DNA of 53,800 nt from Gammaproteobacteria bacterium (GTDB taxonomy: Bacteria > Pseudomonadota > Gammaproteobacteria > Pseudomonadales > Azotimanducaceae), in assembly GCA_026707045.1 (NCBI GenBank), contig JAPOXO010000099.1:1-53800 (forward strand). Direction: 5' to 3'. Of the stretch, positions 1 to 53,800 are shown one piece after another. Within the stretch, counting starts at the first letter, position 1, and each line of letters opens with the position of its first letter. Below the pieces are notes generated by a model, which saw only the letters and a list, made by a program, of their open reading frames with translations, was not told the DNA's origin and did no database searches. The translations under genes were made by a program, and so were the position numbers.

Positions 1-65
1 TCGACTTGCATGTATGAGACCTGCCGCCAACGTTCAATCTGAGCCATGATCAGACTCTTCATTTC
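1..65 (-). rRNA. rrs: 16S ribosomal RNA, 5' end only (cut by window edge)
   Basis: Read on the minus strand, the edge sequence carries the conserved start of bacterial 16S rRNA: AGAGTCTGATCATGGCTCAG, then ATTGAACG, TGGCGGCAG and ACATGCAAGTCGA. This is the usual gammaproteobacterial helix 1-6 region. Only about 65 bases are inside the window; the rest of the operon lies to the left. The 5' boundary is placed by alignment with the E. coli 16S start (AAATTGAAGAG; here GAAATGAAGAG) and may be off by a base or two. The gene sits directly downstream of tyrS, as in Pseudomonas. Its 27F primer site has one T-to-C difference from the common sequence. Confidence 0.95.
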
Positions 66-253
66 AAAGTACTGTTCTTCACGCACACGCACTGTAGTGC
101 GCGACGCGAAAATGATTTGGTCTGCTCGTGGCTCCAACTCGATTTCAAGCGCCCACACGAATGGCTTGTTCAGTTCTTAAAGATCGTGCCGATCTCCGCT
201 CTGAAGGCACACAAATACGCATGCCGTCGGTGAGTTTCGGCAAAGGGAAAGTG
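66..253 (-). other. rRNA operon leader with boxA-like antitermination signals
   Basis: This is the transcribed leader between the rrn promoter and 16S. On the minus strand, positions 186-173 read CGATCTTTAAGAAC, resembling the boxA element (TGCTCTTTAACA) recruited by NusB/S10 antitermination complexes. About 15 bases later GTGTGGGCGCTTGAAA (around 157-142) closely matches the sequence after boxA in E. coli rrn leaders. A perfect short hairpin (CGCACT, 2-base loop, AGTGCG; 88-101) lies just before 16S and could be part of the processing region. No gene is needed to explain this stretch; a short open frame reading into 16S is a coincidence. Confidence 0.75.
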
Positions 254-281
254 ATTATAGGAATCGAATGGCAATTTTCAA
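254..281 (-). promoter_or_regulatory. rrn P1-like sigma-70 promoter
   Basis: Minus strand: -35 TTGAAA at 281-276, a 16-base spacer, and a perfect -10 TATAAT at 259-254. An AT-rich stretch (AAGTAATTTTGTT) lies just upstream and could act as an UP element. It points to the boxA leader and 16S gene, so it is most likely the main rRNA operon promoter. The hexamers are seen directly; activity is inferred. Confidence 0.75.
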
Positions 282-401
282 GCTCGAGAACAAAATTACT
301 TGAAGCCGCTTTGCGAGTCCCCCGTCTGACTGGTAATCGAGACATAGGTCAATTCCTTTCGGAGGACCATTTGCCTCATTGAGCCATGGCGAAAGTTAGC
401 T

Positions 402-1676
402 CTATTCAGCGTCGGCATGACGTGCTACACACCAAGCTTTTCTCCCTCGACGAATCAAGTGGAATCGACCATACAATGCATGCGAACGCGAAATTACCGC
501 GTCCTCGTCGACAATGCGTTCGCCATTCAATGCGATTCCATTGCTCCGAATCAAACGTCGAGCAGCACTTCGCGAAGCTGCCAAGCCAGAATCGCTCAAC
601 GCAACTGTCACAGGAGTTGCTTCAATCACTTCAACACGATCCAGACCGTCTTGCCATAGTTGTTCGATTTCGTTTATGGCAAGCTCCTCGATGTTCCCAT
701 GGAACAAAGCGCGGGAGATGCTCTCGGCGGAACGCAATGCCTCGGTCCCGTGTACCCATTTCGTGAGATTGCGAGCCAATGACAATTGTGCTTCACGCTC
801 CTCTGGGCGTTCAATGGCCGATATTCGCAATACCTCACGTTCATCTAGAGGAAGAAGAGTAAAGGTGTTCAACAGTTGGCCCACTTCAGAATCCGCCATA
901 TTCAGCCAATACTGGTAGAAACTGTAAGGCGAGGTAAGACTTGGATCCAACCATACTGCGCCCGACGACGTCTTGCCATACTTCTGGCCATCGCTCTTTG
1001 TGATCAAATGAAAGGTCAGCCCATACACATTCTTTTCTAGAACTCGCCTTACTAGATCCATGCCGCTGACGATATTCCCCCACTGATCGGATCCGCCGAA
1101 TTGCAAAGTACAGTCATAGCGGCGAGCCAGTTCCAAATAATCGTTCGCTTGCAAGAGCATGTACGCGAATTCTGTAAACGAGATACCGCTTCCTGCACGG
1201 TCCAATCTAGACTTGACACTGTCTCGTTGAATCATTGAATTGACAGAAAAATGCTTCCCCACATCACGCAAGAAACTTAGGAGCTGCAATGGTTCGGTCC
1301 ATTCCATGTTGTTGACCACAGATGCTCCCTTGTCGCCGGAAACATCGAGGAATTGTGTGATTTGCTGTGTGATCTGTTCGACCCAGTCCTCAACTGTTGA
1401 CTTGTCGTTGAGTGTGCGTTCATCTTCTCGTCCAGACGGATCCCCTATCAATCCTGTGGCACCCCCAACCAATGCTATTGGTTTGTGTCCTGCCATTTGA
1501 AATCGCCGGAGCGTAATCAGCGGCACCAAATTCCCGACGTGAAGACTCGGTGCCGATGGATCAAATCCCGCATATACGACACGCCCGCTTGACGATAGAT
1601 GCTGCACCAACGCCGTACGGTCGGAAACTTGTGCAAGAACATTTCGCTCTTCTAAATCAGAAAGAATGGAGGTCAT
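402..1676 (-). CDS. tyrS: Tyrosine-tRNA ligase
   Basis: Cytoplasmic class I aminoacyl-tRNA synthetase that activates tyrosine with ATP and charges tRNA-Tyr. The 424-residue product matches E. coli TyrS in length and along its length. It has the HIGH-like signature (SLHVGN) after FDPSAP, the tyrosine pocket region (GGATGLIGDPSG and GGSDQWGN), the KMSKS-like loop (KYGKTSSG), and a C-terminal S4-like RNA-binding domain ending in GRFHLIRRGRKAW. The frame is open 30 codons further upstream, but I chose the ATG at 1676 because MTSILSDLEERN aligns with the family start and AGGGA sits 8 bases before it. It is followed on the same strand by the rRNA operon and is divergent from the M23 peptidase gene, the arrangement seen in Pseudomonas. 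Confidence 0.96.
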   Translation of the reverse strand: MTSILSDLEERNVLAQVSDRTALVQHLSSSGRVVYAGFDPSAPSLHVGNLVPLITLRRFQMAGHKPIALVGGATGLIGDPSGREDERTLNDKSTVEDWVEQITQQITQFLDVSGDKGASVVNNMEWTEPLQLLSFLRDVGKHFSVNSMIQRDSVKSRLDRAGSGISFTEFAYMLLQANDYLELARRYDCTLQFGGSDQWGNIVSGMDLVRRVLEKNVYGLTFHLITKSDGQKYGKTSSGAVWLDPSLTSPYSFYQYWLNMADSEVGQLLNTFTLLPLDEREVLRISAIERPEEREAQLSLARNLTKWVHGTEALRSAESISRALFHGNIEELAINEIEQLWQDGLDRVEVIEATPVTVALSDSGLAASRSAARRLIRSNGIALNGERIVDEDAVISRSHALYGRFHLIRRGRKAWCVARHADAE

Positions 1677-2174
1677 AGTTTTCGTCCCTGGGCCGTTACT
1701 TTCGAACTCGGCATTGGCGCACTTGCCCAAAAAAATTCTATGCCAAGAGGTTCGTGCCAATTTCATGGAAACCCTGTATCAAGATAGCCATGAACCATTT
1801 GAAACTGACTTAGTGGAATCTCTTCGTCAAAAGTTCAGTTGCAGCATCGCAGACATAGGATGATCCTGTTGCGAGCTTCGGTAGCCGCATGCGAAAGAAT
1901 GCAAAAATGACAATGCAGGCTACGCTGAAACCAATTTGAATACAAGCATACTTAGGTTCGGAAGCTATGATTGTTCGAATTTCGCTGCGTCGGATTGGGA
2001 TCGCCGCAGCGTGCGTATAATTCGGCACTTGTATGGTTTTTTTCGCGCACATGCGTGAGGGAAGGCATGGATTGCGGCAGGATCACTGGATTCGTTGTAT
2101 GTCGAGTTCTACCTGCTTGGATGTCGAATCTTGGTATTACAGCAGGATGCTGTTGCCTTACAGTGGCTTAGACA
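1677..2174. other. Intergenic region between divergent tyrS and M23 peptidase genes
   Basis: About 500 bases with no gene I can support. An 80-codon minus-strand frame (1810-2052) encodes one hydrophobic stretch but has no convincing ribosome site or recognisable family. A plus-strand TATAAT lies at 2016-2021 with TTGGGA at 1995-2000 (15-base spacer, shorter than ideal); it is a possible promoter for the peptidase gene. The tyrS ribosome-binding site (AGGGA) lies at the left end. Confidence 0.4.
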
Positions 2175-3548
2175 ATGCGTAAATTTCCAGTCAAACACCT
2201 GATCACCTGTTCTTTATTGATTGCTGCGCTGTTCGGATGCTTCGTCTTTTTCACCGACAGACCTGTTGCACTCAACGTTGAGGAATTCTCATCTCTTGAC
2301 AGTGAATTTGCGCGTCCATCAGTCACCATGGGTTCTCCAAACCGATACTGGGACAACTCATCTGTAGCCGAAGGCCTAGCCACCCACCTTGACGGATTCA
2401 ATCCCCAAGAGAGCTCAAAGGGACAAGAGAATATAAAGGTCAAAGTCAAGAGCGGTGACACTTTGTCCGCCATTTTTGATCGATCAAGCATTGACCGCGA
2501 AGATCTTGCCGCAGTACGAGAAGCAAGTCCGCCACACTGGAAGTCGATGTCTTTACATGCCGGACGGCTTTTGGAATACAGACTTGACGAATCTGGCTCG
2601 TTAGAATTCTTCGAGTATTCTCCGGAAGACCTTGTCGCCTACTCGTTTACGCGAACCGGCGATTCAATGTCGTTTGAGTCCAAGATTCGCAAAGTCGTTT
2701 CCAACGAAACCTATCGCTGGGTTACGATAAAGCGTGGAGACTCCGTGATCAGCGCAGGTCTCGCAGCTGGCGTTCGCCAAGAAAAAACTCTATGGAGAAT
2801 TCCCAAACTCCTGCAATGGGATATCGATTTCTATCACGATATTCATCCTGGCGACTCTTTCCAGATTCTCTATTACGAAAATTTCGTGGATGGAGTGTAT
2901 TACGAAGACGGGGAAATCATCGCACTGCAGTTTCAAAGCGGCAATCGGTCCTATAGCTTGGTGCGGTACGAAGATGATGGCGTGTTCAAGGGATACTTCA
3001 CGCGAGAAGGCTACGCGGCGAGGAAGCGATTCTTGCGCACTCCTGTCGAATACACCCGAATATCCTCAGGATTCAGTCTTAGACGTCTTCATCCGATTTC
3101 CAAAACAATGAAGCCACATCTCGGAATCGACTTCGCTGCGCCGACGGGAACACCCGTCTACGCAGCTGGAGATGGCATTGTTGAGAAAGTTGGGTACAAC
3201 AATGCTAATGGGAACTACATCTATCTAGATCACGGCGACGGCTATAGGACGAAGTACTTGCACCTTTACAAGACTGATCCTTCAGTTAAGAAGGGTGAGA
3301 AGGTGAAGCAGGGTCAACGAATCGGCAGCGTTGGAATGACTGGTCTTGCGACGGGTCCTCATCTGCACTACGAGTTTCTAGTCCACGGTGAGCATCAAAA
3401 CCCAGCGACCATACACCTCCCAGAAGGGGAGCCATTGTCGGAAGATGAAATCGAACGATTTCAAGCTCACGCCGATGAGCTCTATGGTCGTATGAGTGCC
3501 CTAAAGCTGGAATATCCAGTCTCTGATCCCAAGCTTGTCAATCGGTAG
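2175..3548 (+). CDS. M23 family murein endopeptidase (MepM/YebA type)
   Basis: Envelope peptidase predicted to cut peptide cross-links in peptidoglycan. The 457-residue protein starts with a basic N-terminus and one hydrophobic segment (about residues 9-26), a signal peptide or membrane anchor. A LysM/OapA-like region follows (KSGDTLSAIFDRSS, about 93-106), then a middle domain, then a C-terminal LytM/M23 domain. The zinc ligands look intact: H315 and D319 in the HLGID motif and H398 in the HLHYE motif. The order tyrS-peptidase-anmK matches Pseudomonas and suggests cell-wall turnover coupled to muropeptide recycling. The ATG start has no strong ribosome site but places the signal segment correctly. 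Exact orthology to MepM is likely but not proven, so no symbol is given. Confidence 0.9.
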   Translation: MRKFPVKHLITCSLLIAALFGCFVFFTDRPVALNVEEFSSLDSEFARPSVTMGSPNRYWDNSSVAEGLATHLDGFNPQESSKGQENIKVKVKSGDTLSAIFDRSSIDREDLAAVREASPPHWKSMSLHAGRLLEYRLDESGSLEFFEYSPEDLVAYSFTRTGDSMSFESKIRKVVSNETYRWVTIKRGDSVISAGLAAGVRQEKTLWRIPKLLQWDIDFYHDIHPGDSFQILYYENFVDGVYYEDGEIIALQFQSGNRSYSLVRYEDDGVFKGYFTREGYAARKRFLRTPVEYTRISSGFSLRRLHPISKTMKPHLGIDFAAPTGTPVYAAGDGIVEKVGYNNANGNYIYLDHGDGYRTKYLHLYKTDPSVKKGEKVKQGQRIGSVGMTGLATGPHLHYEFLVHGEHQNPATIHLPEGEPLSEDEIERFQAHADELYGRMSALKLEYPVSDPKLVNR

Positions 3549-3573
3549 TTCCTTCTTCTAGATGATCTGACGA

Positions 3574-4680
3574 ATGCCACTATTCGTGGGCGCAATCTCC
3601 GGTACTAGCATTGACGGACTTGATTTGGCATTGGTCGAAATCGATGGTGTTCACCTTGAATTGGTGAACTCAAGCACAGTAGAGTTTCCTCTGCCTTTGA
3701 AGGAGAGATTGATTCGACTCGCCTCCACTAGAGGCAATATAGTCGACGTTGGCCGCACGAGTTCGGCACTCGGCTCGTTCACAGGAAATGCGATTGTCCA
3801 ATTTCTTCAAGAATCTGGCACTGAGCCAGGTAGCGTTCGAGCCATTGGAAGTCACGGACAGACAGTCCATCACTTTCCAAACACTGATGAAGCATTCTCA
3901 ATGCAAATTGGCGAAGCGGCAAGAATTGCAGAAACTACCGGTATTGACACAATTGCCGACTTTCGGTCGCGCGACATTGCGGCTGGAGGACAAGGTGCGC
4001 CGCTGGTGCCTTTGTTCCATGCAAGGTTGTTTCAATCTACGAAATTTGATCGGGTCGTATTAAACATAGGAGGAATAGCCAATGTCACGTACTTGCCCAA
4101 AAATGCAAGCGCTGTTCACAAAGGATTCGATACAGGACCCGGTAATGCTCTGATCGATGCGTTTGTACTCAAGAGTCTGAACCAACAGTACGATGAGAAC
4201 GGTGCTATTGCGGCCTCGGGCGATGTAAATGCTCATGTGTTAGAACAGCTTCTAGCTGACCAGTGGCTACAGCGCCCTCCGCCAAAAAGCACAGGCAAAG
4301 AACATTTCAATCTTGAGTACGTGAGACAAGCTTTGCGGAAGTCGAATCAGAGTCCAAGCAATACAGACATCGTTGCTACACTCTCAGAATTTACGGCTCG
4401 AACAATCACCGACGCAATACTGAAATGGTGCTGCAAATCTGGAGAGGTAATAGTCTGCGGAGGCGGCCGCCTAAATTCTTACGTGATGCGGAGCCTCCAA
4501 AAGAATCTTTCAAACTGCACCGTACACTCCAGCGATTCTCTGGGAGTCGATGGAGACTTTGTCGAGGCAACAACCTTCGCCTACTTAGCCCACTTATTTA
4601 TTAATCGAATCGCGGGAAATGACCCAAGGGTAACTGGAGCAGAAGGAGAAAGATTATTGGGGTGTCTATACCCCGCGTAG
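3574..4680 (+). CDS. anmK: Anhydro-N-acetylmuramic acid kinase
   Basis: Cytosolic enzyme of peptidoglycan recycling that hydrolyses and phosphorylates 1,6-anhydro-MurNAc to MurNAc-6-phosphate. The 368-residue product has the family N-terminus GAISGTSIDGLDLAL (phosphate-binding loop), the central SHGQTVHH and GGQGAPLVPLFH motifs, the NIGGIANVTYL segment, a GFDTGPGN loop, and the C-terminal CGGGRLN motif. Length is normal for AnmK (about 369 in E. coli). It starts 25 bases after the M23 peptidase gene on the same strand and is probably cotranscribed with it, which makes sense because the peptidase helps release muropeptides. It is convergent with erpA, only 13 bases away. Confidence 0.95.
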   Translation: MPLFVGAISGTSIDGLDLALVEIDGVHLELVNSSTVEFPLPLKERLIRLASTRGNIVDVGRTSSALGSFTGNAIVQFLQESGTEPGSVRAIGSHGQTVHHFPNTDEAFSMQIGEAARIAETTGIDTIADFRSRDIAAGGQGAPLVPLFHARLFQSTKFDRVVLNIGGIANVTYLPKNASAVHKGFDTGPGNALIDAFVLKSLNQQYDENGAIAASGDVNAHVLEQLLADQWLQRPPPKSTGKEHFNLEYVRQALRKSNQSPSNTDIVATLSEFTARTITDAILKWCCKSGEVIVCGGGRLNSYVMRSLQKNLSNCTVHSSDSLGVDGDFVEATTFAYLAHLFINRIAGNDPRVTGAEGERLLGCLYPA

Positions 4681-4693
4681 TAGCCAGTACGGG

Positions 4694-5029
4694 CTATATG
4701 GAAAAGGAATTTCCACAACCACAGGTACTTGAGGCATTGGGGTTGGTGACCAGAAATTGCGCTCCCTGTAGGTCTTCCTTATAGTCGATTTCGGATCCAA
4801 CCAAGTATGGATAGCTCAATGAGTCTACGAGCATCGTAACCCCATCGCGCTCAATAATTGCGTCGTCCTCGGCCACGCTCTCGTCAAACGTGAAGCCGTA
4901 TGAAAACCCGCTACATCCACCTCCTGTCACGAAGACTCGCAACTTGAGATCGGAAATCCCTTCTTCGTCCACGAGTGCTGCGACTTTTGCGGCAGCGCGA
5001 CTCGAAAAACTGATTTCAGCATCCATCAT
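4694..5029 (-). CDS. erpA: A-type iron-sulfur carrier, ErpA
   Basis: Small carrier that accepts Fe-S clusters from the scaffold and passes them to target proteins, including enzymes of isoprenoid synthesis. The 111-residue product has the three family cysteines C39 (GGGCSGF), C103 and C105 (CGCGNSF at the C-terminus), in the HesB/IscA fold. The position next to anmK, the M23 peptidase and tyrS is the ErpA position in Pseudomonas, which favours ErpA over IscA or SufA. Two adjacent ATG codons open the frame; I used the first. Confidence 0.93.
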
Positions 5030-5368
5030 AACGCCAGAATTATAGGTATCTGTGGACTCTTGCGCAATTGACCGAATGGTTCACATAGACTTGCTTACGG
5101 TAATCTGGATGCCAAAGAGTGGCGATGATTGTGCTCTCACAATTTCACAGCATCTCATTCTTCGAGACGGAAGTTGCACCACTTTGTCTCTAGAAAATTC
5201 CAAGCCGCAACAGAACACCCTTTTCATCGACTTCGTAGATTAGCCTAATGGGCTCCGGTTTCACCTATCCACCCGGACAGTCTGCAGCGTTGAATCGCCA
5301 CCGGAGGGTTTCGAGCGGTTTCCGACGCATTCAGTATTCTGAAGCCTTGCGAAAGGAACTGTATTCGC
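5030..5368. other. Intergenic region between divergent erpA and the CLC gene; one doubtful small ORF
   Basis: About 340 bases. A plus-strand frame at 5052-5243 (GTG start, or ATG at 5076) would encode 54-63 residues ending in NTLFIDFVD. I do not recognise it, it has no clear ribosome-binding site, and it may be chance or a gene remnant. Promoters for erpA and the CLC gene should lie here, but none stands out by eye. Confidence 0.3.
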
Positions 5369-7063
5369 GTGTTTCAAAAACGTCAAGACTCTACATTTGA
5401 CGGAATCGAGAACCTTCCGCTGCTTTCGTTGATCGCGGCACTTGTAGGTCTCGTAGTCGCGTGTGTCGTCATCGGATTTCGAGCGTGTATTGAGTTCGGA
5501 ATGAAATACCTGCTTGGTATCGAATCTGACAAGTTTGAGACCTTGGCACCAATTTGGCACATCCTTCTCCCGGTTGGCGGAGCCCTGGTTGCAATTGCCC
5601 TGTTGTACTTGTTGAAGCAAGAAAGTCGAGTTGTCGGAATCGTTCACGTCTTGGAACGATTCAACTCCTCAGACGTGAGAATGCCCATGCGCAATGCAGC
5701 CTTTCAATTTGTGGGCGGAGCTCTCGCATTAATTCTCGGTGTTTCGGGTGGACGAGAAGGACCCGCAATACACTTGGGAGCTTGGACAAGCAGTTTCGCC
5801 GCACACGGATTCCGACTGCCACACAATTCAGTGCGCGTCATAGTCGCGTGCGGAATAACGGCTGGAATAGCCGCGTCGTTCGATATTCCCATCGCAGCGG
5901 TCGTATTCACGATGGAAGTTGTTATGCTGGAATTTACCATAGCAACCTTCCTCCCGTTAATGTTGGCGGCATTCGCCGCAACAGCATTGGTGGGATGGAT
6001 CTACCCGTACAGCCCAATTTTTCAACATCCCGAATCTGCCGGTCTCTTTCAATGGGACCCTTTAATGGTAGTTGGAACAGGTATAGCGGTGGGAATTTTT
6101 GCTTCACTTTTTAAGTACGAAACTGAGTTCTTTTCAGATCTCAAAATTGGGCAAGTTTGGCAACGCATGCTTGCAGCGGGGATTCTTACTGGTGCAATTG
6201 CGCTCGTGCTACCTCAAGTAATGGGCATGGGATGGGACACGGCGAGTCTTCTCATAGCAGATGAAAGTGGAAAAACATTCACTCTCGTCTTCCTACTGAC
6301 GCTAATTCTGGCCAAGCTGCTAGTAACGAGTGCATGCATAGGAAGCGGACTTCCTGTGGGAATGATCGGTCCATCCATTGTCCTAGGAGTAATGATTGGT
6401 ACGTTCTGCGGCATGCTAGAGAACACGTTGCTGGGTTCTGAAGCCGACACTCTAAATATCGTCTACGGTTTACTTGGAGCTGTGGCAATGCTCGGTGCGA
6501 CGTTGAACGCACCACTGACGGCGCTGTTGACTGTTGTAGAACTAAGCTCAGAGTTGAGTCTTGTGCTGCCCGGATTGCTCGTGATTGTCGCAGCAAACTT
6601 TACATCGTACGGCCTCTATGGTCGGCGGTCAATTTTTGTCTCTCGCTTGCGCTCACTAGGGATTCCACACCCTCCCCATCCTTCAATTCAATACCTGAGA
6701 CGCAACAGCGTTCGCGCATGCATGGACTCGCGAATCGAACTGATTGATCGACCACCATCTCCTTCAGATCTATCGGAACTAGCAAAACGCGAGGAAGTTG
6801 CGTGGATAGTTGAGACGCGTTCGACCGATCAACTCTTCGTGTACGAAGTTGTAGATTTGAAGAGCGAGTTTGAGTCGTCTCAAGCTTTCCGACTGAGCTC
6901 ACAAAGCTCGCTCGAGGAAGCGCTTACCGCAATGAATGCACGAAATCTGAGAGTCGTTTGCGCTACACAAACCCGATCGTCTCATAAGATAATTGGCGTA
7001 CTAACGCGTGAGTACATCGAAAGGATGCAAACACAGTTGGTCGACGACGACACACGTCAATAG
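5369..7063 (+). CDS. CLC-family chloride channel/transporter with C-terminal CBS-like region
   Basis: Inner-membrane anion protein of the CLC family, 564 residues, with about ten hydrophobic segments and a soluble C-terminal region (after about residue 430) ending in a CBS-like stretch. The gating motif GREGP (128-132, Glu130) and the segment GSGLPVGMIGPSIVLG (equivalent of GxFxP) are clear. Two classic features differ from E. coli ClcA. The GSGIP selectivity motif reads VVGIVH (about 88-93), and the proton glutamate (E. coli Glu203) is Val184. That residue pattern is found in CLC channels rather than proton exchangers, so the name ClcA is withheld. The start is GTG at 5369. hemJ follows 12 bases later on the same strand. 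Confidence 0.88.
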   Translation: MFQKRQDSTFDGIENLPLLSLIAALVGLVVACVVIGFRACIEFGMKYLLGIESDKFETLAPIWHILLPVGGALVAIALLYLLKQESRVVGIVHVLERFNSSDVRMPMRNAAFQFVGGALALILGVSGGREGPAIHLGAWTSSFAAHGFRLPHNSVRVIVACGITAGIAASFDIPIAAVVFTMEVVMLEFTIATFLPLMLAAFAATALVGWIYPYSPIFQHPESAGLFQWDPLMVVGTGIAVGIFASLFKYETEFFSDLKIGQVWQRMLAAGILTGAIALVLPQVMGMGWDTASLLIADESGKTFTLVFLLTLILAKLLVTSACIGSGLPVGMIGPSIVLGVMIGTFCGMLENTLLGSEADTLNIVYGLLGAVAMLGATLNAPLTALLTVVELSSELSLVLPGLLVIVAANFTSYGLYGRRSIFVSRLRSLGIPHPPHPSIQYLRRNSVRACMDSRIELIDRPPSPSDLSELAKREEVAWIVETRSTDQLFVYEVVDLKSEFESSQAFRLSSQSSLEEALTAMNARNLRVVCATQTRSSHKIIGVLTREYIERMQTQLVDDDTRQ

Positions 7064-7075
7064 AGGGATACCGAT

Positions 7076-7510
7076 TTGATTCTTTACCTCAAAGTCTTGC
7101 ACCTAACTTTTGCGTTCACCTGGTTTGCGGCCCTTTTCTATCTCCCCCGACTCTTCGTATATCACTCTCAGTCGAGTGACGAATTTACCGTCTCTAAGTT
7201 CAAGACAATGGAGCGAAAGTTGTATCGTGGAATCATGACGCCCTCGGCACTTCTGACATTGGTGTTCGGTTTGTGGATCACCTCGTTTTCTTGGGTCGAA
7301 TATGTATCGAGTACATGGTTTTGGTGCAAAGTAGGCTGTGTATTTCTTCTATTTGGCTATCACGGAATGTGTGGTCGAATGGTCAGGAGCTTCTACAACG
7401 ACCGAAACACTCGAACGCCTACGTTTTATCGAATTTTCAACGAAGTGCCTTTAGTTTTTCTTCTGGCAATCTTGACTTTGGCTATCGTCAAACCGTTCGA
7501 GACTCTATAG
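7076..7510 (+). CDS. hemJ: Protoporphyrinogen IX oxidase, HemJ type
   Basis: Integral membrane enzyme that oxidises protoporphyrinogen IX to protoporphyrin IX, the next-to-last step of heme synthesis. The 144-residue protein has four hydrophobic helices and the family hallmarks: HLTFAFTWFAALFYLPRLFV near the N-terminus with the conserved His, MERKLYRGIMTP, a conserved Lys in WFWCKVG followed by YHG, and a C-terminal FNEVPLVFLL. The start is TTG at 7076, supported by GAGGGA at 7063-7068 with a 7-base spacing; no in-frame ATG fits. It lies immediately upstream of hemL, another heme gene, so the two are plausibly cotranscribed. Confidence 0.93.
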   Translation: MILYLKVLHLTFAFTWFAALFYLPRLFVYHSQSSDEFTVSKFKTMERKLYRGIMTPSALLTLVFGLWITSFSWVEYVSSTWFWCKVGCVFLLFGYHGMCGRMVRSFYNDRNTRTPTFYRIFNEVPLVFLLAILTLAIVKPFETL

Positions 7511-7552
7511 AAGCTAGACTTGTCTAGTTCGAACGCAATCGCAATTCGTTAA

Positions 7553-8839
7553 ATGAATCTAGATCTGTCACAGCAACTCTTTCAACGCGCACAAGAAGTG
7601 ATCCCTGGGGGAGTCAATTCGCCAGTACGAGCATTCAAAGGCGTTGGTGGAACTCCAGTGTTTTTTGTTTCAGGAATCGGTCCGTATCTCGCAGATGTGG
7701 ATGGCAATCATTACATTGACTACGTGGCTTCTTGGGGACCGATGCTACGGGGTTACAGTTGCGAGCCGGTCGTTCGAGCCATAAGAGATCAGGCGATCCG
7801 AGCAACTAGCTTCGGAGCTCCTACTCTCCAAGAAATTGAAATGGCAGAGCTTGTCGTGGAACGCGTTCCTTCGGTGGAGCGAGTTCGGATGGTAAATTCC
7901 GGAACGGAGGCGACGATGTCGGCGATACGACTCGCTCGAGGTTATACCGGAAGAGATCGTATTGTGAAATTTGAAGGTTGCTTCCACGGGCATGGCGACT
8001 CACTGCTTGTAAAAGCGGGATCTGGAGTCATGACTCTCGGTCTTCCTGATTCTCCAGGAGTACCGGCCGAACTTGCCAAGCACACAATTACGTTGCCATT
8101 CAATGATATTCGTGCAGTTGAAGAGACTTTTGCCGGAATCGGCAGTGACATTGCCTGCGTAATAGTCGAGCCCATCGCGGGAAACATGGGCGTTGTTGCC
8201 CCCGCGAATGGATTCTTGCAGTCTTTGCGCGAGAAAACGAATGCAAACGGTGCACTCCTAATCTTTGACGAAGTAATGACGGGGTTTCGTGTTGCTGCAG
8301 GGGGCGCTCAAGAACTCTACGGCATTACTCCTGATCTTACAACGCTGGGGAAAGTGATCGGAGGAGGACTGCCAGTCGGTGCGTTCGGTGGCAAAGCCGA
8401 CATCATGGACCAATTGGCACCCATAGGACCGATCTATCAGTCGGGAACACTTTCTGGTAATCCACTAGCGATGACTGCCGGATTGGCTTTGTTGCAAACC
8501 CTTGACGATGAGTTTTATACCGCATTGGCTGAGAGTACAACGAGTCTAGTCGAAGGCTTGCTGATCGAAGCATCAGCTGCGGGCATTGATCTTCACATCA
8601 ATTCTGTCTGTGGAATGTTCAGCCTGTTTTTCACGGCGCAGGATGAAGTCTTGTCGTACGAACACGTGATGCAATGCGAAGCAGAAAAATACAAGAAATT
8701 CTTCCGACTGATGCTCGAGAACGGTGTGTATTTTGCTCCGTCTCCGTATGAATCGGCGTTCCTAAGCGGAAGCCATACAGAAGTGGAAATCACCCAAACT
8801 ATTGAACAAGCAGGTCAAGCATTTCGCAGAATCGTATGA
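7553..8839 (+). CDS. hemL: Glutamate-1-semialdehyde 2,1-aminomutase
   Basis: PLP enzyme converting glutamate-1-semialdehyde to 5-aminolevulinate in the C5 heme pathway. It has 428 residues, typical for HemL (E. coli 426). Visible features are PGGVNSPVRAF at the N-terminus, VNSGTEATMSAIRLARG for the cofactor phosphate, FDEVMTGFR, and the Schiff-base lysine K267 in TLGKVIGGGLPVGAFGG. hemJ lies 42 bases upstream. The stop overlaps the next start by ATGA at 8836-8839, so translation of the following kinase gene is probably coupled. Confidence 0.97.
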   Translation: MNLDLSQQLFQRAQEVIPGGVNSPVRAFKGVGGTPVFFVSGIGPYLADVDGNHYIDYVASWGPMLRGYSCEPVVRAIRDQAIRATSFGAPTLQEIEMAELVVERVPSVERVRMVNSGTEATMSAIRLARGYTGRDRIVKFEGCFHGHGDSLLVKAGSGVMTLGLPDSPGVPAELAKHTITLPFNDIRAVEETFAGIGSDIACVIVEPIAGNMGVVAPANGFLQSLREKTNANGALLIFDEVMTGFRVAAGGAQELYGITPDLTTLGKVIGGGLPVGAFGGKADIMDQLAPIGPIYQSGTLSGNPLAMTAGLALLQTLDDEFYTALAESTTSLVEGLLIEASAAGIDLHINSVCGMFSLFFTAQDEVLSYEHVMQCEAEKYKKFFRLMLENGVYFAPSPYESAFLSGSHTEVEITQTIEQAGQAFRRIV

Positions 8840-9843
8840 AGACATACGACATCTACGGGATTGGCAATGCGTTGTTGGATTCCGAATACGCGGTGTCCGA
8901 CTCTTTCTTGGTTCAACACAGCATCGACAAGGGAAGAATGACCCTCATTGATCGCGATCGACGGGCTACTTTGCTCGGTGCGGTGGCCCACCAAGAGCCC
9001 AACAGTGTTGGTGCCGGTGGTTCGGCGGCAAACTCCACATACGCAGCACAAGGATTCGGTTGTCAAAACTACTTTGCGGGAGTCGTTCGCAACGATGCAG
9101 TCGGTCTGACGTTCTCACGAGAACTTTCAAATGCTGGAATAGACTCGCTGGCCGCAACCGAGAAAGCTGCACCTCATTCAGGGCAGTGCATCATCTTTGT
9201 TACCGAAGATGGACAAAGAAGCATGAACACCTATCTCGGAATATCCGAGACGCTAGATGAGCATCACGTTGAGGAGCATGTTGTTGCGTGCTCCAGCTGG
9301 GCCTATATAGAAGGATACTTGGTGAGTTCAAGTACCGGATGTGCTGCCGCAAGGAGAACTCGGGAGATTGCCGTTCAGAACGGCGCAAAAACCAGTCTGA
9401 CTCTAGCAGACGTATCGATCGTTCGGGCTTTTCGGGAAGCTATGAATGAAGTAATTGGTGATGCGTTGGATTTGGTGTTCTGCAACATTGAAGAAGCTTT
9501 GGAATGGTGTGAGACGGACCGACTGGACACAGCGGCGAAACGCATACTCGATATTGCTCGTTATGCGGTTATCACCGTCTCCGAGAAAGGCTGTTACTTG
9601 ACGGGTTCCGATGGAGTCACTTATGTAGCTGGATTTCCGGTGCAACCAGTCGATAGCAATGGTGCCGGCGACATGTTCGCAGGTGCATTCCTCGCCGCCT
9701 TGCAACAAGGCTCTTCAATGGAGCAAGCAGCGCGATTCGCAAATTACGCAGCGTCACACGTGGTTCAAATATATGGACCTCGACTACCGTCCTTCGGGAA
9801 GTACTCCTCAATTGCAAGGTCTTTCAGTCAAACTGGAACATGA
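8836..9843 (+). CDS. PfkB-family carbohydrate/nucleoside kinase, probable adenosine kinase
   Basis: A 335-residue ribokinase-fold kinase. The N-terminal VYGIGNAL-type strand (here DIYGIGNALLDSEY) and the GAGGSAANSTYAAQGFG segment form the substrate site. The C-terminal DSNGAGDMFAGAF holds the anion hole and catalytic Asp typical of PfkB enzymes. Full-length similarity to proteins usually labelled adenosine kinase in proteobacteria supports phosphorylation of adenosine to AMP, but the substrate cannot be settled from sequence; a sugar or other nucleoside is possible. The start ATG overlaps the hemL stop (ATGA). Its 3' end overlaps the convergent sfsA by 16 bases. Confidence 0.85.
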   Translation: MKTYDIYGIGNALLDSEYAVSDSFLVQHSIDKGRMTLIDRDRRATLLGAVAHQEPNSVGAGGSAANSTYAAQGFGCQNYFAGVVRNDAVGLTFSRELSNAGIDSLAATEKAAPHSGQCIIFVTEDGQRSMNTYLGISETLDEHHVEEHVVACSSWAYIEGYLVSSSTGCAAARRTREIAVQNGAKTSLTLADVSIVRAFREAMNEVIGDALDLVFCNIEEALEWCETDRLDTAAKRILDIARYAVITVSEKGCYLTGSDGVTYVAGFPVQPVDSNGAGDMFAGAFLAALQQGSSMEQAARFANYAASHVVQIYGPRLPSFGKYSSIARSFSQTGT

Positions 9844-10520
9844 AAGGGAATTTGCTTGTCAAGAGCCAATGCCGTCGGGCTAACTGACCAACGATAGGCA
9901 AGAATCTCAACTCTGTCAGCTACGGCTTCCCTGACTGCTCGTCCATAACTGGGATCGATGTCCTCTGCTATAGTGATTTGGTCTACTCCTGAGTGTGGCA
10001 CGCAGAAGAACAAAATCGCTCGAATTCCGTTTTTTGCGCAATTTTTAAGCGCATTCAAGTGTCTGGTAGCCCTAATGCTCTCTGCATCGGGAAATACTCC
10101 CATACCGCGTCGTAACCACGAAACCATCTTGACTTCCATCACAACGTTCTCCGAGCCAAAGTCGAATCGGCCGCGCTCTCCTGGAATTGGGACTTCTCGT
10201 GACCATACCGATTGCTTAGCAAGTTCCGGAATCTCATTGGACAATAACGCCTCTTGAACCAGCTGATTGGCACGAGCAGTATTTACGCAGACGCGAAAGC
10301 CCTGTTTAGTCTCTACGAACTCAAGCGAATGCGGCAACTTTCGTTTGGGATTAGTACTGGTAGAATACCAAGCCTTGGATCCCGGGTCTGCACATCCGTG
10401 CATTGCACCAGTATTGGCGCAGTGCATCGTCAAAGTTTCGTTTTCAGTCAGAACATCCGCGAAGAACCGCTTGTAACGTCGCAGAAGAATCCCTTCCTTC
10501 AGCTTCGGATTGAATTTCAC
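9828..10520 (-). CDS. sfsA: SfsA family DNA-binding/sugar fermentation stimulation protein
   Basis: The 230-residue product matches E. coli SfsA (234) throughout: LLRRYKRFFADVL, LTMHCANTGAMHGCADPG, WYSTSTNPKRKLPHSLEF, CVNTARANQLVQEAL, a nuclease-like core with RGRFDFG and VMEVKMVSW, and RAILFFCVPHSG. SfsA was described as a DNA-binding regulator of sugar metabolism in E. coli; its real biochemical role is unclear and the fold resembles nucleases. The frame is open to a TTG at 10559, but the GTG at 10520 (VKFNPKL aligned with E. coli MEFSPPL) matches the family start and is preferred. It is divergent from dksA, the same pairing of neighbours as in E. coli. Confidence 0.92.
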   Translation of the reverse strand: MKFNPKLKEGILLRRYKRFFADVLTENETLTMHCANTGAMHGCADPGSKAWYSTSTNPKRKLPHSLEFVETKQGFRVCVNTARANQLVQEALLSNEIPELAKQSVWSREVPIPGERGRFDFGSENVVMEVKMVSWLRRGMGVFPDAESIRATRHLNALKNCAKNGIRAILFFCVPHSGVDQITIAEDIDPSYGRAVREAVADRVEILAYRWSVSPTALALDKQIPFHVPV

Positions 10521-10623
10521 TGCATGATCAACTACTAAATTGCGTGTCCAAGCTAGCAATCGGCGGAGATTTTTGGTATGTTTGCACGATTCTCAATCAG
10601 GAGCTCTGCTCTAAATTCTTCAA

Positions 10624-12171
10624 ATGACATTGCCAGCAGATACACAGAATACTTCCAATGAAACAGGAACTCGGTCCACCAACAAAAGAGCCACTCCCCA
10701 GCTGAAGGCAAAGGCAACCATGTCGTCTACCAAGGGAGCAGCGGCATCCGGACGTTCCAAAACGGTCGCCATGGCAGCCAAAAACCCGGGCAAGTCTGTG
10801 AGTTCAAAGAAAGTGAAAACAGGCCCGAAGCCGAAACCCAAAAAGTCCAAAAAAGCCCTCTCAGCTGTGGAGAAGACTAAAGCATCGCCAAAGGCAAAAA
10901 AGCAAAAGGCCCAGCCGAATAAGACATCCTCTGCGAAAACTTCAAAATCAGCGCCGAAGAGAGCACCGGCAAAAAAACAAGCTTCCAAAGTCGCTAAATC
11001 GAAGACCTCAGCCAAGACACGTAAAGCTCCAGCAAGACGTCGTCCAACCGCTCGAACCGTGGTCGCTGCAATCGATAGAGCCTTTAATGCACTGGAAATT
11101 CTCAAAGAGTATGTGCTAATTTCCGAGGAGGAAGCAACGGTTGTAAGGTCGTCGTCCAAGACTCCCACGAAGAAAGCAATGGCGAAGAAGCCTGCAGCAA
11201 AGACCGCTGCCAAGAAGTCGACTTCTGATCCAAGGAAAAAGACTTCAGATTCGACAAAATCAAGTCGAGCGGCAAAAAGTACCGCCAAAAAAACAGCCGC
11301 TCCTAAACATGCAAAAAGAACAACGGGCCAGAAGACTCCTGCGAAGAAGGTCGCGCCAAGGCCTTCTCAGAAACGAGCAACCAAGAAATCGCCGACAGCG
11401 GCTAAAGCAGCCAAATCCAAGGCAGGTGCGACAAAAACTAGCTCGAAACGTGCGTCGAAGCCCAAATCCAAAGCTTCTACATCAAAAACGAAGACAAAGC
11501 AAAGTTCCAAAGCTAAGTCGACAACCACTTCAAGCAGGTCAAAATCCAAATCAAGTAGATCGAAAAAAGCGGCAGACGATCCCGGCTCTATAGAGCCGAC
11601 TAGGTCGGCCCTTCAAGTACGTCAAACGGAAAAAATAAGCAAACTGGCCGCGATTTCTTCAGCGAGCGCGCGTAAGGCGGGCGCGGCGACCCGGCTCAGA
11701 ACGGCAAAGGCGGAACCACCCGCCCTCAGTCCCGCTGCTGCTACCACTGGATTCTTAAGAAATCTGGGAATAAAGCCATATTCGCCTCGCGCAAATGAGC
11801 CTTACATGGCCAAGAATCAACACGGCCACTTTCATGAAATCCTCATTCGCTGGCGAGACAAACTCATGGAAGACGTAGACCGCACCGTCAACAACATGCA
11901 AGGTGAAGTGTCTAATCTGCCCGACCCGGTCGACCAGGGTACCAACGAGGGAATCTTTGAAGGCGAATTACGCACAAGGGACAGGGAACGCCAGCTGATC
12001 AACAAAATTGCGCAAGCTCTTGAGAAGCTGGAAACCGAGGACTACGGTTACTGCGACGACTGCGGCATTGAAATCGGTTTACGTCGATTGGAAGCCAGAC
12101 CTATCGCGACAAAGTGTGTAGATTGCAAAGAACGCGACGAAGTTCGCGAGAAGCAGCAACGTGGCGGTTAA
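10624..12171 (+). CDS. dksA: DksA transcription factor fused to a long histone-H1-like N-terminal domain
   Basis: DksA binds the secondary channel of RNA polymerase and, with ppGpp, resets promoters such as rRNA promoters. Residues 376-515 are a complete DksA (E. coli 151 residues): a start GFLRNLGIKPY, a coiled coil with tip DPVD (434-437), and a four-cysteine zinc finger C477, C480, C498, C501, ending REKQQRGG. Before it lie about 375 extra residues. Residues 1-140 and 176-318 are low-complexity Lys/Ala/Ser/Thr/Pro repeats like eukaryotic H1 tails and bacterial AlgP or Hc1-type proteins. A predicted helical segment (141-174, TVVAAIDRAFNALEILKEYV) lies between them, and 319-375 is a linker. 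The frame is open without interruption. The ATG at 10624 is the first start after an in-frame stop; its ribosome site is weak. Position next to gluQ and sfsA confirms DksA. Confidence 0.93.
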   Translation: MTLPADTQNTSNETGTRSTNKRATPQLKAKATMSSTKGAAASGRSKTVAMAAKNPGKSVSSKKVKTGPKPKPKKSKKALSAVEKTKASPKAKKQKAQPNKTSSAKTSKSAPKRAPAKKQASKVAKSKTSAKTRKAPARRRPTARTVVAAIDRAFNALEILKEYVLISEEEATVVRSSSKTPTKKAMAKKPAAKTAAKKSTSDPRKKTSDSTKSSRAAKSTAKKTAAPKHAKRTTGQKTPAKKVAPRPSQKRATKKSPTAAKAAKSKAGATKTSSKRASKPKSKASTSKTKTKQSSKAKSTTTSSRSKSKSSRSKKAADDPGSIEPTRSALQVRQTEKISKLAAISSASARKAGAATRLRTAKAEPPALSPAAATTGFLRNLGIKPYSPRANEPYMAKNQHGHFHEILIRWRDKLMEDVDRTVNNMQGEVSNLPDPVDQGTNEGIFEGELRTRDRERQLINKIAQALEKLETEDYGYCDDCGIEIGLRRLEARPIATKCVDCKERDEVREKQQRGG

Positions 12172-12180
12172 GTCAGAAAC

Positions 12181-13059
12181 ATCTCTCAGCAAAACTATGT
12201 AGGGCGTTTCGCCCCAACAAACTCAGGGGCTCTGCATCTGGGATCGCTACTGGTCGCAGTTGCAGGATTCCTTGATGCTCGCTCCCAGGAGGGTCGCTGG
12301 CTCCTGAGAATTGATGACCTCGATACTCCTCGCGTAAGCCAGGATGCCGAACGAGAAATTTTGACTTCACTCGAATGTCACGGATTGTATTGGGATGGAG
12401 AGCCAGTTCACCAGCAAGAACATCTTGCGCTCTACGAACAAGCGCTCAACGAACTTGTCCTTAAAGACTGCACCTTCCCATGCACGTGCAGACGCAAAGA
12501 CATTGACCGAACGGTAGGCTGTGTTAGAAACTGCTGCTCTGTGACGACTGAACCTCAGCAACCCCATTCAATCCGGATGCGGCTTTCTCTTCATGACATT
12601 GAGGTCCACGATGAAATTCAAGGCACGATGCACGGTCGCGAATGGTCCACAATAGAGAATATTGCCATCTGGCGGCGAGAGGGAATCCCAACCTATCCGC
12701 TCGCAGTAGTCGTCGACGACAATATCATGGGTATAACCCATATCATTCGTGGATCCGACCTTGCCGCAAACACAGTGCAACAGTTGTCCTTGCTGGCTGA
12801 GCTAGGTTGGAAGCGGCCGAGATATGCGCATATTCCCGTTCTAAATGATCGAAGCGGAGAGAAGCTGTCAAAGCGAGATGAAGCAACGACCATAGATAAA
12901 AGACATGCACGACAAAATGTAATCTGGTCAATGCAGCTTCTTGGAATGGATCCACCTCAACGAATGACGCTCGATGATCTACTCAACTGGGGAATCGAAC
13001 ACTGGTCACGATACCGAATTCCCTCAGAACCGAGTCTCTCAAGTTTCGTGAGTGCCTAG
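12181..13059 (+). CDS. gluQ: Glutamyl-Q tRNA(Asp) synthetase with apparent AUC start
   Basis: Truncated GluRS paralogue that attaches glutamate to queuosine in the anticodon of tRNA-Asp. It has the class I core YVGRFAPTNSGALHLGS (HIGH-like), LLRIDDLDTPR, the KMSKS-like KLSKR, and no anticodon-binding domain. The zinc site reads C-T-C then C-x3-C; the third ligand is Tyr in E. coli. No in-frame ATG, GTG or TTG exists between the dksA stop (12169-12171) and 12361, yet the active site lies in that interval. An ATC at 12181 falls exactly five residues before the conserved Tyr, where E. coli has its start Met, so I place the start there. Readthrough from dksA (same frame) or a sequence error are alternatives. 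The dksA-gluQ order is standard in this class. Confidence 0.85.
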   Translation: MSQQNYVGRFAPTNSGALHLGSLLVAVAGFLDARSQEGRWLLRIDDLDTPRVSQDAEREILTSLECHGLYWDGEPVHQQEHLALYEQALNELVLKDCTFPCTCRRKDIDRTVGCVRNCCSVTTEPQQPHSIRMRLSLHDIEVHDEIQGTMHGREWSTIENIAIWRREGIPTYPLAVVVDDNIMGITHIIRGSDLAANTVQQLSLLAELGWKRPRYAHIPVLNDRSGEKLSKRDEATTIDKRHARQNVIWSMQLLGMDPPQRMTLDDLLNWGIEHWSRYRIPSEPSLSSFVSA

Positions 13060-13117
13060 TCGTGTCGATGGTTCATGTTCTACTCTCTTTTCAACGTATG
13101 TTTAATGGCCAGTTGTA

Positions 13118-14428
13118 ATGGGTATGGTTATCTGCAATGTGATTGACAACGAACCCATAAAGCGATTGGTCTATGAGTGCATGTCGATCTGTAACCACTC
13201 GATAGTGGAGTGCTCTACAGAAGATCTAGCCACGAGTTCTCCCCGAGACACGTTCTCGGCAATATTGGCACCATCGAGAATCGTCGACCAGTCCGCCCTA
13301 CTAAGACGGCTCTCATCGCACGCCCCTGTAATTATTGTGGACGAACGTCCAACCGTACGAAAAGCCGTCGATGCAATACGCAATGGCGCGCATGACTATA
13401 TTCCTGTCGGTACGCAGCAAGAGTTGAGTGACGCAATACTCCATTCAATCAATGAATTTCAAATCGAAGGCGGAAGATTTACCTTGGAGCAGGAAATTTT
13501 GGGAGATTGTGACGAAATTCGAGAATTAAGAAACTTGATTCGAAAGGTTGCTCCTACAGATGGCCCAGTGTTGGTACAAGGCGCAACAGGCACGGGCAAG
13601 AGTCTTGTTGCCCATTCCATTCACGCGATGAGCAACAGGGCGGATCGTCCGTTCGTGAAGTTGGATTGCGATCGACTACCTCCTGACCGGGCCATGAGAG
13701 AATTGTTCGGCAATGGGCACGGAGAGGTCCAATCCGGTCGTGTCGCAGCTTCTGATGGCGGCACACTGTTTCTTAATGAGATTGGAAACTTGCCCAGCGA
13801 AGCACAAGCGGCACTCTTGCACCTCCTCGACCACGGAGAGATTCAGCAATTTGAAGAAGCCCAACCAACGACGGTCGATACCCGTCTAATCGTTGGAAGT
13901 GTGTTTTCGCTGGACGCGCTTTCCGAACTCGGCAAAGTCGGAAGCAGCCTTTGCATCAGATTGAGCCAATTTCGATTGACCCTGCCGTCGCTAATGGATA
14001 GAGGTTCCGATGTCTTGTTGTTGGCGGAAGACAAACTAGAAAAGCACAGTTCAGGTCTAGGAAGAAGCGAGTTGGGATTTGAAGATTCGACGGTAACGCG
14101 AATGATGTCGTATGACTGGCCCGGTAACGTCCGAGAACTCGATCAAGCGGTAGAAAGAGCCGTATTGGTAAGCGAATCAGATCGCATACTTCCTGCAGAT
14201 CTCGGAATTGATTCCATTCCTCCGCCTCAGCGCGAGAACGAACAATTCAGTGGCGAATTCACTTCACTGGAGGATTACTTTATCGAGTTTGTGCGCTCGA
14301 ATGAGGAACGCTTTACAGAGACAGAACTTGCCGAAAAGCTGGGAATATCTAGAAAGAGTTTGTGGGAACGGCGCAACAAACTCGGCATTCCTCGACAACG
14401 CGCCAAGGTCAAACGCTTGCACTCATAG
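13118..14428 (+). CDS. Degenerate NtrC/CbrB-like AAA+ response regulator lacking the GAFTGA loop
   Basis: 436 residues in three parts: receiver-like domain (1-115), AAA+ domain (about 127-365) and a Fis-type helix-turn-helix (about 398-428, TETELAEKLGISRKSLWERR). It occupies the cbrB position of Pseudomonas (gluQ-cbrA-cbrB-pcnB), but no cbrA kinase is present. Walker A is intact (GATGTGKS, 155-162). Walker B reads LFLNE with Asn220 for the usual Asp. ELFG is followed at once by NGHGEVQSGR, so the sigma-54-contacting GAFTGA loop is missing. The receiver reads AILAPSR where the phosphorylated Asp normally lies. WPGNVREL (sensor II) is kept. It is probably a DNA-binding regulator that neither takes a phosphate nor activates sigma-54, comparable to TyrR-like proteins. 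Target genes are unknown. Confidence 0.85.
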   Translation: MGMVICNVIDNEPIKRLVYECMSICNHSIVECSTEDLATSSPRDTFSAILAPSRIVDQSALLRRLSSHAPVIIVDERPTVRKAVDAIRNGAHDYIPVGTQQELSDAILHSINEFQIEGGRFTLEQEILGDCDEIRELRNLIRKVAPTDGPVLVQGATGTGKSLVAHSIHAMSNRADRPFVKLDCDRLPPDRAMRELFGNGHGEVQSGRVAASDGGTLFLNEIGNLPSEAQAALLHLLDHGEIQQFEEAQPTTVDTRLIVGSVFSLDALSELGKVGSSLCIRLSQFRLTLPSLMDRGSDVLLLAEDKLEKHSSGLGRSELGFEDSTVTRMMSYDWPGNVRELDQAVERAVLVSESDRILPADLGIDSIPPPQRENEQFSGEFTSLEDYFIEFVRSNEERFTETELAEKLGISRKSLWERRNKLGIPRQRAKVKRLHS

Positions 14429-14600
14429 TAATGAGTCAACCGCCAAAATCTGGTCGAGCATCTTACAAGCAGCACATTTCTACAACTCTGTAGGTGAAGA
14501 ACATTCGATGAATGGATTGGCACTCCACTTCTCGCAAGCCGGACCACACGAAAACAGAACTGCTCGCGAATCAAAATTTCCTATGGAAAATTCCGCCAAT

Positions 14601-15137
14601 TCAATCCTGTGTCTCTAGCAGGGCTTCCAGTGAAGCTGTCAAGCTTCGCTCCACAAACCACTCTTTAAGTTTGTCATTGGCGAACACGAACTCTCCGGAT
14701 ACCCAATCTCCGCAAAGGACGTAAGGCAGCCAATACCTGTCGTCCTCCCACATGCTCTCATACGGAACTAGCTCTCTCGGACACCAAAAAGGATCCGCTT
14801 CTTTAGTCCCCCGTGGAGTCCCCTCGAACTTGTCCACTAAAAACACATAACCCTCCAGGGAAAAGCAAGTTTCCAAGTCAAGAAACTTCAATGTCGCGCA
14901 ACGATGGAGTTTCTTCGCCCGAATCCCCACTTCTTCGTGCAGTTCCCTGACGGCGCACTCTTCGGCAGACTCTCCGGATTCCAATTTGCCGCCGGGCGCA
15001 TTGACTTTCCCGCGACCATGTCCCCTCAGTTTCCTGATTAGCAATACCGATTGGTTGCTAAGAACATATACAAGAGTCGCTCGATCTCGAGGAATCCAAC
15101 CTTGGGAGATTAATGCGTTCAATCTAGCTCTCCGCAA
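14601..15137 (-). CDS. Nudix hydrolase, MTH1/MutT-like (probable oxidised-nucleotide diphosphatase)
   Basis: A 178-residue Nudix protein with a perfect Nudix box at 50-72 (GKLESGE then REL-EEVG). Outside the box, the C-terminal part (EADPFWCP, then YESMWEDDRYWLPYVL, then GEFVF) resembles mammalian MTH1, including the MWxDDxYW segment that holds the purine. A role cleaning 8-oxo-dGTP or related oxidised purine nucleotides is therefore likely, though substrate choice cannot be proven here. The TTG at 15137 opens the frame; no ATG fits upstream of the first strand, and the true start could be slightly inside. It is encoded opposite to its neighbours, between the CbrB-like gene and pcnB. It ends 172 bases from the regulator gene; that gap shows nothing recognisable. 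Confidence 0.87.
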   Translation of the reverse strand: MRRARLNALISQGWIPRDRATLVYVLSNQSVLLIRKLRGHGRGKVNAPGGKLESGESAEECAVRELHEEVGIRAKKLHRCATLKFLDLETCFSLEGYVFLVDKFEGTPRGTKEADPFWCPRELVPYESMWEDDRYWLPYVLCGDWVSGEFVFANDKLKEWFVERSLTASLEALLETQD

Positions 15138-15558
15138 CCAGTAGCACTTTTCTGCCGCAGAAGATCGGTGAGTTTTGAGTTGGTTGCACGCTAGTTTCGA
15201 GTCTCGAATCGGAGGTTACATGCTAATCACTACCGTGACGGTAAACAAATCGCGGAATGATTTTCTCCCTTCGAATTCGAGACTTTCATCGTATGGCTCG
15301 AGCAACCAATAACTAGTGACTATGTCCAGCGCAATCATGAATTTTGGTCTCTGACGAACTACACGACGTTCTTTCCCGGTACGGAGAGTACGTAAACGAT
15401 CGGCTTCGGGGAGAAAGCTACGATTCCAATCTGAGAATTGCTGGCTCGAGTGATGCTTCTTGAAACGACTGTTTCTCGTTGATCGTCAACAATTCCAATT
15501 CGCTAGCGACATGTTGCAATAAAATTGTGTCAACTCCTTCAAAAGCCCGTCGCACGGT
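15138..15558. promoter_or_regulatory. 421-base intergenic region before pcnB with two perfect 13-bp palindromes
   Basis: No gene can be supported here. Two perfect odd palindromes stand out: TTCGAGTCTCGAA at 15196-15208 and TACCGTGACGGTA at 15231-15243, 22 bases apart. A 30-codon frame starting ATG at 15220, preceded by GGAGG at 15211-15215, overlaps the second palindrome; it could be a leader peptide or chance. The region must hold promoters for pcnB (plus) and the Nudix gene (minus). Operator function of the palindromes is an inference from symmetry and position. Confidence 0.45.
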
Positions 15559-16800
15559 TTGCCTCGCCCACAACGACGTAAGAATCTGCTTTCCGCAGCC
15601 CGGATTCCACCAGACGTTCGAACCATCGTAACGACTCTTCTGGATAACGGCTACGATGCAAAAATAGTTGGTGGATGTATACGAGACTTGTTGCTGGATA
15701 CGCAACCCAAAGACTTCGATGTGGTAACGGATGCGAAACCAAACGAGGTCAAGTCTTTGTTTTCTCATGCTTTTGTGATCGGAAGAAGATTCAAACTCGT
15801 GCACGTCCAAAATCGGAATGAGATTACCGAAGTATCGACCTACCGGAGACGATCGAATCGGAAGTCGTCTCACAGAAAAAGCCATCTCAACGTATACGGT
15901 TCATTGAACGACGACCATTACTTGCGCGATTTCTCGATCAATGCGCTGTACTTTGACATCGAATCCGAGGAAATCATTGATTATTGGGGTGGACTGAAAG
16001 ACATTAGTAACGGCCAGTTACGATGCATCGGTGACCCTTCCAAGAGACTTTCCGAAGATCCTTGCCGCATTCTTCGAGCTGTGCGATTTGCCTCAAAACT
16101 GCCTCTTGAGATCGAACCGAAATTGCTAAAAGCTATACGAAAACAAGCAAGTGCGATTTCCAATTTGAAACCTGCAAGATTGGAAAATGAACTACAGAAA
16201 ATGTTCTTGAGCGGCTCTGCAACAAATGCCTACATAAAACTAGGAAGACTTCGCTTGCTCGAAATCCTATTTCCGTCTTCGGGGTCTCAAAACCCCCTTG
16301 CTCTCAGCGCCATGCAAAATAGCGATGAACGAGTCGCCAACAAGAAACCGGTTACGCTTGCTTTCTTGTTGGCAGCGCTACACTGGGAGCAATTCAAGAC
16401 TCTCGGAAATTACGATTCAACTGGTCGAATGTCCATATCAAAGTCTGTAGCAGTCGCCGAATCAATTCTAAGGAGCCAGCGTGAAGTGTTGAGAGTAACG
16501 AAGCAGGTAAGAGATTTTGTAGTCGAAACGTGGATTTTACAAACTCGGCTTGAACGAGATCGTCCTACTCGAATTCGGGAGCTGCTAGCTCACAATCGCT
16601 TTCGAGCCGCGTACGACCTTCTCGTCCTCCGCGCGTCACTTGGGGAAGCCAGTTCGCGCATGGCACAATGGTGGACCGACTTACAAAAGATGGACTTGGA
16701 GGAACAGACTATTGCCATAGAGAACATGAAGCTCACTTCCCGAAGAAAGCATCGCAAGCACAAGCAGTCCGTTGAGCTCCTGGCAACTCCTTCGACCTAG
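15559..16800 (+). CDS. pcnB: Poly(A) polymerase I
   Basis: Adds 3' poly(A) tails to RNA and so promotes its decay by PNPase and RNases. The 413-residue product has the class II nucleotidyltransferase signature GGCIRDLLL (38-46) and the catalytic pair D52/D54 in DFDVVTD. These are followed by RRFKLVHV, the RDFSINAL motif, the GDPSKRLSEDPCRILRAVRFASKL neck region, and a basic C-terminal tail (SRRKHRKHK) typical of PcnB rather than CCA-adding enzyme. The TTG at 15559 is the only plausible start after an in-frame TAA at 15520. Position between the CbrB-like gene and panB is the pcnB position in Pseudomonas; folK, usually next, is missing. It forms a plus-strand run with panB, panC, pgi and acs. 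Confidence 0.93.
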   Translation: MPRPQRRKNLLSAARIPPDVRTIVTTLLDNGYDAKIVGGCIRDLLLDTQPKDFDVVTDAKPNEVKSLFSHAFVIGRRFKLVHVQNRNEITEVSTYRRRSNRKSSHRKSHLNVYGSLNDDHYLRDFSINALYFDIESEEIIDYWGGLKDISNGQLRCIGDPSKRLSEDPCRILRAVRFASKLPLEIEPKLLKAIRKQASAISNLKPARLENELQKMFLSGSATNAYIKLGRLRLLEILFPSSGSQNPLALSAMQNSDERVANKKPVTLAFLLAALHWEQFKTLGNYDSTGRMSISKSVAVAESILRSQREVLRVTKQVRDFVVETWILQTRLERDRPTRIRELLAHNRFRAAYDLLVLRASLGEASSRMAQWWTDLQKMDLEEQTIAIENMKLTSRRKHRKHKQSVELLATPST

Positions 16801-16851
16801 GTCCGGAAAGTCGATTCAATTTAACCCGACACACATGGAATTGAACACATC

Positions 16852-17673
16852 ATGAGCAGCCAATCAAGTCGCTCACCCATTTCCATAAATACTCTCGCAA
16901 ACCTTAAGCGCGACGGGCGGAAATTCGCCTGTTTGACCGCCTACGATGCACTCTTTTCGCAATTGATTAGTTCAGTCGGCATCGAAGTCATGCTCGTTGG
17001 AGATTCATTGGGAATGGTCCTGCAGGGTCACGACAGCACCTTGCCTGTGACTCTGGACGACATGGTCTATCACATGAATTGCGTGCGTCGGGGCAATGAA
17101 GGGAGCTTGATCATGGCGGACCTCCCCTTCATGAGCTATGCATCTGCAAGTCAGTCGCTAGAGAGTGCCGCTGCCCTTATGCGGTGCGGTGCACATATAG
17201 TGAAACTTGAAGGCGGCGCATGGTTGGCTGAAAGTACGAGGCTACTCCATGAAAGAGGTATTCCAGTTTGTGCACATATGGGACTCACGCCCCAATCGAT
17301 AAACAGATTTGGCGGTTTTCGTGTACAAGGTCGGAATCCTAAACAAGCATCGCTCATGTTGGATGAAGCACTAATTCTTGAAGATTCTGGGGCTTCGGTG
17401 CTCCTACTCGAATGTGTACCCACCGATCTTGGAAAAACCATAACTGAAAGACTGAAGATCCCGGTCATTGGAATCGGTGCCGGTCCGCACACTGACGGGC
17501 AAATCATGGTATTGCACGATATGCTTGGGGTCACCCCTTCGTCGATAAAGACTCCCAAATTCGTCAAGAACTTTTTGCCGGAGAGTCGGAAAGGGATTCG
17601 TGGAGCACTTCAAGCGTATGCGGATGCAGTACGGGACGGTTCGTTTCCGGCACCGGAACACTGCTTCAACTAG
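16852..17673 (+). CDS. panB: 3-methyl-2-oxobutanoate hydroxymethyltransferase (ketopantoate hydroxymethyltransferase)
   Basis: First committed step of pantothenate synthesis: transfers a hydroxymethyl group from 5,10-methylene-THF to 2-oxoisovalerate. It has 273 residues, with CLTAYDALFSQLISSVGIEVMLVGDSLGMV split around the metal-binding Asp, GHDSTLPVTLDDMVYH, MADLPFMSY, VKLEGG, HMGLTPQS and VIGIGAGPHTDGQIMVLHDMLG, all standard PanB motifs. It starts 51 bases after pcnB and ends 6 bases before panC, so panB-panC are surely cotranscribed. Confidence 0.97.
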   Translation: MSSQSSRSPISINTLANLKRDGRKFACLTAYDALFSQLISSVGIEVMLVGDSLGMVLQGHDSTLPVTLDDMVYHMNCVRRGNEGSLIMADLPFMSYASASQSLESAAALMRCGAHIVKLEGGAWLAESTRLLHERGIPVCAHMGLTPQSINRFGGFRVQGRNPKQASLMLDEALILEDSGASVLLLECVPTDLGKTITERLKIPVIGIGAGPHTDGQIMVLHDMLGVTPSSIKTPKFVKNFLPESRKGIRGALQAYADAVRDGSFPAPEHCFN

Positions 17674-17679
17674 CCTAAC

Positions 17680-18525
17680 GTGGAGCTAGCTACCACGAAA
17701 TCGCAACTGCGTATGGCCAGAAGTGGAATCGGTCCTAACAACGTTGTCGGGGTGGTCCCCACAATGGGAGGACTCCACGAAGGCCACCTAGCGTTAGTAG
17801 ATGCCGCCCGGAGTGAATGCTCTGTCGTGATCGTAACAATCTTCGTTAATCCGATGCAATTTGGTCCCAGCGAAGATTTCGAGAACTATCCTCGAGAATT
17901 AGAGGATGACTCGAGGATGTTAGTGCAACGAGGCGTCGACTTGCTGTTCGCTCCTTCTGTCGACGAAATGTACCCAAATGGAAGGGACCACCATTCCGTG
18001 GTAATGCTTCCTCATCTGACGGGTGTTCTTTGTGGAAGAAATCGACCAGGACACTTCGACGGAGTAGCCACAGTAGTATCCAAACTCTTCAATATAGTGC
18101 AGCCAAATACTGCCTACCTCGGACAAAAGGATTGGCAGCAATTGACGATCATTCGGGCAATGGTCCGTGATCTCGACTTTCCGTTAAGGGTTGTTGGAGT
18201 ACCGACGGTACGGGACAGCCGAGGATTGGCTCTGTCAAGCCGAAACAACTACCTGAGTGTTGACGAACGCGCCAAAGCTCCGTTGCTCTACACAGAACTT
18301 GCTCGCTTACGAGATCGTGTTCTTCAAGGAGAAGTGAAATACACGGAGTTGGAATCTCAGGCATGCAAAGCCCTGGAAGATGACGGATTCACACCAGACT
18401 ACATTTCGGTTCGAGAAAGTCACACGTTGAAGGTTGCCAATTCCCATAGCAAGAACCGAAGAGTCTTCGGTGCTGCACTCCTTGGCAAAGCGCGATTGAT
18501 CGACAACCTCGCCATCGATTCGTGA
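17680..18525 (+). CDS. panC: Pantothenate synthetase
   Basis: ATP-dependent ligase joining pantoate and beta-alanine to make pantothenate. The 281-residue protein has VPTMGGLHEGHLALV (HIGH-like nucleotide site), FVNPMQFGPSEDFENYPR, the pantoate region HLTGVLCGRNRPGHFDGVATVV, LGQKDWQQL, and the KMSKS-like region DSRGLALSSRNNYLS. The start is GTG. It follows panB directly and overlaps pgi by GTGA (18522-18525), implying translational coupling. panD, which supplies beta-alanine and usually follows panC in relatives, is not here. Confidence 0.97.
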   Translation: MELATTKSQLRMARSGIGPNNVVGVVPTMGGLHEGHLALVDAARSECSVVIVTIFVNPMQFGPSEDFENYPRELEDDSRMLVQRGVDLLFAPSVDEMYPNGRDHHSVVMLPHLTGVLCGRNRPGHFDGVATVVSKLFNIVQPNTAYLGQKDWQQLTIIRAMVRDLDFPLRVVGVPTVRDSRGLALSSRNNYLSVDERAKAPLLYTELARLRDRVLQGEVKYTELESQACKALEDDGFTPDYISVRESHTLKVANSHSKNRRVFGAALLGKARLIDNLAIDS

Positions 18526-20108
18526 CACCAAATCTAACTCCAGGTAGCACTAAAGCTCAAAAGCTGGCGAGAAAGACACTCGCTCGCGAAGCCAACCGCA
18601 TTCGAGAGATCTCGGGAGCAGATCTGTTGCGTAACCCCGGTCGATTTGCCGCTAACCATCAACATGTGCTAGGCATTCTCTTCGATTGGTCTAACCAACG
18701 AATCGACTCCGACTCCATGACGGCTTTGGAGTCGCTAGCGGAAGCATGGAATCTAGACGAGTTCCTTCAAGCCGTGTCCAGAGGCGCGAAAGTCAACAGC
18801 TCTGAAGGGCGTAGCGCACTTCACATGGCACTTCGCGAGCCAAGGGTGGAGTCATCGCAAAACGAACCGCAATTTGTTCAGGACCGATGCGAATTCTTGG
18901 ATTTTGCGGATTCTGTACGAGACGGTGCAGTGAGAGGATTCAATGGCAACGCGTTCACAGACGTTGTACACATTGGAATTGGCGGGTCACATTTAGGTCC
19001 TGCGTTGGTTTGTGATGCACTGACCGCGGACAACAGGTTAAGCGTGCACTTTTGTTCGAATGCAGATCGGCGAGTATTGAACGAACTGCTAGCTAAGCTT
19101 GATCCCGCTAGAACTCTCTTCATTGTTGCATCCAAGTCATATGCAACGCACGAAACCCTCGAGAACGCAAGATTTGTGAAGGATTGGATGTACGAGCGAG
19201 TCGACTCGAATGCAGATATCGCGCAACACTTCGTTCACATTACAAGCAAACAGGACTTGAATGTGGGAATGGAAAGAGTTTTGCGCATCTCGAGATCAAT
19301 AGGAGGGAGGTTTTCGCTGTGGTCCGCAATGGGGCTTCCCATTGCCCTTTACCTTGGGTCTAAGAGATTTTTGGATCTGCTCAAAGGTGCCCACGAGATG
19401 GATCGCCATGTTCTCGGATCAAGCCTGTCGAACAATGTGGCAGTTCGATCAGCTCTGCTTGGACTATGGAATGCAAACTATCTCGGCGCGACTTCGCATT
19501 TAGTGCTTCCCTACGACTCAAGGCTCAAACTGCTACCTGCGTACTGCCAACAACTAGAAATGGAAAGCAATGGGAAGAGCGTCGGCAGCGACAATCAACC
19601 TGTTGATTACAACACTTCACCAGTCGTATGGGGAGGATTGGAAACCGACGGTCAACATGCATGGCACCAATTCCTGCATCAAGGAACTCAAAACTATAGT
19701 GCGGACATCGTCGCCTCGCTGGATGCGCTGCCAGCAAGCACCAACCTGGAAAGTCATCAATGGATCCTAGCAAATGCGGTTGGACAAAGCTCTGTCATGC
19801 TGAAAGGAAACAACGCAAATTCCGTTGAAGCCCACCAGGTTATCCCAGGAAATCATGGATCCACTCTGATATTTCTCGATAAGCTAGATGCACATACACT
19901 AGGCTCGTTGCTTGCCATGTACGAGCACAAAGTCGCTTATCTGGGTCACCTTTGGGGAGTTAATTCATTCGACCAATGGGGAGTCGAAGAAGGCAAGCGA
20001 GTGTCGGGCATCTTGGCATCATCGTTAAGAGGTGAAAACACCGAAGACGTCGACGAATCAACGATCCAACTGCTTCGTACAATACGAGCGAGGTTCAAAA
20101 CTCGCTAA
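18522..20108 (+). CDS. pgi: Glucose-6-phosphate isomerase
   Basis: Interconverts glucose-6-phosphate and fructose-6-phosphate. The 528-residue product carries [16 protein letters not shown], the catalytic region [16 protein letters not shown], an ESNGKSV segment, the conserved HQFLHQGT, and a C-terminal [17 protein letters not shown] signature (here [13 protein letters not shown]). The GTG start overlaps the panC stop. The frame runs to a TAA at 20106-20108, 19 bases before acs. The panC-pgi-acs order matches Pseudomonas once panD is removed. Confidence 0.96.
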
Positions 20109-20114
20109 TCCACC

Positions 20115-20120
20115 GGAGGA
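20115..20120 (+). promoter_or_regulatory. Strong ribosome-binding site deciding the acs start
   Basis: GGAGGA lies 7 bases before the ATG at 20128. An in-frame ATG at 20032 inside pgi would give a 32-residue extension with no family match, so this Shine-Dalgarno settles the acs start. Confidence 0.85.
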
Positions 20121-20127
20121 TGCGGCA

Positions 20128-22062
20128 ATGTCGGAGGTTTATCCCGTTCCTGTTGAACTTGCTGAAAAGTCTCATATCAATAGCAAACAGTACGAAGCAC
20201 TCTATCAGCAATCTTTGAATGACCCCCAGGAATTTTGGGGTGATCAGGCCCGCTCAAACCTCTCGTGGATGCATCCATTTGACCAGGTCTTTGAGGCTTC
20301 ATTCGAAGAAGGTCGATTCAACTGGTTCAAGAATGGAAAGCTAAACGCGTCCTATCAGTGCATTGACCGTCATCTAGAAGCTCACGGCGATCGTACTGCC
20401 ATAATCTGGGAAGGAGACGACACTTCGAAACAACAAACAATCTCCTACAACGAGCTTCATCGTCAAGTCTGTCGACTTGCAAATGCATTGAAAGAACGTA
20501 GTGTGCGACGCGGAGACCGCGTTTGCATCTACATGCCGATGATTCCCGAAGCTGCCTACGCCATGCTGGCATGCGCCCGAATCGGTGCGATTCATAGTGT
20601 CGTTTTTGGAGGTTTCTCTTCGAACTCGCTTCGTGACCGAATCTTGGACTCGGACTGTAGAACAGTGATTACGTCGGACGAAGGTATTCGCGGGGGTAGA
20701 ACCGTACCTCTTAAGTCAAACACCAACGTTGCTCTTCGAGAATGTCCAAATGTCCACACCGTTCTGACAGTCCAACGAACTGGTGCCGAGGTTGAAATGG
20801 TGTCTGAACGAGATGTTTGGTACCACGAAATCGTCGACACACAAAGCGATGAATGCGATCCTGAACTGATGGATTCCGAGAGTCCTCTTTTCATACTTTA
20901 CACCTCTGGGAGTACAGGAAAACCTAAGGGAGTGCAGCATGGAACCGCCGGCTACATGCTTCATGCAATGCTGACACACAGGTTCATTTTTGACTATCGC
21001 GAAGAAGACATCTATTGGTGTACAGCTGACGTGGGTTGGATTACCGGGCACTCTTATATCGTTTACGGTCCATTGGCCAATTGCGCTACTACATTGATGT
21101 TTGAAGGGGTTCCAACCTATCCAGATGCATCACGATTCTGGCAAGTCGTAGACAAATATTCAATCAGCATTTTCTATACAGCCCCTACCGCGATACGCCA
21201 GCTAATGGCACTAGGAGACGAATATGTCCACGTTACTTCCAGAGAGTCGTTGCGATTGCTCGGCACTGTTGGTGAGCCCATAAATCCCGAAGCTTGGGAG
21301 TGGTATTACGGAATCGTGGGTGACAGCAGATGCCCGATTATGGATACCTGGTGGCAAACCGAAACCGGTGGAATTATGATTTCACCCTTACCGGGAGCAA
21401 CCGACCTCAAACCCGGTTCTGTCGCACGGCCGTTCTTTGGAGTAAGACCCGAGCTCGTTGACGAAAACGGTAAGGTTATCGAGGAAACGGAAGCTACCGG
21501 AAATCTTGTCCTGACGCAACCTTGGCCCGGGCAGATTCGATCAGTGTACGGTGATCATCAAAGAGTCATAGACACCTACTACGCTCGATTCCCTGGAGTC
21601 TACTTCACCGGTGATGGAGCCCGGCGTGACAAGGACGGTTACTTTTGGATTACAGGACGAGTGGATGACGTAATCAACGTCTCGGGCCACCGTCTTGGCA
21701 CTGCGGAAATCGAGAGCGCGTTGGTATTGCACGAATGTGTTGCCGAAGCTGCAGTGGTTGGGTCACCTCACGACATAAAAGGCGAGTCGATCTATGCATT
21801 TGTTACGACGATGGCAAGCGTTCAACCAACTGAGGACCTCAGACACGAGCTCCTTCAACTGGTACGAAGCGAAATCGGCCCGATTGCCCGCCCGGACGCG
21901 ATTCAGTGGGCTCCGGGACTGCCGAAGACTCGTTCGGGCAAAATCATGCGCAGAATTCTGCGAAAGATTGCAGCAAACGACGTCGAAGACTTGGGCGACA
22001 CATCAACGCTGGCCGATCCATCGGTTGTCGAAGACCTTGTACACAATCGCATATCCGGTTGA
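20128..22062 (+). CDS. acs: Acetyl-CoA synthetase, AMP-forming
   Basis: Activates acetate to acetyl-CoA through acetyl-AMP. It has 644 residues (E. coli 652), with the ACS N-terminal region ([19 protein letters not shown]), the phosphate loop [52 protein letters not shown] with the hinge Asp, and the C-terminal [11 protein letters not shown] whose lysine is the site of regulatory acetylation in the family. The start is set by GGAGGA at 20115-20120. The gene ends the plus-strand run and converges on pnp. The 120-base gap to pnp has only a weak GGAATG/CATTCC inverted repeat and no clear terminator. Confidence 0.97.
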
Positions 22063-22182
22063 GAAGGCTAATCCAATCTAGTGTGTACGCACAACTCTTT
22101 GCTGACGTGCAAGTATCTGGAATGATTGGACTGCATTCCGATGATGCCAGAAGATGGTTTGCGAGCCAGACTGTGCAGATGC

Positions 22183-24273
22183 CTATGAAACGGATTTGAC
22201 ATCCTTCATTGAAAGCGCCACCCGCCCGCCTTGTTGGATTTCCAACACAACGACATCAACTTCCTGTCCTTCCTCAAGATAGTCCGAGACACGCTCGACG
22301 CGCCCAGGAGCGATCTTTGATATGTGAACAAGTCCGTCTTTTCCGGGAAGAATGTTTACGAAAGCTCCAAAGTCCTTTATTGTTTTTACTTCGCCTCGAT
22401 AGACTTTGCCTACCTCGGGCTCTTCCGTTAACTGCGCAATCATCCGCTTCGCGATGGAGGCCGAATCCCCTGACTCCGCATAAATCTTGACTACGCCGTC
22501 GTCATCGATCTCAATTTCCGCACCAGACTCTTCCTGTATAGAACGGATCGTCGCACCACCTTTCCCAATTACATCCCGTACTTTCGTTGGATGTACCTTG
22601 ACGGTTTCTATTGCTGGTGCAAATGGTGAAATTTCAGCTCTTGGTTGCCCGATGACATCTTTCATTGCTTTGAGAATGTGCATTCGTGCATCTCGCGCCT
22701 GAGCAAGTGCCACTTCCATGATCTCTTCGGTTATACCTTCGATCTTGATGTCCATTTGAAGGGCTGTTACACCTTGTTCGGTGCCAGCTACCTTGAAGTC
22801 CATGTCTCCTAGATGGTCTTCGTCGCCAAGTATGTCGGTGAGTACCGCAAACCGTTCGTCTTCCTTGACGAGGCCCATGGCAACTCCTGCAACAGCCGAC
22901 TTAACGGGGACGCCGCAGTCCATCAGAGCAAGCGACGCTCCGCAAACACTTGCCATGGAGCTGGATCCATTGCTCTCAGTAATTTCAGATACAACTCGGA
23001 TCGTATAAGGAAAGTCGTCTTGATTCGGCAGCACGGCTTCCAAAGCTCTGCGAGCCAGCCGTCCGTGTCCTATTTCACGCCTAGCGGGCCCTCTCAAGCG
23101 TCCCGCTTCGCCCACGCTATAAGGCGGAAAGTTGTAATGGAGCAGAAAGTAGTCGCGACTATTGCCACTTAGTGCGTCGATCATCGCGGCATCGCGCGAG
23201 ACTCCTAACGTGGCAGTAGCAATTGCCTGTGTCTCGCCCCGTTGAAACAGCGCCGAACCATGAGTCCGCGGCAATAGGCCGACATCGATGTCAAGCTCGC
23301 GCACATCTTCTCGACCCCGTCCGTCAATTCTGGCCTCACCACCCAAGATGCGATCGCGAACGATGCGCTTCTCCAAAGAGGAAAAATACTCAAGAGTCTT
23401 CGCTTCGGTGTCATCTTCTTCATCCGACTGAACAAGCTCTTCTATGGCTTTCTCGCGCAACAGTCTGACTTTCGCCAATCGATCCAGCTTGCTCGTTTCG
23501 CGATATGCATCTCCCAGATCGGAGCCAACACAATTTTCAATTCGCGCTTCCAGATTGCTATCTATAGCAGGCGGCGAATAGTCCCATTTCTCGTTTCCTG
23601 CGGCCTCGACCAACTGCTCAATTGCTTGAATCTGGACTTGCATTTCTTGGTGGGCGAACAATACCGCTCCCAACATTTGATCTTCCGACAGCTCTTCGGC
23701 TTCGCTCTCAACCATTAGAACTGCGGACTCCGTGCCCGCTACGACCATATTCAGACGCGAGTCCTCCAAATTCGACAGACGAGGATTCAGTAAGTAGGTG
23801 TTGTTGTGAAACCCGACCCGGTTTGCCCCGATGGGTCCTGCAAATGGAACCCCAGAAATGGCCAATGCTGCAGAAGTTCCTATCATCGAAATAATGTCGG
23901 GATCTACATCGCGATCTACAGACATCACTGTTGCGATTACATGAACTTCATTTCGAAACCCCTTTGGAAACAAGGGTCGGATTGGGCGGTCGATCAGTCG
24001 ACAAGTTAAAGTCTCCTTTTCGGTGGGTCGACCTTCGCGTCGAAAGAACCCGCCCGGTATTCGCCCGGCGGCATACATCCGTTCTTGATAGTCCACCGTT
24101 AAAGGAAAAAATGTCTGATCGGGCATGGGTTCTGATGCTGCCGTGACAGTACAAAGCACGGAAGTATCGTCCATGTGGGCCATCACGGCACCACTTGCTT
24201 GACGAGCAATCCTTCCAGTTTCGAGACGTATCCGATGGTCGCCTAGATCAAATTCAACTTTTCTTGGTTTCAA
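22183..24273 (-). CDS. pnp: Polyribonucleotide nucleotidyltransferase (PNPase)
   Basis: Phosphorolytic 3'-5' exoribonuclease, a main RNA-decay enzyme and partner of the degradosome. The 696-residue protein has two RNase PH domains (about 1-215 and 300-520; the second with [14 protein letters not shown] and [12 protein letters not shown]), then a KH domain (about 553-612, [22 protein letters not shown] in pieces) and an S1 domain (about 620-690). It ends right after the S1 domain, so the extended tail seen in E. coli is short or absent. It lies 19 bases after rpsO, the conserved rpsO-pnp operon. Confidence 0.97.
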
Positions 24274-24292
24274 ACCGTTCCCCTTTTCGCGT

Positions 24293-24562
24293 CTAGCGCC
24301 TTATGTCAAGTCGCGAAATGAGGAATCTGTATCGATCTGCATCCTTCGACCTTAAATAGTCCAAGAGCTTGCGTCGGCGTGCAACCATGATTTGCAATCC
24401 ACGTCGCGAATGGTTGTCACCTTTGTGTTCCTGCAAGTGTTCTTGTACAGAGTTAATGTTCTTCGTCAATAGTGCTACTTGAACCTCTGGAGATCCCGTA
24501 TCGTTTTCTCCACGTCCAAACTCCTTTAGCACTTCATATTTGGTCTCGGCAGTCAATGCCAT
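24293..24562 (-). CDS. rpsO: 30S ribosomal protein S15
   Basis: 89-residue S15, a primary binder of the 16S central domain. It carries [45 protein letters not shown] split around the conserved HSRRGL, and an RLDIRR C-terminus. Length equals E. coli S15. It sits between truB and pnp in the standard order. Confidence 0.98.
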
Positions 24563-24607
24563 TCCTAACCCTCCTAGGTTTGTCTTTGTTGTGTTTACCT
24601 GGGCCTT

Positions 24608-25525
24608 TCATGCAATCATCCGACGAGGGGCGACCCGACCGTCGCTAAGTACCTCACCAACTCCCAGAAACTTTTCTTCAGCGTCACCATCCGTTTCACA
24701 CAATCTCACCCAGCCCTCTAACGGTGCTTCGTTGATCCGCACGGGTTGCCCATGTCTTACGTTGTACGCGACAGACCCAGCAACGTACACGGCAGGCCAC
24801 TCCTTGACTCCACTCCATGTCGGTAGCAGTAGTTCATCGGAACGATTATCCCTGCATGCTTCAATAATCTGATCGATGGTGACAGCCCGATTTTCGTCAA
24901 ATGGACCCGCACAGATCCTGCGCAACGCGGTGACATGCGCCCCACATTTCAGGTCTTCTCCAATATCCGCAATGAGCGTACGAACGTACGTTCCTTTGCT
25001 GCAGTGAATGTCTAAGCTGAACTTCGGGGAGTCAAACGAAATCAATTCGTTTTTGAAGATTTTGACTGATCTAGGTTCCCGTGGCACTTCCAATCCCTGA
25101 CGTGCAAGGCGATACAAGGGTTGGCCATTGCTCTTGACCGCCGAAAACATTGATGGAATCTGTTCAATCTCACCGCGATATCGAGTTAGCACTTGTTCAA
25201 CATCTCCATGCTGAATGTGATCGCAAGGTCGTTCTTTACAGATCTCGCCTTCAGAATCACCGCTCTTTGTAGAGATTCCCAGAAGTGCGTCGACCTTATA
25301 GCGTTTGTCCGCGTTCAAAAGAAACTGCGAAAACTTTGTGGCTTCCCCAAAACATAACGGCAGAACTCCGGTAGCCAGAGGATCCAGACTTCCTGTGTGA
25401 CCCACTTTCTTGGCTCCGAAGAGGCGTTTAACCTGTTGCAACGCTGAGTTGGAAGTGATTCCCGGTGGTTTGTCAAGCACCAGGATTCCGTGAACATCTC
25501 GTCCACCCGATTTGCGTTTATTCAA
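24608..25525 (-). CDS. truB: tRNA pseudouridine-55 synthase
   Basis: Makes pseudouridine 55 in the T-loop of tRNAs. 305 residues with GILVLDKPPGITSN at the N-terminus, the catalytic Asp in GHTGSLDPLATGVLPLC, a YRGEIEQIPSMFSAVK segment, SKGTYVRTLIADIG, and a C-terminal PUA-like region (VRHGQPV, FLGVGEV). The start overlaps the end of rbfA by 8 bases, indicating coupled translation. Confidence 0.97.
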   Translation of the reverse strand: MNKRKSGGRDVHGILVLDKPPGITSNSALQQVKRLFGAKKVGHTGSLDPLATGVLPLCFGEATKFSQFLLNADKRYKVDALLGISTKSGDSEGEICKERPCDHIQHGDVEQVLTRYRGEIEQIPSMFSAVKSNGQPLYRLARQGLEVPREPRSVKIFKNELISFDSPKFSLDIHCSKGTYVRTLIADIGEDLKCGAHVTALRRICAGPFDENRAVTIDQIIEACRDNRSDELLLPTWSGVKEWPAVYVAGSVAYNVRHGQPVRINEAPLEGWVRLCETDGDAEEKFLGVGEVLSDGRVAPRRMIA

Positions 25526-25934
25526 TGGATGTTCGTTCGGACATAGTTTCGCGAGCTATTGCCTTGTCGATCAAGGCATCCATTTGCTGTCCGGCCTCTT
25601 CTAGATCGTCGTAGTGAAATCGCAATTTTGGTGTGTTGCGCATTGCCAGTCTTTGTGCCAACTCCGTTCGTAGAAATCCAGCAGCCTTGACGAAGACGTC
25701 CAGAAGTTCCTGTTTTTCGGTCGATTCGTCCAAGTCTGCGTGTCGAACATAAACATCTGCAATAGAGATGTCATGGGCGACCAACACTTCGGTAATCGAG
25801 ATGTCGCGAGAAGAAATGCGAGGATCCCGCATCTTCCTTCGAACGATATCGGTTAGTTCCTTCCTTATATGTTCGGCTACCCGAAGTTCCCGACCATATG
25901 AATCGGATCGATGAAGGATGCGTACTCGACGCAT
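25518..25934 (-). CDS. rbfA: 30S ribosome-binding factor A
   Basis: Small KH-fold protein that helps 16S maturation and 30S assembly, and cold adaptation. 138 residues with the typical start region (SYGRELRVAEHIRKELTDIVR), DPRISSRDISITEV, and PKLRFHYDD near the C-terminus. It is joined to infB by a one-base TAATG overlap at 25934 and to truB by an 8-base overlap, the conserved infB-rbfA-truB order. Confidence 0.96.
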   Translation of the reverse strand: MRRVRILHRSDSYGRELRVAEHIRKELTDIVRRKMRDPRISSRDISITEVLVAHDISIADVYVRHADLDESTEKQELLDVFVKAAGFLRTELAQRLAMRNTPKLRFHYDDLEEAGQQMDALIDKAIARETMSERTSIE

Positions 25935-28717
25935 TAGAGCGCACGCGCCACTTCACGCGACTCAAAGACTTCAATTCGATCCCCTTCTCTTACATCGTTG
26001 TAATTGCGCACTCCAATTCCGCATTCAAAACCGTTTCGAACTTCCAGTACATCGTCCTTGAACCTTCGAAGGGATTCAAGCTCCCCTTCGTATATCACCG
26101 TGCTATCACGCAAGACACGAATTTTCTTGTTGCGAGAAACGGAACCTTCCACCACCATGCAGCCGGCGATGTTGCCGAATCTTGGGGAATGGAAAACATC
26201 TCTAACCTCTGCCGTGCCGAGTATCTCTTCTCGAAGTTCAGGTACCAGCATGTCTTCGAGAATTCTCTTGATGTCGTCCAACAGCTCGTAAATAATGCTG
26301 TAGTAGCGGACATCGACCGAGTTTTGTTCGACGATGCGCTTGGCGGCATTGTCCAGCCGAACGTTGAAACCAAAAATCATCGCATCGTAAGCAATCGACA
26401 TGTTCACGTCTGATTCCGTGATTCCACCCACGCCGGACCCAAGCACCTGCACTGCCACTTCATCGTTTCCTATGTCCGTGCATGCCTGAGATATCGCCTC
26501 AAGAGATCCTCTGACATCAGTTTTGAGCACGATATTGAGTATTCGCTTCTCCCCTCGGCCTAGATTGGAGAACATGGATTCCAAACGAGAAGTCTGGCGA
26601 AGCGCTGTTTGCTTTTGCTGGTTTTTCGCCAGGCGCGAGCTGGCCAATTGGCGGGCCTGTCGTTCGTCTAAGGTGACATTGAAATCGTCTCCCGCTGAAG
26701 GTGCTCCGTTCAATCCCAGTACCTCAACCGGAATGGAAGGCTTAGCTTCATCGACCACAGATCCCTGATCGTTGACAAGAGATCGGACTTTGCCAAAGCA
26801 CTCACCAGCAAGCACGATATCTCCTTTTCGCAGCGTTCCATTCTGAACAAGCAATGTCGCGACAGGACCTCGTCCACGGTCCAGCTTGGATTCGATAACC
26901 ACACCCTTTGCTATCGAATCGGGGTATGCCTTGAACTCATGAACTTCAGCCAAGAGCGAAATCGCCGTGAGAAGATCCTCAATTCCTTCTCCCGTTTCTG
27001 CTGAGACATCTACGAATTGAGTCTCTCCTCCCCATTCCTCCGGGGTAACACCAATGGCGTTCAGTTCATTTCTCACACGACCTGGATCGACTCCGGGCAG
27101 ATCGATCTTATTAACCGCAACTATCATCGGCACTTTCGCCGCCAACGCATGCTGCACTGCTTCTTCTGTTTGTGGCATGACACCGTCATCGGCTGCACAT
27201 ACAAGTACAACGATGTCTGTCGCGTTGGCACCTCGCGCTCTCATGGCAGAAAACGCCGCATGTCCAGGTGTATCCAAGAAAGTCATCGAACCTTGTGGAG
27301 TCGTCAGGTGATATGCACCTATATGTTGGGTAATTCCACCTTGTTCCTCATTGACTACACGAGATTTCCTGATGTAGTCAAGCAAAGAAGTCTTGCCGTG
27401 GTCCACGTGTCCCATAACGACTATGACGGGCGATCGGCCCTCGGCAGCGCCCTCCATCTGTTGAGCGGCGACGAGTTCTTCTTCCATGGGGTCACTCGAG
27501 ACAAGATGGGCTCTATGACCCATTTCCTCGACCACAAGCGTGGCTGTATCGGTGTCGATGGTCTGATTAATCGTGACCATTTCTCCCAACTTCATGAGCG
27601 TGGTGATCACTTCCGCGGACTTGACAGACATCTTGCGTGCTAGTTCACCTACCGTAACAGCTTCCGAAATCTCTACATCGTGAACAACTTTCTCTACGGG
27701 TCTGGAGAATTCTCCGCCTGTCTTGGTGACTTCAAATGTGCGTTTCTTGTTGCGTTCGCGTAGAGTCCTTCTTCGATTCGAAGCAGATCGTTTCGCACCA
27801 GTTCCACGCAAATCCAATGGTTCGGCGATGCTTGTTCGGCCACCTCGTTGCTTCCGTTCGTCTCGGCGTTTCCCGCCCCGTTCAACGTTGATTGCTTCGG
27901 CTTCAGCCCTTGCGGCAGCCTCAGCAACCTCGCGCTGCCTTCTGGCTTCTTCCTCTCTTGCCTGTTCCTGCGCTTTTTCTCGATCGATTCTCGCACGTTC
28001 TAACTCTTCACTTCGAAGCCGTTCAGCTTCCTGTCGTTGACGTGATTCCTCCGATCTTTCCTGTTGTTTGCGACGAATTTCTTCTTCTGCCGCAACTCGC
28101 TTCGCTTCTTCCTGGCGAATCCGCTCCTTTTCTAGTTCCAACTGTGAGAGTTCCGATCCCGATGGCTCGGTTGTCGTCGTAATGGATTCTGTTGATTTGG
28201 TTGCCGTCTGTGCCTTTGCTTGCAGCTGATCGTCACTGGCGGCTACGCCGGATTCCCTGATTTCCGCATCTGCATCGATTACTTCGGGCAGAGTTGCGGT
28301 TGTCGGTGGTTCAGAGGTCGGCGCGGTAGGTGTACCCTGTACTGGGGTTTCCTTTCGAACGATTCTGCGTCGCCGAACTTTAGCTACTCGAACCGTACTC
28401 GAGGATCTCTGTAGCCCAAGTGTTGAAGGTCTGGTGCGAGTAAGCGTACCCACACCACCAGAAGTGTCTCGACGACCCATTCCACTACCTGCGGAAGGCG
28501 TTTGCCTGTCTTCGGGACGAGACTCCTCTGTGCCTCCAGCCGTTGACTGCTGTTTTCGCATGTAGTCAACGAGGACTGCGACGTCCTGACTAGAAATCGA
28601 ATCAGTCGATTCCTTTTGAGGCAATCCGGCCAGTGCGATGTTGTCTAGCAGTTTTTGAACGTCAATGTTTTGACGTTCTGCAATATCTGCAACAGTATCG
28701 TTGACAACCGTGCTCAT
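25934..28717 (-). CDS. infB: Translation initiation factor IF-2
   Basis: GTPase that brings fMet-tRNA to the 30S subunit and joins the subunits. The 927-residue protein has an N-terminal IF2N-like domain, a long charged middle (about 170-290) rich in Glu/Arg/Lys that should form helices, a second IF2N domain ([18 protein letters not shown]), then the G domain with G1 GHVDHGKT near residue 434, G3 DTPGH, G4 NKID, and domains II-IV. It starts at ATG 28717 with AAAGGA-type purines upstream. It lies between nusA and rbfA as expected. Confidence 0.97.
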
Positions 28718-28764
28718 CGAGTCGAATATCCTTTCCTTTGACTAGTCTCGTCTGGTCTCAGTGC

Positions 28765-30345
28765 CTAGCTATCCTGCGACTCAAACATTGGCTTGCGGGC
28801 GGCCATAATGAGTCTTCCAGCCGTCTCGGCATCAATTCCAATTTCCATGTCCTGTATGTCGGGAATCGCCAAGTCCGCCAGTTCAGGAATAGTGCGAATC
28901 CCTTCAGAAGCCAATCGCCATGCGATCATATCCGTCATCCCTTCCATGTTCAGCAGCTCAACTGAAGGTGATTCCGATTGCTCTGTGGATTCGTCTCCGT
29001 CTTCAGTATCCTGCAACGCCAGTTCTGCCCGTTCGCGTAATTCTTGAACGATTTCCTCTGTAAACCCTTCGATGTCCAACATCTCATTTATGTCTACGTA
29101 AGCTACTTCTTCAAGGGACGTAAAACTCTCATCGACAAGCACCTGGGCAAGGTCTTCGTCGACCTCGAGTCGGTTCATGAACATCTCGACCAAGCGTTGC
29201 TCTTTCTCTTCTTGCTCACGAATCGCATCATCGTAGCGTCGAATATTGAGCTTCCATCCACAAAGCTCACTTGCGAGACGAACGTTTTCACCATTCGATC
29301 CTATTGCAATCGCATGTTGTTCCTGTCGGACCAAAATATCCATAGAATGCAGGTCGTCGTCCCGAACAATTTGCTCGATTGTCACTGGGCTCATCGCGTT
29401 GATAACCAGCTGCACAGGATCTTGATCCCACTGCACAACATCAATTCTTTCGTTGGCCAACGCACCTGACACTGCCTGAACCCGAGACCCTCTCATTCCT
29501 ACGCAAGCTCCTACAGCATCAATGCGTCGATCTTTGGTTGTGACAGCTACTTTTGCCCGCTGGCCGGGAATGCGTGCAGCGCCTCGGATTTCAATGACTT
29601 CCTCAGCGATTTCTGGAACTTCAACCCGAAAGAGTTCGACGAGCATTTCAGTGCAGGTACGCGACAAAATAAGCTGCGGCCCTTTATTTTCCGAGTCGAT
29701 TCTCAGCAGGTAAGCTCGGACTCGATCTTCAATGCGGAGTTGTTCCTTCGGAATGATATGTTCGCGATAGAGTGCTCCTTCTACGTTGTTTCCCAGATCT
29801 AGAATCACGGCTGAATCCCTGCTGGATCGCTTGACCGTGCCACTGATTAATTGGCCAACTTTGTTGCGATACTCTGAGGCCACTCGATCTCGTTCGGCTT
29901 CTCGAACTTTCTGGAAAATCACTTGGCGCGCAATCTGTGCCATGATTCGCCCAAAGTCCACGTTGGGCCACGGTTCCTCCCAAGTGTCTCCAACAACGAG
30001 ATTGGGGTCTTTCTCTCTTGCCTGATCAAGCGTGAGGTGAGCATCAGGATTGAATGCCTGGAGTTCCCAACTAATCTTTTCCTCCTCGCCGGCGTTAAAT
30101 TGCCAAGCTGGTGAGGGTTCCGGGTTTTCCAACATTTTGTCGCGATCGACAACCGTCCACACCCTGTAGGTGTTGCAGGTGTCCTCAAGCCAGTCTATTG
30201 AGACGCGAAATTCAGCATTTTCACGCATTCGACGTTTAGTTGCTGTCGCTAATGCGGCTTCAATGGCTCCAAACACGATATCCTGAGGGATGCCCTTCTC
30301 GTTGGAAACAGATTCGACCGCGTTGCTAATTTCTTTGAAATTCAT
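28765..30345 (-). CDS. nusA: Transcription termination/antitermination factor NusA
   Basis: RNA polymerase-binding factor for pausing, termination and rRNA antitermination. 526 residues: N-terminal polymerase-binding domain, S1 domain (LISGTVKRSSRDSAVILDLG in pieces), two KH domains (RIDAVGACVGMRGSRVQAV and AIAIGSNGENVRLAS), and two C-terminal acidic repeats (LVDESFTSLEEVAYV and LASEGIRTIPELADL). Compared with E. coli NusA (495) there are roughly 30 extra residues in the N-terminal domain around 72-100 (ENPEPSPAWQFNAGEEEK). It is in the rimP-nusA-infB operon. Confidence 0.96.
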   Translation of the reverse strand: MNFKEISNAVESVSNEKGIPQDIVFGAIEAALATATKRRMRENAEFRVSIDWLEDTCNTYRVWTVVDRDKMLENPEPSPAWQFNAGEEEKISWELQAFNPDAHLTLDQAREKDPNLVVGDTWEEPWPNVDFGRIMAQIARQVIFQKVREAERDRVASEYRNKVGQLISGTVKRSSRDSAVILDLGNNVEGALYREHIIPKEQLRIEDRVRAYLLRIDSENKGPQLILSRTCTEMLVELFRVEVPEIAEEVIEIRGAARIPGQRAKVAVTTKDRRIDAVGACVGMRGSRVQAVSGALANERIDVVQWDQDPVQLVINAMSPVTIEQIVRDDDLHSMDILVRQEQHAIAIGSNGENVRLASELCGWKLNIRRYDDAIREQEEKEQRLVEMFMNRLEVDEDLAQVLVDESFTSLEEVAYVDINEMLDIEGFTEEIVQELRERAELALQDTEDGDESTEQSESPSVELLNMEGMTDMIAWRLASEGIRTIPELADLAIPDIQDMEIGIDAETAGRLIMAARKPMFESQDS

Positions 30346-30358
30346 TTCTCATTGGTTT

Positions 30359-30817
30359 CTAATTGAACGTGGGCACAAGTCGAGCTCGACGGACTTGTTC
30401 GAATTCGAGCTCAAACTCCCCTTCATCCACGTCGACACAGAACCGCTCTTCGTCGCTCGACCGTAGGCGGCCGCGAATGTGAGAACGGCCCATTTTCGGC
30501 CATAGCAGACGCACGTCGATCAACTCGCCAACATAAGCTCCAAACTGTTCAGGTTTAAACAAAACCCTATCCATTCCTGGGGAAGACACCTGAATTCGGA
30601 GCTCATTCGGTAGAACATTTTCAATGTCCAAAATCGCCTCAATTTGATCACTGACTAGTGCACAGTCATCAACAGTTACGCCTTTCTTTGAGTCGATGAA
30701 CACCCAAAGGTTTCCACGCCTATTGCGTTGGGAGTATTCGATACCCCATAGGCAAAATCCCAAGGCTCGTACCGTAGGTGCCAGCAATTCTTCAAGTCTT
30801 GCGGAACTTTCGTTCAT
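30359..30817 (-). CDS. rimP: Ribosome maturation factor RimP
   Basis: Helps 30S maturation by aiding S12/16S pseudoknot steps. With the ATG at 30817 the product has 152 residues, matching the family: LLAPTVRALGFCLWGIEY, VFIDSKKGVTVDDCALVSDQI, LRIQVSSPGMDRVLF, and a C-terminal SH3-like domain. The frame is open to 30913, but AAGGATGGA directly precedes the ATG at 30817 and the extra 32 residues have no family counterpart. It lies between the fMet tRNA gene and nusA, as in the E. coli metY-rimP-nusA operon. Confidence 0.94.
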   Translation of the reverse strand: MNESSARLEELLAPTVRALGFCLWGIEYSQRNRRGNLWVFIDSKKGVTVDDCALVSDQIEAILDIENVLPNELRIQVSSPGMDRVLFKPEQFGAYVGELIDVRLLWPKMGRSHIRGRLRSSDEERFCVDVDEGEFELEFEQVRRARLVPTFN

Positions 30818-31045
30818 TCCATCCTTCACAAAGCACAAAGCACCTTCGCTTCCGTCGGAAACGAAAGTCAAGCTTTCAACTGGGAGAATACTGGTCGTTC
30901 GAAGTTGGGCCAACTAGCTCAAACGACGAAAACTGCCAGAAACTACAAATGCTTGCGTCTCCCATCGTCCGATGCGAGCGACAAACAGAGGACGGCAATT
31001 AGATAAAACGATGCCGCTTCAGCGGCAACGACTTATCGACCATCG

Positions 31046-31121
31046 TGGTAGCGGGGGAAGGATTCGAACCTCCGACCTATGGGTTATGAGCCCATCGAGC
31101 TACCAACTGCTCCACCCCGCA
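31046..31121 (-). tRNA. Initiator tRNA-fMet (CAT)
   Basis: 76-base cloverleaf read on the minus strand, with CAT anticodon (loop CTCATAA) flanked by the three GGG/CCC pairs that mark initiators. The A11-U24 pair of initiators and an encoded CCA (31048-31046) are present. The 1-72 pair is U-U, still unpaired as required for formylation, though E. coli has C-A. Position directly before rimP-nusA-infB matches metY of E. coli. It has its own promoter. Confidence 0.95.
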
Positions 31122-31136
31122 TCAGCAACGCACGCA

Positions 31137-31165
31137 ATTATAAAGACGCATACACCGATAAGCAA
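31137..31165 (-). promoter_or_regulatory. Sigma-70 promoter of the tRNA-fMet-rimP-nusA-infB operon
   Basis: Minus strand: TTGCTT at 31165-31160, a 17-base spacer, and perfect TATAAT at 31142-31137, 16 bases before the tRNA. Good spacing and place make it the likely promoter of the tRNA and probably of the whole downstream operon. Confidence 0.75.
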
Positions 31166-31190
31166 GCCTTCCGGGCGTAAAACAGTCCTT

Positions 31191-31223
31191 GTACAGCTGA
31201 ATTCAACTTTCGCTCAACTGTAC
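31191..31223 (-). other. Stem-loop between tRNA-Leu and tRNA-fMet
   Basis: A 10-bp stem (GTACAGTTGA pairing with TCAGCTGTAC, one G-U) with a 13-base loop follows tRNA-Leu by 10 bases. On the minus strand no U-run follows, so it is more likely a processing or weak stop signal than a standard terminator. On the plus strand TTTT follows, but no gene reads that way here. Confidence 0.4.
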
Positions 31224-31232
31224 TTTTGAGTG

Positions 31233-31319
31233 TGGTGCCGAAGAGAGGACTCGAACCTCCACGGGCATGAACCCACTACCCCCTCAAGGTAGCGTGTCTA
31301 CCAATTCCACCACTTCGGC
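31233..31319 (-). tRNA. tRNA-Leu (GAG)
   Basis: 87-base class II tRNA on the minus strand, beginning GCCGAAG with matching acceptor strand CTTCGGC, A73 and encoded CCA. It has a long variable arm and anticodon loop TTGAGGG giving GAG. It closely resembles E. coli leuU and, as there, sits immediately downstream of secG. Confidence 0.95.
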
Positions 31320-31364
31320 GACGCCAATTGTTTGGAATATCGTGAATACGCAGTTACATGATCA

Positions 31365-31847
31365 CTAGAAATCCGGAAGGTCTGCGGTTTCATCGTCGTT
31401 GGAATCCGACGACTCTGGGATGCCCTCGACATCCTCCATTGGCGGAGACTGTAGATCGGGCATATCGTCCCCTTCAAGGGGAAGTCCAATGTCTTGTGTG
31501 CCTTGCTCTTCGCTTGAAGCATCTGCACTCTCGTCAGTAGGAATTGCATCTCCATCCTGAACTATTGCAGGCAAGCTCTCAATTTCGAACGTCTTCAAAC
31601 TATCTGCCCGCTCCTTTGCCGTGTAAGCCAAACCAAAGGCAATCAAGAAATATCCAATTGCAAGCGCAGCGGTGAACTTAACAATAAACGACGTCGCTCC
31701 TGATGAACCAAACAAGGTATTCGCGGCACCACTGCCAAAAGCGGCGCCAATGTCAGCACCCTTGCTTTGCTGGATCAATACCAGCCCGCCCAGCGACACT
31801 GAAACGATCACAAGCAAAATCAAAAGAACAGTCTCAAATAAATCCAT
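31365..31847 (-). CDS. secG: Preprotein translocase subunit SecG with long acidic tail
   Basis: SecYEG channel subunit of the inner membrane. Two hydrophobic helices (about 5-25 and 54-76) flank the conserved cytoplasmic loop with GLVLIQQSKGADIGAAFGSG and ANTLFGSSG, clear SecG signatures. The protein is 160 residues, against about 110 in E. coli; residues from about 86 onward form a Glu/Asp/Ser/Pro-rich tail with no basic residues to speak of. It sits 3 bases after tpiA and before tRNA-Leu, as in E. coli and Pseudomonas. Confidence 0.94.
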   Translation of the reverse strand: MDLFETVLLILLVIVSVSLGGLVLIQQSKGADIGAAFGSGAANTLFGSSGATSFIVKFTAALAIGYFLIAFGLAYTAKERADSLKTFEIESLPAIVQDGDAIPTDESADASSEEQGTQDIGLPLEGDDMPDLQSPPMEDVEGIPESSDSNDDETADLPDF

Positions 31848-31850
31848 GAA

Positions 31851-32612
31851 CTACACACCAGCTGCAATTTGACAAATACGCTTGAAGCTGTCCACTTCAA
31901 GTGATGCGCCGCCCACCAGAAAACCATCGATGTTTTGTTGTGCGACAAGGGCGGCGGCATTTTCTACCTTGACGCTTCCTCCGTACAGAATGCGAATCTG
32001 CTTCGCATCCCATTCGGTGGACTCTAAAATCATACTACGAACGTGACAATGCATGTCTTCTGCGTCCGAAGGTTCTGCTACAGCTCCCGTTCCAATCGCC
32101 CATATGGGCTCGTATGCGAACACGATTTGCACCGGCGATTTAGAGTCGCACGCTCTCAAAATGGATGACACTTGTTCCGAGACTACTCTTCTCGCGTTTC
32201 CGGTCTCTCTTTGTGAGATGGATTCACCCACGCACACAATGGGAATGACTCCTGAGTCGATGCACGCACTACACTTTCGTGCAACATGCTGGTCGGTTTC
32301 ACCAAACATCGTTCGCCGCTCAGAATGTCCAATGATTGCAAAGCTTGCCCCAAGCTCCGCCAGCATACTCGGAGCCAATTCACCCGTAAACGCGCCTGAC
32401 TGTTCCCAGTACAAATTCTGTACGCCCACTTGGATCGCTGGCGAAATTGAATCGGACAGTCTATGAAAGTAAATCGATGGAGGTGCAACCCACACATCGA
32501 CCCCAGGCGAAGAAGCATTCAGTTTGATCGAATACTCTTGACACAGTTCCAAGGAACCGTGCATTTTCCAGTTTGCAACGACAAGGGGGTTTGGCAAGCT
32601 TTGAGTCAGCAA
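31851..32612 (-). CDS. tpiA: Triosephosphate isomerase
   Basis: Glycolytic isomerase of DHAP and glyceraldehyde-3-phosphate. The 253-residue product has NWKMHGS (catalytic Lys), IGHSERR (catalytic His), YEPIWAIGTG (catalytic Glu) and the phosphate loops GGSVK and FLVGGASL. The TTG start at 32612 is supported by GGAG 8 bases upstream and gives a normal N-terminus. The 143-base gap to glmM has TATACT and TTGACA boxes, but 24 bases apart, so no promoter is called. Confidence 0.96.
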   Translation of the reverse strand: MLTQSLPNPLVVANWKMHGSLELCQEYSIKLNASSPGVDVWVAPPSIYFHRLSDSISPAIQVGVQNLYWEQSGAFTGELAPSMLAELGASFAIIGHSERRTMFGETDQHVARKCSACIDSGVIPIVCVGESISQRETGNARRVVSEQVSSILRACDSKSPVQIVFAYEPIWAIGTGAVAEPSDAEDMHCHVRSMILESTEWDAKQIRILYGGSVKVENAAALVAQQNIDGFLVGGASLEVDSFKRICQIAAGV

Positions 32613-32755
32613 GCTACGAACTCCAAATAGTATATGCGCGGGGTATTGAGAGAATCAGTGTCAATTCGACTGCAATCGCAAGCGAATCATTGAATCTGCA
32701 GGTGTTACCGCAAGGTGGTTCTAATTGCCATGCTTGGAATTAGATCGCATTAGTT

Positions 32756-34129
32756 TCAACTCATACTCGTAATTGCCTGAGCACACGACTCCGCGATTCT
32801 ATCCACCGATTCAGGATCTTGTCCTTCGACCAATACGCGAACTACAGACTCAGTACCGGAAGGTCGGACAACAATTCGATGCCGGTCAAGTTCCGCAGGA
32901 GTCAATCGCGAGAGCACTCCATCGACCGCTGAGCATGCGGCAGATTTCAATGAATCTTTCACTCCGACATTTACAAGTTTCTGGGGAAATAGGCGAAGTT
33001 CTCGAACGATATCGCTTAGATTCCATCTGTTTTCTTGGCATGCCAACAGTACTTGCAATGCCGAAACAATTCCATCGCCTGTCGTCGTCTCTTGGTGACA
33101 CACAATATGACCGGAATTTTCGCCACCCAAGCTCCAACCGAGCTCAGTCATCTTGTTTTGAACGTTTCGGTCGCCTACATCGGAACGGCAAAAAGGAATG
33201 TCTAGCTCGTTCAGTGCGGTCTCGAGTCCACGATTGGTCATGACAGTGCCCACGACACCACCAAAGTCCCCGTGAGAAAGACGTTGAGCTCGTGCCAAAC
33301 AATACAAGATGTGATCTCCGTCCAGGAGTTCACCCTTTTTGTCGACCATGACTACTCTATCGCCGTCTCCATCAAACGCGATTCCCAAATCAGCGCGAAG
33401 GCGAGTGACCTCTCTCTGCAGGCTATTACAGTCTGTCGAGCCACATCGGTGATTGATGTTGATACCGTTCGGGTCTGAACCAATCGTTTCTACTTTGGCA
33501 CCGAGTGTTGCGAAGACTTGGGGAGCTATCGAATATGTCGCTCCGTGGGCACAATCGAGCACTATGTGCAAATCTCTTAGGTCCAATTCTCCACGTACCG
33601 AATCAATGCAAAAGTTCACATAATCGTTTCGAGCTGATCCAGGGCGTGAAGCCTTGCCAAGTTCGCTCCCCTGCACGGTGCTTAGCCCGCTTCGCATCAT
33701 GAGTTCGATTTGGGCTTCAGTGCTGTCGGGGAGTTTCAGCCCGTCTTGATCGAAGAACTTTATGCCGTTGTCGTGATACGGATTGTGAGAGGCACTAATG
33801 GCGATGCCTAGATCTGCGCCCATTGTTCTAGTTAAATAGGCGATGGCAGGAGTAGGGATTACTCCCAATAGACCGACGTTGATTCCCGAGGCTATGAATC
33901 CACCTTGAAGGATCGACTCAAGCAAATAGCCTGAAATGCGTGTGTCCTTGCCAATTAGGACTTCTTTGCCCCCTCGCTCCTTGACAATTCGCCCCGTAAT
34001 TTGTGCAATTTTTAGGCACGTTTCGGGAGTAATAGGAAATTGCCCTACTTGCCCCCGAATGCCATCCGTTCCAAAAAGTTTGCGATGTACAGAATCGGAG
34101 TGATCTGTGGACCGAGGCGTGGAGGTCAC
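32756..34129 (-). CDS. glmM: Phosphoglucosamine mutase
   Basis: Converts glucosamine-6-phosphate to glucosamine-1-phosphate for UDP-GlcNAc, feeding peptidoglycan and LPS. 457 residues with KLFGTDGIRG at the N-terminus, the active-site phosphoserine in SASHNPYHDNGIKFF, the metal loop DGDGDR, the sugar loop GENSGH, and the phosphate-binding RPSGTE. The N-terminus is about 12 residues longer than in E. coli. It lies 11 bases after ftsH; folP, normally between them, is absent. Confidence 0.97.
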   Translation of the reverse strand: MTSTPRSTDHSDSVHRKLFGTDGIRGQVGQFPITPETCLKIAQITGRIVKERGGKEVLIGKDTRISGYLLESILQGGFIASGINVGLLGVIPTPAIAYLTRTMGADLGIAISASHNPYHDNGIKFFDQDGLKLPDSTEAQIELMMRSGLSTVQGSELGKASRPGSARNDYVNFCIDSVRGELDLRDLHIVLDCAHGATYSIAPQVFATLGAKVETIGSDPNGININHRCGSTDCNSLQREVTRLRADLGIAFDGDGDRVVMVDKKGELLDGDHILYCLARAQRLSHGDFGGVVGTVMTNRGLETALNELDIPFCRSDVGDRNVQNKMTELGWSLGGENSGHIVCHQETTTGDGIVSALQVLLACQENRWNLSDIVRELRLFPQKLVNVGVKDSLKSAACSAVDGVLSRLTPAELDRHRIVVRPSGTESVVRVLVEGQDPESVDRIAESCAQAITSMS

Positions 34130-34140
34130 CTCAAAAAACG

Positions 34141-36066
34141 CTACGAATCTTCGGCTGGGGAAGCAAACGGAGGTGGTTCACGGTCTTCCGTCGTCGCGTC
34201 GGAAGCTCCCTCTGCAGAAGAAGTCTCTGAAGTTGCGGCGGGTTCCGTCGGACGCTCGGGCGCACGCGGTTTCCCACCTGCCATGATGTCTCCGACCTGA
34301 TCTGGCGAAAGTGTTTCATACTCGATTAGCGCATTGGCCATGACATGGAGTTTCTCCATGTTTTCTTCGAGCACGCCCTTTGCACGTTCATACATTCGAT
34401 GAACGATATCGCGAATTTCGTCGTCGATCTTGCGAGCGGTATTGTCGGACAATGTTGGATTGGGTGTACCCGCCGACATTCCAAGAAACACCTCCCCTTC
34501 TGGGTCATCATATTGCAGCGGACCCAATGATTCGGAGAAACCCCACTTCGTGACCATATTTCTTGCAAGTTGAGTGGCACGTTCCAGATCGTTGGCAGCA
34601 CCAGTCGTGATGCCTTCAGAACCGTTAATTAGTTCCTCGGCAATTCGTCCGCCGTACAGAGTGCAAATCTGTGACTCAACGGCGGTTCGGCTCATACTGT
34701 ATTTATCTTCCTCGGGTAGGAACATTGTGACTCCCAATGCTCGTCCACGAGGAACAACAGTAATTTTGTACAGCATGTCGTGTTCTGGCATGCAGTAGCC
34801 GACAATCGCATGCCCAGCCTCGTGATAAGCCGTAACTCGCTTTTCCTTGTCCGACATGACCATTGACTTTCGCTCGGCACCCATCATGATCTTGTCTTTG
34901 GCCTTCTCGAACTCATCCATTCCGACCAAGCGTCGTCCAGCTCTAGCAGCAAACAATGCAGCCTCATTAACGATATTTTCGAGGTCTGCGCCAGAGAATC
35001 CTGGAGTGCCTCGAGCAATAGTGAGTGACTCGACATCTTCCGCCAGTGGTACTCGACGCATATGCACCTTAAGAATCTGCTCCCGCCCGCGTATATCGGG
35101 CAGCGGAACTACGATTTGACGATCGAATCGACCAGGTCTCGTCAGCGCGGGATCTAAGACATCTGGGCGATTCGTTGCAGCAATAACAATCACACCGTCA
35201 TTGGGTTCAAACCCTCCCATTTCGACCAACAGTTGATTAAGGGTCTGTTCACGTTCATCGTGCCCGTTGCCCAAGCCGGCACCACGGTGTCGTCCAACGG
35301 CGTCGATCTCATCAATGAACACAATGCACGGTGCATGTTTCTTAGCTTGTTCGAACATGTCACGGACCCGAGACGCACCCACGCCGACAAACATTTCCAC
35401 AAAGTCAGAACCTGATATCGAAAAGAACGGTACTTTTGCCTCACCGGCGATGGCTTTGGCCAACAGCGTCTTGCCAGTTCCCGGTGGACCTACCATCAGA
35501 GTTCCCCGAGGTATTCGACCGCCCAGTTTCTGATACTTTCCTGGGTCTCGCAGAAACTCTACCAGTTCCTGCACATCTTCCTTGGCCTCTTCAACTCCCG
35601 CAACATCGGCGAATGTGGTATCCACATTCTCATCCGTAAGCATTTTGGCTTTGCTCTTACCAAACGCCAAAGGACCTCCACGTCCCCCAACTCCCTGAAC
35701 CTGACGCATGAGCAACATGAAGACGGCAACGATAATGAGAATGGGAAGTATTGCAAAAAAGAGCTGCATCCAGAAACTATTGCCAGTGTCCTTGGTACCC
35801 CGAATTTCAACTGTTTTCGTCTTCAGCAAATCGAAAAGCTCTTGGTCGGGAATCGGGAGCTGTACAACTTTGAATTTTGTACCGTTGTGGCGCTCCGCGA
35901 TGATGATGTCTTGCTTGAACGTCACTTTGGCAACGTTTTCTTGCTCAATTTCAGTCCGAAATGCCGAGTAGCTCAGTTCTTCAGGCTCGGCCCGACCGAC
36001 AAAGTTATTGAATAAAGTGAGCAGAACCAAGGCTACGATCACCCATAGCAACAGGTTCTTCGCCAT
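34141..36066 (-). CDS. ftsH: ATP-dependent zinc metalloprotease FtsH
   Basis: Membrane-anchored AAA+ protease that degrades misfolded membrane proteins and regulators such as RpoH and LpxC in relatives. With the ATG at 36066 (MAKNLLLW, identical to the family start) it has 641 residues. Two membrane segments (about 4-20 and 101-121) flank a periplasmic domain. Walker A is GPPGTGKT (193-200), Walker B FIDEIDA, then the SRH region and the zinc motif HEAGH (415-419). The C-terminal tail is rich in Ser/Thr/Glu/Pro. A TTG three codons upstream is possible but less likely. The ftsH-glmM linkage is conserved. Confidence 0.97.
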
Positions 36067-36417
36067 CGTGCTCAAATCAAAAATCCTCTCGCCGACGACT
36101 CGCCGACTCTTACACAGTATACAAGTGTCCGCATCGTCTCAATCACATCGAACTTGCTGCACACAAAGTAGTTGTAGTGTCAAACCAAGCAATTTCAAGA
36201 CTGTCAGACCAGAAAAGTCTTTACATTCGTTCGTTATAGACAAGCTCATGGCCTCAAAATTTCAAAAAACAATGGTTAAGCACAAGCCGGGGGTGTAAAT
36301 TTCGTAGTGCACATCAACAGTAACATCCTCGCATGCTAAAGAGATGCAATAGGAGTTCAACTGGTCACTGAATGGGCTACTTCGCGACGGTTGAGGCCGA
36401 TGGACTCGTTCTGACTT
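36067..36417. other. Intergenic region between greA and ftsH; rlmE missing; possible ftsH promoter
   Basis: About 350 bases where relatives carry rlmE (rrmJ) and yhbY; no frame resembling either is present. Minus strand TTGTATACTGTG near 36125-36114 contains TATACT, with TTGAGA 15 bases upstream, a possible ftsH promoter with short spacing. Nothing else is recognised. Confidence 0.45.
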
Positions 36418-36888
36418 TCAGATATGTTCGATGCGTTTGATCAGGTATTCCTTCTGCATCAAGTCCTCGCCGACAGAAAAGCTATCGTCTTGCTTCATCC
36501 CAATCATCGCTTTTGCTAACGGCGCAACATTAGAAATTGTCCCTGCTTTGATATCAGCCTCGTCCTCGCCGACGATGCGATATCTGACTTCTGTTCCCGA
36601 TTCCATCTCTTCAAGCGTCACGGTAGATCCAAAAATGACCGTGCCTGTGTTTGAAATCTTTGAGATGTCAATGACTCGAGCGTTTGAGAGTTGAGTTTCC
36701 AAATAACGGATTCGGGCTTCCATCATTCCCTGTCTTTCCTTCGCAGCGTGATAGTCGGCGTTTTCTCTTAGATCGCCCAATTTGCGTGCTTCTCCGATGG
36801 CGCGCGAGGCTTCGGCTCGTCCATGCTTGAGCTGGTTCAATTCCTTGCGAAGTTGCTGCTCCCCTCTGACAGTCATGGGTTTAGGCAC
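36418..36888 (-). CDS. greA: Transcription elongation factor GreA
   Basis: Secondary-channel factor that rescues backtracked RNA polymerase by stimulating transcript cleavage. 156 residues with an N-terminal coiled coil (ADYHAAKERQGMMEARI, acidic tip region LGDLRENADYH) and a C-terminal FKBP-like domain with GSTVTLEE and a YRIVGEDEAD segment. Length matches E. coli (158). It follows carB by 14 bases in the minus-strand run. GreA and DksA compete for the same polymerase channel; both are in this window. Confidence 0.96.
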   Translation of the reverse strand: MPKPMTVRGEQQLRKELNQLKHGRAEASRAIGEARKLGDLRENADYHAAKERQGMMEARIRYLETQLSNARVIDISKISNTGTVIFGSTVTLEEMESGTEVRYRIVGEDEADIKAGTISNVAPLAKAMIGMKQDDSFSVGEDLMQKEYLIKRIEHI

Positions 36889-36902
36889 AGTATTTCACCT
36901 CT

Positions 36903-39900
36903 CTACAGTTCTTGCAGTCTCCTTACAGTACTGGAACGACCGTAGGGTATAGCATGACAAATCGCCGCACCTCCAGCGAGCGTTGTTGTGTAGGTCACGC
37001 TATTCTGAAGTCCTAGCCGCCTGATCACAGCAGAATCTGCAATGGACTGACGTCCCTCTGTGGAATTAACAATTAGTTTCACGTCTCTATTCTTCATCAA
37101 GTCTGTTACATCCGGCCGTCCTTCCGTAACCTTATTCACAACTTCCGATTGAATTCCATGGCTCTCAAGCACGGCTGAAGTACCTCTAGTGGCTACGAGA
37201 TCGAATCCGAGATCAACAAGCTCTTGGGCAACTTCAGCCACATGTGGTCGATCAGACTCTTTTACGCTGATAAACGCCAGTCCTTCTGTCGGTAAAGTGG
37301 TTCCAGAAGCCAGTGTGGCTTTTGAAAACGCCTCTGCAAAGGAATCTCCTATACCCATGACTTCTCCCGTGGACTTCATTTCGGGACCGAGTATGGGATC
37401 GACACCCGGAAACTTTGCGAATGGAAACACTGACTCTTTAACAAATATATGAGCTGGTCTTACCTCATTGGTTAATCCCTGCGACTCCAGTGACACTCCA
37501 GCCATACACCGAGCAGCGACTTTGGCGAGGGAGAATCCAATGCACTTTGAAACAAACGGAACAGTTCGTGAAGCTCTTGGATTCACTTCCAGGACAAAGA
37601 TGTTGCCCGCTTGAACAGCCATTTGAACGTTCATCAGTCCAACCACGCTAAGTTCATGCGCCAGCGCTCGAACTTGCTCTCGAATTTCATCTTGAATGGC
37701 GGTGCTGAGACTGTGAGGAGGAAGGGAACATGCCGAATCTCCCGAATGAATTCCCGCTTGTTCAATATGCTCCATGATGGCACCGATTAGTACATCGTGC
37801 CCATCCGAAACCAAGTCAACATCGACCTCAACGGCCTGATCAAGAAACTGATCAAGCAGAACTGGAGATGTATTAGATTCGGGAATGGCACTCGCCAAGT
37901 AGCGACGTAGTTCGGTTTCGTTGTAAACAACCTCCATCGCACGTCCTCCAAGGACATAGGATGGCCGCACGATTAGAGGAAATCCAATCTGTCCGGCTGC
38001 TTCAATTCCCTGTTGAATTGTGCTCACCGTGCGGTTCAAGGGCTGACGCAATCCAGCCTGGTCTATGACGTTTTGAAATCGCTCTCGATCTTCAGCTCTA
38101 TCAATGGCGTCCGCGCTAGTACCGATGATGGGCACGCCAAGTTCCGTGAGCTTATCTACCAGCTTAAGCGGAGTTTGACCGCCAAACTGAACAATGACGC
38201 CGGCTGGATTCTCTACATCGATAATCGCAAGCACGTCTTCAAGAGTCACAGGTTCGAAATAGAGACGATCTGAAGTGTCGTAGTCCGTAGAAACCGTTTC
38301 TGGATTGCAGTTGACCATGATTGTTTCAAATCCGTCCTCGCGCATGGCGAGTGCGGCATGCACGCAACAGTAGTCAAACTCGATCCCCTGACCTATCCGA
38401 TTCGGACCTCCTCCCAGAACCATAACTTTCTTTTCGTCGCTCGGGTCCGACTCGCAGAAATCCTCATAGGTCGAGTAGAGGTACGCCGTGCTGGCGGGAA
38501 ACTCAGCAGCACAGGTGTCCACCCGTTTGTAGACGGGTCGGATTCCCCACGTCTTTCTTGTGACACGGACGTTGTCCTCGTGACAGCCCAATAACTCAGC
38601 CAGTCTCATGTCCGAAAAACCGTCTCGTTTCAACGCGCGCAACTCGTCGGGATGAATGTCTTTGATCGTTCTTCCCTTCAATGCCTGTTCTGACTGAACA
38701 AGCTCATGAATTTGGGCAAGGAACCATCGATCAATACGAGTGGCGTCGTACATTTCCTCCACTGACACGTTGTGTCGAAATCCGTCGGCCACATAGAGAA
38801 TTCGATCTGCCCCGGGCTGCCTGAGCTCAGCGAAGAGATCTCGCCTGAAGTCCCCGTTTTGAACTTGGATTTTTGTGTTCAAACCGCTGATTCCGGTCTC
38901 CAGACTTCGCAATGCTTTTTGAAACGACTCCTTGAACGTGCGTCCAATCGACATTGCTTCACCGACCGACTTCATCTGCGTTGTCAGTCTGTTCTCAGCT
39001 TGTGAGAATTTCTCAAAAGTGAATCTAGGTATTTTCGTCACAACGTAGTCAAGAGTCGGTTCAAAAGATGCCGGCGTTACACCTGTTATGTCGTTGATCA
39101 ATTCGTCCAACGTGTATCCCAGGGCTAGTTTGGCAGCCACTTTCGCTATTGGAAACCCTGTTGCTTTGGACGCGAGCGCTGAAGATCGAGAAACTCGGGG
39201 ATTCATTTCAACTACGATCATGCGACCTGAGTCAGGATCGACCGCAAACTGAACGTTTGATCCACCAGTTTCAACTCCAATTTCCCGCAGGACGGCGATC
39301 GAAGCATTTCGCATGAGCTGATACTCCTTATCCGTCAGGGTCTGGGCTGGAGCAACAGTTATGGAATCTCCTGTATGAATTCCCATTGGATCGACGTTCT
39401 CGATCGAACATATGATGATGCAGTTGTCCTGTTTGTCCCGTACAACCTCCATTTCGTACTCTTTCCAACCAAGCAACGATTCGTCAATTAGCAATTCATT
39501 TGTAGGAGACAAACGCAATCCACGATTGCAAATTTCGACAAATTCCTCTCGGTTGTAGGCGATTCCTCCGCCGGAACCGCCTAGAGTGAACGAAGGTCGA
39601 ACGATACAGGGATAGCCTAATTCTCGTTGTACACGCAATGCGTCTTCAAGACTGTGTGCAATCCCCGATTTAGCGGTTTCCAAGCCAATGTTGTGCATAG
39701 ACTTGTCAAATAGTTCGCGATCTTCAGCCTTATCTATCGACTCCCGACTTGCGCCGATCAATTCGACATCGTATTTCGCTAGTATCCCTTCGCGGACTAG
39801 ATCCAGAGCGCAATTCAAGCCCGTTTGACCTCCCATCGTAGAGAGCAGCGCATCCGGCCGTTCACGTTGAATGATTTGAGCGACCGTTTGCCATTCGACA

Positions 39901-40103
39901 GGTTCTATGTATGTTGCGCTAGCCATGGTGGGGTCGGTCATGATGGTTGCGGGATTGGAATTGACCAGAATTACTCGCAATCCTTCTTCCATCAGCGCCT
40001 TGCAGGCTTGAGCACCCGAGTAGTCAAATTCGCATGCTTGTCCGATTACGATTGGCCCTGCTCCAAGAATGAGCACCGAATCGATGTCTGATCGTTTCGG
40101 CAT
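36903..40103 (-). CDS. carB: Carbamoyl-phosphate synthase, large subunit
   Basis: Makes carbamoyl phosphate for arginine and pyrimidines from ammonia released by CarA, bicarbonate and two ATP. The 1066-residue product shows the duplicated ATP-grasp design: [23 protein letters not shown] in the first half and [19 protein letters not shown] in the second, each with its own nucleotide fold, and a C-terminal MGS-like allosteric domain (about 935-1066). Length and order match E. coli. The ATG start at 40103 is 6 bases after the carA stop. Confidence 0.98.
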
Positions 40104-40109
40104 CGCTAT

Positions 40110-41243
40110 CTACCTTGCGTTCGCCATCAAATGGACAAATCGATCGAACAAGTAGCGACAGTCTTGAGGACCCGGGCTCGCTTCAGGATGACCTTGAAAA
40201 CCAAAGGCAGGCAGGTCAACGTGGGCCAGTCCCTGTGGGGTACCGTCGAATAGCGATTTGTGGGTCAGTTCAGCGGTAGCCGGGATTGACGCTTCATCCA
40301 CACAGAACCCATGGTTTTGGCTTGTGATAATCACTTGGCCGGTCTTCAAATCCTTTACTGGATGGTTTGCACCATGGTGGCCGTGCTTCATCTTCATTGT
40401 CTTGGCTCCGACAGCAAGAGCTAATAATTGCATTCCAAGACATATTCCGAACATCGGTATACGTGAATCTAGGAAACTTCGAATCGCATCGACAGCATAG
40501 ATACAAGGATCGGGGTCGCCTGGTCCGTTAGAAAGGAAAATGCCGTCTGGTTTATGCGAGAGTGCTTGGGCAGCGCTCGTCTGTGCTGGTACAACCACGA
40601 TTTCGCAACCGCGATCCACTAGCAGCCGCAAGATGTTTCGTTTAACGCCAAAGTCGTAGGCGACCACCCGAAAATTGCGACTATCACCTCTTCGATAACC
40701 CTTGCCAAGTTGCCATCCACCTTCGGTCCATCGATCTTCGGACTGCCTCGTCACCTCTTTGGCCAGATCCATACCTTCAAGCCCTGGAAATTCTTGGGCA
40801 AATTGGATTGCTTGTTCTTCGCTGTGGTTGGTACCGGCAACTATGCATCCCGCCATCGAGCCCTGTTCGCGAAGAATGCTCGTCAATCTACGTGTGTCTA
40901 TGTCTGCAATTGCGACAACGTTTTCTCTTTGGAGAAACTCAGAAATGGATTGTTGAGCTCTAAAACTACTAAGAACTTGCGGTACATTGCGGACGACGAG
41001 ACCGTGCGCCCAAACCGATTCCGACTCGTAGTCTTCTGAATTTGTTCCTGTGTTTCCAATGTGAGGATATGTCAACGTAACTATTTGACTGGCGTAGGAG
41101 GGATCCGTGAGTATCTCTTGATAGCCCGTTATGGATGTGTTGAACACAACCTCGCCCGTTGACTGACCAAACGCCCCGATAGAAACGCCGCGAAAGACAG
41201 AACCGTCTGCCAGTGCAAGCATTGCGGGGATCGGTTGTGTCAC
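40110..41243 (-). CDS. carA: Carbamoyl-phosphate synthase, small (glutaminase) subunit
   Basis: Hydrolyses glutamine and channels ammonia to CarB. 377 residues with the N-terminal [11 protein letters not shown] and [14 protein letters not shown], and a class I amidotransferase domain with nucleophile C268 (GICLGMQLL) and the His352/Glu354 pair in [10 protein letters not shown] kept the GTG at 41243; an ATG seven codons later (LALADGSVF) is an equal alternative because neither has a strong ribosome site. The 75-base gap after dapB contains an AGGCG/CGCCT inverted repeat and a GTTCATGAAC palindrome, no clear ARG box. Confidence 0.97.
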
Positions 41244-41318
41244 GAGGTGCGCAGCACGTCAGGAATGGTTCATGAACAATAGTTTGTATTAGGCGACCTT
41301 GGAAAAGTCCCGCCTAGT

Positions 41319-42140
41319 TTACTGACGACGCAAGCCTAACACGTCACTCATATCATAAAGCCCAGTAAGACCTTGATGTAACTTCTCAGCTACAAAAGTA
41401 CTTGCCCTAACCGCGCCATTTGCAAAAATCGCTCTGTCGGTCGCACGATGGCTGATTTCAATTCGCTCTCCATCTCCCACAAAAAAAACTGTGTGTTCAC
41501 CCACAACATCGCCGCCTCGAGCCGAGTGAAACCCAATAGTTCCGCGATTGCGTTTGCCGGTTATTCCTTCACGCCCATAAACTGCCACTTCACTCATGTC
41601 AACATCCTTCACCTGTGCAATGAGTTCACCTAATCGGACGGCTGTTCCCGACGGTGCGTCCACTTTGTTGCGATGGTGGGTTTCGAAAATTTCAATGTCA
41701 ATTTCCGAATCCAAGGCCCGGGTCGCGAGTTCGACCAATTCAAGAGTTATGTTCACGCCAACACTCATGTTGGGCGACAGCACGATTGGTATATGAAATG
41801 CGGCTTCTTCTATGCAGGATTTTTGATCGGGTCCGTAGCCGGTCGTACCTATGACCATTCCAACTCTCGTTCGCTTACATGATTGCGACAGATCTTGAAT
41901 GATGTCAGCGACGCTGAAATCAATTAATACATCTGTACTTTCCAGGACAGCATCGAATTCTCCCTGAACGGGAACCCCAATTTCTCCACAACCCGCGAGA
42001 GTTCCCGCATCTAACTCAAGATAGTCGGACTTATTGGAAGCTAACGCCCCGGATACCTGGAGTGCTGGGTGATTATGAACTGACTCGATCAACATGCGGC
42101 CCATCCTTCCGGTTGCGCCACAAATGGCAACTGAGATCAT
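41319..42140 (-). CDS. dapB: 4-hydroxy-tetrahydrodipicolinate reductase
   Basis: NAD(P)H reductase in lysine and meso-diaminopimelate synthesis. 273 residues: N-terminal nucleotide loop GATGRMGR, GTTGYG, the catalytic segment ETHHRNKVDAPSGTA with the conserved His and Lys, and the C-terminal RASTFVAEKLHQGLTGLYDMSDVL. It follows dnaJ by 12 bases, the same dnaJ-dapB-carA order as in Pseudomonas. Confidence 0.97.
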   Translation of the reverse strand: MISVAICGATGRMGRMLIESVHNHPALQVSGALASNKSDYLELDAGTLAGCGEIGVPVQGEFDAVLESTDVLIDFSVADIIQDLSQSCKRTRVGMVIGTTGYGPDQKSCIEEAAFHIPIVLSPNMSVGVNITLELVELATRALDSEIDIEIFETHHRNKVDAPSGTAVRLGELIAQVKDVDMSEVAVYGREGITGKRNRGTIGFHSARGGDVVGEHTVFFVGDGERIEISHRATDRAIFANGAVRASTFVAEKLHQGLTGLYDMSDVLGLRRQ

Positions 42141-42152
42141 GGAAACTCTTGT

Positions 42153-43304
42153 CTAGTTGGAGGTCAGACTATCAATAAAGTCGCGTACTTTCGCACCGAA
42201 CGACTTTCCGTGGGGGGTGTGTTTGCTGTCGGTTCCTTCCAGCGTCGTCTCCAATTCCTCAAGTAAGTCGCGTTGTTTCGAAGACAGATTAATCGGCGTC
42301 TCTACTACCACTTTGCACAGCAAGTCGCCCTTGCCTCGATCACGTAGGGACGGCGCACCCCGTCCTCGCAGGCGAAAGAGCTTGCCGGTTTGGGTCTCGG
42401 CTGGTATGCGCAGTTTCACGCTCCCTTCCAAAGTAGGAATATCAATCTCGGAACCCAGTGCCGCCTGCGTAAAAGTAACGGGCACCTCACACATCAAGTT
42501 CTGGTTCTGACGCTCGAAGACTGGATGTGGTCGAACGTCAAAGACTATGTAGAGGTCTCCGGGTGGGCCACCACGTACACCACTTTCTCCCTCTCCAGAG
42601 ACTCGCAGACGTGTACCTCGGTCAACGCCTGGTGGAACCGTGACGGAAAGTGTTTTTTCCCGCGACACTCTGCCTTGACCTTGACAGCTTCGGCAAGGAT
42701 TCTGAATGGTTTTACCAGCACCCCGACATCTTGGACATGTCTGCTGCATGAAGAACATTTGCTGTCGAATGGATATTCGGCCGGTACCGTCGCAGTCTGG
42801 GCAATTTGTAGCAGAGGTGCCCCGCTCAGCTCCCGATCCATCACATTCATTGCAAGTGCGGAGTGCCGGTATTCGGACCTCCATCTTGTCTCCCGACACC
42901 GCTTGCTCCAAATCAATTGTCAATTCGTAGCTGAGATCCGAGCCCCGTTGTTGCTGGGAGCGAGTGCGTCCACGAGTCGAGCCCATGAACATGTCGCCAA
43001 ATACATGCTCGAGGTTACTGAAAATGTCGTCTAGGCTTGATCCGTTGGCAAAGTTACTAAACCCACCGCTAGCCATTCCTTCAATGCCTTGATGGCCGAA
43101 GCGATCATAAGCGCTCCTCTTTTCTTGGTCGGACAGTATTTCAAAGGCTTCCGTGGCCTCCTTGAATCTCTCTTCGGCATCCGGTTGATCGGGATTACGG
43201 TCAGGGTGATACTTCATCGCCAAACGACGAAACGCTCGTTTCAGCTCATCGTTGTCCGCTGAGCGTGAAACACCCAAGACTTCGTAGTAGTCGCGTTTTG
43301 CCAT
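42153..43304 (-). CDS. dnaJ: Chaperone DnaJ (Hsp40)
   Basis: Co-chaperone that delivers clients to DnaK and triggers its ATPase. 383 residues: J domain with the HPD motif (KYHPDRN), a Gly/Phe region (GGFSNFANG), four CxxCxGxG zinc repeats (CNECDGSG, CPDCDGTG, CPRCRGAG, CRSCQGQG), and C-terminal substrate domains. It lies 83 bases downstream of dnaK on the same strand. Confidence 0.97.
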   Translation of the reverse strand: MAKRDYYEVLGVSRSADNDELKRAFRRLAMKYHPDRNPDQPDAEERFKEATEAFEILSDQEKRSAYDRFGHQGIEGMASGGFSNFANGSSLDDIFSNLEHVFGDMFMGSTRGRTRSQQQRGSDLSYELTIDLEQAVSGDKMEVRIPALRTCNECDGSGAERGTSATNCPDCDGTGRISIRQQMFFMQQTCPRCRGAGKTIQNPCRSCQGQGRVSREKTLSVTVPPGVDRGTRLRVSGEGESGVRGGPPGDLYIVFDVRPHPVFERQNQNLMCEVPVTFTQAALGSEIDIPTLEGSVKLRIPAETQTGKLFRLRGRGAPSLRDRGKGDLLCKVVVETPINLSSKQRDLLEELETTLEGTDSKHTPHGKSFGAKVRDFIDSLTSN

Positions 43305-43387
43305 ACAAACCCTTCTACATCAATACCGAGCAACAAATTGCGAGGGCACTACTTGTTCGCAATCTCGCCGGCTCCGCTGTAGTTAGC

Positions 43388-45325
43388 TTACTTGTCCTTG
43401 TCGTCGTCTTTGACCTCTTCAAATTCCGCATCTACCGTGTCATCCGATCCTTGCGATGGACCCCCGTCAGACGAGTCTGTGCCTGGGCTCTCGGGGTTTT
43501 GCGCGGATGCGTCCTGGTACATTCTCTGAACCACCGGTTCGGCAACCTTGCTCAACGCGTCAAGTTTCGACTGGATTTGGTCTTTGTCGTCGGTTTTCGC
43601 AGCTTCCTCTAGTTCAGTGATAGCAGACTCGATTGAAGACTTTTCGGTTTCTGAAACTTTGTCCCCCAAATCTTCCACCATCTTTCTGGTTGAGTGCACC
43701 ATGGAATCCGCCTGGTTTCTCAAAGTCACGAGTTCCTCAAACTTTGCGTCTTCCTCTGAATGGGATTCAGCATCCTTGACCATTCGATCGATTTCTTCAT
43801 CGGATAGACCACTGGACGCTTTAATCACGATCGACTGTTCTTTATTCGTCGCCTTGTCCTTGGCCGCTACGTTCAAGATTCCATTTGAATCAATGTCGAA
43901 ACTCACTTCGATCTGAGGTACACCCCGAGGTGCTGGTGGGATGTCAGAGAGGTCAAACTGACCCAATGACTTGTTCTGCGAAGCTTGCTTGCGTTCGCCT
44001 TGCAGAACATGGATCGTGACGCGAGTCTGGTTGTTTTCAGCCGTGGAGAATACTTGTTGCTTTCGCACAGGAATTGTCGTGTTCTTCTCGATCAATGGAC
44101 TCATGACGCCACCTAAGGTCTCAATCCCCAACGAGAGCGGCGTAACATCGAGAAGCAGCACGTCGTGAATATCTCGCGACAAAACTGCACCTTGAATAGC
44201 AGCCCCCATGGCAACTGCTTCATCTGGATTGACATCCTTTCGAGGTTCCCGTCCAAAGAACAGACGAACTCTTTCCTGTACCAAGGGCATTCTTGTCTGC
44301 CCCCCTACTAGAATGACGTCGTCGATGTCGTTGACTGAAATTCCTGCATCCTGTATAGCAGTTCGACACGGATCGATCGTGCGGTCGACAAGATCTTCAA
44401 CTAGTGATTCGAGTTTGGCTCTCGTAACCTTAACGACCAAATGCTTCGGTCCAGTGTTGTCTGCCGTAATGTACGGCAAGTTGACATCGGTCTCTTGACT
44501 GGAAGAAAGTTCTACTTTTGCCTTCTCAGCTGCTTCTTTTAGGCGTTGTAACGCAAGTGGATCGTTGTGCAGATCAATTCCGTTTTGATTTTTGAACTCA
44601 TCCGCCAAATAATCGATGATTCTCAAGTCGAAGTCTTCACCTCCCAAGAATGTGTCGCCATTGGTCGAGAGCACTTCAAATTGATGGGATCCGTCCACAT
44701 CTGCAATCTCAATGATTGAAATGTCAAATGTGCCTCCGCCAAGGTCATAAACCGCAATCTTGGCATCCCCGCGGTCCCTATCCAATCCATAAGCCAATGC
44801 GGCTGCAGTTGGTTCGTTAATAATTCGTTTCACATCAAGCCCGGCGATTTTGCCCGCATCCTTTGTCGCCTGTCGTTGCGAATCGTTGAAATATGCAGGA
44901 ACAGTGATCACGGCTTCCGTGGTTGGTTCTCCGAGGTAGTCCTCTGCTGTTTTCTTCATCTTCTTGAGCACTTCGGCGGATATTTGAGGAGGAGCTTTTG
45001 CGTCACCGTTCGCTTCCACCCAAGCATCGCCATTGTTGGCTTCAACAATCTTGTAGGGAACCATTTCGGTGTCACGCTGCACAACATCGTCCTTGAATCG
45101 ACGACCTATCAGCCGTTTGACGGCAAACAGCGTGTTGTCGGGATTGGTAACGGCTTGGCGTTTTGCGCTTTGACCCACGAGGGTTTCACCATTCGCGGTG
45201 AACGCGACCACCGATGGAGTCGTGCGATCGCCTTCGGAGTTTTCGATAACGCGAGGTTCCGATCCTTCGAGCAGGGCAACGCACGAATTTGTGGTACCCA
45301 AGTCTATTCCGATAATTTTTGCCAT
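43388..45325 (-). CDS. dnaK: Chaperone DnaK (Hsp70)
   Basis: ATP-dependent chaperone. 645 residues: nucleotide-binding domain ([13 protein letters not shown] at the N-terminus, [21 protein letters not shown]), linker [12 protein letters not shown], substrate-binding domain, alpha-helical lid and a C-terminus ending in acidic [10 protein letters not shown], close to the EEVKD-type tail of bacterial DnaK. It starts at 45325 with an AGGA-type site. A sigma-32-like promoter and a hairpin lie just upstream, so it can be induced separately from grpE. Confidence 0.98.
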
Positions 45326-45341
45326 TTGAAATCCTATGTTT

Positions 45342-45364
45342 CAAGTCCAATCTGATTGGGCTTG
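45342..45364 (-). other. Near-perfect hairpin in the dnaK 5' leader
   Basis: CAAGCCCAATC, a one-base centre, then GATTGGACTTG: an 11-bp inverted repeat with one C-A mismatch, ending 16 bases before the dnaK ATG. It would form a stem close to the ribosome site and could affect translation or message stability. No U-run follows. Confidence 0.5.
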
Positions 45365-45392
45365 ATTCTTGCTGTATTTGATCTAGAGAATG

Positions 45393-45421
45393 TAGTGGGG
45401 ATGATTTAGCCTTATTTCAAG
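45393..45421 (-). promoter_or_regulatory. Sigma-32-like heat-shock promoter for dnaK
   Basis: Minus strand CTTGAAA (45421-45415), 14-base spacer, CCCCACTA (45400-45393). This matches the sigma-32 consensus CTTGAAA-N(11-16)-CCCCATNT in 13 of the defined positions as I read it, with the usual spacing. Confidence 0.7.
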
Positions 45422-45432
45422 CAATTCGCAGT

Positions 45433-46119
45433 TCATTCCTCTGATTCATTTGAAGACTGTTCGGCGTCATCCGCACTTGGTGCCTTCGAAACGATTACTT
45501 CCGCCTCACGTAGCAGTCGGTCATGAATGAGATAGCCTTTGCGAAATACCTCAACAACCGTGCCCGGCTCAGCATCAGGATGTTCTATCGATGTCATTGC
45601 CATATGCCGCTCAGGGTCGAAAACTTCCCCGATTGGGTCGAATTCACTGATCCCGTTTTTTGACATCGCATCGATCAATGTCTTCACCGAGAGTTCGATT
45701 CCTTGCAAAACATTTCCGTCGACCCCTTGGTCTTTCGCAGTCTTGATCGCAGTTGCGAAATTGTCCAACGCTGGAAGCAACTCCCTCGAGAATCCTTCTA
45801 GAGCGAACTTTCTTACTTGCTCGTACTCCCTTGCGCTTCTTCGTCGAACATTTTCAGCTTCCGCGTGAGCACGCAGTTCTCGATCTTTTGCCTCATCGGC
45901 GGCCGCCTTCAATTGCTCAATTCGCAGTTCAAGTTCCTCAATTGCCGGGTCTTGTTCGATTGAATCACCGGCTGATTCTTCGCATTCGTTGGATTGATTG
46001 TCCTCGCTCGCATTTGCCGGATCACTGATTTCAGCGTCTTCTTTGGACGATTGATGCTTAACGTTTTCGGTATGGTCACCCATTGGCTCTTCACGGTTAT
46101 CGGGTGAATCAGGCAACAT
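45433..46119 (-). CDS. grpE: Nucleotide exchange factor GrpE
   Basis: Releases ADP from DnaK. 228 residues: an acidic, disordered N-terminus (1-55), a long coiled coil (about 60-115, with AEAENVRRRSAREYEQVRKFA in pieces), then LLPALDNFATAI and the beta-wing MAMTSIEHPDAEPGTVVEVFRKGY in pieces. The start ATG at 46119 has GAGGAG 6 bases upstream. A strong sigma-32-like promoter precedes it. Confidence 0.96.
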   Translation of the reverse strand: MLPDSPDNREEPMGDHTENVKHQSSKEDAEISDPANASEDNQSNECEESAGDSIEQDPAIEELELRIEQLKAAADEAKDRELRAHAEAENVRRRSAREYEQVRKFALEGFSRELLPALDNFATAIKTAKDQGVDGNVLQGIELSVKTLIDAMSKNGISEFDPIGEVFDPERHMAMTSIEHPDAEPGTVVEVFRKGYLIHDRLLREAEVIVSKAPSADDAEQSSNESEE

Positions 46120-46153
46120 CGAAACTCCTCGTTCGTTCTAGGTCATAACGACC

Positions 46154-46181
46154 ATATGGGGCCAATGTGGCAAATTTCAAG
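46154..46181 (-). promoter_or_regulatory. Sigma-32 heat-shock promoter for grpE (perfect hexamers)
   Basis: Minus strand CTTGAAA (46181-46175), 13-base spacer, CCCCATAT (46161-46154). Both elements match the RpoH consensus exactly. The -35 element overlaps the hrcA stop codon, so grpE-dnaK can be induced independently of hrcA transcription. Confidence 0.85.
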
Positions 46182-47253
46182 AATCAGAGTGTTCCAATGC
46201 GTTGCCAAGATGACGTGCAGTTGCATCGACCAGCGGGATGACCATCTTGTAGTGCATTCGAGCCGGTCCGACCACTCCCACAACCCCGGCAAACGAACCC
46301 TCAATTTCATACTTGGCAGTAATCAAGCTATAGTCATCAAGTGGCGCAAAACCTGGTTCACCTCCGATGTGTAGTTGAACACCATCCGACGAAATGCATT
46401 GATCCAGCAGGTGAACAATACTACTCTTGCTCTTCAATGCATCGAGCAGTTCTTGAGCTTCTTCTGATGACGACAGGAGACCGACAAGATTTGTCTCACC
46501 TGTAACGACGTAGTCGTGCTCTTCCTCCTCATTTTGCTCAAAGGTCTTTGCTGCTACATCCAGCGCCGTTTGCATGAGATTGTTCATTTTTGATTGATCT
46601 TCTCGCATGCTTTCAAGAACCTTCTTTCGAATCTCAAACATCGTGTGTCCGCCAAACTCGTGATTGATGTAATTGGCGGCATGAAGGAGTTCGCTCTCCG
46701 TGTATTGCCGTTCTGTTTCGACAACTCGATTTTGGACTTCTCGCTCATTGACCACAAGTACAGCTAGAACTCGCCGTCCCGATAGGGAAAGGAAGTGAAT
46801 TTGTCTTAATTGAATCTGTTCTGGTCGCGGTGTGGTCACGAGACCTACAAGACTTGACGACTCGGCCAAGAGTTGAGAGGCGGATTCCACTAGTTCATTC
46901 GGAGTGAGTCCCTGTTTCAAAGAGCTCTTGAGTCTGGAATCGTCATTAAGATTCAAAGGCTCAAGCGCGATGAGGTGATCCACAAAGAATCGCAGCCCTC
47001 TGTTGGTCGGAACTTTTCCTGCCGAAGTGTGCGGCGACGAAACCAGCCCTTTACCTTCCAGATCGACCATGATGTTTCGCACTGTAGCGGAACTGACACG
47101 AACCCGTGCCCTATCCGCAATGTGCCTCGAACCGATCGGAGTCCCCATTTGAAGGTACTCTTCGACAAGAAGCCTGAATAGCTCCAGTGCGCGTTCGTCG
47201 ATTGCAGAAACAATCGAAGCACGAACTATGCCACTGCTACTTGCGTCCACCAT
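46177..47253 (-). CDS. hrcA: Heat-inducible transcription repressor HrcA
   Basis: Represses heat-shock operons by binding CIRCE elements in families that keep it. 358 residues: N-terminal winged helix (LFRLLVEEYLQMGTPIGSRHIA then VSSATVRNIMVDLEGKGLV), a GAF-like middle and a conserved C-terminal PARMHYKMVIPLVDATA. It lies upstream of grpE. I found no CIRCE inverted repeat (TTAGCACTC-N9-GAGTGCTAA) in the window near hrcA, grpE or dnaK. HrcA is absent from E. coli and Pseudomonas but occurs in other gammaproteobacteria. It is divergent from recN with 65 bases between. Confidence 0.94.
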   Translation of the reverse strand: MVDASSSGIVRASIVSAIDERALELFRLLVEEYLQMGTPIGSRHIADRARVRVSSATVRNIMVDLEGKGLVSSPHTSAGKVPTNRGLRFFVDHLIALEPLNLNDDSRLKSSLKQGLTPNELVESASQLLAESSSLVGLVTTPRPEQIQLRQIHFLSLSGRRVLAVLVVNEREVQNRVVETERQYTESELLHAANYINHEFGGHTMFEIRKKVLESMREDQSKMNNLMQTALDVAAKTFEQNEEEEHDYVVTGETNLVGLLSSSEEAQELLDALKSKSSIVHLLDQCISSDGVQLHIGGEPGFAPLDDYSLITAKYEIEGSFAGVVGVVGPARMHYKMVIPLVDATARHLGNALEHSDS

Positions 47254-47318
47254 AATGTAAAGGGAATGCTCCCGGGTACCAACCTATAAGCTAACACAGC
47301 GAAGGCGCAATACGTTTC

Positions 47319-48968
47319 ATGCTAGTCAATTTGTCAGTGCGCAATTTTGCATTGGTAAGAGAGCTTGATCTTTCGTTCGACACCGGACTGACAGTAATCA
47401 CCGGTGAATCCGGTGCGGGAAAGTCAATTCTGCTCGAAGCACTTTCGCTAGTCCTTGGCAGCCGAGCCCGTCGCGAGCAAACCCGTCCTGGTGAGCAACA
47501 ATGTGAGGTCACTGCCGAATTCAACATCGAATCATCGGCCCACGCTGCGTCTTTTCTCGCCGAAAACGACCTATCCGACCCAACCGAGTCGTCAAGATGC
47601 CTCGTGCGCCGAACCGCACGTGTTGATGGTCGTTCTCGAGCTTGGATAAACGGGACCCAAGTAAACATTGACACCTTAAGAACTCTCTGTACTCCTCTTG
47701 TCGCACTTCATGGTCAGTTTGAACAAACGCAATTGGTAGATCCTGGGACTCAGCTTGATTGGTTCGATGACTTCTCGGTCGACCCAAAACTTCGCGAACA
47801 GGTTCGCGCAAGATATTTTGCTTGGAGAAATGCTCTTTCAGCTTTCGAATTGGCATCGAGCAAGGCGGGCGCACAATTCAATCAATTGGACCTTCTACAG
47901 TATCAGGTAGAAGAACTGGAAGATTTGGACCTCAAAGAAGGTGAGTTTGAAAGCCTTCGCCAAACACACAAACGCATAACACAGTCACAAGAAATTCGCC
48001 AGCTACTTCGGGAATCCAAGGAGCTGCTCAGTTCAGGGGTTCAATCGGATCTTTCAGTGTTAACCAAAACCTTAAGTCGCATTGACGACAGCGACAAGTC
48101 TTTGGAACAGGCCAAGCAGCTGCTTGAGTCAACGAAGATCCATGCTGAGGAGTGCGAAATGTATCTAAATCAATACTCCAATAATTTAGATATCGACGAA
48201 CACGACCTCGAAAAAATCGAGAGTCGCCTTAATTCGGTCTATGATGTGTCTAGAAAGCACAGAGTCTCTCCAGATCAGCTGTATGAACGTGCCAAGGAAG
48301 TGCACGACCAACTCGATGAACTGAACTCCGCCCAAGAACAGTTGAATGTTCTTCGCGACTTGTCCGAGGATCGTCGCACAGAGTATCTCGCTAAAGCAAA
48401 GATGCTCAGCGAGCAACGAGTGGACCGTGTTCCTCAGTTCTGCAATGAAGTTGTCCAAGTACTTGAGCACCTGGCATTGAAGAACGTTCGCCTTGAGGTT
48501 TCATTTGGAACAGCCGAGAATTCCAGTGGAATAGACTCGCTTGAGTATTTCGTTTCCACAAACCCAAGCTACGATCCCATGCCGTTGGGGCGCATTGCCT
48601 CTGGAGGAGAAATATCAAGAATCGCACTGGCGATCTTGGTAGTCGTGGCACAACGATCCAACCTTCCATGTCTCGTATTGGACGAAGCCGACGTTGGAAT
48701 TGGAGGAGTAACAGCAGATATGGTGGGTAGAATGCTGAGAACCCTTGCACAAAACAATCAGGTTCTTTGCGTCACACACGCTCCTCAAGTCGCGGCTTTG
48801 GGAGGAACCCATATGCATGTCTACAAGACAGATTCCGAAGAGATCCAAGTGGTCGCTCTAAACGATGTCGACCGTGTAGACGAAATTGCACGGATGGTTG
48901 CGAGCAGGGCAGTCGATGAAGAAAGTAGAAAATATGCGCGAACTCTTATTGCGAATGCGCAGTCTTAA
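47319..48968 (+). CDS. recN: DNA repair protein RecN
   Basis: SMC-like ATPase acting in double-strand break repair. 549 residues: Walker A GESGAGKS (29-36), two coiled-coil stretches around the middle (about 150-365), ABC signature ASGGEISRIALAI, Walker B CLVLDEADVGIGG, and the D-loop/H region VTHAPQVAALG. Length matches E. coli RecN (553). No LexA box (CTG-N10-CAG) is evident in the short gap upstream. Confidence 0.96.
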   Translation: MLVNLSVRNFALVRELDLSFDTGLTVITGESGAGKSILLEALSLVLGSRARREQTRPGEQQCEVTAEFNIESSAHAASFLAENDLSDPTESSRCLVRRTARVDGRSRAWINGTQVNIDTLRTLCTPLVALHGQFEQTQLVDPGTQLDWFDDFSVDPKLREQVRARYFAWRNALSAFELASSKAGAQFNQLDLLQYQVEELEDLDLKEGEFESLRQTHKRITQSQEIRQLLRESKELLSSGVQSDLSVLTKTLSRIDDSDKSLEQAKQLLESTKIHAEECEMYLNQYSNNLDIDEHDLEKIESRLNSVYDVSRKHRVSPDQLYERAKEVHDQLDELNSAQEQLNVLRDLSEDRRTEYLAKAKMLSEQRVDRVPQFCNEVVQVLEHLALKNVRLEVSFGTAENSSGIDSLEYFVSTNPSYDPMPLGRIASGGEISRIALAILVVVAQRSNLPCLVLDEADVGIGGVTADMVGRMLRTLAQNNQVLCVTHAPQVAALGGTHMHVYKTDSEEIQVVALNDVDRVDEIARMVASRAVDEESRKYARTLIANAQS

Positions 48969-49016
48969 TGGTTGGGACAGAACAGACTCGGCCGGCGTGT
49001 TTAGCGGAATATTGCC

Positions 49017-49481
49017 ATGAAATCAATTTTTCCAAAAATCAGTTTGAAATTACTTGGGGTGGCTGTCTTTTGTATCGCTACTTTGATCCTGGCCAGTTCA
49101 TGCAAGGTGCCAGGAATGCACCGTCCATCGCTTCAGCAGGGAAATCTACTCACTCAAGATATGGTGGATGAACTAGAGCCTGGCATGACCAAGGAGCAGG
49201 TTGAGTTTGTGTTGGGGCGACCTGTCCATCTCAATACGTTTAACGTAGATCACTGGGACTATATCTACACGCTTGAAGATCGACGTGGCAACAAGACACG
49301 CAGACACCTATCCGTCAAATTTGAAGACGATGTACTCACCGAAATCGGCGGGGACTACAAGCCAAGCGAAGAGACCGAAGCAGAAGAGACCTCGACAATT
49401 GATGATCCCGCACAAACTGAACCCACAGAAGAGGATACTGTTGAATTTTCAACGGAAGACACGCCACACGATGCTGATTGA
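49017..49481 (+). CDS. bamE: Outer membrane assembly lipoprotein BamE, with acidic C-terminal tail
   Basis: Lipoprotein of the BAM complex that folds outer-membrane proteins. 154 residues: signal peptide with a lipobox-like LASSC, the conserved RPSLQQGN, then MVDELEPGMTKEQVEFVLGRP and HWDYIYTLEDR. After about residue 112 there is a tail of about 40 residues rich in Glu, Thr and Asp that E. coli BamE (113 residues) lacks. It follows recN by 48 bases on the same strand. The sequence was formerly called SmpA/OmlA. Confidence 0.92.
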   Translation: MKSIFPKISLKLLGVAVFCIATLILASSCKVPGMHRPSLQQGNLLTQDMVDELEPGMTKEQVEFVLGRPVHLNTFNVDHWDYIYTLEDRRGNKTRRHLSVKFEDDVLTEIGGDYKPSEETEAEETSTIDDPAQTEPTEEDTVEFSTEDTPHDAD

Positions 49482-49491
49482 GTTCTCTGCC

Positions 49492-49770
49492 TTAGCGGTC
49501 AGCGTTCATCCGGCGTAACTGCATTGGATCGTGGTCCAACCCGCGTAGCACCTCAAGTCGATCTCCTTCAGCCAGTTCGTAGTTGCTATCAACTACCTTT
49601 CCCCAAACTGAATATCCATCCGCTCGATCTATTGGAGCGCTCTCAAACACATCAAGAGTTGCAGCAATTCTTAGCGCTTGTGCGACTGTACATCCTTTCT
49701 CACAGTCAACGTCAGCGCTCCAGGACTGAGACGTAGTCGCATAAACGACTTCTATTCGCACGGTGTACAC
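49492..49770 (-). CDS. rnfH: RnfH family ubiquitin-like protein
   Basis: 92-residue beta-grasp protein of unknown biochemical role, named for linkage with rnf genes in some species. VRIEVVYAT at the N-terminus, CEKGCTVAQALRIA, GYSVWGKVV, LAEGDRLEVLRGLDHDPMQLRR fit the family. It overlaps the end of ratA by 19 bases, the usual ratA-rnfH pair, and converges on bamE. Confidence 0.93.
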   Translation of the reverse strand: MYTVRIEVVYATTSQSWSADVDCEKGCTVAQALRIAATLDVFESAPIDRADGYSVWGKVVDSNYELAEGDRLEVLRGLDHDPMQLRRMNADR

Positions 49771-50195
49771 ATCTGGCGTGCTCGCTTCGTAAAAGCTGAC
49801 ATTACCCTATCAATTGCAATGTCGAGCGCACGTGGACCGACAATTCGGAGCAAAGCTCCTTCAAATTCGAAACAAAGATTCAGAGTGGCTTTACAGCCCA
49901 TTTGCAAGTCGACGAATTTCCATTCGCCATCAAAACTAGCAAAAGGACCTCGAATCAGATGAAGGCCAATTCTTGTGAATGGGTCCAGTTCGTTTCTAGT
50001 GACAATTTCCGAATGACGTCCTGCCGTGACAACTTTCAGCTTCGCAACTACATCATTACTTTCTCGTTCAAGGACACGGGCTGTGCGACACCAAGGCAAG
50101 AACTCTGGGTAATTCTCAATATCCGCAACCAAATTGAAAATGTCCTCAAGAGCGAATGGCAACAGTACGCTACGCTCGATGTGGTGTGATTTCAA
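49752..50195 (-). CDS. ratA: RatA/START-domain (coenzyme Q-binding COQ10-like) protein
   Basis: 147-residue START-like protein. Relatives include E. coli RatA, described as a toxin that blocks 70S formation, and mitochondrial COQ10, which binds ubiquinone; the native role is debated. IERSVLLPFALEDIFNLVADIENYPEFLPWC aligns (in pieces) with the family start, followed by GPFASFDGEWKF. The frame is open to 50426, but the TTG at 50195 fits the family N-terminus and overlaps the stop of the transporter gene as TTGA (50195-50192), indicating translational coupling. Confidence 0.91.
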   Translation of the reverse strand: MKSHHIERSVLLPFALEDIFNLVADIENYPEFLPWCRTARVLERESNDVVAKLKVVTAGRHSEIVTRNELDPFTRIGLHLIRGPFASFDGEWKFVDLQMGCKATLNLCFEFEGALLRIVGPRALDIAIDRVMSAFTKRARQMCTPCE

Positions 50196-51604
50196 CCGTT
50201 CGACACTAAGAATGGAATTAGAAAGTGGAGTGCCGGAATGTGTTCGACTATTGTTAGAACGAAAACCAAACCAATTGCGATAGGACCTACAACGCAGATC
50301 AATGCCGCCCAAGTATTTCGAGCCCAAGTGGTATTGATCTCGAGTACACTCCAAACTTTCTTCCGAGGCAAGAAATAGCCCACGAATACTACGATGGCTA
50401 GTCCTCCTAAAGGAAGAAAGAACCATGTTGTGATTTTGTCCAGGAAGTCAAATATAGTCCACCCAAATAATGGCTTGAATCCGCTCAATAGATTGAATGA
50501 CAACACAGAGCCTAGTCCAAGCACCCAAGTAATGGCACCAATTGACACAGCGACTTTCACGCGACTCACGTTGTACCTTTCAACAAAGTAAGCCAATGCC
50601 GGTTCCGTCAACGAAATTGCGGACGTGAAGGCAGCAAATGCAACGAATAAAAAGAAGAGCCCTCCGAAAATCGAGCCGAACGGCAAATCCGCAAACGCAA
50701 CCGGTGCGGTCGCAAACAAAAGACCTACCGATTGATCCGGGGCAAGACCGTCCGCAAATACGATTGAAAATATCGCTAGTCCGGCGACCAACGCCACAAC
50801 GGTGTCTACGATCACAATGATTCCTACCGCCGACTTTACCGACTGTGCTTGAGGCATGTATGCACCGTACGCCATGATCGCTCCCATGCCAATGGACAAA
50901 GTGAAGAAAGCATGTCCCATCGCTACCAACAAGCTGTTAAGCTTGAGTTTGCTGAAGTCAACTTGAAACATGAACTTGAACCCTTCCCAGAATCCCCCTT
51001 GTGCAATTCCGTAAATTAGAAGGACGATGAGAAGTACGAATATCAAAGGCATGCAGATTCGAATTGCGAGTTCGAGACCTTTGTTTACTCCTCGCGCGAC
51101 GACATAAATGGTCACTGCCATAAAGAGTGTGAACCAAAGAAACACTTGCCATGGCGAAGCAAGGAAAGAACCAAAGGCACTACCGATAGCTTCGGCATCC
51201 TGGCCGACAAACTCACCTGAAAAAAGTCGCCAAACGTAGTACGTAATCCAACCTGCAATGACGGCGTAAAAGGAAAGAATGATGATTCCACCAATCGTTC
51301 CCGCCCATCCGATCAACGACCAATTAGGTGAGCGATTGTTTTCACGAGCCAGCTTCAATACTGAGTTTATGGGACTCATGCGACCTTCGCGGCCTAGCAT
51401 GATTTCGGCCATCATCACCGGAAATCCGATCAGGCAAATACAGATGAGATAGACGAGCAAAAAAGCTCCGCCTCCGTTCTCCCCCGTAATGTAAGGAAAT
51501 TTCCAAATATTGCCGAGACCTACGGCTGAGCCTACAGCGGCAAGGACGAAGAGAGCTCCGCTAGACCACATTCCGTGTTGGGATTGGTTCTGGTTTTCCG
51601 CCAT
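50192..51604 (-). CDS. Sodium:neurotransmitter symporter (SNF/NSS) family transporter
   Basis: Inner-membrane sodium-coupled amino acid transporter, LeuT fold. 470 residues with about 11-12 hydrophobic helices. TM1 has the unwound sodium/substrate segment AVGLGNIWKFPYI followed by GENGGGAFLLVYL, the clearest NSS signature, and TM6/TM8 regions (SIGMGAIMAYGAYM, FAAFTSAISL) fit. The substrate is unknown; Trp, Tyr, Ala or other amino acids are all known in the family. The ATG at 51604 (MAENQNQ) has GGGAGGA upstream; a TTG at 51628 would put that site inside the gene. It sits between smpB and ratA, where relatives have nothing, and overlaps ratA. Confidence 0.93.
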   Translation of the reverse strand: MAENQNQSQHGMWSSGALFVLAAVGSAVGLGNIWKFPYITGENGGGAFLLVYLICICLIGFPVMMAEIMLGREGRMSPINSVLKLARENNRSPNWSLIGWAGTIGGIIILSFYAVIAGWITYYVWRLFSGEFVGQDAEAIGSAFGSFLASPWQVFLWFTLFMAVTIYVVARGVNKGLELAIRICMPLIFVLLIVLLIYGIAQGGFWEGFKFMFQVDFSKLKLNSLLVAMGHAFFTLSIGMGAIMAYGAYMPQAQSVKSAVGIIVIVDTVVALVAGLAIFSIVFADGLAPDQSVGLLFATAPVAFADLPFGSIFGGLFFLFVAFAAFTSAISLTEPALAYFVERYNVSRVKVAVSIGAITWVLGLGSVLSFNLLSGFKPLFGWTIFDFLDKITTWFFLPLGGLAIVVFVGYFLPRKKVWSVLEINTTWARNTWAALICVVGPIAIGLVFVLTIVEHIPALHFLIPFLVSNG

Positions 51605-51853
51605 TCCGCTTGTATCCTCCCTTCTCAAATTTGAAGCATGCTAGCCTCTCGTAATGGCTACGATTCTAACAGCGAAATTCACCATCTGAATGGGTGGCAG
51701 ACTAGGGCCACACTGCAACCGCTCAAATCCATAATAGAGATCCCACGGGAATCAGGAACCGCAAAGAATGATTGGCTTTCTTGTGATATTCGCCGTTTAC
51801 AATCGCCAAATCTCAGGATTCCACTGCAGCTAAACCGCCCTAGACACGTTTTC
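51605..51853. other. Intergenic region between divergent transporter and smpB genes
   Basis: About 250 bases. The smpB frame stays open to 51638, but that extension has no family match. TACAAT at about 51798-51803 could be a plus-strand -10 for smpB without a good -35. No tmRNA gene is here. Confidence 0.35.
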
Positions 51854-52324
51854 ATGGCAACGCCCCCAACTAAATCCCGAATCATTGCGCGAAATCGCCG
51901 AGCACGCTTCGACTACACCTTTGAACGGTTGTTTGAAGCCGGACTTGTACTGGAAGGATGGGAGGTGAAGAGCATTCGCGCAGGCAGCGCAAACATCACC
52001 GACGCTTACGTGACAATGCGAGAAGGAGAAGCGTACATATGTGGCCTGAGAATCCAGCCATTGCTGAGTGCGTCCAGCCATATCGTCGCGGACGCCTCCC
52101 GCGACAAGAAACTGCTACTTCACGCCCGAGAATTGGCACAAATATACGCAGGAATCCAGACTCGCGGTAGGACGTGCATTGCTCTTTCTCTCTTTTGGAG
52201 TGGAAAACACGTCAAGTGTGATATCGGATTGGCTCTGGGTCGCAAGAAGCATGACAAACGAGCGGCTTTACGTGAGCGCGACCTTCTCCGCGAGAGGGAT
52301 CGAGAAGCCAGTGAACGCCCCTAA
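51854..52324 (+). CDS. smpB: SsrA-binding protein SmpB
   Basis: Partner of tmRNA in rescue of stalled ribosomes. 156 residues: IARNRRARFDYTFERLFEAGLVLEGWEVKSIRAG (in pieces) with the family GWEVKS motif, NITDAYV, a KKLLLHARELAQI stretch, and a basic C-terminal tail KKHDKRAALRERD that reaches into the mRNA channel. The ATG at 51854 matches the usual start. It converges on the SDR gene, 17 bases away. Confidence 0.95.
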   Translation: MATPPTKSRIIARNRRARFDYTFERLFEAGLVLEGWEVKSIRAGSANITDAYVTMREGEAYICGLRIQPLLSASSHIVADASRDKKLLLHARELAQIYAGIQTRGRTCIALSLFWSGKHVKCDIGLALGRKKHDKRAALRERDLLRERDREASERP

Positions 52325-52341
52325 CGATTGTGCCAATCATC

Positions 52342-53088
52342 CTAGCCGCGTCCCGAATAAGGCATCTTTGAGGCAATAACGGTAAGGAACTGAACATTTG
52401 CATCCAGAGCAAGGCTGTCCATGTAGAGAACTGCGCGAGCGACTCCATCTACGTCAAACGTCGGTTCAGGCTTGCGTGTGCCGTCCGGTTGCAACGCACC
52501 ATCTCCCATTTTTGATGTCATTTCAGTACCAGCGTTGCCAACGTCAATTTGACCGCAGACTATGTCAAATTCCCTGCCATCCAAGGAAGTGGACTTGGTC
52601 AATCCAGTCAGCGCATGTTTGGTGGAAGTATACGGTGCAGAAAACGGCCGAGGCACTTGGGCCGAAATCGACCCATTGTTAATGATTCGGCCACCCCTCG
52701 GAGTCTGATACTTCATTATTTTCATTGCGGCACGAGTACAGAGAAACGCTCCAGTGAGATTCGTCGCAACTACTCGTTCCCACTGCGATAGAGCAATTTC
52801 CTCCATGGGCACAGCAGGTGCGCCAGTGCCAGCGTTGTTAAAGAGCAAGTCGACACGTCCAAACGCCGACAAGGTGACGTCGAACAGACGAGTTACATCG
52901 CTTTCGACTCCGACATCCGACCGAACTGTCACCAATCGACTCCCAGCATCAGCATCCTTCTCAAGATCTTCAAGTTTCGAAGTACGCCGACCCGTGGCAA
53001 CGACTGAATATCCTGAATCAAGTAGCGCTAACGTTGTCTGCTTGCCAATCCCGGTACCCGCTCCCGTTACAACAGCAATCTTTCCCAA
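52342..53088 (-). CDS. Short-chain dehydrogenase/reductase (SDR)
   Basis: 248-residue classical SDR with nucleotide loop [10 protein letters not shown], the adenine/ribose region RRTSK that suggests NADP(H), NNAG, and the catalytic Ser (NNGSIS), Tyr and Lys (YTSTK). The substrate is unknown. It ends a minus-strand pair with the hydroxyacid dehydrogenase gene 76 bases upstream, which hints at a shared oxidative pathway for hydroxy or keto acids. Confidence 0.88.
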
Positions 53089-53164
53089 TCTGAACTCCTT
53101 CTGCTCTAGTTTTAAAAGCCGCGTTGGTCACGGCAAATGCTCGACAGTTTCTTGTGGTGTCTGT

Positions 53165-53800
53165 CTACAACTCCAATGCAATAGAAAAATCTTCGATTCC
53201 TTCCCACCGCCCCGGATTGGAGTTTCTCATTCTGACAATAGTTCGAATCACCTCGGGATTCGCAAGGCCGTGGGGAGCATTCCCCTGCAAGGCACGAATT
53301 ACATTCTCCGCTTGCCGTACGGGACATTCCGTGAGAAAACGAGGCGAAATCCCAGCGATGTGGGGTGTAAGAATCACATTTGGTAGCTTGAGAAGCGGAT
53401 CATCAGCTGGAATTGGTTCAACTTCCGTTACATCCAAAGCTGCCGCTTCTATTTGTCCCGTGCTCAGGGCATCGGCTACGTCGGCTCCATTGACAATTGA
53501 TCCTCGCGCTGTATTTACCAGCAATGCTGTGCTCTTCATCTTTTTCAAGGCTTCGGCGTTGATCATGTGCCTGTTGGCCTTGGTAGCCGAACAGTGAATG
53601 GTCACAAAATCTGCCGTTGATAGGAGTTCGTCGAATTCAACCATCCGCACTCCGTAGAGATCGCCGGTCAGTTGGTCCACATACGGATCGTAAGCAATAA
53701 CCTGCCCTGGACCAAACCCGCGAACCCGTTGGGCAAACGCCCGTCCAATATTTCCAAATCCAATGATGCCCACGGTGTGACCCGCGATACACCTTGGTAC
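53165..53800 (-). CDS. D-isomer 2-hydroxyacid dehydrogenase, C-terminal part (cut by window edge)
   Basis: Partial gene; the frame is open to the right edge (reading VPRCIAGHTVGIIG in-frame), so the true start lies outside. Visible are the Rossmann loop GIIGFGNIG, the catalytic Arg in LVNTARGSIV, the Glu in DVTEVEP and the His in LTPHIAG, the triad order of this family. It resembles SerA or C-terminal-binding-protein-like dehydrogenases; substrate is not clear. The C-terminus GRWEGIEDFSIALEL has no ACT domain, so it is not full-length E. coli-type SerA. Confidence 0.9.
   Translation of the reverse strand, partial: VPRCIAGHTVGIIGFGNIGRAFAQRVRGFGPGQVIAYDPYVDQLTGDLYGVRMVEFDELLSTADFVTIHCSATKANRHMINAEALKKMKSTALLVNTARGSIVNGADVADALSTGQIEAAALDVTEVEPIPADDPLLKLPNVILTPHIAGISPRFLTECPVRQAENVIRALQGNAPHGLANPEVIRTIVRMRNSNPGRWEGIEDFSIALEL

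Follow-up and report, generated by a model that had tools for sequence, protein, structure and literature searches.

The window, i.e. the whole analysed stretch of 53,800 nucleotides, encodes a DksA protein in which a complete DksA domain is preceded, within one open reading frame, by a tail of 375 residues. This tail is positively charged and predicted to be disordered and, by analogy with CarD and AlgP, may well serve as a flexible nucleic-acid tether, likely keeping DksA together with RNA polymerase near the nucleoid (a probability of roughly 0.55). DksA has been known mainly through the 151-residue protein from Escherichia coli.

Gene organization and reading frame

The gene is a single frame with an ATG start and no internal stop. 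Its parts and neighbours are as follows:

10624..12171, plus strand: dksA with the long N-terminal extension, 515 codons (open reading frame, profile matches, alignment with E. coli DksA)
10624..11043, plus strand: first basic tail, residues 1–140 (composition; without predicted structure)
11044..11145, plus strand: helical island, residues 141–174 (AlphaFold2 helix 143–173; 68% identity to the relative G006 versus 54% for the whole tail)
11149..11577, plus strand: second basic tail, residues 176–318 (composition; without predicted structure)
11614..11688, plus strand: second conserved block, residues 331–355, inside the linker 319–375 (88% identity to G006)
11749..12168, plus strand: DksA proper, residues 376–515 (profiles, E. 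coli alignment, AlphaFold2, fold match)
11923..11934, plus strand: coiled-coil tip DPVD with D434 and D437 (alignments)
12052..12126, plus strand: zinc finger with C477, C480, C498 and C501 (Pfam, alignment)
9828..10559, minus strand: sfsA, the upstream neighbour (Pfam SfsA; kept in 17/17 other genomes of the genus)
12172..13059, plus strand: gluQ-type gene (tRNA-synt_1c), the downstream neighbour, start codon uncertain (Pfam; adjoins dksA in 9/17 other genomes of the genus)

The original prediction of one open frame encoding both a basic extension and a complete DksA (residues 376–515) is borne out by the reading frame itself, the Pfam and TIGR02420 profiles and the E. coli alignment, and its layout of tail, helix, tail, linker and DksA agrees with the AlphaFold2 model—helix 143–173, unstructured flanks and a DksA fold. 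The same single frame is present in the relatives G006 and G014 (592 and 639 codons from ATG, with DksA parts 96% and 88% identical to that of the window), so that misassembly or a frameshift is an unlikely source of the fusion. The alternative that the tail is a separate gene joined here by a frameshift was rejected for the genus: no such arrangement occurs in any of the 17 other genomes, tail and DksA sharing one frame in 18/18.

Concerning an internal start of DksA, the window frame contains no in-frame ATG, GTG or TTG between codons 187 and 394, and in both the window and G006 the 120 codons preceding the methionine of the domain are free of them. A start at codon 395, in front of which no Shine-Dalgarno-like stretch was seen by eye, would remove residues 376–394, corresponding in the alignment to residues 13–31 of E. 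coli DksA; an internal start is therefore unlikely in these two genes. Several relatives within the genus have possible start codons 2–92 codons ahead of the domain's methionine, and in those an internal start could be used. The weak point of the assigned start is the long Shine-Dalgarno spacing, the AGGAG at 10599–10603 lying 20 bases 5' of codon 1, and a promoter scan upstream of the gene gave no convincing candidate. In Xanthomonas euvesicatoria, DksA was found to have 256 rather than 147 residues, based on peptides and start-codon mutants (PMC5559785), which argues against an internal start in that genus.

An antisense open reading frame (10620–11288, minus strand, 222 codons) overlies the tail; it was rejected as a gene and interpreted as a by-product of the Lys/Ala codons on the other strand, since the changes between relatives follow the plus frame. 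It resembles the antisense gene drawn over the extension of Xanthomonas dksA, the deletion of which the authors later proposed (PMC5559785).

The gene order at the locus is sfsA–dksA–gluQ. A kinase gene and sfsA precede dksA in 17/17 other genomes of the genus, so that the dksA genes of the genus are orthologues in one place; a foreign or mobile origin is unsupported, the GC content being also like that of the surroundings. It should be noted that gluQ lies in the same frame as dksA directly after its TAA (12169–12210 in the window), and that in the window, G006 and G014 no ATG, GTG or TTG is found ahead of its conserved YVGRFAPT. The fourth codon past the dksA stop is ATC, ATT and ATC, respectively, and a rare AUU/AUC-type start or a read-through of the stop is possible; in the two type C relatives (see below) examined, GTG or ATG directly precedes YVGR.

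DksA domain

The two Pfam families of DksA both match above their cut-offs—DksA_N (PF21157) at residues 399–468 (4.3e-23) and zf-dskA_traR (PF01258) at 473–506 (1e-9)—and with E-values allowed up to 10 only DksA families were found, the CarD/CdnL domain not being among them. The protein scores above the cut-off of TIGR02420 dksA (137.6 versus 115.5 bits) and below that of PRK10778 (166 versus 289). Residues 376–514 align with residues 13–151 of E. coli DksA (E 3.1e-45). In the AlphaFold2 model this part has block means of 68–95, and the top matches of the fold search—1tjl, 5vsw and 7khi—superimpose at 1.9–2.6 Å with TM scores of 0.85–0.89 by target length and 52–54% identity.

All four zinc cysteines (C477, C480, C498 and C501) and both aspartates of the coiled-coil tip are kept in the alignments, D434 and D437 corresponding to D71 and D74 of E. 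coli DksA. L458, K461, R492 and K502, which match the ppGpp-site contacts, are likewise all kept. The DxxDxA motif is incomplete, reading DPVDQG with the final alanine replaced by glycine; within the genus, type A and type B share this glycine, and type C keeps alanine. The alanine has been called critical for TraR (PMC9239242). Despite the glycine, the window protein belongs to DksA by both profile and fold, and its domain should, judging from these conserved residues, work as in E. coli, i.e. in the secondary channel of RNA polymerase together with ppGpp. It is the only DksA-domain match at an E-value of 0.001 or better in its own draft genome (95% complete, 143 contigs), which also has two RelA/SpoT-type genes.

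Composition and predicted structure of the tail

Residues 1–374 include 77 Lys, 24 Arg, 6 Asp and 10 Glu, giving a net charge of +85 in a segment rich in Lys, Ala, Ser, Thr and Pro. AlphaFold2 leaves residues 1–142 and 174–370 unstructured at low confidence (block means of about 42–56), with a single helix at 143–173 (74–86). The tail thus falls into the composition class of histone-H1/AlgP-like tails—long, predicted disordered Lys/Ala/Ser/Thr/Pro segments of high positive charge. Its earlier description as an H1/AlgP-type tail holds for composition and predicted disorder, but does not extend to the H1-like Pfam family HC2 (PF07382), the profile of which matches none of the tails of the window, G006, G014 and the database protein P0002. 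By analogy, the window tail would be predicted to work like HC2 although it is not filed as such. A query with the tail against its own genome found only itself among 37 candidates scored, in a search whose compositional correction hides such matches.

Tails within the genus

The genus set consisted of 18 genomes, i.e. that of the window and 17 others (L031–L047). Each has one DksA match with a basic tail of 193–498 residues and a net charge of +33 to +123, the lengths being measured from the frame's first ATG, which in L042 may lie too far upstream. The domain sequences define type A (window, G006 and G014; 88–100% identical), type B (G002, G004, G007, G008, G011 and G013; about 55% identity) and type C (G001, G005, G009, G015, G016 and G017; about 40–42% identity), with three odd genomes (G003, G010 and G012) outside them. 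The DksA domains at this one locus thus differ by up to about 60% within the genus, a divergence larger than expected and unusual for DksA.

In type B, R44, P51, N52, A56 and V60 are invariant in 20/20 aligned proteins, and most of the tail drifts. The poor type B model (mean pLDDT 47), with a helix at 53–69 at about 62–66, weakly suggests a helical island there too. A common origin of the islands of types A, B and C is unsupported (hhalign probability of about 1% or less); the islands were compared by eye and with hhalign because MAFFT alignment of whole type A tails had placed the helix of G014 out of register.

Spread beyond the genus

The fusion, at first seen as singular, proved not to be isolated; tails of graded length recur on gammaproteobacterial DksA at the levels of family, order and class as well as among database proteins. 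A DksA match was found in 115 of the 117 relatives searched. Among other genera of the family, a basic tail of at least 50 residues (80–280 residues) is present in 22 of 46 usable genomes, 7 of the 53 matched genomes having been left out for a gene cut by the contig end or as a divergent or distant relative. The corresponding value for other families of the order is 9/42 (50–325 residues), with 2 of 44 matched genomes left out. Presence or absence is concordant in all 16 genera of the family represented by two usable genomes (8 with and 8 without a tail), which none of 20,000 shuffles reached. A tail is missing from about half of the family and from most of the order and is hence dispensable for DksA as such.

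At the class level, 349 of 369 genomes gave a match. The 150 best-scoring matches listed—not a random draw—include 61 in open frames of at least 230 codons, and in 54 of the 60 examined a basic tail 50 or more residues long starts at an ATG or GTG. Tails are thus present in at least 54 of the 150 listed, the other 89 having frames shorter than 230 codons. Of 68 database proteins of 283–901 residues with a DksA domain, 65 carry a Lys/Arg-rich extension by reading of the table. Named carriers among the matches listed are Alloalcanivorax xenomutans, Thiohalobacter sp. IOR34 and a Xanthomonadaceae metagenome-assembled genome; the Xanthomonadaceae DksA P0142 has a Lys/Ala tail. Two further protein searches covered the best 120 of about 8,000 matches each. 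The three exceptions among the 68 proteins are two Arg/Gly-rich proteins and P0060, a 318-residue protein with DksA_N, zf-dskA_traR and tRNA-synt_1c, i.e. an apparent DksA–GluQ fusion.

Judged from the sequences compared, DksA tails appear less singular but wider in occurrence than first thought. Their graded lengths suggest that a short Lys-rich N-terminus probably expanded in frame into the tail, the capture of a histone-like gene being the less likely origin.

Selection on the tail

The tail sequence changes far faster than the DksA domain, while the frame and—in five of six pairs—the charge are kept. The dN/dS of the tail is 0.17–0.56 (10 of 12 genus pairs with estimable dS) and that of the domain 0.06 or less where estimable in the same 12 pairs. 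In the window–G006 comparison the tail is saturated at synonymous sites (pS 0.76), and pN is 0.28 for the tail and 0.021 for the domain. The two tails are 54% identical overall, 88% at 331–355 and 68% in windows around 136–175 and likewise in a few others. The gap-free pairs L034–L038 and L041–L043 have higher tail values (0.48 and 0.56), so that the lower ones may partly stem from alignment by protein similarity.

These data bear on the explanation that the tail has no particular job, being a repeat of Lys/Ala codons of fluctuating length, tolerated since DksA can function without its N-terminus. The variation in length from 0 to 498 residues and the low sequence identity are in its favour; it is, however, improbable in view of the tail dN/dS below 1, the invariant residues of the type B island, the concordance of presence and absence within genera, and the retention of charge and low hydrophobicity beyond drift. 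The last was seen in simulations with the observed number of base changes for six pairs, some sharing members: the net charge of real tails exceeds neutral drift in 5/6 (P 0.018 or less; L034–L037 marginal, P 0.054), and fewer hydrophobic residues were gained than by drift in 6/6 (P 0.0045 or less).

Proposed function

Nucleic-acid binding appears to be the best reading of the tail by analogy. The own genome encodes an HU-family protein (L198:1534-2091, G000:C2; PF00216, 57.6 bits), found with the HC2 profile at a score below the family cut-off, whose N-terminal Lys/Ala/Pro tail is much like AlgP; this fits nucleic-acid binding as the use of such tails here. The G006 genome also has an HC2-like match.

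In the proposed tether, the tail would bind DNA without strong sequence preference and raise the local concentration of DksA at promoters, much as CarD is more active with its HMGA-like tail. A partner might dock on the two short conserved blocks, or these might serve in self-association, and the domain would act on RNA polymerase with ppGpp in the E. coli manner.

A serious rival, albeit one with rather low odds, is that the tail binds mainly polyphosphate, so that polyphosphate made in starvation would occupy the lysines and either move DksA from nucleoid to granules and back or act on it as a switch. A polyphosphate kinase gene is present in the own genome, and DksA is reportedly connected to polyphosphate in E. 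coli, judging by the title of a cited study. Lys-rich stretches bind polyphosphate, two Pseudomonas matches having nine Lys in 20 residues (PMC12077175), and AlgP associates with granules (PMC9239181). The window tail also has nine Lys in 20 at 62–81; its longest Lys run, however, is two, versus four in the published Pseudomonas matches (PMC12077175), and its mean is four Lys per 20.

Less probable than polyphosphate binding is that RNA or ribosomes are the main targets of the tail, which would hold DksA at the sites of rRNA synthesis or in RNA-rich condensates. Polycationic disordered tails do bind RNA as well as DNA, and the best known targets of DksA are rRNA promoters; the precedents of CarD and AlgP, however, concern DNA (PMC4374960, PMC9239181). 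Least probable of all would be post-translational cleavage of the long product, releasing the tail as an H1-like peptide and leaving an ordinary DksA. A processed DksA form was also observed in Xanthomonas, from which it follows that the tail may be cut off, but that form may be a simple breakdown product (PMC5559785), and the conserved block 331–355 beside the domain contains no recognised protease motif.

The nucleic-acid tether may, more broadly but only tentatively, and with odds somewhat below even, be extended to a large, undescribed gammaproteobacterial class of DksA proteins acting as chromatin-tethered stringent-response factors. Their H1-like tail, tunable in length, would hold DksA and RNA polymerase on the nucleoid and so link nucleoid packing, and perhaps polyphosphate, to the ppGpp response within one protein. 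The genus of the window, whose tails reach 498 residues and contain conserved segments for docking, would have gone furthest. Tailed DksAs are already known from sequence databases, often with HC2 marked, and an extension has been met in Xanthomonas (PMC5559785); in the open-access literature searched by DksA terms, mostly short of full text, no description of H1-like tails on DksA was found. If about a third of gammaproteobacterial DksAs are tailed—as at least 54 of the 150 listed matches would suggest—the standard picture of DksA, RNA polymerase and promoter covers only a part of the class. Annotations starting DksA at an inner codon, as in Xanthomonas (PMC5559785), can hide tails, and with a tailed DksA one could ask directly whether a histone-like tail can tune a general transcription regulator in bacteria.

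Comparison with known systems

The E. coli DksA (1tjl, 5vsw and 7khi) shares with the window protein the fold and the domain with its tip aspartates and zinc cysteines, but has 151 residues, no tail and alanine in DxxDxA, where the window protein has a 375-residue tail and glycine. The X. euvesicatoria DksA has a long N-terminal extension, too, yet of only about 109 extra residues, and is likened here by length only (PMC5559785). The same order of parts—a basic low-complexity tail followed by DksA—is found in P0017 from A. xenomutans (354 residues) and P0071 from Thiohalobacter sp. IOR34 (229 residues). In comparison with both, the tail of the window is longer, less regular and richer in Ser/Thr, and it has the helical island; the P0071 tail, unlike that of the window, passes HC2 (54.6 versus a cut-off of 40 bits).

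AlgP (AlgR3) from Pseudomonas aeruginosa, linked to polyphosphate granules, has a DNA-binding, disordered H1-like Lys/Ala/Pro domain resembling the window tail, but with regular KPAA repeats, at the C-terminus of a small helical domain and without DksA (PMC9239181). CarD from Myxococcus xanthus combines an RNA-polymerase-binding domain with a disordered basic tail that binds DNA and without which the protein is not fully active (PMC4374960). The window protein shares this plan as an analogy of architecture, CarD having its own unrelated folded domain, a C-terminal tail, an acidic segment and AT-hooks, and being confined to myxobacteria (PMC4374960).
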